A stretch of 32,127 nt of DNA from a virus, in the IMG/VR virus record IMGVR_UViG_3300020442_000275, positions 1 through 32,127 of that record; one strand, 5' to 3'. A program made the translations under genes and the position numbers. The notes below the pieces were generated by a model. That model saw only the letters and a program-made list of their open reading frames with translations, had not been told where the DNA came from and ran no database searches. Shown in pieces: positions 1-32,127 of the stretch. Each line of letters begins with the position of its first letter. Position 1 is the stretch's first letter.

Positions 1-630
1 CCCACCAAGAATACCTGCAACACCCATCATGTGGAAGGGGTTGAGTGTCCAGTTGTGAAATCCTTGTAGAAAAAGTAAGAATCTGAAGATTGCCGACACG
101 CCAAAGGACGGCGCAAAGAACCAACTGGATTGTCCCAAAGGATAGATGAGAAATACACTAACAAATACGGCAATAGGACCTGAAAAAGCAATTGCATTGT
201 ACGGACGGATACCTACTAGACGAGCAATTTCAAACTGCCTGAGCATGAAACCAATTAGGGCGAAAGCCCCGTGGAGCGCCACAAAATTCCAGAGTCCCCC
301 AAGTTGGCACCACCTGACGAAATCCCCTTGAGACTCAGGACCCCAAAGGAGAAGTAGAGAATGACCCATAGAATCTGCTGGAGTAGAAACTGCCGCAGTA
401 AGAAAGTTCGCACCCTCAAGATAACTGGACGCCAGTCCATGAGTATACCAACTCGTGACGAAAGAAGTCCCAGTGAGCCAACCACCAATAGCGAGATAAG
501 CAGTGGGAAAAAGAAGAAGTCCAGACCAGCCAACAAAAACAAAACGATCTCTTTTAAGCCAGTCGTCAAGGACATCAAACCACCCTCTTTGTTGTTGAAT
601 ATTTGGTTGTTGTAGAGTTGAAGCAACCAT
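1..630 (-). CDS. psbD: Photosystem II D2 protein, partial (3' end beyond window)
   Basis: Translation of the minus strand from the ATG at 628-630 stays open to base 1, giving 210 of about 350 residues; the C-terminal part lies outside the window. D2 hallmarks are clear: [16 protein letters not shown] near the N-terminus, [37 protein letters not shown], and [16 protein letters not shown], which holds the histidine known in D2 to ligate the P680 chlorophyll. D2 pairs with D1 (psbA, just upstream) as the PSII reaction-centre core in the thylakoid membrane. An AAGG about 9 nt upstream could be the RBS. Phage copies are host-derived and thought to sustain PSII during infection. The short ORFs seen in other frames here are shadows. 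Identity is certain; only the end is unseen. Confidence 0.97.
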
Positions 631-678
631 TACTATTTACCTTAAACTAACTTTACAATATTAATACAGGAGTACGGT

Positions 679-697
679 AATTTCTAGAGTAGAAATT
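679..697 (-). other. Small hairpin in the psbD leader
   Basis: A perfect 7-bp inverted repeat (AATTTCT / AGAAATT) with a 5-nt loop lies between the psbA terminator and the psbD start. No T-run follows, so it is not an intrinsic terminator. It could be a leader structure or processing site; no function can be assigned from sequence. Confidence 0.35.
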
Positions 698-711
698 CCT
701 ATATTCCAATA

Positions 712-739
712 AAAAAACCCGTCACAAGTGTGACGGGTT
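712..739 (-). terminator. Intrinsic terminator after psbA
   Basis: On the minus strand AACCCGTCAC and GTGACGGGTT form a 10-bp GC-rich stem with a 4-nt loop, followed directly by a run of seven T. It starts about 22 nt after the psbA stop codon and ends about 80 nt before psbD. Strong termination here would separate psbA from psbD; partial read-through would make psbD expression lower than psbA. Confidence 0.88.
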
Positions 740-761
740 CAAAAGTATATCAATACATCTA

Positions 762-1835
762 TTATCCGATTGCAGGAGCAACAAGAGCAACAGGTGTAGT
801 CTCAGCAGCAGCGAGATCAAGAGGGAAGTTGTGAGCATTACGCTCATGCATTACTTCCATACCTAGACCAGCACGGTTGAGAACGTCTGCCCATGTAGGG
901 ATGACTTTATCCTGAGCATCAACGATAGATTGGTTGAAGTTGAAACCATTGAGGTTGAATGCCATTGTAGACACACCCATGGAGGTCAACCAGATACCAA
1001 CTACAGGCCATGCAGCAAGGAAGAAGTGGAGTGAACGAGAGTTGTTGAAGGAAGCGTATTGGAAGATAAGACGACCAAAGTATCCATGAGCAGCAACAAT
1101 GTTATAGGTCTCTTCTTCTTGACCAAACTTGTAACCGTAGTTCTGGGACTCAGTTTCAGTAGTTTCACGAACTAGTGAAGAAGTAACCAGAGAACCATGC
1201 ATTGCACTGAATAGAGAACCACCAAACACACCAGCAACACCAAGCATATGGAATGGGTGCATGAGAATGTTGTGCTCTGCTTGGAAGACAAGCATGAAGT
1301 TGAATGTACCAGAAATACCTAGAGGCATACCATCAGAGAAAGAACCTTGACCGAAAGGATAAACAAGGAATACTGCCATAGCAGCAGATACTGGTGCAGA
1401 GTATGCAACACAGATCCAAGGACGCATACCTAGGCGGTAGGAGAGTTCCCACTGACGACCAAGATAAGCAGAGATGCCAATAAGGAAGTGGAACACTACG
1501 AGTTGGTAGGGACCACCATTGTACAACCACTCATCTAGACTTCCTGCTTCCCAGATAGGATAGAAGTGTAGACCAATAGCGTTTGAACTAGGAACAACAG
1601 CACCAGAGATGATGTTGTTACCATACATTAGAGAACCAGCAACTGGTTCACGGATTCCATCAATGTCCACAGGGGGAGCAGCGATGAAAGCGACAATGAA
1701 GCATGTTGTAGCAGCGAGTAGACATGGAATCATAAGGACTCCAAACCAACCGACATAGAGACGGTTATTAGTGCTGGTAACCCACTCGCAGAAGGTTTCC
1801 CAGTTAGATTGTTTTGAACGTGTAAGAGTTGTCAT
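762..1835 (-). CDS. psbA: Photosystem II D1 protein
   Basis: A 357-aa full-length D1 (cyanobacterial D1 is about 360 aa), with two residues fewer at the N-terminus and one fewer at the C-terminus. Diagnostic stretches include [51 protein letters not shown] (PSII E189/H190/H198 region), [20 protein letters not shown], and the C-terminal [14 protein letters not shown], which carries the Mn-cluster ligands and the processing site. The residue equivalent to position 130 is Gln (GRQWEL), as in the low-light D1:1 form of Synechococcus. The gene is intact with no intron or homing-endonuclease insertion. D1 turns over quickly under light stress, which explains why phages carry it. It has its own late promoter, a structured leader and a terminator, so it is probably a single-gene unit with read-through to psbD. 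Confidence 0.99.
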
Positions 1836-1857
1836 TATTAATGCGACAGAAAGTAGG

Positions 1858-1949
1858 GCTGTTAGGGAGACAGCGAAACTTAGGATCCTATCCGTACCCT
1901 TGAACGGTAGGTAGCATGAGAGACGTAGTTTATCCTCCCTATAGGTCTC
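1858..1949 (-). ncRNA. Structured psbA 5' leader (candidate PhotoRC-like RNA motif)
   Basis: Between the late promoter and the psbA ATG the minus-strand RNA can form three hairpins. Hairpin 1 is 1920-1924/1945-1949 (GAGAC/GTCTC, 20-nt loop). Hairpin 2 is 1888-1910 (CTA-CCGT/ACGG-TAG with one bulged base). Hairpin 3 is 1858-1874 (GCTGT/ACAGC, 7-nt loop). The loop of hairpin 3 (CTCCCTA in the RNA sense, 1863-1869) is exactly complementary to TAGGGAG in the loop of hairpin 1 (1935-1941). Conserved RNA motifs named PhotoRC-I and PhotoRC-II have been reported upstream of psbA in cyanobacteria and cyanophages. This leader is in the right place to be one, but I matched it by position and fold only, not to the published consensus. 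Confidence 0.55.
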
Positions 1950-1998
1950 GGTTGAAGGGGAGCAGTATAACGAGTGTGGAAAACCTCACTTGTCTATG

Positions 1999-2006
1999 TA
2001 TTTATA
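1999..2006 (-). promoter_or_regulatory. T4-type late promoter for psbA
   Basis: The minus strand has a perfect TATAAATA, the sequence recognised in T4-like phages by the gp55 late sigma factor. Predicted initiation is about 6 nt downstream (near 1993), giving a leader of about 158 nt before psbA that includes the three-hairpin region. Confidence 0.75.
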
Positions 2007-2010
2007 TTAA

Positions 2011-2030
2011 GACAGATTTACAGATCTGTC
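2011..2030 (-). terminator. Hairpin upstream of the psbA promoter, possible weak terminator
   Basis: GACAGAT and ATCTGTC form a perfect 7-bp stem with a 6-nt loop. On the minus strand it comes about 30 nt after the stop of the 115-aa gene and just before the psbA late promoter, and is followed by only a broken T tract (TTAATAT). It may end or process transcripts of the upstream gene. The same hairpin-then-late-promoter order recurs at 22492-22524. Confidence 0.4.
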
Positions 2031-2048
2031 AAGGGGGTTGTGCCAATT

Positions 2049-2056
2049 TATAAATA
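2049..2056 (+). promoter_or_regulatory. Perfect late-promoter match pointing antisense
   Basis: TATAAATA occurs on the plus strand 5 bp before the end of the 115-aa minus-strand gene, so a transcript from here would run antisense through that gene. The overlapping minus-strand read is TATAAATT (2045-2052), a 7/8 match that could act as a second psbA promoter. The two form a bidirectional late-promoter-like element; whether either is used is unknown. Confidence 0.4.
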
Positions 2057-2060
2057 GACC

Positions 2061-2408
2061 CTATTTACCAGCACCTGAGTTCCAATTGCGTCCAGACTGA
2101 TCGGTCTGAATGTTTTCAGAACCACCCTGCATCCAAGAACCACCGTTACGTGTTGCGATATTGTACAGTTGTTCATGTAGAGAAGATTCTTTTTTCTTGG
2201 GTGAAGTCACCTCATATTTGTGATTTGCTAGGTTGTCTAGAAAATCATGATTATATGTCATGTCAGAATTAATTCTTGTACTTGGATCAATTTCTAAATC
2301 ACCACCCAGTTCATCCGCCTGATCAGGCAGATAATACATGTCTTCGTAAACTAAACCATCATCAAACCACTCATCGTAAGGCACGTTGTCTGGAGCAGGG
2401 TATGTCAT
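2061..2408 (-). CDS. Hypothetical acidic 115-aa cyanophage protein
   Basis: Not recognised. The protein is acidic and Asp/Tyr-rich at the N-terminus (YDEWFDDGLVYEDMYYLPDQ) and Gly/Asn/Ser-rich at the C-terminus, with no membrane segment or signal peptide. Its start overlaps the stop of the upstream 68-aa gene (2405), so the two are probably translationally coupled. It lies between the hli operon and psbA, a place where cyanophages often carry small genes of unknown function. The reading frame, overlap and lack of alternatives make it a likely real gene; no function can be given. Confidence 0.75.
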   Translation of the reverse strand: MTYPAPDNVPYDEWFDDGLVYEDMYYLPDQADELGGDLEIDPSTRINSDMTYNHDFLDNLANHKYEVTSPKKKESSLHEQLYNIATRNGGSWMQGGSENIQTDQSGRNWNSGAGK

Positions 2409-2611
2409 TTGTTTTTGAAGTAAGTGTTTAGGACTTCTAGGTGGTCATGGTAACGAGCAATCTCGTCCAGTTCCTTTTCAATTGTAGCAGTAATATCAGA
2501 GTGTTCTCCGATGCCTGCGGGGTGTTCTAAATAAATCTCAATATTTGCTTGATGTCTTGCGATCTCCCCTTTAGCGTGTGCTGTGAGGGATGCTAGAAGT
2601 TGTTGTCTCAT
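2405..2611 (-). CDS. Hypothetical small helical protein, 68 aa
   Basis: Not recognised. The ATG at 2609-2611 begins MRQQLLASLTAHAKGEIARH. A TTG three codons upstream (2620) is also in frame and sits closer to an AGGTGA sequence, so the start is not certain. The protein looks wholly alpha-helical, with heptad-like Leu/Ile/Glu spacing (IEKELDEIARYHDHLEVLNT) that suggests a short coiled coil. Its stop overlaps the start of the 115-aa gene. A near-consensus late promoter (2644-2651) lies just upstream. Confidence 0.7.
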   Translation of the reverse strand: MRQQLLASLTAHAKGEIARHQANIEIYLEHPAGIGEHSDITATIEKELDEIARYHDHLEVLNTYFKNK

Positions 2612-2643
2612 ACGGATCAAAGGTTCACCTATAACTCTGGGAG

Positions 2644-2651
2644 TATTTATT
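2644..2651 (-). promoter_or_regulatory. Near-consensus late promoter (AATAAATA)
   Basis: AATAAATA on the minus strand (7/8 match to TATAAATA) lies about 33 nt before the 68-aa gene. It contains the TAA stop of the preceding 38-aa ORF. It could drive the 68-aa and 115-aa genes. Confidence 0.5.
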
Positions 2652-2763
2652 GTAGCAGACCGAGTTGCCCAGCGGTGATGCCGACAACCATAAAAAAACC
2701 AAACTCTAGAAGTTCTCTAGAGCTTGGTGGGATTGAATTAAGAAATAGTTCCAGTGGTTTCAT
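2647..2763 (-). CDS. Small ORF, 38 aa, possible membrane peptide
   Basis: The ATG at 2761-2763 overlaps the TGA of the preceding 24-aa ORF (ATGA), the coupling seen throughout this phage. The product begins MKPLELFLNSIPPSSREL and ends in a hydrophobic stretch, FGFFMVVGITAGQLGLLQ, long enough for one membrane helix. It is the last member of a chain of six small genes that begins with hli. Oddly, a strong terminator-like hairpin with a T-run (2692-2727) lies inside it, so the ORF might be read only on transcripts that pass this hairpin, or might not be a gene. No family recognised. Confidence 0.45.
   Translation of the reverse strand: MKPLELFLNSIPPSSRELLEFGFFMVVGITAGQLGLLQ
2692..2727 (-). terminator. 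Terminator-like hairpin at the end of the hli operon
   Basis: On the minus strand CCAAGCTCTAGA pairs with TCTAGAGTTTGG (12 bp, one G-T pair, loop about 5 nt) and is followed by a run of seven T. It has the form of an intrinsic terminator and sits 33 nt after the 24-aa ORF, but lies within the 38-aa ORF. It most likely ends the hli transcript. Confidence 0.75.
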
Positions 2764-2834
2764 GCGAATGCCATGTTGCCTACACCTGTGATGATGTATG
2801 CAGTAACCACTGTTGTGAATAGAATGTATTGCAT
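2760..2834 (-). CDS. Small membrane peptide, 24 aa
   Basis: The ATG overlaps the TAA of the 55-aa gene (TAATG at 2832-2836) and the TGA overlaps the next ORF (ATGA). The peptide is almost entirely one hydrophobic segment: MQYILFTTVVTAYIITGVGN, then MAFA. Such tiny single-helix proteins are common partners of photosystem and cytochrome complexes, and it is in an operon with HLIPs, so a thylakoid location is a fair inference. It matches no small photosystem subunit I know. Confidence 0.5.
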   Translation of the reverse strand: MQYILFTTVVTAYIITGVGNMAFA

Positions 2835-3001
2835 TATACTCCTTGATATACTGGGGTCATTACACCACCACCTTGATCATCGTCATCATCGTCATTTACA
2901 GAACGTAAAAACAATTCAACCAAGACAAGGACAGACATTGGATAGAAACACCAAAGAATTGCCTTCCAGTATGGATATGAATTTGTTGCTAATTCTGTCA
3001 T
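2834..3001 (-). CDS. Small membrane protein with acidic tail, 55 aa
   Basis: The ATG at 2999-3001 follows the short hli gene by 33 nt, and the stop overlaps the next ATG. The product starts MTELATNSYPYWKAILW, has one hydrophobic helix (about residues 11-33, containing PMSVLVLVELFL), then six consecutive Asp residues and a Gly-rich end (GGGVMTPVYQGV). This fits a single-pass protein with a strongly acidic soluble tail. No family recognised; its place among HLIPs suggests a role in the thylakoid or at PSII. Confidence 0.65.
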   Translation of the reverse strand: MTELATNSYPYWKAILWCFYPMSVLVLVELFLRSVNDDDDDDQGGGVMTPVYQGV

Positions 3002-3034
3002 ACGTTGATACCGTTTTTAAGTACGAGTTATTAT

Positions 3035-3142
3035 TTAGAATATGCCAGGAATTACTTGACCTGTTGTTGCATATGCACCGACTGCTGCTACGAATCCTAG
3101 CATAGCACACCAACCGTTAAATCTTTCTGCTTCTGGTGTCAT
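3035..3142 (-). CDS. hli: Short high-light-inducible protein variant lacking the conserved Arg
   Basis: A 35-aa protein starting MTPEAERFNGWCAMLGFVAA. It is colinear with the HLIP chlorophyll-binding helix, whose family motif is ExxNGRxAMxGF, and ends TTGQVIPGIF. The Arg that normally makes the ion pair with Glu is Trp here (NGWCAMLGF). The ATG overlaps the TAA of the preceding hli (TAATG at 3140-3144), so the two are translationally coupled and look like a tandem duplication. HLIPs are thylakoid single-helix proteins that bind chlorophyll and carotenoid and protect PSII. The missing Arg may alter pigment binding or pairing. Confidence 0.85.
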   Translation of the reverse strand: MTPEAERFNGWCAMLGFVAAVGAYATTGQVIPGIF

Positions 3143-3249
3143 TAGAATACTCCTGGAATGATTTGTCCTGTAACAGCATAAGAACCGATTGCTGCGATGA
3201 TGCCAAGCATTGCCCAGCGTCCGTTTTGTAGTTCTGCGTTTTCGCTCAT
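3142..3249 (-). CDS. hli: Short high-light-inducible protein
   Basis: A 35-aa protein starting MSENAELQNGRWAMLGIIAA and ending VTGQIIPGVF. It has the complete HLIP motif ExxNGRWAMLG, with Glu and Arg available for the chlorophyll-binding pair, in one hydrophobic helix. This is about half the length of typical host HLIPs, the short form found in cyanophages. It is the second gene of the hli operon, between the 72-aa hli and a motif-variant hli it overlaps. Role by family: chlorophyll/carotenoid binding and photoprotection. Confidence 0.92.
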   Translation of the reverse strand: MSENAELQNGRWAMLGIIAAIGSYAVTGQIIPGVF

Positions 3250-3296
3250 TTGATTAATCCTCTGTGATGTTTTTGTTGATATTAGTGCGGGTATCA

Positions 3297-3515
3297 TTAG
3301 AATCCTAGGAGTCCAAAGAAAAAGATGCTACCACTAGTAGCGTAAGATACGATTGCTGCAACGAAACCTAACATTGCCCAACGACCGTTCTGTTTTTCGG
3401 CACGTTCTGCATGGGTCTCATAACCATAACGCTCAGCATCGGTCTTGGAGACCCATGGTTGAGTTTCTCTAGCAAACATATTCTGTTGTCCACGATCGTT
3501 CGTTGTAACAGTCAT
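3297..3515 (-). CDS. hli: High-light-inducible protein (HLIP), 72 aa
   Basis: The soluble N-terminal part (residues 1-38) precedes the HLIP helix with EKQNGRWAMLGFVAAIVSYA (residues 40-59), including the Glu and the NGR chlorophyll-binding residues, and a Phe/Gly-rich end. It is the first gene of a six-gene operon with a consensus host-type promoter 20-50 nt upstream. HLIPs dissipate excess light energy and stabilise newly made PSII. The full length resembles host HLIPs more than its two short neighbours do, so it is probably the ancestral copy. Confidence 0.95.
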   Translation of the reverse strand: MTVTTNDRGQQNMFARETQPWVSKTDAERYGYETHAERAEKQNGRWAMLGFVAAIVSYATSGSIFFFGLLGF

Positions 3516-3541
3516 GACATCTTGTAAAGTAATGTAACATA

Positions 3542-3570
3542 ATTATATAGGAATGTTTAAGTTTTGTCAA
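3542..3570 (-). promoter_or_regulatory. Consensus sigma-70-type promoter for the hli operon
   Basis: On the minus strand TTGACA (3565-3570) and TATAAT (3542-3547) are both perfect and are separated by exactly 17 nt. The predicted transcription start is near 3535, about 20 nt before the hli ATG. This is a host RNA-polymerase promoter, expected to act early in infection, unlike the late promoters of psbA and the structural genes. Confidence 0.9.
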
Positions 3571-3654
3571 GCTCTAATTTTGCACCACACGTGTAGTAAT
3601 CAACATAGTTATTAAACACTATGATTAGTGTCATAAGAAATAGTAATACCCTGT

Positions 3655-3677
3655 AACATATTTGATACACATATGTT
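3655..3677. other. Inverted repeat in the divergent hli / plus-strand intergenic region
   Basis: AACATAT and ATATGTT form a 7-bp inverted repeat with a 9-nt spacer, in the roughly 200-bp gap between the divergent hli operon and the secreted-protein genes. It could be an operator or a leader hairpin. Apart from the two promoters, I see nothing else in this gap. Confidence 0.3.
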
Positions 3678-3699
3678 CAGAACAAACTTTGGGTAATTT

Positions 3700-3707
3700 T
3701 ATAAATA
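3700..3707 (+). promoter_or_regulatory. T4-type late promoter for the plus-strand genes
   Basis: A perfect TATAAATA, followed within 10 nt by a purine-rich RBS (AAGGTGAAGG) and then the GTG start at 3721. Initiation near 3713 would give a very short leader. It marks the three plus-strand genes as late genes. Confidence 0.75.
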
Positions 3708-3720
3708 AGGTGAAGGTATA

Positions 3721-4230
3721 GTGTCTTCGTATATGAAAAAGTTAATTCCTTTGATCATGGTTGCGAGTGTAAGTGCTCTAGCGACTCCCGTGAAGGCAGA
3801 CATCACATCACGAATGTCTTCCAGTGTACAATTAAATGTAAATGCAGCCGCAACTCAGGTTGAAAGAATTGGTTCAACCTACAGTATCTCAGGTAGTGGA
3901 GTGAATACTACTGACGGTACGACTGCTGGGACAATTTCTACTGGTGCAATCACCAGTGGTGTTATGGCACCAGGTGCAATTAGTGCCACCCAAGCAAGTA
4001 ACGGAAATGCATTTTCCTACAGCCAATCTTACACACAAGCTGATGCTGTGCCAACTTCTGCACCGTCCACTGGTGCTGTTCCTAACTTCTCCTCAGTTAC
4101 CAGTACCTCAGCTGGAACCGCTGGTGATCTAGCTGGAACCCTGACAACTGGGGGTGCCATGACAATCACGGCTGGTGGAGCTGGCACAAGTGCAACCTCA
4201 CAATTCGTGACTGAAATCACTGTTAAATAG
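3721..4230 (+). CDS. Secreted or virion-associated Ser/Thr/Gly-rich protein, 169 aa
   Basis: GTG start, chosen because AAGGTGAAGG lies 4-5 nt upstream; an ATG four codons later is the alternative. The N-terminus is a typical signal peptide (KK, a hydrophobic LIPLIMVASVSALA core, and cleavage after VKA). The mature part is low-complexity Ser/Thr/Gly/Ala with short beta-type repeats and no Cys, like an extracellular or fibrous protein. It is first in a plus-strand group of three whose products all look exported or virion-related. No family recognised. The late promoter suggests a structural or lysis-stage role. Confidence 0.8.
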   Translation: MSSYMKKLIPLIMVASVSALATPVKADITSRMSSSVQLNVNAAATQVERIGSTYSISGSGVNTTDGTTAGTISTGAITSGVMAPGAISATQASNGNAFSYSQSYTQADAVPTSAPSTGAVPNFSSVTSTSAGTAGDLAGTLTTGGAMTITAGGAGTSATSQFVTEITVK

Positions 4231-4238
4231 ATATAGTC

Positions 4239-4730
4239 ATGGATAGGTTACAAGAAGCGATCAAGTTAGGATTGGTTCTTGGAGTCTTGCATGGACTATT
4301 TGCACCTGTCTCAAAAGCAGTCCCAGTAGTCCCAAATTTCCAGCAGGGCTCTATGACGAGCCACACGGAGACTGAAAGTACAGTCACCGAGACAATAAAT
4401 TCAATTGATTATCGTACAGGATGGGAATATTCAGTGACAGGTGTGGGAGTCTCCAACAATGGGGAGGCTTTAAATCCCAATGTGAACACCTCAACGGTGA
4501 CAGTATCACCGAGCGTAGGCAGTGGAGATGCAACCGTAACAGGAGCAGTAACAAGTTCTTACGACGCCTTGGATTTCAACAACCAAGGGAACTTCACGAT
4601 AACAACACCAGGTGCAGCGTTTCAATTCACGCAGACTTACCAAGGACCTGGTATGACAAACCAAACAATAATCCAAAGAGTGACCACTATACAAAGCGTC
4701 ACAGACACAACAAGTACATTTACGCAGTAA
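4239..4730 (+). CDS. Secreted-type beta-rich hypothetical protein, 163 aa
   Basis: Begins MDRLQEAIKLGLVLGVLHGL followed by FAPVSKA, a probable signal peptide. The mature region is Thr/Ser/Val-rich (TESTVTETINSI, FNNQGNFTITTPGAAFQFTQ) and resembles the preceding gene in composition (VTGVGVSNNGEALNPNVN compares with SISGSGVNTTDGTT there), so the two may be diverged paralogues. It lies 8 nt after the first gene and its 3' end overlaps the third ORF in another frame. Function unknown; a virion or cell-surface protein is the best guess. Confidence 0.78.
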   Translation: MDRLQEAIKLGLVLGVLHGLFAPVSKAVPVVPNFQQGSMTSHTETESTVTETINSIDYRTGWEYSVTGVGVSNNGEALNPNVNTSTVTVSPSVGSGDATVTGAVTSSYDALDFNNQGNFTITTPGAAFQFTQTYQGPGMTNQTIIQRVTTIQSVTDTTSTFTQ

Positions 4731-5749
4731 CCGCAACGGTTATTAGTGTTATAAATCCTGTTGCTGCTCTAGCAGAAGGTGTTGGTGGTGTATCTGCTAC
4801 TGCAAATCCAATCGCAAATAGCAGTGGCTCAGTGACCAACCAGGCAATTCAGGTTTTACAAGGACCGTATGTAACTAATACTTATGGTGGTGGTGTATCA
4901 TGTCAAGGTACAACCATGAACGTTACGCCATACGTTCAGTTTGCTGATTCAAGAAAGCATCCATGGGAAGATTATTACATGGAACCTCAATATAATATGT
5001 CTGACTTTGAGGGTAGAACTGTTAAGCAAACTGTTACTGTAAAGAACTATCCTTGGGAGACATGGTATGACGACCGTACTAAAGATGATGGTACTAGGTG
5101 GTTTGAAGATGGAGATGATATACAAATAGAAATTGATGTACCAACTGCTGATGGTGTACCTGATCAAGTATCAAATGGTACTCTTGATCCTATATGGCAT
5201 AAACCAGTTCGTACAGATATGAGAGCAAACCAATCCTTTAATCTGGGCTTGTCTGCTACTCTGTCTATACCATTGAATAGAGGTATGCAAAGAAAATGTG
5301 CTGAAGCAGCACAAGCACAGATTGATAATATGACTCAGTTAACTGCTAATAAGCGGTTAGATTTTGAGATTGCTAGGTTAAAAAATTGTGGTGAATTAAA
5401 GAAGGCAGGAATATTTTTCCATCCTAAGAGTCCTTATCATGCTATTTGTGCAGACGTGGTAGTAACTGCACCTGGTGGACAAATTATGCCACATACACAT
5501 ACATTACCACAACCACAATGGAAGAATCCTAATGCTACTTCTTCTTCATCGGAAGTAAACCCTTCTTCTCTCGGTACTGATCAGTCTTCCTCTCCATCAG
5601 GGACGGACGGCGGGGACTCTTCCCAAGCATCTTCTGAACTTTCGCAATCACCTTCTTCACAACAGGTTTCACTACCTTCAATAGTAAATCAGCAAGAGGT
5701 TTCGCTAACAGTGCCGAAGTCGTGGCCACGGCTGCTATCGTTGCCGTAG
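4718..5749 (+). CDS. Exported hypothetical protein without a standard start codon, about 343 aa
   Basis: The frame is clearly coding from about 4710. It has a signal-peptide-like stretch (YAVTATVISVINPVAALA then EG), conserved-looking Trp-rich segments (SRKHPWEDYYMEPQYN, KNYPWETWYDDRTKDDG), a region SFNLGLSATLSIPLNRGMQ with a CAEAAQAQIDN helix, and HAICADVVVTAPGGQIMPHT. No ATG, GTG, TTG or CTG occurs in frame between 4424 and the signal region. I placed the start at ATT 4718, the only near-cognate codon at the right place. The in-frame ATG at 4421 would give a 442-aa product but needs 310 nt of improbable overlap. The Ser-rich last 70 residues overlap the opposite-strand gene by 215 bp. Confidence 0.7.
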   Translation: MYAVTATVISVINPVAALAEGVGGVSATANPIANSSGSVTNQAIQVLQGPYVTNTYGGGVSCQGTTMNVTPYVQFADSRKHPWEDYYMEPQYNMSDFEGRTVKQTVTVKNYPWETWYDDRTKDDGTRWFEDGDDIQIEIDVPTADGVPDQVSNGTLDPIWHKPVRTDMRANQSFNLGLSATLSIPLNRGMQRKCAEAAQAQIDNMTQLTANKRLDFEIARLKNCGELKKAGIFFHPKSPYHAICADVVVTAPGGQIMPHTHTLPQPQWKNPNATSSSSEVNPSSLGTDQSSSPSGTDGGDSSQASSELSQSPSSQQVSLPSIVNQQEVSLTVPKSWPRLLSLP

Positions 5750-6434
5750 TAGATATGGTAGATACGCTTGGGAGGTACTGTTGCACTACTGGTACGTCCT
5801 CCCACAGGGTAATACAGATTTTTCCATCAACACTAAGTTCGTAACCAGATATCCTTTCAGTTCCTTCTTGGTTTAAATCACCAACACGTCTTGCATTTGG
5901 TGGAGGACACTCCACTTTTTCTGCTGTTTGAGGAGGAGTTACTGGTGCTTCTGGTGTGGTGATATCAGGTGAAGGAGGTTCTCCTGTATCTATACCCTCT
6001 GCTTCTGGTTGTTCTTGATAGACTGTTTGCCAAGTTAGTTCTCTATAATCATAGTCTGGTGGTTCATAGTATGGCATCCCTGCATCACATAAGGTCGTGT
6101 TACCTTTGGGATCATCATTAACCAACATCTTATTTTGAGACGGATCCTTTTTAGCATTCTCTTTATGTACCTTGACACAGCCAGGAATGTTAACGATAGG
6201 AGTTCCAACTATTTGTGTAACAGGAACAGTCATAGGAACTGCTTGTGGTGGTTCGTTTAACCATACACGTGTATCTCCCACACCAATATTTCTTACACCA
6301 ACCTGCTGATTAGCAATTTCTCTATTGTTAAGAGTTTGGTTTCCAATAAACGGTATCCCAGTACCATTTACGTAGATCGTAAATATACTGGGATTAGTAT
6401 TTGTTACATTAGGTACATTCTGAATTGGATCCAT
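5535..6434 (-). CDS. Pro-rich virion-type protein with hydrophobic and basic C-terminus, 299 aa
   Basis: The start is the ATG at 6432-6434 (MDPIQNVPNVTNTNPSIFTI), preceded by GAGGATAG; a longer in-frame version would overlap the upstream gene. Residues about 1-110 look like a beta-rich domain. The middle is Pro/Glu/Thr-rich (EPPSPDITTPEAPVTPPQ). Residues about 225-260 are hydrophobic (TIAAVATTSALLAKPLADLL), followed by a Lys/Arg-rich tail ending in LPMKKK. Two cysteines (IPGCVKVHK and TTLCDAG) could form a disulfide. I do not recognise the family. Linkage to small membrane proteins suggests a membrane or virion role. Its last 215 bp overlap a convergent gene. Confidence 0.8.
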   Translation of the reverse strand: MDPIQNVPNVTNTNPSIFTIYVNGTGIPFIGNQTLNNREIANQQVGVRNIGVGDTRVWLNEPPQAVPMTVPVTQIVGTPIVNIPGCVKVHKENAKKDPSQNKMLVNDDPKGNTTLCDAGMPYYEPPDYDYRELTWQTVYQEQPEAEGIDTGEPPSPDITTPEAPVTPPQTAEKVECPPPNARRVGDLNQEGTERISGYELSVDGKICITLWEDVPVVQQYLPSVSTISTTATIAAVATTSALLAKPLADLLLKVVKPVVKKVIAKVQKMLGKSPRRPSLMERKTDQYREKKGLLPMKKK

Positions 6435-6444
6435 GGATCTATCC

Positions 6445-6645
6445 TCATTTTTCTGCTGCGTATAAGGCAAACGTTGATGTTGTAATAACAGTCATCATAT
6501 TAGCAATATGTTGTTTGTCTGCCTCATCACATTTGTTAGACTTGGCAATAAAGCAACCAGTTATAGTCGCTCCCACAATTACTAACTGAAATAAGATGAC
6601 AAATCTTATTAAGTTGATAACTTGTACTTTGTTATTACGTTGCAT
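6445..6645 (-). CDS. Small membrane protein, 66 aa
   Basis: ATG at 6643-6645 (MQRNNKVQVINLIRFVILFQ); a GTG one codon earlier overlaps the upstream TAG and could be used instead. There is one strong hydrophobic helix (about residues 10-32, ending GATITGCFIA) and a second weaker one near the end (MMTVITTSTFALYAA). Two cysteines flank a polar loop (C and KSNKCDEADKQHI). A two-helix hairpin topology of this size resembles phage holins or spanin-related proteins, but nothing in the sequence proves that. Confidence 0.7.
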   Translation of the reverse strand: MQRNNKVQVINLIRFVILFQLVIVGATITGCFIAKSNKCDEADKQHIANMMTVITTSTFALYAAEK

Positions 6646-6647
6646 CA

Positions 6648-6863
6648 CTAGAAGTGTTTATTTTCCCACCCCTGTCCTAACCAGTTATCCCTTTTGAATG
6701 CAGGGATGACCTCGTTGACAAGGAACTTACGATTTTCTTCTGCAATCTTCAGTGATTTAGTTTCAAGAGTAGATACTCTTGACTCCAGTTGAGATGCAAA
6801 CCATACAGCACCACCTAACTGAACAAGCAGAAATGATATTACTGCAAAAGGAATCTTTGTCAT
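6648..6863 (-). CDS. Small membrane-anchored coiled-coil protein, 71 aa
   Basis: An N-terminal membrane helix or uncleaved signal anchor (FAVISFLLVQLGGAVWFA, residues 6-23) is followed by a short coiled coil (LESRVSTLETKSLKIAEENR) and a soluble end with two Trp (WLGQGWENKHF). Single-pass anchor plus coiled coil is the layout of i-spanin-like proteins. It sits in a cassette of five or six small membrane proteins with touching or overlapping ends. Function not proven. Confidence 0.7.
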   Translation of the reverse strand: MTKIPFAVISFLLVQLGGAVWFASQLESRVSTLETKSLKIAEENRKFLVNEVIPAFKRDNWLGQGWENKHF

Positions 6864-6864
6864 G

Positions 6865-6954
6865 TTAATTATGTGGGTTATATTTTCTCAGTATGTAAAG
6901 GGCAATTGCAACACCAATTGATGTTGATCCCAATACGATTATTAGCAATGGCAT
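6865..6954 (-). CDS. Tiny single-helix membrane peptide, 29 aa
   Basis: A complete ATG-to-TAA ORF fills exactly the gap between two neighbours: 4 bp from the upstream stop and 1 bp from the next start. The peptide MPLLIIVLGSTSIGVAIALY plus ILRKYNPHN is one membrane helix with a basic end. No strong RBS is visible, so it would depend on coupling. Tight packing and clean topology argue for a real gene. Confidence 0.55.
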   Translation of the reverse strand: MPLLIIVLGSTSIGVAIALYILRKYNPHN

Positions 6955-6958
6955 TTAT

Positions 6959-7219
6959 TTAATTTTTTGGTATTGTATTACGGTAGTCTTTAGTTGCCTG
7001 TTGAATACCAGTAACGTTACCAGTATGAGGTGGGATTGCATCTTTAAGTTGAAGATACAATTCCTCAGAAACTACCTTTCTAATTAGTTCTATTCTCTCT
7101 GCCTCTCTTCTTTCAGGACCACCTCGTTGCTGATCAATTACATGATTGCCACCAACGACTGCACCCGTACCCAGCACAGCAACTGCTGTGCCAGTAGAGG
7201 TAATCTTTTGTAAGTCCAT
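6959..7219 (-). CDS. Small protein with N-terminal membrane segment, 86 aa
   Basis: The N-terminus has a Gly/Ala-rich hydrophobic segment (TAVAVLGTGAVVGGNHVI, residues 11-28), then a charged helix (RGGPERREAERIELIRKVVS) and a polar tail. The ATG overlaps the TAA of the upstream gene (TAATG at 7217-7221). Not recognised. It is part of the small membrane-protein cassette between the protease gene and the Pro-rich 299-aa gene. Confidence 0.68.
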   Translation of the reverse strand: MDLQKITSTGTAVAVLGTGAVVGGNHVIDQQRGGPERREAERIELIRKVVSEELYLQLKDAIPPHTGNVTGIQQATKDYRNTIPKN

Positions 7220-7503
7220 TAGAATCCAGCAGGAGCACCAACAGGAGCAATTGATCCAACTGATGGTGATGGAAGATCATTTGATCCAACAGGAAGTTCT
7301 GGTAGAGGAGCACTAGGAAGGTCTGGACTTTGCATCAGACCACCAAGACCACCACCGAGACTACCAAGGATAGCTTCTTTTGCACTCTCTTTAATCTTAT
7401 CAGTAATCGCATCACGATTCAGATAAACATATGTGCCCGCTCCGAAGATGCCAGCGACACCGACAAATGAAATTGTCGCTAAAACATTAATTAATTTTTG
7501 CAT
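7219..7503 (-). CDS. Membrane-anchored Gly/Pro-rich protein, 94 aa
   Basis: The start ATG at 7501-7503 (MQKLINVLATISFVGVAGIF) has GAGG 6 nt upstream, overlapping the TGA of the previous gene; a TTG at 7515 is a less likely start. One membrane helix (about residues 5-28) is followed by a short amphipathic helix (DKIKESAKEAILGSL), a Gly-rich turn (GGGLGGL) and a Pro/Ser-rich end (SPDLPSAPLPELPVG). Function unknown. It is coupled to genes on both sides, so it is probably made together with them. Confidence 0.7.
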   Translation of the reverse strand: MQKLINVLATISFVGVAGIFGAGTYVYLNRDAITDKIKESAKEAILGSLGGGLGGLMQSPDLPSAPLPELPVGSNDLPSPSVGSIAPVGAPAGF

Positions 7504-7511
7504 TATATACC

Positions 7512-7946
7512 TCAAGCTTTAGGTTGATTATTTGTAGGAGCAATTACCATAGGTGCTTGCTCAATTCTGATTGTCTGAGCAGGTGCAGTATTAGCTGCCT
7601 TTTCAATTAGTCTTTCTAAGTCAGCTTTGCTAACCTGTCCACCAGCCATTTTCATAGTACCATCACCACTTTTCTTGGCTGTTTGAACCCCAAAAGTAGC
7701 TAAAACCCCCGTGAAAACGCTGGCTATGAATGTGGGATCAATTTTTTGTTGGGGAAGATTTGGTATGGTAACATAATTGAGTGTTAATATACCACCAGAC
7801 CAAACTAGTATACCAAGTCTAACAAAAGTTGATAGGATAGCAAGATGATCTTCTGCATCATCTGCCATTTTTTCTTTTAGTTTACCAAGAGGACCTTTTG
7901 GTTTTTCTTGTTTAACTTCTTTCTTTTCTTCCGTTACTTCTGCCAT
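7512..7946 (-). CDS. Two-helix membrane protein with charged ends, 144 aa
   Basis: The N-terminal 35 residues are Lys/Glu-rich (EEKKEVKQEKPKGPLGKLKE). Two hydrophobic segments follow, about residues 45-62 (VRLGILVWSGGILTLNYV) and 74-90 (IASVFTGVLATFGVQTA), then a soluble Gln/Pro/Ala-rich tail. Two helices and charged termini in the size range of phage holins make holin one option, but this is inference from topology. It is the first gene of the small membrane-protein cassette, preceded by a late-promoter-like CATAAATA. Confidence 0.7.
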   Translation of the reverse strand: MAEVTEEKKEVKQEKPKGPLGKLKEKMADDAEDHLAILSTFVRLGILVWSGGILTLNYVTIPNLPQQKIDPTFIASVFTGVLATFGVQTAKKSGDGTMKMAGGQVSKADLERLIEKAANTAPAQTIRIEQAPMVIAPTNNQPKA

Positions 7947-7971
7947 GATAACACTATAAAATTCTCAAATT

Positions 7972-7979
7972 TATTTATG
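7972..7979 (-). promoter_or_regulatory. Late promoter overlapping the protease stop codon
   Basis: CATAAATA (7/8 match to TATAAATA) on the minus strand, with the TAA stop of the protease gene as its third to fifth bases. It lies about 27 nt before the ATG of the 144-aa membrane protein and could drive the small membrane-protein cassette. Confidence 0.5.
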
Positions 7980-10509
7980 CATTCACAAAGATCATTCCTG
8001 TCATGCCACCATGATACTCACAATTGTAATAGTATGTTCCTATTAATGCGTTAGAAGTATCCCATGTAATAGTACCACTCTGAGCACCATTACCTGTTAT
8101 GTCAGCACCTGTGATAGCGTTAGCTTGTGTTGTTCCTTGTACGTCTTTAATCCAGAGTGGATGTCCACTAGCATTTACATTAAGAACGATAGTATCTCCT
8201 TTCTTAAAAGTTAAAGTGGGATCAGTCTTAGCAGTGTATGCAGAGTTCCTATCGTGACCTGTGAATGTATAATCACTTGAACTAACGTTACCCACTTCAA
8301 GTGTATAAGTCAAAGGACCAGGTTGTCCTCTATGTAAAGTTCTCTTCCTTGGATATATCTGACGATTATTATATGGTTTAGCAACGTTCCTATAACCTTT
8401 TATAGTATCTCCATACCAACCATCAATAACACCCGTTGTTTTTCTTACATTAGTACCAAGTAGATATCTATTTTTTCCTGGTGCGCTTGGTGTACCTATG
8501 TTGCTTGTATGTATTTGTGTTGTGGGATCAGCAACTGCTGTTGGTAAAGGAAGTACTTCAATCGTACCCACCATACTGCCATGGTTTCCACAAATGTAAT
8601 AATATGTGCCTGTCGTTGCACCAGTAGTATCCCATTTTATTGAACCAGTTATTGAACCTTGAGTTCCAGTAATTGTTCCAGTATTAATCAAACTACCATT
8701 TCCAGTAACAGGAGCAGTCTTGAGATAGAAAGGATGATTAGTCAATGCTCCTGTTTGATTGAACTGACCATCATATCCAAGATAAAATTCAATTGTGTCA
8801 CCCAGATACATTCTAATCTTAGTATTCTGAGCAGTGTTAGGTGATGGATTGTAATAGAATCCATCAATTGTATATGCATATACGCTATAGTATGAAGCGT
8901 TTGGTGATTCAACCATAGCAAGATGATCTTTCCATCTGTCAATGACATTTGTGGTTATATCACCTTCTTTAGAGTTTTCTTGTATCAGACCAAGAACATC
9001 TTCATTAGTTAATCTCCATTTGTTTGTAGCATGACAGGCAACCATACCAGCTATCTGGGGCGTTGCCATACTAGTTCCACCAATTGCCTTGAAATAATTA
9101 GGTGCCCCACCATACTTACTATCAGCAGTTCCGTCTTGGTTGTATGCAGAAACAATAGCAGAACCTGGTGCATACACATCAACCCTAGGTCCGTAGTTTG
9201 AGAAACCAGATCTACGAAAATCTTTGTATGTACTAATAGAACCTACACAAATAGCACCCTTTGCACAACCTGGTGATCCTCCTCTATTGTAATAATATGA
9301 GTTGTTGGTGTGAGCAAGAACCACCGAGTTATTATAATCTACATGTGTTGTTCCTGTGTCAGGATCAATCTGAGGAACTACCATAATATTATCATTACTA
9401 GCAGCAGCAATGATAATAACACCATCTTCAACAGCATCTTCTACATCAGCATTTACAGCTGCAACTGAGAGAGGAATTTCATTATGACTATAACGGAAAC
9501 CAAAATCTGCTGCGAGACCATCAAATGACCAACCACTAGGATTAGGATTACTAGAATTATAAGTAGTACCTCTCCAAGTAATAGATGTTATGTCATCTAT
9601 AGACCACCCATTTGCAAAATCTTCAGTAAAGTCATAACCATAACCCCAACTATGATTAGTTACTGTAGGATTTCTTCTACCTGTTAGAGGATTTACTGGT
9701 TTATACTTATGGAATGCTCTCAAGTAATCAAACTCAAGTAGATAGGGAACAGCTACAGTTCCAGTGTGTCCAGATAATACTTGAAGTGCATAGATGTTTG
9801 CTTCTTTTGCCCACCCATAGTGCGTTCCTGCAATAGTTCCAGTGCAGTGAGTACCATGACTCTTTGTATTGGTCGCATTATCTACGTAGTTTCCATATGG
9901 AGGTGATGGTATTGTTACACTATCATCATCAATACTACTAATGTATTGATTTAACTGACCATACCAATCATACTGTACAAATCTTGTTTGACCAGGATTC
10001 CATACCGAACTATTCCATTCTGCACAATCAAAAGAAACTGTATTGTCACATGTAACTATGTCAACATGCCTACCATCATTAAAAATTTCTAGAACATCTG
10101 TTTCAAATGAAGAACCAGCTCCTGTTGGAGTAGTGGTGTCATCTCCATATCCCCATGCACCTTTTCTTCTTTGGGCATCAGTTCCACCAGAATGTAATTT
10201 CCCCCAGTCATAGTCATTAGCAACAAAAGTTCCACGCTTTCTGAAATTACCAGACATTACCCATGGTGTATTGCTTTGTAGAGCATTGGGTTTTCTGACC
10301 GCACCCACATCTTGTGGTCTCCTCTCTACTGCCAGCACTCTAGAATCTTCTCTTAGATTCTGTGCCTGTAGGTCAGACATATAGTAGTGTGTACTTCTAC
10401 TAATAGGACGTTTTAGACTAAGTTTATATCCATCCGATTTCATATCGGCATAAAACTTTTCCAAATCATCTCTATTTTTTAGAGTGACCACGTAAATAGG
10501 ATCTGCCAT
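7975..10509 (-). CDS. Subtilisin-like serine protease fused to two cupredoxin domains, 844 aa
   Basis: Residues about 1-70 look like an inhibitor/propeptide module. The subtilase domain spans about 145-535: the catalytic Asp is probably D155 (VDIVTCDNTV), His218 lies in SHGTHCTG, oxyanion Asn372 in IIIAAASNDN, and Ser480 in GGTSMATPQIAG. Residues about 545-655 and 733-844 are two plastocyanin/cupredoxin-like domains, each with a full type-1 copper set: H592, C640, H643, M646 (YYICGNHGSMVG) and H783, C830, H833, M836 (YYNCEYHGGMTG). There is no signal peptide, so a virion location is likely. It starts 1 bp after a fibre-like gene that carries a third cupredoxin domain. GAGG lies about 7 nt before the ATG. 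The substrate is unknown: processing of virion proteins or attack on the host surface are both possible. Confidence 0.88.
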   Translation of the reverse strand: MADPIYVVTLKNRDDLEKFYADMKSDGYKLSLKRPISRSTHYYMSDLQAQNLREDSRVLAVERRPQDVGAVRKPNALQSNTPWVMSGNFRKRGTFVANDYDWGKLHSGGTDAQRRKGAWGYGDDTTTPTGAGSSFETDVLEIFNDGRHVDIVTCDNTVSFDCAEWNSSVWNPGQTRFVQYDWYGQLNQYISSIDDDSVTIPSPPYGNYVDNATNTKSHGTHCTGTIAGTHYGWAKEANIYALQVLSGHTGTVAVPYLLEFDYLRAFHKYKPVNPLTGRRNPTVTNHSWGYGYDFTEDFANGWSIDDITSITWRGTTYNSSNPNPSGWSFDGLAADFGFRYSHNEIPLSVAAVNADVEDAVEDGVIIIAAASNDNIMVVPQIDPDTGTTHVDYNNSVVLAHTNNSYYYNRGGSPGCAKGAICVGSISTYKDFRRSGFSNYGPRVDVYAPGSAIVSAYNQDGTADSKYGGAPNYFKAIGGTSMATPQIAGMVACHATNKWRLTNEDVLGLIQENSKEGDITTNVIDRWKDHLAMVESPNASYYSVYAYTIDGFYYNPSPNTAQNTKIRMYLGDTIEFYLGYDGQFNQTGALTNHPFYLKTAPVTGNGSLINTGTITGTQGSITGSIKWDTTGATTGTYYYICGNHGSMVGTIEVLPLPTAVADPTTQIHTSNIGTPSAPGKNRYLLGTNVRKTTGVIDGWYGDTIKGYRNVAKPYNNRQIYPRKRTLHRGQPGPLTYTLEVGNVSSSDYTFTGHDRNSAYTAKTDPTLTFKKGDTIVLNVNASGHPLWIKDVQGTTQANAITGADITGNGAQSGTITWDTSNALIGTYYYNCEYHGGMTGMIFVNA

Positions 10510-10510
10510 A

Positions 10511-11722
10511 TTATGCCTCTAAGGAAACAAAGTGTAGTGTCACAACAATATTCTGTGTGCTACCACTTTTATTAACTACTTTAATGTATGCGTTTGTTGA
10601 TGGTGTTCCATCATTATTCCAACCAATAGCGCCAGGTGTAATATTTTGTTTAGCACCATCTGATGTGATAACCTCAGCAATAACACCAGAACCTGCTACT
10701 GGATCAGTAGCTTCAGATCTACTAGCATCTTGTGTTCTAGCAGTAGAGTCAGTGTAAAGAGTTACCCATGCAGCATGTGATGTTTGAATTGCATGTAATG
10801 CATATGTCTTTGCTGCTGTGATTGTAAGATTAGCAGATGCATTGTTAGCAAGACTGGATGCTGTTGCTTGACCAGTAGTTCTTGCTTGTAGTCCCGAACC
10901 ACCACCAGACCCCTGAGTAAGGATATTAATTGTTCCAAACATTGCAGGGTGTGCTGTACACTGATAGTAAAGTGTATCAGGTGCATCCATTGGGACAACA
11001 AATGTCAATGTCTGGTTTGAAGCACCAGTAGCATCTTGATTTGTTACGCCACTATTATATGCTGTACCACCACCTGATGTAGCAGTTGTAGATTGAATTC
11101 TAAATGGATGACCACCAGTGTTATTGGTAAATCTATATGTCTGACCTCTAATCAAATACAATGTAGGATCATTCTGACTGGTTGGAAATCCATCACCAGA
11201 AAATACATAATCAGAACTACCATTTGCAGTAAGAGTCCACGTGATTGTTGGTGAAGAACCAGTTGCACCAGGAATAGTAATTGTTTTTGTTACACCAGTT
11301 CCCGATGCTGTTACTCCAGCACCAACAAAGTTTATTGTTGTGGCAGCAGTGGAGAGACTAGATCCCTCATCCTGTACTGTAAGAGTGCTACCACCACCAG
11401 TTTGATCTGCAACCCAAGCATAATCAGAACCGTTCCAACTTAAAATTTCACCAGAAGAAGCACCAGAAGTATTCAAATGTGTATCAACATCTGAGTTAGC
11501 ATAGGAACTTCCAGCACTGGCATCCAATACACCAGTACCAGCATTGATTGTTAGATTATTACCAACCTTGATACCACCCAGAGTAGTAGCACTGGCGGTA
11601 GGCAGGACATAGGATGATGTTACACCATCAGACTTCCATGTGGTGCCATCATACGTCCATGTAATACCACTGGCCGTGTGTTGAGTACCATTACTTGGAC
11701 TATTTGGGAAATTAATTGCCAT
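10511..11722 (-). CDS. Tail-fibre/appendage-like protein with a cupredoxin domain, 403 aa
   Basis: The N-terminus (MAINFPNSPSNGTQHTASGI) and TLGGIKVGNNLTINAGTGVL are typical of phage fibre and base-plate appendage proteins. Residues about 158-268 form a cupredoxin-like domain with His205 (GGHPFRI) and Cys255, His258 and Met261 (LYYQCTAHPAMFGTINIL), a complete type-1 copper set. The C-terminal 120 residues are beta-rich (SANLTITAAKTYALHAIQTS) and may mediate trimerisation or receptor binding. It lies between another fibre-like gene and the protease-cupredoxin gene, all minus strand, so the three are probably parts of one virion structure. Confidence 0.82.
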   Translation of the reverse strand: MAINFPNSPSNGTQHTASGITWTYDGTTWKSDGVTSSYVLPTASATTLGGIKVGNNLTINAGTGVLDASAGSSYANSDVDTHLNTSGASSGEILSWNGSDYAWVADQTGGGSTLTVQDEGSSLSTAATTINFVGAGVTASGTGVTKTITIPGATGSSPTITWTLTANGSSDYVFSGDGFPTSQNDPTLYLIRGQTYRFTNNTGGHPFRIQSTTATSGGGTAYNSGVTNQDATGASNQTLTFVVPMDAPDTLYYQCTAHPAMFGTINILTQGSGGGSGLQARTTGQATASSLANNASANLTITAAKTYALHAIQTSHAAWVTLYTDSTARTQDASRSEATDPVAGSGVIAEVITSDGAKQNITPGAIGWNNDGTPSTNAYIKVVNKSGSTQNIVVTLHFVSLEA

Positions 11723-11742
11723 TGTTATTGTTCCTTACGTGG

Positions 11743-11750
11743 TATTTATT
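11743..11750 (-). promoter_or_regulatory. Near-consensus late promoter (AATAAATA)
   Basis: Directly abuts the TAA stop of the 499-aa gene and lies about 20 nt before the ATG of the 403-aa fibre-like gene. 7/8 match to TATAAATA on the minus strand. Confidence 0.5.
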
Positions 11751-13250
11751 TTATGCGTCAGTAATTGCCAAGATCGCTGCTTTAAATGCTTCATAATTAG
11801 CAGAAGCATTTAGTGCTTCTTTCAATTTAGAAAGAGGAATTAGATAACTTGCTGCTTGAGCAGACCCACCAGTGTCATGCTGTGCTACCTTAAGAAAACT
11901 TCCTTGAAAATACACAGTATTATCTGATAAGAATAAGTGACGAATCTTATATTCAGCACTACCTATATCATATGCTGCATTAGAAGATGGAAGAATGTGC
12001 CCATTCATTGATCCAGAAATGGTATTAACAAATTCAATACCATTACCAGCACTATTTACTTTCAAAAACTTACCAGACGCACCAAAGTAACTCGCAGGAG
12101 TATCACTTAAAGCAGTAAGAGTTGCGGGAGGATCTTGTGTTGGGGTAGCATCAACCCACTGCTGACTGTCTCCATCATCATAATAAACTTTCAATCTACC
12201 TTCATCAGATTTCCACCATAAATCACCATCGTTTTTGTTGGTTGGTTCGGCGTCAGATGTAGTTACAGTTGCACTAGCAGAGTTTATAGTAAACCCATTT
12301 GCAGAAACACTACTAAAACTAACACCCGTACCTGCTGTCAGTAGAATATCATCATCTATACCATTAGATCCGCTCAACCTCAGGTTAATATTATTACCTG
12401 AAGCAACGGATCCATGTGTATATGTAGTATCAGTATCTGGATTTGACTGAATCGTAAATCCATTTGCAGTTACGTTTGCAAATGTAATATTAGATCCTGC
12501 TGTAATAAGAATGTCGTCATTGTTTCCCAATGAATCTGTCAATCTTAAATTAACATTACTGCCACTGGCAACTGAAGATTGTGAATAAGAAGTATCATAT
12601 GGAGCATTAACAAACTCTAATGCACTAGCACCAGAATTAACTCTCAACCATTTACCACCTTGACTAGTAAGACTAGATGGTGTATCTTGCAAACCGACAA
12701 AACTAGTACTACCACCTCCACCACCTGTAGGTGATGGTGCCCAGTTAGATCCATTCCATTTTAATATATCATTATTTGATGGAGTCTGACTAGAAACATC
12801 ATTAAGATCTGATAGGTTTGATACTAAACTAGGTTTACCAGTCAAGTCTGCATATGCACCAGAAAATAATGTAGGTTTGTTTTTAATAAAATCAACTGCC
12901 GTTGTATTACTAACATTCCAATCAGATTGAATCTGAGCAGCAGGAATGCTAGGAAGACCACTTAGGTCAGCATACTGTCCAGTGGTTGCAACAGTAGCAA
13001 GATTTGGTTTGTTTAATATCTGTGCTACACCACTAGTAGCATTCCAATCTGTATTAACCTGAGCAGAAGGTATGGATGGAAAATCTGTCCATGCAACAGA
13101 AGATCCAGTAGACTTTAAATACTGTCCACTGGATCCACTAGCACCTGCTACTTGAAACGGTTTCCCATTAGCAACATTTAGACCATCTTTTGCTTCTACA
13201 GGTCCATTGTCATTGTAGTTAGATATCTGATTTGCAAGTAACTTTGACAT
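11751..13250 (-). CDS. Repeat-containing tail-fibre/appendage protein, 499 aa
   Basis: Three repeat types are visible. (a) About 40 residues twice at 60-141 (SDWN, then NKPxL, then YADLxGxPS). (b) An LxDTPSS-GGK-L-VNS-LEFVN unit at about 187-215 and 380-409. (c) A 50-residue unit twice at about 219-324 (SVASGxNxNLRL, DDILxTAG, ANGFTI). Residues 420-450 (LPSSNAAYDIGSAEYKIRHL) match the end-region motif of many phage fibres. The Ser/Asn/Gly-rich composition and absence of Cys fit a beta-rich fibre. It is probably a receptor-contacting virion appendage. A late-promoter-like site lies upstream. Confidence 0.85.
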   Translation of the reverse strand: MSKLLANQISNYNDNGPVEAKDGLNVANGKPFQVAGASGSSGQYLKSTGSSVAWTDFPSIPSAQVNTDWNATSGVAQILNKPNLATVATTGQYADLSGLPSIPAAQIQSDWNVSNTTAVDFIKNKPTLFSGAYADLTGKPSLVSNLSDLNDVSSQTPSNNDILKWNGSNWAPSPTGGGGGSTSFVGLQDTPSSLTSQGGKWLRVNSGASALEFVNAPYDTSYSQSSVASGSNVNLRLTDSLGNNDDILITAGSNITFANVTANGFTIQSNPDTDTTYTHGSVASGNNINLRLSGSNGIDDDILLTAGTGVSFSSVSANGFTINSASATVTTSDAEPTNKNDGDLWWKSDEGRLKVYYDDGDSQQWVDATPTQDPPATLTALSDTPASYFGASGKFLKVNSAGNGIEFVNTISGSMNGHILPSSNAAYDIGSAEYKIRHLFLSDNTVYFQGSFLKVAQHDTGGSAQAASYLIPLSKLKEALNASANYEAFKAAILAITDA

Positions 13251-13287
13251 ACTTCTAGTCCTGAAGACACTTATTCCGAGCTAGAAG

Positions 13288-13295
13288 TATTTATT
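13288..13295 (-). promoter_or_regulatory. Near-consensus late promoter (AATAAATA)
   Basis: 7/8 match to TATAAATA on the minus strand, 38 nt before the ATG of the 499-aa fibre gene and just after the 122-aa gene. It probably starts the fibre/protease late unit. Confidence 0.55.
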
Positions 13296-13310
13296 AAAGC
13301 ACAGAACTGC

Positions 13311-13679
13311 CTACGTCCAATCATCCAACTTATCTAAGTCTTTCCCATGTTTTTTACTACCAAAAGAAATGACATCTTCGTTCAACTTGTACCCACCACC
13401 AAGATTAATGTGGTCTTCACCCTCTCCACCTCGCACATGTGTACCTGCTACAGTACCATCTGGGAAGTTGATTACATTGCTATCAAGATAATCAGAAGAC
13501 AAATTGAAAGAATATGTCGTTTCTTCTGGAACAATAGGTGTGGTAAGCATTAGTTGTCTTACATGATGCAGTGCATCAAACAACAAATCAAGTTGTTCAT
13601 CTTGTTTTTTCTCAAGACACTCAATGATTGCACAGCGTAGTGCATCATCAGCGTGTTCAATATGTTTACGAATACTCAT
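13311..13679 (-). CDS. Hypothetical protein, 122 aa
   Basis: Not recognised. Residues 1-50 are helical (MSIRKHIEHADDALRCAIIE, KKQDEQLDLLFDALHHVRQL); the rest looks beta-rich and polar (NFPDGTVAGTHVRGGEGEDH). No membrane segment or known catalytic motif. It starts 2 bp after the stop of the 52-aa ORF, in the run of genes from transaldolase and glutaredoxin to the fibre block. Likely a real gene; function unknown. Confidence 0.72.
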   Translation of the reverse strand: MSIRKHIEHADDALRCAIIECLEKKQDEQLDLLFDALHHVRQLMLTTPIVPEETTYSFNLSSDYLDSNVINFPDGTVAGTHVRGGEGEDHINLGGGYKLNEDVISFGSKKHGKDLDKLDDWT

Positions 13680-13681
13680 TG

Positions 13682-13840
13682 TTAAATGTCACAAAGTGGG
13701 CGTTGATCAAATTTTGATATATCAGTGGCAATGTATGCTGTTCCATCCGTCTTGCGAATTAGAAAGTCCTCACCACTTTCAAGTTGGGGTCTAAACTTTT
13801 CTTGATTAGACTCCCATTCATCCTCTGTAATTTCAATCAT
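13682..13840 (-). CDS. Small hypothetical protein, 52 aa
   Basis: The ATG at 13838-13840 overlaps the TGA of glutaredoxin (ATGA) and the stop lies 2 bp before the next gene, so the ORF exactly fills the gap. The product starts MIEITEDEWESNQEKFRPQL and contains LIRKTDGTAYIATDISKFDQ. It is acidic and soluble with no known motif. Overlap and packing are the main evidence. Confidence 0.7.
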   Translation of the reverse strand: MIEITEDEWESNQEKFRPQLESGEDFLIRKTDGTAYIATDISKFDQRPLCDI

Positions 13841-14085
13841 ACGTTACAACAGATATCTTTTTCTTGCATGTACTTAATAGAATCTTGGCATCCTCCAAGA
13901 TTTTTACCATTCAATACTACTTGTGGAAATGTAGCACCGATACCGAACTGTTCATAGAATGCTTCTTTAGAAAAATCTTTATCAAGTTTGTACTCAACAT
14001 AATTTAATTCTGAAAGACCTAATACTTTTACAATTTGTGTACAGTATGGACATCCTTCTCTAGAATAGACGGTGAAGTTTCTCAT
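13837..14085 (-). CDS. Glutaredoxin, 82 aa
   Basis: A thioredoxin-fold protein of normal glutaredoxin length with the active-site motif C12-P-Y-C15 (YSREGCPYCTQIV), the cis-Pro segment ATFPQVVLNG and the GSH-binding-type end GGCQDSIKYM. It reduces disulfides with glutathione; in T4-like phages the main client is ribonucleotide reductase, and nrdA/nrdB lie 2-5 kb upstream in the same direction. It overlaps talC and the 52-aa ORF by 4 bp each. Two extra Cys at the C-terminus (ICCNV) are unusual. Confidence 0.95.
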   Translation of the reverse strand: MRNFTVYSREGCPYCTQIVKVLGLSELNYVEYKLDKDFSKEAFYEQFGIGATFPQVVLNGKNLGGCQDSIKYMQEKDICCNV

Positions 14086-14735
14086 GTTCCTTTTGCAGAT
14101 AAGTAATCTTTGTTGAAAATTTCTAACCCTTCACGAGTTAGAACATGACCATACATTTTATCAAAAACTTTAGGTGGCAAAGTTACCACATCAGCACCAA
14201 CAGAGAAACACCTAGAAACATGGTGTACATCTCTTAGAGATGCTGCAAGAATTTTTGTCTCAACATCATGTACTTTATATGTATTAGAGATAGCACGGAT
14301 AAGTTCTACTCCACTGACAGAGTTGTCATTCAAACGACCAACAAAAGGAGATACGTAAGTAGCACCTGCTTTTGCTGCTAGAATTGCTTGAGCAACAGAG
14401 AACACAAGAGTTACATTGGTAAGTATACCATCATGACTTAGTTCATAGCAAGCTTTTAGTCCTTCACGTGTACAAGGAACTTTGATTGTAACATTTGACC
14501 CAAGAGAAATAAAAGGTTGTGCCTGCTCCACCATCTCTTCAGCAGTTTCTGCAACTACTTCAGCAGAAATAGATTCAAGATTAGGACACACTTGATAGAT
14601 CTCTTCAATCACATCGCTCTGTTCTCTACCAGAACGCAGAATAAGAGTAGGGTTTGTGGTAACACCATCAATCAATCCTGTCTCATATCCATCTTTAATT
14701 TCATCTAGTTCAGCAGTATCTAAAAAGATTTTCAT
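14082..14735 (-). CDS. talC: Transaldolase (TalC / fructose-6-phosphate aldolase type), 217 aa
   Basis: Typical length for the short TalC/FSA family. Family signatures are present: FLDTAELDEI (Asp6), DGVTTNPTLI (Asn28), NVTIKVPC with the Schiff-base Lys85, GATYVSPFVGRL, and ILAASLRDVHHV. Transaldolase acts in the pentose phosphate pathway; cyanophage TalC is thought to divert carbon from the Calvin cycle to NADPH and ribose-5-phosphate for nucleotide synthesis. It overlaps the glutaredoxin start by 4 bp (ATGA) and the upstream 70-aa gene by 4 bp, so the group is translationally coupled. Confidence 0.97.
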   Translation of the reverse strand: MKIFLDTAELDEIKDGYETGLIDGVTTNPTLILRSGREQSDVIEEIYQVCPNLESISAEVVAETAEEMVEQAQPFISLGSNVTIKVPCTREGLKACYELSHDGILTNVTLVFSVAQAILAAKAGATYVSPFVGRLNDNSVSGVELIRAISNTYKVHDVETKILAASLRDVHHVSRCFSVGADVVTLPPKVFDKMYGHVLTREGLEIFNKDYLSAKGT

Positions 14736-14944
14736 TTATTACCTCTAAGTGGTTCCATTTTAATGAACTGTTCATTCATATTATAGTACAGTTTATAGTT
14801 TATTGTATTAACCCAGTACCCTTTTATCTCGTTACCATCACAATGGAATCCATAACCAGTAAGGGGTTCTTCAACGCCATCAATACGAAATCTTTTTGTT
14901 GTAGATCCCATGTAGTTGGCGAATTTTTCGTCTAGGTTAATCAT
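14732..14944 (-). CDS. Hypothetical protein, 70 aa
   Basis: Not recognised. A compact beta-type sequence rich in Tyr/Asn (YGFHCDGNEIKGYWVNTINY, KLYYNMNEQFIKMEPLRG). No membrane helix. It overlaps genes on both sides by 4 bp, between the Zn-ribbon ORF and talC. Likely a real small soluble protein. Confidence 0.7.
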   Translation of the reverse strand: MINLDEKFANYMGSTTKRFRIDGVEEPLTGYGFHCDGNEIKGYWVNTINYKLYYNMNEQFIKMEPLRGNK

Positions 14945-15189
14945 CTTTCCTCAAAAGTCAATTTACGAACTTTGCGTTTGCGTCGTTCTTCTTGATATTG
15001 TAAGTCCTCTTTTGTTAGAATTCCATTATATTTAATATTTTTTTCATGATTGATTAATACTACGTCACTTAGGTTCATAGCACCAACCTTATCATCTACA
15101 ACCCACATTTGATTTGGGCACCCACAACACTGAACCTTAGGTGTGCTTTTCAACTCTTTGTTGCACACCTTACATCTTGCTATTAACAT
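14941..15189 (-). CDS. Small Zn-ribbon-like protein, 82 aa
   Basis: Two cysteine pairs at the N-terminus, CKVC (residues 6-9) and QCCGC (residues 21-24), suggest a zinc-ribbon or treble-clef knuckle. A highly basic/acidic C-terminal helix follows (YQEERRKRKVRKLTFEER). This could be a nucleic-acid-binding protein; in some T4-like phages similar small Zn proteins lie near endonuclease genes. It overlaps the GIY-YIG-like gene by 7 bp. The exact role is not known. Confidence 0.72.
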   Translation of the reverse strand: MLIARCKVCNKELKSTPKVQCCGCPNQMWVVDDKVGAMNLSDVVLINHEKNIKYNGILTKEDLQYQEERRKRKVRKLTFEER

Positions 15190-15626
15190 TTTACATCAAA
15201 GTAATCTTTCTTGTAGTAACGTCCTAGGATATTACTATTGTAATAAGCAGGAGTACCATCATCCAAAGTCTCCTGTAAAACATTATTTAAAAATAATTGT
15301 TTTGTTTCTTCGTAATTAGTCTTGCCTGCTGTGGGATGTAGACTTATTATTTCTCTTCTGAAATTTCCATTCCCCAGAAGTTTCCTGTCCTCTGCAAGTT
15401 CTTTAGAACTTCCGTAGTATGCTTTCCAGTTACTCTCACTCGTCCGCTTGCGTTTGCTACTTCCAGACTTTCGTTTCTGGACGAAGTATTTTCTACCGAT
15501 GTATTTCCTACCCGACTGGATATTTGTAATGCAGTAGACAAAACCGTACAGACCGTCAATATCCTCAGATAAAAAAGGGTGTCCTTGAAACATCCAAGGG
15601 TTTTCATAGTCTGCATTTTTTTCCAC
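15183..15626 (-). CDS. GIY-YIG-like endonuclease domain protein, 147 aa (start uncertain)
   Basis: The N-terminal half has the GIY-YIG fold signature: YGFVYCITN (residues 27-35) then KYIGRKYF (41-48), followed by a Lys/Arg/Ser-rich loop (QKRKSGSSKRKRTSESNWKA) and GNGNFRREII. The family includes homing and repair nucleases, and such proteins recur in T4-like cyanophages. The only in-frame start at the front is GTG 15624-15626. However, the ideal RBS (GAGGAA) and the ATG at 15632-15634 belong to another frame. One added G just after that ATG would give M-A-Q-V-E-K-N-A-D in this frame, so a base may have been lost or misread. The RBS is inside a hairpin. Confidence 0.78.
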   Translation of the reverse strand: MEKNADYENPWMFQGHPFLSEDIDGLYGFVYCITNIQSGRKYIGRKYFVQKRKSGSSKRKRTSESNWKAYYGSSKELAEDRKLLGNGNFRREIISLHPTAGKTNYEETKQLFLNNVLQETLDDGTPAYYNSNILGRYYKKDYFDVKC

Positions 15627-15637
15627 TTGAGCATAAT

Positions 15638-15667
15638 ATATTCCTCATGATTATTTATGAGGAATAT
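15638..15667 (-). promoter_or_regulatory. RBS-sequestering hairpin before the GIY-YIG-like gene
   Basis: ATATTCCTCAT and ATGAGGAATAT form a perfect 11-bp stem with an 8-nt loop. In the minus-strand RNA the 3' arm carries the GAGGAA ribosome-binding site, 8 nt before the ATG at 15632-15634. Transcripts that read through from nrdB would fold and hide the RBS. A late transcript starting near 15659 would lack most of the 5' arm and leave the RBS free, the known design of T4 gene e. Confidence 0.75.
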
Positions 15668-15672
15668 TTATA
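15665..15672 (-). promoter_or_regulatory. Perfect T4-type late promoter at the hairpin edge
   Basis: TATAAATA on the minus strand. Placing it at -13 to -6 puts the start at about 15659, within the 5' arm of the RBS hairpin. A second near match (CATAAATA, 15652-15659) lies in the loop and 3' side of the upstream arm. Confidence 0.72.
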
Positions 15673-15924
15673 TCAATTAGTCCCACGGGTCTGGTATTTC
15701 TTCACACTTTTTTCCCATTCTTTCAGACTGCTTTGGCAATCTGTAGGTGCTGGGTCTTTGTATCCTTTCATTGTCTTCCAATCGTTGTACATTGCTTGGA
15801 GGATCCAACTCTGGGACAGACTCTTCGGACCGTTCTCTAATAGGTCTTTCTGAGACTTGGAGACGATCTTCATACCTAGGTATTCTTTTCGCCACCCTTC
15901 GTGTGGTACGTCTGTATGGGTCAT
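15673..15924 (-). CDS. Hypothetical protein, 83 aa, downstream of nrdB
   Basis: Not recognised. A polar helical protein with several Trp (MTHTDVPHEGWRKEYLGMKI, SWILQAMYNDWKTMKGYKDP). Its ATG lies 2 bp after the nrdB stop with no clear RBS, so it is probably coupled. A competing Arg-rich ORF in another frame (15677-15964) overlaps nrdB and was rejected. Because it follows the nrd genes immediately, it may be co-expressed with them. Confidence 0.7.
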   Translation of the reverse strand: MTHTDVPHEGWRKEYLGMKIVSKSQKDLLENGPKSLSQSWILQAMYNDWKTMKGYKDPAPTDCQSSLKEWEKSVKKYQTRGTN

Positions 15925-15926
15925 GG

Positions 15927-17090
15927 TTAAAGTTTAAAACCAGCGAAAGTATCTTTCTTAACATCTTGTTTAATACTACCTATCATATAGGATTCCACCT
16001 CAGTTTCCTGTGGTGCTACTTGTAAACCTTTAGACGACAACCAGTGTGCTGTCCAAGGTAGTGGGTTGTTTGCTAGTGGAGTATCAAAAATTGCTTTGAG
16101 ACCAATTGATTTCAAGCGACGGTTTGCAGTCCACTCAACATAGTTCTGTAGTAGTTTGTCATTCAAACCAATGATAGAACCATCTTTGAAGAGATACTCT
16201 GCCCATTCTTTCTCTTCATTTACACATTCTTTAAACATTGTATATACATTTTCTTCTTCCTCCTTAGCAATCTCTACCATATCAGGATCGTCACCCTCTT
16301 TCCATTTGTTAAGAATGTTTTGAGTGACAGTCATGTGTTGTGACTCATCTCTAGCAATGAGTCCAATGATCTTGGCAGATCCTTCTAGAAGTTTTAGTTC
16401 ACCAAAGGCAAAACTACATGCAAAAGAGACATAGAAACGGATACCCTCAAGGATATACACGTTTGCAATTGCTCTGTATAGTTTTCTCTTTAGATCTTTA
16501 CGAGTCCATTCTACTGAAGGAGAACCTTCAGAGTCTTTCTTCCACATGCTACTAGAACTCCACTCCTGAGCATACTGAATGAACTCATCATATGCCTTGG
16601 TTACGGATTGAGCACGTGCAAGAATCTTTTCATCATCAAGAATTTTATCAAAGACCTCTGATGGATCTGGATATACATTCTTGATGATGTGTGTATATGA
16701 TCTGCTATGAATCATTTCCATAGTCTGCCATATGTTCATACACCCTTCTAGTTCTGGTAAAGAACAGTAGGGTGAAAATGCCATGCCAGGTGCTCTACCC
16801 TGTACAGAGTCAAGCAGAATCTGATACTTAAGGTTGCTGGTAAAAATATGTTTCTGTGTTTCGTTGAGAGTTTGATAGTCTGCCCTATCTTTCTGCAAAG
16901 AAACTTCCTCTGGTCTCCAGAAGAAACTTAACTGTGTCTGTGTGAGTCTATCAAAAATAGGATACTTGAATTTATCATATCTCTGTACACCTAAGGGAGG
17001 ACCAAAGAACATTTGTCCTTTGGTCGTATCAACTTGTTTCGTATTAAATACCGTCATACCGTTCATTTCGTCAGATTGCACAACTGTCAC
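15927..17090 (-). CDS. nrdB: Ribonucleotide reductase small subunit (class Ia R2)
   Basis: Di-iron R2 ligand motifs are in order: EGCMNIWQTMEMIHSRSYTH (Glu, His and the radical Tyr spaced ExxHxxxY), LEGIRFYVSFACSFAFGELK, and IARDESQHM (Glu, His). The radical Tyr shows a tyrosyl-radical class Ia enzyme. With NrdA it makes deoxyribonucleotides for phage DNA. I chose GTG at 17090 (388 codons) because GGAGGA lies 8 nt upstream, though this RBS is inside the nrdA end. ATG codons at 17066 and 17057 (MTVFNTKQVDTTKG) are alternatives. The gene overlaps nrdA by about 20 bp. Confidence 0.96.
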   Translation of the reverse strand: MTVVQSDEMNGMTVFNTKQVDTTKGQMFFGPPLGVQRYDKFKYPIFDRLTQTQLSFFWRPEEVSLQKDRADYQTLNETQKHIFTSNLKYQILLDSVQGRAPGMAFSPYCSLPELEGCMNIWQTMEMIHSRSYTHIIKNVYPDPSEVFDKILDDEKILARAQSVTKAYDEFIQYAQEWSSSSMWKKDSEGSPSVEWTRKDLKRKLYRAIANVYILEGIRFYVSFACSFAFGELKLLEGSAKIIGLIARDESQHMTVTQNILNKWKEGDDPDMVEIAKEEEENVYTMFKECVNEEKEWAEYLFKDGSIIGLNDKLLQNYVEWTANRRLKSIGLKAIFDTPLANNPLPWTAHWLSSKGLQVAPQETEVESYMIGSIKQDVKKDTFAGFKL

Positions 17091-19425
17091 AGGCTTCTTC
17101 CTCCGTAGCAAATATATCGTCTAATAAATTTGAAATAGCAATGTTATTCTTATTGTCCTCTTCTACATCATCTTTCCAACCAAGAGAATGTGCAGGTTCA
17201 TCCATATCACTCTTAGTATCATATGTATTCTGATAGTAAGAGGTCTTCCAACCTAACTTGTAGGTCATAAGTAGATCCTGTGCCATCACTGAAGTAGGAA
17301 CTTCATTGTTGTCATAATGTAGTGGGTTATAAGACCAGTTTCCAGAGATTGCTTGGTCAAAGAATTTCTGCATGACTGATACGATATTGATATAACCAGT
17401 GTTATCAGGCATATCCCAGAGCAACGTGTAATTATTTTTTAGAGTTGCATACTGAGGTACAATTTGTTTGAGAGGACCTTTCTTAGACTTCTTAGTTGAA
17501 ATAAGATCTCTAGGTGGTTCAATACCATTGGTGGCATTTGAGACCACTGAAGAGGATTCTGATGGCATCTGTGCGGACAGTGTGCTATGTCTGAGTCCAT
17601 GGTTATAGATGTCATCTCTAAGTCCTTCCCAATCATAGTTCAGATTGTTTGGAACAATCTCATCAACGTCTTCCTTGTATGTGTCAATAGGTAGGATACC
17701 GTCAGCATATTTTGTTCTCTCAAAATCTAAACAAGGACCTTTTTGCTTAGCAAGATTGTTTGATGACTTGAGAAGATAGTACTGGAATGCTTCAGTAAGA
17801 TCATGAACTAGTTTCCATGCTTCTGGATCTTCATACTTAACACCATGCTTAGCAAGGTAGTGTGCTAAACCAATATAACCAACACCCAATGACCTACGTG
17901 CAATAGTGCTACGCTTAGCAGCATCTACTGGATAGTTTTGGTAGTCAATTAGTTCTTCTAGACCACGAACAGTCAGGTCACACAACTCTTCCAAGTCATC
18001 TAGGTTTCTAATCTTACCTACGTTAATAGCAGATAGGATACAGAGTGCAATTTCACCCTCACCATCAATGTGATTGATAGGATCTGTAGGCAAAGTGATC
18101 TCTTGACAGAGATTACTCATATTAACCTTGTCCTTGAAGGAAGAGTGACTATTACAGTGGTCAATATTCATGATGTAAATACGACCAGTCTCTGCCCTCT
18201 CTTTCAAGAGGTCAAGAATAAGTTCTTGAGCACCAATAGTTTTCTTTGGAATAGATCCATCAGATTCATAACGCTTATACAGATCATCAAACTCGTCAGT
18301 GCCAAAAGCATCATACAAACCTGGTACATCGTGAGGTGAGAATAAGCTGATGTCTTCGTTAGTGATAAATCTTTCATAGAAAAGTTTTGAAATTTGGATA
18401 CTATAATCTAGTTTCCTAACTCTGTTATCCTCTGTACCTTTATTGTTCTTAAGAACTAGGATGTCTTCTATTTCTTGGTGCCAGATTGGGAAGTGGACAG
18501 TTGCTGATCCACCTCTGATGCCATTTTGAGTGCAGCAGCGGACAGTGCTTTCAAACTTTTTGAGAAATGGGACAACGCCTGTGTGTTGTACTTCTCCACC
18601 CCTGATCTTACTGTTGATTCCACGGATTCTACCTGCATTGATGCCGATTCCAGCACGTTGAGCAACATAATAACCAATAGCCATATCGCTGCTGAAGATG
18701 CTGTCAATTGTGTCATCAACGTCAACAAGAACGCAGGAGGCAAACTGGCGTAAAGGCGTCCTAACTCCCGCCATGATGGGGGTTGGGATGTTGATTCTGT
18801 GCTTTGAGATTGCGTCGTAGTATCGTTTGACATAATCCAATCTATTTTCTGTGTACTCTTGGAATAGGGTAACAGCGATCATCATGTACATGTACTGGGG
18901 TGTCTCATACACCTCACCAGAACTCCTATCTTGTACAAGATATTTGTCAGTAACCTGACGCAACCCTGCATAGGTAAACAGATAGTCACGATCATGGTCA
19001 ATCCATGAATCAATCTTATCCCACTCCTCGTCTGTGTATTTATCAATGATGCCGCCATCATACACACCATATCCTACACATTCAGAGATGTGCTCTAGGA
19101 CATGTGGGTGTCCATCTGTCAACCATTTGGATCCTAACACCTGTTTTCTCACAGCATATAGTAACAACCGTGCTGCTACGAATTGGTAATTGTAATGATC
19201 AAGATCAATTAGATCACTAGCAGATCTAATTAGAATTTCTTGAATATCTTTGGTCTCAATACCATCATGGAACTGGAGTCCAGAATTCATTTCAACCTGA
19301 GAAGCACTTACGCCGCTTCCTAATCCTTCACATGCCTCTTCAACCATCTTATGTACTTTATCAAGGTTGAGAGGTTCTACAGTGCCGTCTCTCTTGCGAA
19401 CTTTAATGCCGTTTCCGTTGCTCAT
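17071..19425 (-). CDS. nrdA: Ribonucleotide reductase large subunit (class Ia R1), 784 aa
   Basis: An ATP-cone-like N-terminus (residues 6-95, KVRKRDGTVEPLNLDKVHKM) is followed by the ten-stranded barrel. Catalytic residues are visible: C231 (QFASCVLVDVDD), N438/C440/E442 (SNLCQEITLPT), C462 (LCILSAINVGKI), the radical-transfer tyrosines in TSYYQNTYD, and the redox-active C-terminal pair C779/C782 (ACDSCAI), which glutaredoxin or thioredoxin would reduce. The length fits E. coli NrdA (about 760 aa). The start overlaps the primase stop by 4 bp and the 3' end overlaps nrdB, so primase, nrdA and nrdB are coupled. Converts NDPs to dNDPs. Confidence 0.98.
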   Translation of the reverse strand: MSNGNGIKVRKRDGTVEPLNLDKVHKMVEEACEGLGSGVSASQVEMNSGLQFHDGIETKDIQEILIRSASDLIDLDHYNYQFVAARLLLYAVRKQVLGSKWLTDGHPHVLEHISECVGYGVYDGGIIDKYTDEEWDKIDSWIDHDRDYLFTYAGLRQVTDKYLVQDRSSGEVYETPQYMYMMIAVTLFQEYTENRLDYVKRYYDAISKHRINIPTPIMAGVRTPLRQFASCVLVDVDDTIDSIFSSDMAIGYYVAQRAGIGINAGRIRGINSKIRGGEVQHTGVVPFLKKFESTVRCCTQNGIRGGSATVHFPIWHQEIEDILVLKNNKGTEDNRVRKLDYSIQISKLFYERFITNEDISLFSPHDVPGLYDAFGTDEFDDLYKRYESDGSIPKKTIGAQELILDLLKERAETGRIYIMNIDHCNSHSSFKDKVNMSNLCQEITLPTDPINHIDGEGEIALCILSAINVGKIRNLDDLEELCDLTVRGLEELIDYQNYPVDAAKRSTIARRSLGVGYIGLAHYLAKHGVKYEDPEAWKLVHDLTEAFQYYLLKSSNNLAKQKGPCLDFERTKYADGILPIDTYKEDVDEIVPNNLNYDWEGLRDDIYNHGLRHSTLSAQMPSESSSVVSNATNGIEPPRDLISTKKSKKGPLKQIVPQYATLKNNYTLLWDMPDNTGYINIVSVMQKFFDQAISGNWSYNPLHYDNNEVPTSVMAQDLLMTYKLGWKTSYYQNTYDTKSDMDEPAHSLGWKDDVEEDNKNNIAISNLLDDIFATEEEACDSCAI

Positions 19426-20411
19426 ATTCTTTTCCAGTTATTAAATCTAAGGTTTGCTTCTAATTTATGGTATACATTACATTCTACCAATTTTTGCACA
19501 TCATGTCCAGCTAGGTACATGTCGTTTATGTCCTTTTGCTGTATATTATTAGGCCAGATTACAACTTTATCTCCTCTGTCAATTGAGTTTGAGATTCTGT
19601 TGCAGATTTCTCTATTGCGTGGTTCGTTATCATAAACGTAAATATAATTGCTCCAACCAAGCGTCCGACAATCAAAGTCGGACCCAGCCATAGCAACTGA
19701 GTTCTTGATAAACGTGGAGTCAAACGGTCCTTCAACAATATAAATTGGTTCTTCAGCATCTACTCTGTCCTGTCCAAAGATTTTGGGTGAGTCTTCATCA
19801 AGCATTATCGTAATGTATCGCATCTTTGCCGAAGGGGCTAACGATCTGCCTTGATATCCGAAGAGTTTACCATCTTTATCCCTGAACGGGATTATGATAC
19901 GATCACTATCTTGTCGTAAGTTATCAAAGGTTTTTTTCTGCTCATTAGTCCAAGCTTTGAACTTGGGACAATAGTAGAAATATTCTAAGTCTTTGATACC
20001 ACGTTTTTCAAGATATTCTCGTGCTGGGTGTGAGGTATTTAGCTCAGAAATCTTCTCTAAATTGATATCACCCCTATGAAAATTTGGTGTTTTAAAATTA
20101 AATTTTGGTTTGGGTGTAGTAGTGCCCTTGCCACTAGTACCTTCTTTAAATTTCTCCATGACATATTGGTCATAAAGAAAATTGTCTTGATCTTTTAAAA
20201 AGTTAGACAATGTTCTCCCAACACCACAATTGTGGCATTTGTATACAAAATCATTCTTGATCTTGAACAAATAACCACGTGCTTTATTCTTCCTCTTTTG
20301 TGAATCACCACAATAAGGACACCTAAAATTAAAAAGGTCTGCCTTCTTCTTCTTGAAGAGGGTCAGACGAGGTGAGACTAGTTGTATATACTTTACGTCA
20401 AGGTACGACAA
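19422..20411 (-). CDS. 61: DNA primase, T4 gp61-like, 329 aa
   Basis: An N-terminal zinc finger CPYC (31-34) ... CHNC (59-62) is followed by a linker rich in Lys/Pro/Thr, then the catalytic core with a TOPRIM-type site: YIVEGPFDST (Glu227) and YVYDNEP (Asp261). It synthesises RNA primers for lagging-strand DNA and in T4 acts with the gp41 helicase, which is also in this window. It is shorter at the C-terminus than cellular DnaG, as expected for gp61. The 3' end overlaps nrdA by 4 bp. Confidence 0.94.
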   Translation of the reverse strand: MSYLDVKYIQLVSPRLTLFKKKKADLFNFRCPYCGDSQKRKNKARGYLFKIKNDFVYKCHNCGVGRTLSNFLKDQDNFLYDQYVMEKFKEGTSGKGTTTPKPKFNFKTPNFHRGDINLEKISELNTSHPAREYLEKRGIKDLEYFYYCPKFKAWTNEQKKTFDNLRQDSDRIIIPFRDKDGKLFGYQGRSLAPSAKMRYITIMLDEDSPKIFGQDRVDAEEPIYIVEGPFDSTFIKNSVAMAGSDFDCRTLGWSNYIYVYDNEPRNREICNRISNSIDRGDKVVIWPNNIQQKDINDMYLAGHDVQKLVECNVYHKLEANLRFNNWKRI

Positions 20412-20417
20412 AACCCA

Positions 20418-20834
20418 TCAAGATACATGTGATGAATATATCTTAACGGGTGTTGGGGGATTTGTCAAGTTACTCTGGTCTTTTGATGCAAACGTCCGCA
20501 GTATTGCTTGACCTGGTACGCTAACGAGGAAAGATATAACAGCAAGAGCACCAAATATAGACCACATTTTCTTCTCCATGAGGCGAAGACGTTCGTCAAT
20601 TTTGCGTATGTCTCTTTCACAACCTGACTTAATTGCATCTGCTTGACGATTTACTTCTCTATGAACTGATTCAATCTTTTCAAAGAGAACTCCATCTATT
20701 CTATCTTGCTTATCTAATTTTTCATTATGAACAGCAAGTAACTTCCCCATTTGTATGGAGTTGTCTTGAAGGGACTCAACTACTTTCTCAAGTCTCTCAA
20801 TAATAGCAGCATTGATCCCTTGATTATCATCCAT
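20418..20834 (-). CDS. Coiled-coil protein with C-terminal membrane helix, 138 aa
   Basis: Residues 1-88 are predicted coiled coil with heptads (IERLEKVVESLQDNSIQMGK, FEKIESVHREVNRQADAIKS, DIRKIDERLRLMEKKM). One membrane helix follows (about 91-108, SIFGALAVISFLVSVPG) and a short polar tail. Tail-anchored coiled-coil proteins of this type are frequent in phages and may act in lysis or membrane attachment of replication, but I cannot choose between these. The start overlaps the previous gene by 1 bp (TGATG). Confidence 0.75.
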   Translation of the reverse strand: MDDNQGINAAIIERLEKVVESLQDNSIQMGKLLAVHNEKLDKQDRIDGVLFEKIESVHREVNRQADAIKSGCERDIRKIDERLRLMEKKMWSIFGALAVISFLVSVPGQAILRTFASKDQSNLTNPPTPVKIYSSHVS

Positions 20835-21520
20835 CAGACGTTACGAATAGCAAAATCTAGTGCTGATTGGAAAGAGGAAGCGTCCTTATTAAGCATGTAC
20901 TGGAACTGTTGCTTATGCTCATCATTTTCTAGACCAGCATAGGCAGCAGCAATTCTCTTAGCAGAGAAGTTATCTAAATTCTGTGTAGAACCATCACCGA
21001 ACTGAATCTTAGCAAAGTGTGTCTCGCCACTTGGATTAAGTTCTTGTGTTGCTACATCTAATGCAACTTGAATCACATCTTGATTTTCCATAATTTTTTC
21101 ACCTTCAAATTCTGTAGAGTTGTTTAGTTTTTGTAGTTTTTTGGTCTGAGTAGACGCTTTCTTTTTGAAGTCAGCAAGACGTGCCTTCATTAAGACATCC
21201 ATCTCTTTGGTTTTATCCATCATAGACTTCTTAGCAGTGTCTTTTCTGGTTTGAAGTTGCTTCTGACGCTTCAACTTCTTCATCTGACCGATCTGCTTTT
21301 GTGCCCTCTCAGTATTAGATGGAGCTGCTTCAGAAATTTGAGTTTCTTCTACTTGTTCCTTCATTTTCCTTTTGTTTATACGAGACATAAGATTTTTGGC
21401 ACCTTTTGTACGACCATCAACTTGATCTTGGTTGCCTTTTTTATAACGTCTGTGTTGTCTGGGATTGACCAGTACGAACGCTGGCGGTAATGCTAATCCA
21501 GAACCATCTCCAGCTTTCAT
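20834..21520 (-). CDS. Basic helical phage protein, 228 aa
   Basis: The start ATG at 21518-21520 (MKAGDGSGLALPPAFVLVNP) overlaps the upstream TGA (ATGA) and has AAAGGAG 9 nt upstream; an in-frame GTG at 21544 is therefore less likely. The middle is very Lys/Gln-rich and helical (QMKKLKRQKQLQTRKDTAKK). The last 90 residues form a separate acidic/neutral domain (VIQVALDVATQELNPSGETH, FAKIQFGDGSTQNLDNFSAK). The basic region suggests DNA or scaffold contact. No family is assigned; a structural or capsid-assembly role is a guess. Confidence 0.75.
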   Translation of the reverse strand: MKAGDGSGLALPPAFVLVNPRQHRRYKKGNQDQVDGRTKGAKNLMSRINKRKMKEQVEETQISEAAPSNTERAQKQIGQMKKLKRQKQLQTRKDTAKKSMMDKTKEMDVLMKARLADFKKKASTQTKKLQKLNNSTEFEGEKIMENQDVIQVALDVATQELNPSGETHFAKIQFGDGSTQNLDNFSAKRIAAAYAGLENDEHKQQFQYMLNKDASSFQSALDFAIRNV

Positions 21521-21873
21521 ATCAAATTCAACTCCTTTAAACACTCGTTATTTACATCATTATTTAGCGATAGAGGAAGTCTATCTAGAAATAATAAAAA
21601 TGCTTTCATGACTGGCCAGTAGTTCTTCTCTATTTTATAGAAGAGTAATGGTGTCGCTGCATCTCCAAATACATTATACAATAATATGATATGGTTTAAT
21701 ATCAGATGTTTTTTAAGCTCTCCCGTAGTTTCAAATCTACGGAAGAGCCTTTTAATGTATTTGAATTTTTTTATATCTTCCTCAAAGTCAGCGTATGTAA
21801 CTGACTGAGGATTATTATAATTTTTAATAGCAAAGATCGTCCAATTTTCTTGGGTCAATTCATCAAACTTCAT
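21517..21873 (-). CDS. Hypothetical protein, 118 aa
   Basis: Starts MKFDELTQENWTIFAIKNYN and contains a helical C-terminal half (ELKKHLILNHIILLYNVFGD, FLLFLDRLPLSLNNDVNNEC). This type of short aromatic/leucine-rich protein is widely conserved in T4-like cyanophages but has no known function as far as I can tell. Its TGA overlaps the next ATG and its start is 7 bp from the Ig-like gene. Confidence 0.78.
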   Translation of the reverse strand: MKFDELTQENWTIFAIKNYNNPQSVTYADFEEDIKKFKYIKRLFRRFETTGELKKHLILNHIILLYNVFGDAATPLLFYKIEKNYWPVMKAFLLFLDRLPLSLNNDVNNECLKELNLI

Positions 21874-21880
21874 TTACATA

Positions 21881-22465
21881 TTAAGTTACGGTTAGGGTTG
21901 CAACATTAGATACTGCTTCTGGAGCACCATTTGTTGTATTGATTTTGCATCTATACTTGTTACCATTATCTCCAGCTGCTGTTGCTGCTGTAGTATATGT
22001 TGCAGTAGTACCATTTGCACCAGTGGTAACATCAGCAAAGTTTTCTCCATCTGTGCTAACCTGCCACTGATAAGTGATAGTTCCACCACCAGTTCTGGTA
22101 GCAGTAACAGCAAATTGTGCTGTATTTGTTGCAGCAACAGATGCATTAGAAGGTTGTGCTGTAATTGTAATTGCTCCTGCTGAATCAGATGCGATAGTAT
22201 CATCTGCTTGAGTTTCGTTAGCGTTAGCTTCTGGGTTGGCAATAGTAACTAGTTGCTCTGCCTTATGGCGAGTATTACCATTATGGTCATCATAAGTAAA
22301 GTATGACCACCAGCCAGGAGCATTCAAACCCCTATTCTTGTTCTGGGCAAGTTGTGCTTCTGTGTCGTCAATGAAGACGATAGTTTTTGTTTGTGAACTC
22401 GCAGCAACACCAATACCAGCTTTGGTTTTATTGGCATTACTGTCATCGGCTCCATAAAGTGACAT
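21881..22465 (-). CDS. Virion protein with Ig-like domain, 194 aa
   Basis: Residues about 1-75 (GLNAPGWWSYFTYDDHNGNT, RHKAEQLVTI) form a module found in cyanophage structural proteins. Residues about 100-194 form an immunoglobulin-like beta-sandwich (PSNASVAATNTAQFAVTATR, TITYQWQVSTDGENFADVTT, NKYRCKINTTNG), with the Trp and Cys of the fold. Such Ig-like domains are common on phage capsid or tail surfaces, where they bind weakly to glycans. A perfect late promoter and a terminator lie just upstream, so this begins a late unit. Confidence 0.85.
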   Translation of the reverse strand: MSLYGADDSNANKTKAGIGVAASSQTKTIVFIDDTEAQLAQNKNRGLNAPGWWSYFTYDDHNGNTRHKAEQLVTIANPEANANETQADDTIASDSAGAITITAQPSNASVAATNTAQFAVTATRTGGGTITYQWQVSTDGENFADVTTGANGTTATYTTAATAAGDNGNKYRCKINTTNGAPEAVSNVATLTVT

Positions 22466-22491
22466 TGATATGCTCCGTTATTTCTACTCTT

Positions 22492-22499
22492 TATTTATA
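22492..22499 (-). promoter_or_regulatory. Perfect T4-type late promoter for the Ig-like gene
   Basis: TATAAATA on the minus strand, 27 nt before the ATG of the Ig-like virion gene and directly after a terminator hairpin. Predicted start near 22486. Confidence 0.78.
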
Positions 22500-22500
22500 A

Positions 22501-22524
22501 AGAAAGGGGACTTGCGTCCCCCTT
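22501..22524 (-). terminator. Intrinsic terminator with GCAA tetraloop
   Basis: On the minus strand a stem of about 9 bp (AAGGGGGAC / GTCCCCTTT, one G-T pair) closes on a GCAA loop, a stable GNRA tetraloop, and is followed by TTTCTTTAT. It is about 10 nt after the stop of the 65-aa gene and leads straight into a late promoter. Confidence 0.85.
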
Positions 22525-22533
22525 CGTATTGAC

Positions 22534-22731
22534 TCACTCTCTAGTCTTGATGGCAGCTGTTACTGTCTCTAGAAGTTTGTCATCCATATCTGTTTTGGTT
22601 AACTTGACTGCTTTGCCAAGAATAACTAAACAAATGTCAATTAGTTTTTCACCAAGTTCCTCGTTTTCGGGAATCTTAGCAACTGCATCTGTAATAATTT
22701 TAGATGCTAATGGTAGTAAAAATGATAACAT
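22534..22731 (-). CDS. Small helical protein, 65 aa
   Basis: Starts MLSFLLPLASKIITDAVAKI and continues with an amphipathic helix (LGEKLIDICLVILGKAVKLT) and a charged end. The hydrophobic stretches are short, so it may be membrane-associated but is not clearly transmembrane. A late-promoter-like site (22757-22764) is about 26 nt upstream and a strong terminator follows, so it looks like a single-gene late unit. Similar small proteins occur near structural genes in cyanophages; function unknown. Confidence 0.75.
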   Translation of the reverse strand: MLSFLLPLASKIITDAVAKIPENEELGEKLIDICLVILGKAVKLTKTDMDDKLLETVTAAIKTRE

Positions 22732-22755
22732 AATGTTAATCCACAGTGTGTAATT

Positions 22756-23043
22756 TTATTTATCCTTGTTCTTATGCTTCCATGCAGTAGCATAAGCAAT
22801 GGACTTCTCATCCTTCGTTAATTTACCATCTTTAGCGTATGATCTTTTAATATGTTTGATCATACGCTCATACTTTTTTCCTGGTGGTGCCTCTTCTTTG
22901 ACACCCAATGCTTTGTCTGGTGTGCTAGGAACTATAGGCATTATTTTTAATGTTGTGCCTGATTTTAATTTAAGTTCCTTCTTTGCTTTAATTTTTTTAG
23001 AGTAACCTTCGGCGTCCTCTTGGAATTGTTTTAGATTTTTCAT
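22756..23043 (-). CDS. Small basic phage protein, 95 aa
   Basis: Begins MKNLKQFQEDAEGYSKKIKA, and the C-terminal half (ERMIKHIKRSYAKDGKLTKD, EKSIAYATAWKHKNKDK) resembles the basic AYATAWK-type tail found in many marine phage proteins. The shared N-terminal pattern MK(N/D)(L/F)KQFQE with the next gene upstream suggests a common targeting or scaffold-like sequence. No membrane helix. The TAA stop overlaps a late-promoter-like sequence. Confidence 0.78.
   Translation of the reverse strand: MKNLKQFQEDAEGYSKKIKAKKELKLKSGTTLKIMPIVPSTPDKALGVKEEAPPGKKYERMIKHIKRSYAKDGKLTKDEKSIAYATAWKHKNKDK
22757..22764 (-). promoter_or_regulatory. Near-consensus late promoter (GATAAATA)
   Basis: 7/8 match to TATAAATA on the minus strand, overlapping the TAA stop of the 95-aa gene; 26 nt before the 65-aa gene. 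Confidence 0.5.
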
Positions 23044-23044
23044 A

Positions 23045-23302
23045 TTAACACTTCCATTTTCTTAGTGCCAATGCCTTACGAGTAGGTCTACCCTTCTCAT
23101 CTTTCATCGGTCCTTTTACACCAGACATACGAGCACAGAAAGATCTTTTTCTAGGTCCTCCCTCTGGTTGTGGACGTTTTAGGTCGCTGCCAGGATTCTC
23201 ACGTTCATAAGACTTACGTCCTTTCTCGTTCAAACCACCAGACTTGTTCTTCCCTTCTTTACGTTGCCACGCAGATTCTTGAAATTGTTTAAAATCTTTC
23301 AT
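23045..23302 (-). CDS. Small basic phage protein with Cys/Arg motif, 85 aa
   Basis: Begins MKDFKQFQESAWQRKEGKNK and contains SFCARMSGVKGPMKDEKGRP and a LALRKWKC end. This SFCARMSG...LRKWxC pattern belongs to a widespread small protein of marine T4-like phages with no known function. It is very basic and has two cysteines. It sits 1 bp from the 95-aa gene, with which it shares an MKxxKQFQE start. A late-promoter-like site is just upstream. Confidence 0.82.
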   Translation of the reverse strand: MKDFKQFQESAWQRKEGKNKSGGLNEKGRKSYERENPGSDLKRPQPEGGPRKRSFCARMSGVKGPMKDEKGRPTRKALALRKWKC

Positions 23303-23323
23303 TACTCATAGCATCCTATGAAC

Positions 23324-23524
23324 TTATTTATGTTTTACTGTCAACTCAATAGAATCGTCGTCCATTTCCCACTCTTCATCAATTTCAAAACCATTTTCTT
23401 CAATGGTTTCGTGAATAGCTTCTCTTGCAATCTGTTGTGATTCAACAGTATTACTGGTTTTGAATACTTCCTTGCCAGAAGCATCAACTACAGTGCCATC
23501 TTTTTTAATAATAAATTTCATCAT
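23324..23524 (-). CDS. Hypothetical acidic protein, 66 aa
   Basis: Starts MMKFIIKKDGTVVDASGKEV; the second half is acidic (IEENGFEIDEEWEMDDDSIE). It looks like a compact alpha/beta protein. The first of two adjacent ATGs overlaps the TGA of the small basic ORF upstream (ATGA). Function unknown. Confidence 0.72.
   Translation of the reverse strand: MMKFIIKKDGTVVDASGKEVFKTSNTVESQQIAREAIHETIEENGFEIDEEWEMDDDSIELTVKHK
23325..23332 (-). promoter_or_regulatory. Near-consensus late promoter (CATAAATA)
   Basis: 7/8 match to TATAAATA on the minus strand, overlapping the TAA stop of the 66-aa gene; 22 nt before the 85-aa gene. Confidence 0.5.
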
Positions 23525-23649
23525 TTAGATTTTTTGTTTCCACGTTTTCTATCTCGTTTCCTAAGACCTAGACCTTTAGGATCATTTTTTAAGTCACGTT
23601 TGATCTGCTTAAGCAGTTTCAAATGCTTGCGAATTTCAGAATGTTCAAT
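23521..23649 (-). CDS. Small basic protein without a standard start codon, 42 aa
   Basis: An ORF ends with a TGA overlapping the next ATG (ATGA), and the product IEHSEIRKHLKLLKQIKRDL plus KNDPKGLGLRKRDRKRGNKK looks like a genuine small basic helical protein. No ATG or GTG is in frame. The frame opens at ATT 23647-23649 (one base away from ATG); a TTG at 23620-23622 is the next option. It is in the same frame as the 353-aa gene, only two codons after that gene's TAA, so read-through would also produce it. It may bind nucleic acid given its charge. Confidence 0.55.
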   Translation of the reverse strand: MEHSEIRKHLKLLKQIKRDLKNDPKGLGLRKRDRKRGNKKSK

Positions 23650-23655
23650 GTTTAA

Positions 23656-24717
23656 TTATTTTTTATAGTAGGACATGATTTTAGAAGAGGTCTTACGAGC
23701 TTTCTCCTTCCACTGACCATACTCCTTAAGTTCCTCGCCATCATGGTTAGGTTCAACACCTGCCTTGACGCAATTAGGAACTACTTTACCACCTTTTTTC
23801 TTAGTGCCTTTTGCTTTGTAACCATCCCAACATGTAGATGCACCCACGTTCTTACGTGCCTGCTTCATACTCTCTACTTTTAGAGTTTTAGGATAGTCCT
23901 TGTCACCTTTCTTTGCAGGAGCTTCGCCACGCTTTCTTTTTGCGTGAATATTGTCCCACAAACCTTTCTTCTTGCCTTCTTCTAGTTCATCACGTTCGTC
24001 TTCAGTAAACTCATCCCATGGTTTACTTTCAACGAAGAAGGTTGTCTCTGTCAATTCACTAAGTTCGGTCATAATTCTTTCTGCTTCACTCCAAAGATAG
24101 GATTCAATCTCTTCATTGGTAGATTTGCAGGATTGAGTAGGATGGTTGCCACCACATTTCTTGCAGACCATTTTAGCTTCAGAAGAAAACTCTTCCTTCA
24201 CCTTTTTGCCCATTGCTTTCTTGATAGCTTTGTCTCTAGAACCAAAGTATTCAGCTTTGCCGCTTTCAACTTTACCGTCTCCATCGTAATCTTTCTTTGC
24301 TTTCTTTTCCTCAGTTGCAACAAGGGTTGTATCTCTGATAGCAGCACCATGAGATTGACGCTTACCAGTAGATAGAGAACCTTGTCCAATTGTCATAGTA
24401 CCCTTGAGAGCAACAGGGGGATCACCAGCAGATGCTTTTTCTTTTGGATCTTTCTTACTACCATCGTCGCTGTTAACGACCTTACCAGTAGGAATTGCTG
24501 TAGATTTATCATACTCAACAGCAGGTAGTTTACCAATAGCAGAATTAAATTCTCCTGCTTCTCCACCACCTTGCTTTTGACCCGTAGGAATTTCTTCTTC
24601 TGCAATGTTAGAACCTTGGAAGCAATCGCCACCCATCCAGTTCTCATACATTTTCATTAAAGTTTGTGAATACTCATCATTTGCGGTGACAGTATTTACG
24701 GCTCTCTGCTTTTTCAT
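23656..24717 (-). CDS. Modular phage protein with EF-like loop and zinc knuckle, 353 aa
   Basis: Segments in order: a Gly/Lys-rich N-terminal region; a loop resembling a Ca-binding EF hand (DYDGDGKVE, 143-151) with an AEYFGSRDKAIKKAMGKK helix; a zinc knuckle C185-x2-C188-x3-H192-x4-C197 (CKKCGGNHPTQSC); an acidic helical stretch; and two motifs common in marine T4-like phages, GLWDNIHAKRKRGEAPAKKG (252-271) and CWDGYKAKGTKKKGGKVVPN (296-315). Such proteins are often encoded near capsid-assembly genes, but no role is proven. A perfect late promoter lies 30 nt upstream. Confidence 0.8.
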   Translation of the reverse strand: MKKQRAVNTVTANDEYSQTLMKMYENWMGGDCFQGSNIAEEEIPTGQKQGGGEAGEFNSAIGKLPAVEYDKSTAIPTGKVVNSDDGSKKDPKEKASAGDPPVALKGTMTIGQGSLSTGKRQSHGAAIRDTTLVATEEKKAKKDYDGDGKVESGKAEYFGSRDKAIKKAMGKKVKEEFSSEAKMVCKKCGGNHPTQSCKSTNEEIESYLWSEAERIMTELSELTETTFFVESKPWDEFTEDERDELEEGKKKGLWDNIHAKRKRGEAPAKKGDKDYPKTLKVESMKQARKNVGASTCWDGYKAKGTKKKGGKVVPNCVKAGVEPNHDGEELKEYGQWKEKARKTSSKIMSYYKK

Positions 24718-24738
24718 CTTACAATAATAGACAGTCTT

Positions 24739-24951
24739 CTAGGATCTATTTATACCCCTTATATCCTTAACCCATGAACGGAACATCTCCCCGTCCTCAG
24801 TTACACAAATAACATAGTTCACACCTGCTCTATGAATTTTACCTTTCTGTCCAGTAACAGCACTCATAACATAATCACCCTCAACAAACACTTCCTTTTT
24901 ACGGTAGTGCTGTCGTAGTGCTTGCTCTCGTAGTTTTTTAAAATCCTTCAT
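24739..24951 (-). CDS. Small SH3/KOW-like basic protein, 70 aa
   Basis: Begins MKDFKKLREQALRQHYRKKE and then has a small beta-barrel-like pattern (VEGDYVMSAVTGQKGKIHRA, GVNYVICVTEDGEMFRSWVK) similar to KOW or SH3-like nucleic-acid/protein interaction modules. The N-terminus resembles the MKDFKQF start of two other small genes here. It overlaps the adenylyltransferase by 4 bp (ATGA). Function unknown. Confidence 0.75.
   Translation of the reverse strand: MKDFKKLREQALRQHYRKKEVFVEGDYVMSAVTGQKGKIHRAGVNYVICVTEDGEMFRSWVKDIRGINRS
24747..24754 (-). promoter_or_regulatory. Perfect T4-type late promoter for the 353-aa gene
   Basis: TATAAATA on the minus strand, inside the 3' end of the 70-aa gene and 30 nt before the ATG at 24717. 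Confidence 0.72.
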
Positions 24952-25514
24952 TTAAAATTGGCAGGTAATTTTGCTGCTATTTCTACCATCATAGCACGAC
25001 ATTCGTTATCATTCAATGTTGGTATGCCAGAACGGAAAGTTTTAAAATCTCCAGCAAATGCTGCTCTCCTCATTTTAGTTCCAGATATAGCAAATGTATC
25101 TCCATCAGCATCTCTGCTACCAGAAGATACAATTTCTAGACTACGGAATGAAAAATCCTTATCATTACCATTGTATCTGTGTAAAAACTGCATGGCATTG
25201 ACCCTATCAGAACCCACAAGAAAGACGACTTCATCATATCCTGCCATCATTAAGTCTTGCATGATTGCTACAGGGTCTCTAGGTCCGCTATGTATTTTCC
25301 CCCTATGTTCTGGGAACATTTTATTCATCCAGTATAACTTTCTCTCTGGAGGTAAGGGATTTTTACCCTTATTATCCACTGTTTGTGAAATGTATATGCG
25401 ATAATCATTAGTACCAGCGGCACGTTTGACGCCAATAAAATTATCTTTGTGTCCAGAGGTAGGTGGTTGAAATCTACCAAAAGTAAAATAGCATTTAGAA
25501 CCTTTTAACGCCAT
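24948..25514 (-). CDS. Cytidylyltransferase-like (NadM/NadR type) adenylyltransferase, 188 aa
   Basis: The N-terminal GRFQPPTSGH (13-22) is the HxGH-type nucleotide-binding motif of nicotinamide-mononucleotide adenylyltransferases, and ISGTKMRR (143-150) is the matching second motif; VVFLVGSDR (97-104) is also family-typical. The known reaction is NMN + ATP to NAD+ + PPi, although other substrates are possible. The first motif reads TSGH rather than the usual HxGH, so one catalytic His is replaced by Thr or Ser. It overlaps the ligase-like gene by 10 bp, suggesting a joint pathway. Confidence 0.85.
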   Translation of the reverse strand: MALKGSKCYFTFGRFQPPTSGHKDNFIGVKRAAGTNDYRIYISQTVDNKGKNPLPPERKLYWMNKMFPEHRGKIHSGPRDPVAIMQDLMMAGYDEVVFLVGSDRVNAMQFLHRYNGNDKDFSFRSLEIVSSGSRDADGDTFAISGTKMRRAAFAGDFKTFRSGIPTLNDNECRAMMVEIAAKLPANFK

Positions 25515-26740
25515 TGCTTCTGTAAAGTGAAGTTGTTATACGCAAACTCAAGACGATTTACAAATTTAATCATGTCTCCATCCTTATGTAGAACATAACC
25601 CTCAGGACCAGTGACCTTATATCCATTTTCAGTCTGAACATAAGTTCTAAATTGCTCTAGGTGATCTAGTTTATTGATAACAAACTGCTTGATCTCTTGC
25701 AATTCCTTGTATAGTTGGAGCATAGATTTGAATTTATACTTATTGTCTATCAGATAGTTTTGACTATCATGAACCAACTTACTTTTCTGAGCTTTGTTTG
25801 CTGGTGTCTTGATCTTGTCAAGCATCACCTTCGTCTTATCATAGTAAAAGTTATATAGACCCTCAAATGCACGGTCAATATTAGTGATACTACGTGCCGC
25901 TTTGATTTCGGCATTGAAAAACTGCTTCAAATAAGAAGCAACATGCCATTTTTGATCTCCTGTACTGCCAGTATTGGTAACTAACTCGTCAAGAAAATCA
26001 CCACATGACTTACACTTCTGCTCAATAGATGCTACATGGGTATCAAAGGTTCTTTCTTCTGTATGATTCAACCCAACCTTATCCATTGGAGTGTCATTAT
26101 CAACAATGAATACATTAGTATCTGCATTGAATCTAACACCACCTGTTCCTGCTCTAGCAGACATATTTGCTAGTAATTCTGGTTGATTATTATCTCTACT
26201 GTCTGATCCACGGTAATGTGTATGAAATACTATACCAATTTTTGCTGCCTTTGCTCTCTTTCCTATCTCATGATCCACAGGTATACCATATGTGATAGTA
26301 TTGGGTCTAAAAGTATACAGTCTTTCATCATGAACAGTCTCTGTTTTTAGATCTCCTGAAGTAAATAGCAAATCACCCTGAAGAACACCGTTAATACCAA
26401 GTTTCTTAAAGTGTTCTAGTGCAAGTTTTAATTTTGTTGCAAGGTCTGGTCTATCACCATACCAATTTTCAATTTGATCTGGTGAATAACACAGTTTTGG
26501 ATCTTTATTAAAGACTGCTTTAGTTCCCACGAAGAACAATCCGTTTGCTGGATCTTTACCACAGACAACAGATGGTGCTCCATCCCATTTTGTTTGCATA
26601 AAACCCGTGCTGTTATCACAACCGAGCATCTTCCTTAGTTCCTGTAAAAAAGCAACAGCAGCTTTGCAACCCTCAACTCCATAGTTGAGCATTTCATCTT
26701 CTAAGTGTTCTAAGTGTTTTAATTGGGTTACGTTTGCCAT
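25505..26740 (-). CDS. Nucleotidyltransferase/ligase-superfamily-like protein, 411 aa
   Basis: MQTKWDGAPSVVCG has a KxDG motif (Lys51), the signature of the covalent nucleotidyl-enzyme site of DNA/RNA ligases and capping enzymes. Further motifs follow in order: FFVGTKAVF, VLQGDLLFTS (120-128, motif III-like), GPEGYVLHKD (378-387, motif IV-like) and MIKFVNR (390-396, motif V-like Lys). An inserted region of about 200 residues with a CKSC pair separates III from IV. Conservation of these sites suggests an active ATP- or NAD-using enzyme; substrate unknown. It is coupled to the adenylyltransferase and to the 489-aa gene (TGATG). Confidence 0.72.
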   Translation of the reverse strand: MANVTQLKHLEHLEDEMLNYGVEGCKAAVAFLQELRKMLGCDNSTGFMQTKWDGAPSVVCGKDPANGLFFVGTKAVFNKDPKLCYSPDQIENWYGDRPDLATKLKLALEHFKKLGINGVLQGDLLFTSGDLKTETVHDERLYTFRPNTITYGIPVDHEIGKRAKAAKIGIVFHTHYRGSDSRDNNQPELLANMSARAGTGGVRFNADTNVFIVDNDTPMDKVGLNHTEERTFDTHVASIEQKCKSCGDFLDELVTNTGSTGDQKWHVASYLKQFFNAEIKAARSITNIDRAFEGLYNFYYDKTKVMLDKIKTPANKAQKSKLVHDSQNYLIDNKYKFKSMLQLYKELQEIKQFVINKLDHLEQFRTYVQTENGYKVTGPEGYVLHKDGDMIKFVNRLEFAYNNFTLQKQWR

Positions 26741-28209
26741 CAGGATATCTTCATGTAAGGAGCAGAATTATCTGATTGAGAGGATGCGTACAAATATATT
26801 GCAGTCATCAACTCGTTTCTCTTCGTCTGCGATGTTTGTGAGTATGCCATGTCTACTAGTGTCATACCAATAAACTTAGAGAACAACCATTTAGATTTTT
26901 GTTGTTTCAACATTGGCACTGTTACATCATCTGCATCAGGACCTACATGATGTTTCTTTGCTATTTCACTGATCTTCTCTGCCATTTTTGTTTTGCCAGC
27001 ATCAGTTTTAGATGCTGCTGCAATAGCTTTGGTATCAGCGTATCCAGTAGCATCAAATAAACCTTTACCATAAACTTTTTTGATGATGTAATCCATAACA
27101 CCACCACCTAACTTTCCATGCTTTGCTTCTGTTCCAATAATCTCTCCCTGCCATGTTTTACCAGCAGTATCAGTAGCACGGAATTGTATTTCAAAACCAC
27201 CGAAGAGGTAGACATCCATTGAACTTAGTAGACTGGCAGCATTTTCTTTCATACCAGCACGTTTAAATGTCTTTGTCTCTTTTACAACTCCACTAGTATT
27301 AAATGGTCTAAGTGTACCAGAAGAACCTGGTTTTAATGACTTCAATGAAATTCCAACAAGTTCATGACTGTCAAGATACTTTTCCATAAGTGGATTAAGA
27401 GTTCCAAACACTTGTTGTTGCTTGATATTTCGTAGAATATTTCCTTCTGATGTTCTATCACACAAATAAATGTCAGCAGGTGTCCATTTGTTTATATTAG
27501 AGAACCCATTATCTTCTGGATCTCTTTTTGCAATACCATTAACACCCTTAAAATGTTCTTCAATACCATCTACAATACCTTTGCCCCTGTAGAAGATATA
27601 GTCGCCACCTTTATATGCATTGTATATGGTATTAGCAGTAGAAATTGATGTGTCCATCCATTTAGGATTTCTTTGCAAAAAACTACAGACATCTGGCATA
27701 GATGCTGTAGTATGAACACGATCTTTTACTGTATCAAATATGGCGTGACTGCAACTCCAACCATTTGCTATATCAGTATTGCCCATGGTAAACCTAACAG
27801 CAGTTACCCAACAGGCAGCACTCTCAAACATCTCCGTTGCCTTTGAACCTGCTCCAGATCCACCAACTCCACCACCAAAAGCAGCAGTTTTCTTTATCTT
27901 TGTTAGACCTAGTTTCTCCTCACTCTGGTTATTTCTGTAGATAACTCTAAGACATTTCTTACCAGAATATTTTTGTTTGAATGCTTTCTTATTCTTATCT
28001 GATGGATCGTCATAGAGCATCTCGTCATTGAAAACCCTCTCCATATCATCGGTAAGATCTTCAAATCCTTTTACATCAGCAAAAATTACTGCTGATCCCT
28101 TTTCCATTTCTATTGGAGTACCAGTCATTATAGCATGGAAGACATTCATCAAGTACAAGTCTCCATCTGGTCTATAATTTCCTAGTTTTCTCCAGTCAAC
28201 TAATGACAT
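26740..28209 (-). CDS. Hypothetical protein, 489 aa, linked to ligase-like genes
   Basis: Not recognised with certainty. A Gly-rich loop (AAFGGGVGGSGAGSKATEMF, about 109-128) and KWTPADIYLCDRTSEGNI are striking; the latter resembles the KWxPADI(W/Y) segment of some phage nuclease-like proteins, from memory and unchecked. A charged E-x-K context (GEIIGTEAKHGKLGGGVM) could belong to a PD-(D/E)XK-type core, but this is a weak idea. The C-terminal third is helical and Lys-rich. It overlaps the ligase-like gene by 1 bp, which suggests a shared function. AAGGAG lies 15 nt before the ATG. Confidence 0.8.
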   Translation of the reverse strand: MSLVDWRKLGNYRPDGDLYLMNVFHAIMTGTPIEMEKGSAVIFADVKGFEDLTDDMERVFNDEMLYDDPSDKNKKAFKQKYSGKKCLRVIYRNNQSEEKLGLTKIKKTAAFGGGVGGSGAGSKATEMFESAACWVTAVRFTMGNTDIANGWSCSHAIFDTVKDRVHTTASMPDVCSFLQRNPKWMDTSISTANTIYNAYKGGDYIFYRGKGIVDGIEEHFKGVNGIAKRDPEDNGFSNINKWTPADIYLCDRTSEGNILRNIKQQQVFGTLNPLMEKYLDSHELVGISLKSLKPGSSGTLRPFNTSGVVKETKTFKRAGMKENAASLLSSMDVYLFGGFEIQFRATDTAGKTWQGEIIGTEAKHGKLGGGVMDYIIKKVYGKGLFDATGYADTKAIAAASKTDAGKTKMAEKISEIAKKHHVGPDADDVTVPMLKQQKSKWLFSKFIGMTLVDMAYSQTSQTKRNELMTAIYLYASSQSDNSAPYMKIS

Positions 28210-28230
28210 TTAGATAAGGTATTACTCCTT

Positions 28231-28377
28231 TTATTTAGAGTCCTCGTTGTACCAGAAATCTTCCCAGTCCTCAGGAGAATTAGTTACATCCTTCCAAGTT
28301 CTATCCTTGGGAATAGGTTCAGTTCCATATTCCCAAGTATCATAATCCTCATCATTCCTAGGATCTTTTTCAGTCAT
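28231..28377 (-). CDS. Small acidic Trp-rich protein, 48 aa
   Basis: The ATG at 28375-28377 overlaps the TGA of the MazG-like gene (ATGA) and the ORF ends 22 bp before the 489-aa gene. The product MTEKDPRNDEDYDTWEYGTE continues PIPKDRTWKDVTNSPEDWED; it is very acidic with four Trp. No family recognised. Overlap and the filled gap support a real gene. Confidence 0.68.
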   Translation of the reverse strand: MTEKDPRNDEDYDTWEYGTEPIPKDRTWKDVTNSPEDWEDFWYNEDSK

Positions 28378-28778
28378 CGGTCTCCCGCTGCACGTACTTC
28401 TGATTTTTCAACAGAGAAACTACCACCAGGATAACGCTTCTCTAGTTTTTTAACATTACCCCTAACAACGTCATCAAAGTCCACTTCCAATGCCATACAT
28501 GCTTGTGCTACGTACCACATAACATCACCCAACTCAATAATAAGGTGTTCTCTATTGTCGCTGTTCCAAGGTTTACCTTGAAATACCATCTTTTTAACAA
28601 TCTCCAGAAACTCACCAGACTCAGCAGCAAGCCCAACACCAGCAGTGGTAAGACGTTCAATATTGGCACCCTCTCTGTCAAGTTCACCCAGACGATCAGC
28701 AAGAGAGACAAAATCTTTACTGGAATCGGATGTGACAGCATCCACGAAATCAGTGTACTTATCAAAATCAATAGTCAT
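28374..28778 (-). CDS. mazG: MazG-like nucleotide pyrophosphohydrolase, 134 aa
   Basis: The single MazG domain shows the metal-binding pair ExxE (AAESGEFLE, residues 53-56) and ExxD (IIELGDVMWYV, 82-85), with LEKRYPGGSFS at the end. MazG-type enzymes hydrolyse NTPs or dNTPs to monophosphates. Cyanophage copies were proposed to lower (p)ppGpp or recycle host nucleotides; later biochemistry favoured dGTP/dCTP hydrolysis. It lies 6 bp after the gp41 helicase and overlaps the 48-aa ORF, fitting a role in supplying nucleotides for replication. Confidence 0.93.
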   Translation of the reverse strand: MTIDFDKYTDFVDAVTSDSSKDFVSLADRLGELDREGANIERLTTAGVGLAAESGEFLEIVKKMVFQGKPWNSDNREHLIIELGDVMWYVAQACMALEVDFDDVVRGNVKKLEKRYPGGSFSVEKSEVRAAGDR

Positions 28779-28784
28779 AATACT

Positions 28785-30167
28785 TTATACGTTCCATTCT
28801 GCAAATTTAGACATTCTAGCTTGGGATTCAGCAAACTGAGAGAGTTGTTCTCCTGCATCTTCTGTATCCATAACGGATGTGCTATCAGCAACATCATACA
28901 ACCTCATCTTAGATCTGTCAATACCCACCATAAATTTTCGGGATGATGTCAGATCATTATATCTGTTCTTCAACTGCTTTACCATTATTCTACCTTGTTG
29001 TTCCAATTCCTCAGTAGATATGAGAGCGAACATAAGGTCAGCAGTAGCAGGGAGTCCGAAAGACTCAGACGTGTCGGTAAGGTCAGGATCGCTAGAACCA
29101 TAACCAGAACGAGTAGTTTGAGTAGCACTGACGATCGGTACATTAGACTCGCAAGCCAATCCCCTAAGTTCTTCAGCAATCGCTTTAACATAGGTATAAG
29201 AGTTAACAACAGCACCTTTATACCTAACACTTGCACAGATGTTTAGATAATCTACAAAAATAATATCAGGTTTGAAATCTTTCTTCAGTGCAAGATCTGA
29301 TAAGAGTGCTTTGAAGTGTCCCACATGAGCAGATGCTGTGGGATATTCCTTGATAATGAGTTTACCTCTAGTTTTTCTAGCAATCTCATTAACTTTAGAG
29401 TTGAACAAAACTTCTGGAAGTTCTGCAATGTCTCTGATATTACAGTTCAGAAGGTTTGCGTCAATTCGCTCAGCAATTTTCTCCTCTGCCATTTCACATG
29501 TAATGTAGAGAACGTTCCTGCCCTCTGAGAGACAGGTACTAGCCATGTGGCACATGAATAGAGACTTCCCGACACCCGTACCAGCAAGAGCGATGTTGAG
29601 AGTCTTATTAGGGAGACCACCTTTGGTAATGAAGTTAAACTTTTCAAGATCAAATGGGATTTTTTCTTCTGTCTTGTGGTAGAAGTCGTATCTTGCTTGT
29701 GATTGTTCAATGTAATCGTGTCCAATATGTTCATCAAAAGAGACAGCAAGAGCTTCTTGAAGGATGCTAGGGATAGCACCCTTATCCAACTTGCCGTCAC
29801 CGCCGTCAGCAATCTTGATTGACTGCATCAACGCAAGATATATAGCACGATCTTGACACCACTTTTCTGTAGAATCTACAACCCAATCAAAGTCAACCCA
29901 CTCGTCCGTGTAGTTCTTGACTAATGTGATACATTGCTGATATGTCTCATCTGTCAGGTCATTACGATTTTGTAAATTGATATTAAGAACTTCTTTAGTA
30001 GGAACTTTATCGTACTTTGATGAGAAGTCTAGAATCTCTTCAAAGATAAATCGTTCACTAGTCTCAATAAAATATTCTGGTTTAATGAAGGGAACTACCT
30101 TTCGGTAGAACTCTTCATTATAGATAAGATTCCTCAGGATTGTTTCTTCAATCCTTTCAGTTGCCAT
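28785..30167 (-). CDS. 41: Replicative DNA helicase, T4 gp41-like, 460 aa
   Basis: A DnaB-type N-terminal helical domain (1-145) precedes a RecA-like motor: Walker A GTGVGKS (196-202), [12 protein letters not shown] (224-235), Walker [11 protein letters not shown] (301-310), and [12 protein letters not shown] (H3-like). It forms a hexamer that unwinds the fork and recruits the gp61 primase, whose gene lies 8 kb downstream. Length is close to T4 gp41 (475 aa). It overlaps uvsX by 11 bp, as is usual in tight T4-like replication clusters. Confidence 0.96.
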
Positions 30168-31170
30168 AACTAAATTCCTCTCTTGCTGCTTCTTCTAGTT
30201 GTGCCATTACCTCTTCTGTGAAATATTTCTCAGGATCAGCAAGAATAGATTTAGGATACAAATTGCTACCACCAATCGCAATCCGATTGCCGACTCGTTT
30301 GAAGACGTTGTACTTCTCACCAAGTTCAAGAAGTCCGTAGTATTTGTCCAATCCACGTTCGTCAAAGTATAATCTTGTAGCAATTTTTGCCCCCTCTCTA
30401 GTAAATCTTGATTTTTTAGTTTCGCATTTGATGATGTTTCCTACCAACTCAGTTCCTTCTTTCTCTTTTGATTTAGATAGGTAAATGATAGTAGATGCAG
30501 CATACTTCAATCCAGTTCCACCACCCATTTCTTTTGTTGGTACATAGGATCCAATCACATCATAAGTATGGTTGGTAACAAGCATAGGAATACCTGCTTG
30601 TCCAAGTTTAAGAGTCAATACTCTAAACGCACCCTTAATCAATTGCGATTTAGTCATGTCTCTGACCTGTTTATCATTAGAGATGTCTTCCATCTCTTTT
30701 GATGTTGATAACATACCAAGACTATCAAGAACGAACATCAATGGTTGACGTTCTTCTTTAGGATCTTTCATATACTTATCAACAATCCTAACTGCTTGAG
30801 TTCTAAACTCCTCAATTGTTGCAACAGGAAAGATTACCATACGAGAGGAATCAATACCTCTCTCCTCAATCATATCCTTTGAGATAGCAGATTCAGACTC
30901 AAAATAAATAACCCCAGCGTTGGGATTGCTGTCAAGAAAACTACGTACAACGCTAAGGGCAAAGAAAGTTTTTCCTGTTGAGGATTCTCCTGCCAATGCT
31001 GTGACTTTGTTTGAAGGAATACCTCCAAATAAAGAACCACTAACGACAGCGTTGAAAATATAAGAGCCAGTATCAACAAAACTGGATGTATCTCCCGCAG
31101 CAACTCCGTCACTGACTTTACTTGCAAATTCGTTTCCACTCTCTTTAATTACTGTATCCAGAAAACCCAT
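30157..31170 (-). CDS. uvsX: UvsX recombinase (RecA-like), 337 aa
   Basis: Walker A GESSTGKT (61-68), Walker [11 protein letters not shown] (144-153), and the DNA-binding-loop region [20 protein letters not shown]. RecA fold with T4 UvsX-type spacing; it polymerises on ssDNA and drives strand invasion for recombination-dependent replication. The start ATG has GAGG 6 nt upstream inside the preceding small ORF, which it overlaps by 26 bp. The 3' end overlaps gp41. Confidence 0.96.
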
Positions 31171-31333
31171 CGGTTACCTCACTTTTATACATGTTAACGT
31201 AGTCATATTTTTTGGACAGTTCCTGTGCATAAAACTTAGCAGAATCATGCTGTTCAAATACTTTGATTTGTTTTGCATCAAGTGCCTCAATTTGAGTGTC
31301 TTGATAGGTTACAGTCCAAACTGTTTTGGTCAT
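31145..31333 (-). CDS. Hypothetical protein, 62 aa, between gp43 and uvsX
   Basis: Starts [20 protein letters not shown] and has a short alpha/beta look ([20 protein letters not shown]). Its ATG overlaps the gp43 stop (ATGA at 31330-31333) and its 3' end overlaps uvsX by 26 bp. Not recognised. The coupled overlaps on both sides support a real gene. Confidence 0.68.
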
Positions 31334-32127
31334 TCAAAAAAACTCCCTAGTGTTATTTTCTTTTCGTGTGTCCAACCCACGCATTGTAACACGTTTTTAA
31401 GAGGATCCAAGAAGGACTTCTCAAATTGTAACTGATAGTCAACATATTTGTCAAGGTTCAGTTCTGGTGGAATTGTACTAAAGAAGGAAATACAATTCTC
31501 ATGCAATGGGTTTGGTGTTTTGAGGTAGATAAATTTAATTTTTTCTCCCTCTTGAATGTAAGGGTATTTGTGTTCAAGTTTGTTTGTTCTAACAAAGTGG
31601 TTATAAAGTAACGCACCCCTTACATGGATCGGCGTCCCCTTAGTATAGATTTCGTGGGGATGCCTATATTTTTCCAAGTTGTTAACTCCTCTGGGAAAGG
31701 CAACTCCTTCTTGTCCTTGGGTTCTCGTTTCATTACGGACTTTATTGATGAAAGTGATGAGTTCATCATTTGTATTGCTGATAACGATTTTGAATGCCGC
31801 ATATAATTTGTCCCTAAAATATTGGGGAGTGGATGACCTTGCTGTCTCAAGTCCCATGATTTTCATCTTAGGTTCTTTATAACGAACACCTTCAGAGTCC
31901 CATACGTTTAATATGTATCTCTTCTTGGCAGTCCAGATTCCACGGTCAGCAATGTTCTCACGCTTCATGATCATTTTTTGATCATATGCCGAAACGTATG
32001 TTGCCAACTCTTGATATGATGATTCAATAAAAGGTTCCAGTTTTTCTTTGCAGATCTTGTCAAGTAACCCCACAATTGCTGCTTTGTCGCCAGACTTAGA
32101 AGCAAGAAATTTATCAACAACAGGTCC
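31330..32127 (-). CDS. 43: DNA polymerase, T4 gp43-like, C-terminal part (5' end beyond window)
   Basis: The frame is open to the window edge, so the 265 codons here are the C-terminal portion; the start is outside. The palm-to-thumb signature of T4-type family B polymerases is clear: KKRYILNVWDSEGVRYKEPK, MKIMGLETARSSTPQYFRDK, and the C-terminal LDPLKNVLQCVGWTHEKKIT. Exonuclease and DTDS polymerase motifs would be upstream. The GTG at 32071-32073 is an internal Val, not a start. The 3' end overlaps the 62-aa ORF by 4 bp. Confidence 0.93.
   Translation of the reverse strand, partial: GPVVDKFLASKSGDKAAIVGLLDKICKEKLEPFIESSYQELATYVSAYDQKMIMKRENIADRGIWTAKKRYILNVWDSEGVRYKEPKMKIMGLETARSSTPQYFRDKLYAAFKIVISNTNDELITFINKVRNETRTQGQEGVAFPRGVNNLEKYRHPHEIYTKGTPIHVRGALLYNHFVRTNKLEHKYPYIQEGEKIKFIYLKTPNPLHENCISFFSTIPPELNLDKYVDYQLQFEKSFLDPLKNVLQCVGWTHEKKITLGSFFE

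Follow-up and report, generated by a model that had tools for sequence, protein, structure and literature searches.

A candidate T4-type translation switch at a frame overlapping the GIY-YIG gene of a cyanophage

In a cyanophage, the place where the nrd genes give way to a GIY-YIG gene raises the question of whether a start site on a shared message is hidden by a hairpin and released only on RNAs made late in infection. In the window (the whole 32,127-base virus record in IMG/VR that we analysed), the minus strand carries a primase-like gene, nrdA, nrdB, an 83-aa gene, the GIY-YIG gene, two small genes and a transaldolase gene, followed by small genes and then a tail-fibre gene (Table 1). In cultured cyanomyoviruses, the genes of nucleic-acid metabolism belong to the middle class (PMC7238727), and T4 uses switches of this sort where late genes share long transcripts with genes for early and middle products (PMC2988022). 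The genes are tightly packed after nrdA–nrdB, and the terminator scan found no terminator-like site on the minus strand from 20413 to 13000, so that read-through from the nrd genes is likely. As a separate observation on nrdA, the second-codon-position frame around codons 210–300 holds 0 stops against about 31 expected in 7 cyanophage genomes, and third positions in the same stretch are unusually conserved; an overlapping ORF or an RNA element may lie there.

Table 1. Coordinates of the features discussed, within the window
Feature	Position	Strand	Remark
nrdA, ribonucleotide reductase large subunit	17071..19425	-	
nrdB, ribonucleotide reductase small subunit	15927..17111	-	
83-aa gene, function unassigned, phrog_16908	15673..15924	-	ends at the promoter
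Late-promoter motif TATAAATA (site A)	15672-15665	-	abuts the stop codon of the 83-aa gene; transcript predicted to begin at ~15659
Hairpin 5' arm ATATTCCTCAT	15667-15657	-	overlapped by TATAAATA
Second late-type motif CATAAATA (site B)	15659-15652	-	in the loop; fits the S-PM2 consensus NATAAATA
Hairpin loop AAATAATC	15656-15649	-	
Hairpin 3' arm ATGAGGAATAT	15648-15638	-	contains the ribosome-binding site
Shine-Dalgarno-like GAGGAA	15646-15641	-	inside the 3' arm
ATG behind the hairpin	15634-15632	-	
95-codon ORF, phrog_8965	15347..15634	-	opened by the ATG behind the hairpin; other frame, overlaps the GIY-YIG gene
SegE-type GIY-YIG gene	15183..15626	-	PF19835, E 1.1e-51
Tail-fibre late element	13249..13295	-	upstream of the tail-fibre gene 11751-13250
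Tail-fibre late motif AATAAATA	13295-13288	-	overlaps the 5' arm
Tail-fibre arms ATACTTCTAG/CTAGAAGTAT	13290-13281 / 13258-13249	-	10-bp stem
Tail-fibre AGGA	13262-13259	-	in the loop
Tail-fibre start ATG	13250	-	inside the 3' arm

The minus strand directly 3' of the stop codon of the 83-aa gene reads TATAAATATTCCTCATAAATAATCATGAGGAATATATTATG. Its two 11-nt arms are perfect complements, and the 11-bp stem, the GAGGAA in its 3' arm and the perfect TATAAATA are all present as a sequence-only reading of this DNA had described them. The 8-nt gap that it gave between the ribosome-binding site and the ATG holds when counted from the GAGG core; from GAGGAA the spacer is 6 nt. The T4 late promoter consists of an 8-bp TATA box that precedes the start by about one helical turn (PMC2988020), and by this T4 geometry initiation from site A is predicted inside the 5' arm, as had been proposed. 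That reading had overlooked site B, and had not noticed that ATG 15634 and the GIY-YIG ORF lie in different frames. Site B fits the late promoter consensus of cyanophage S-PM2 (PMC2984593), and its predicted start at about 15646 is the first G of GAGGAA. The window contains 6 copies of TATAAATA against 2.25 expected, and three of the four minus-strand copies lie 26–30 nt upstream of an ATG with an ORF. No Rfam family matched at the hairpin site.

The layout is real, and it is not what chance would give. The window has two perfect 11-bp stems with a 3–14-nt loop, against a mean of 0.115 per shuffled window, and when the whole window was dinucleotide-shuffled 200 times, the joint layout (a stem of at least 9 bp, a Shine-Dalgarno sequence in its 3' arm, a start and a late motif) never appeared. 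The read-through RNA has a predicted fold of -24.4 kcal/mol, compared with -13.7 +/- 2.7 for shuffled sequences (z -4.0; 0/200 equally stable), and its pairing exceeds the 11 bp by taking in TATAAA and part of the AUG. The Shine-Dalgarno sequence and the start are thus paired in a predicted stable hairpin on upstream-initiated RNA, as in a T4-type switch. The short late RNAs, whose predicted 5' ends leave out the 5' arm, are nearly unstructured at -3.1 (site A) and -2.4 kcal/mol (site B), and the unpaired fraction of the start region rises from 0.07 on the read-through RNA to 0.62 or 0.69, respectively. A gain of this size was found at just 1 of 208 late-type sites, taken from 7 cyanophage genomes and this window, and at 6 of 1727 other gene starts; beside the 208 late sites, the unmasking at 15634 ranks second-largest.

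The simplest reading of this layout is that the site may act as a translation switch between read-through and late RNA, of the T4 gene e or I-TevI type, and we consider this reading probable by a modest measure. We infer from the elements in Table 1 that messages entering from the nrdA–nrdB side would contain both arms, and that the hairpin on them would bury GAGGAA and part of the AUG, so that little protein would be made. At the late stage of infection, the late polymerase of the phage would initiate at TATAAATA (about 15659) or at the loop site CATAAATA (about 15646), and ribosomes would reach the binding site on the resulting RNAs, which would lack the 5' arm. The switch would act directly on initiation at ATG 15634, whose frame overlaps the GIY-YIG gene. 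Translation of the GIY-YIG protein itself would begin at GTG 15626, 8 nt further on, under the same control. Our confidence stays at that level because the stem at 15638-15667 is not conserved.

Among 69 distinct homologous upstream regions, the window included, 38 have a late-type motif no more than 60 nt from the ATG, and none has a comparable hairpin except the window's own. S-CAM4 and P-TIM68, isolates that share the neighbourhood, have late-type motifs without such a hairpin. Loss of the stem without compensation in close relatives had been named as grounds for refuting the switch; the stem is absent from every homologous upstream region retrieved, although all of these come from distant relatives. 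Leader conservation is a property that supports, and does not define, the T4-type class. A search of viral contigs with the exact arms gave no relative of the site among the matches listed, and the junction of the 83-aa and GIY-YIG genes was not found in viral contigs. Given that the closest relatives found share only about 60–77% identity in the aligned stretch of the GIY-YIG protein, a lineage-specific switch is possible. A hairpin pairing GAGG in locus L010 was considered and set aside, as it is not significant (z 0.10) and loses one pair in L024 and L042. We also rejected a general rule by which cyanophage late promoters lie within start-masking hairpins: at the 208 late sites (7 cyanophage genomes and the window) long RNAs were no more closed (0.509) than controls with shuffled flanks (0.501), although p was 0.008 when the sites were compared, more crudely, with gene starts that had not been matched to them.

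These results bear on the main rival explanation, in which late promoter(s) and ribosome-binding site are functional and the hairpin arose recently and neutrally, through a local inverted duplication or a template switch, and has no role in timing. The stem is perfect and lineage-specific, hairpins are not generally enriched at late promoters, and L010, L024 and L042 carry a module of TATAAATA and GAGGAAT without the insert that makes the 5' arm, all of which a neutral origin would accommodate. However, the arm spans precisely the ribosome-binding site and stops at the predicted late RNA start, the unmasking is near-maximal among the 208 late sites, and a conserved analogue stands before the tail-fibre gene of the same cluster. 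We regard a neutral hairpin as rather unlikely.

The analogue emerged from the very survey that gave no general hairpin enrichment. Among 9 late-type sites of the window that the gene caller paired with starts, the tail-fibre one has a start-enclosing hairpin. It resembles the site at 15632-15672 in having a late motif over the 5' arm, in the same orientation and the same cluster, and differs from it in that its loop contains AGGA and its stem takes in the AUG. This element of about 45 nt recurs at L352:2239-2299 and L042:3076-3136, in about 75 viral contigs and in S-CAM4, and the genes behind it begin MSK(L/I)LANQI. In 36 distinct sequences, which comprise loci retrieved with a pattern that leaves most arm positions free and homologues found by protein, the 10 pairs are kept in 360 of 360 cells, whereas partners slid by 1–3 columns pair in 24–53% of cells. 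Five pairs vary, always to G-U; no double-sided change occurs in the 36 distinct sequences, and the covariation support is of the G-U kind only. In a wider set, L404 breaks the loop-closing pair. The tail-fibre element is the better conserved candidate for the same mechanism, on a gene whose product is clearly late.

The G-U changes also bear on a second rival, that the palindrome acts as DNA, for instance as the operator of a dimeric protein over the late promoter. The inverted repeat does overlap both promoter motifs, and I-TevI represses its own synthesis by binding an operator that overlaps its late promoter (PMC2988022). That operator, however, resembles the I-TevI homing site, and G-U changes in the analogous tail-fibre element fit an RNA structure better than a DNA palindrome. 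We consider an operator highly improbable. Least credible is a terminator or an RNA processing or stability element between the nrd and downstream genes: a stable hairpin does sit at this operon junction, but its stem has just 4 G-C pairs, no T-run follows it and the terminator scan does not report it.

Other late-type motifs in the window and elsewhere stand in different surroundings. One other of the 9 sites paired with starts lies behind a terminator-like hairpin. At 22465-22520 on the minus strand, upstream of a head-protein gene, the terminator-like hairpin GGGGGACGCAAGTCCCC is followed directly by TATAAATA, a design in which a terminator would stop read-through in place of a masked start. 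In phage Sf-CH5 (L299, start at about 109,295 of PV340852.1), the late-type motif ACTAAATA runs directly into a terminator-like hairpin, GAGGCAAACGCCTCTTTTTTT, that ends at an ATG; a late start there would fall inside the 5' arm, and the terminator would be disarmed. A PhotoRC-II RNA (RF01717) lies at 1880-1975 on the minus strand of the window, upstream of a psbA-like gene (762-1835), with TATAAATA just before it at 2006-1999 on the same strand. The heptamer ATAAATA is strongly strand-biased in 12 cyanophage genomes (e.g. 29 to 3 and 61 to 5), consistent with promoter use.

If the T4-type switch is accepted as the preferred reading, the gene that it would control has to be reconsidered. The sequence-only reading spoke of a switch of the GIY-YIG gene. 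The T4-like layout, the predicted unmasking, the lack of a terminator-like site and the second element all favour a switch at this place, but the GIY-YIG gene, whose first in-frame start is GTG 15626, is read in another frame than the ATG behind the hairpin, and the wording needs correction as to the reading frame. The same arrangement, a ribosome-binding site before an ATG in the overlapping frame with a GTG 8 nt downstream, is found in L010, L024, L042 and S-CAM4. Of 65 distinct relatives, 24 have a Shine-Dalgarno-like sequence before the first overlapping-frame ATG, and 0 of 50 have one before the first in-frame ATG of the GIY-YIG gene. An overlapping-frame ATG is present in all the relatives, which is uninformative in itself, one such ATG being built into the conserved TAT-GA motif.

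With few exceptions, relatives keep the overlapping frame open for about 80–110 codons. Of 45 representatives, nearly all have it stop-free for about 80 codons, compared with a mean of 47 in synonymous-codon shuffles, and its stop depletion ranks about third among 55 gene families. Between closer pairs, third positions are 2–2.6 times more conserved within the overlap than after it; in six distant genomes, this conservation is unremarkable among other genes. The ORF is already present in PHROGs as phrog_8965, and in the S-CAM22 annotation the overlapping frame is called in place of the GIY-YIG gene. An AlphaFold model of the ORF, built with 35 sequences, is of low confidence (pLDDT 62, pTM 0.29), and neither supports nor excludes a protein. 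These data point to a possible overlapping gene at 15347-15634. We only tentatively entertain the further idea that phrog_8965 is a real cyanomyovirus protein, encoded within the initial two thirds of the GIY-YIG gene, and that the one late switch would release two proteins translated in different frames. A -1 frameshift at AAAAAAA (15618-15624) joining both frames is not preferred: relatives share the offset and have no common slippery site.

The GIY-YIG protein itself has the catalytic domain of a SegE-like homing endonuclease (PF19835). The sporadic, mobile occurrence expected of a homing endonuclease was not seen: the gene is free-standing and has one copy in each of the 12 cyanophage genomes searched, which were chosen for having it, and it therefore looks like a resident gene. 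It occurs in 490 phage records at a coverage of at least 80%, and its neighbours differ between genomes, lying on the talC side or the nrdB side. In L286, L290 and other phage records this gene is annotated as 'NAD synthetase'; in Syn19, the annotation of that name covers just the last 78 bases of the gene.

Should the switch operate as proposed, the T4 way of sharing operons between middle and late genes, through a late ribosome-binding site hidden on read-through RNA, would extend to marine cyanophages. It would also explain how a late tail-fibre gene can follow nrd and talC genes although no terminator is apparent. The finding on the reading frame, moreover, means that the family at present named 'NAD synthetase' should be re-annotated.

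To conclude, this kind of switch is already known, and the same anatomy has been described for T4 e, soc, 49, I-TevI and segB and for Aeh1 mobE (PMC2988022, PMC3014915); in the open-licence literature searched, we found no report of it in cyanophages. As predicted from its sequence, the site would share with T4 gene e, which encodes lysozyme, a ribosome-binding site masked on long RNAs (early ones in T4) and late promoter(s), here TATAAATA, within the stretch that encodes the 5' strand of the hairpin. It differs in that the start behind the hairpin belongs to a cyanophage reading frame that overlaps a GIY-YIG gene. A review lists syn9, S-PM2, P-SSM2 and P-SSM4 as lacking gene e. With the leaders of T4 I-TevI, I-TevII, I-TevIII and segB and of Aeh1 mobE, the site has in common a predicted late promoter and RBS-masking hairpin before a phage endonuclease gene, and several of those genes lie within nucleotide-metabolism genes, namely in the td, nrdB and nrdD introns and at mobE (PMC2988022). 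Unlike them, the cyanophage GIY-YIG gene is free-standing and the ATG behind its hairpin is out of frame. In our view, this locus is best read as a new example, from a cyanophage, of the T4 e/I-TevI/segB/mobE switch.
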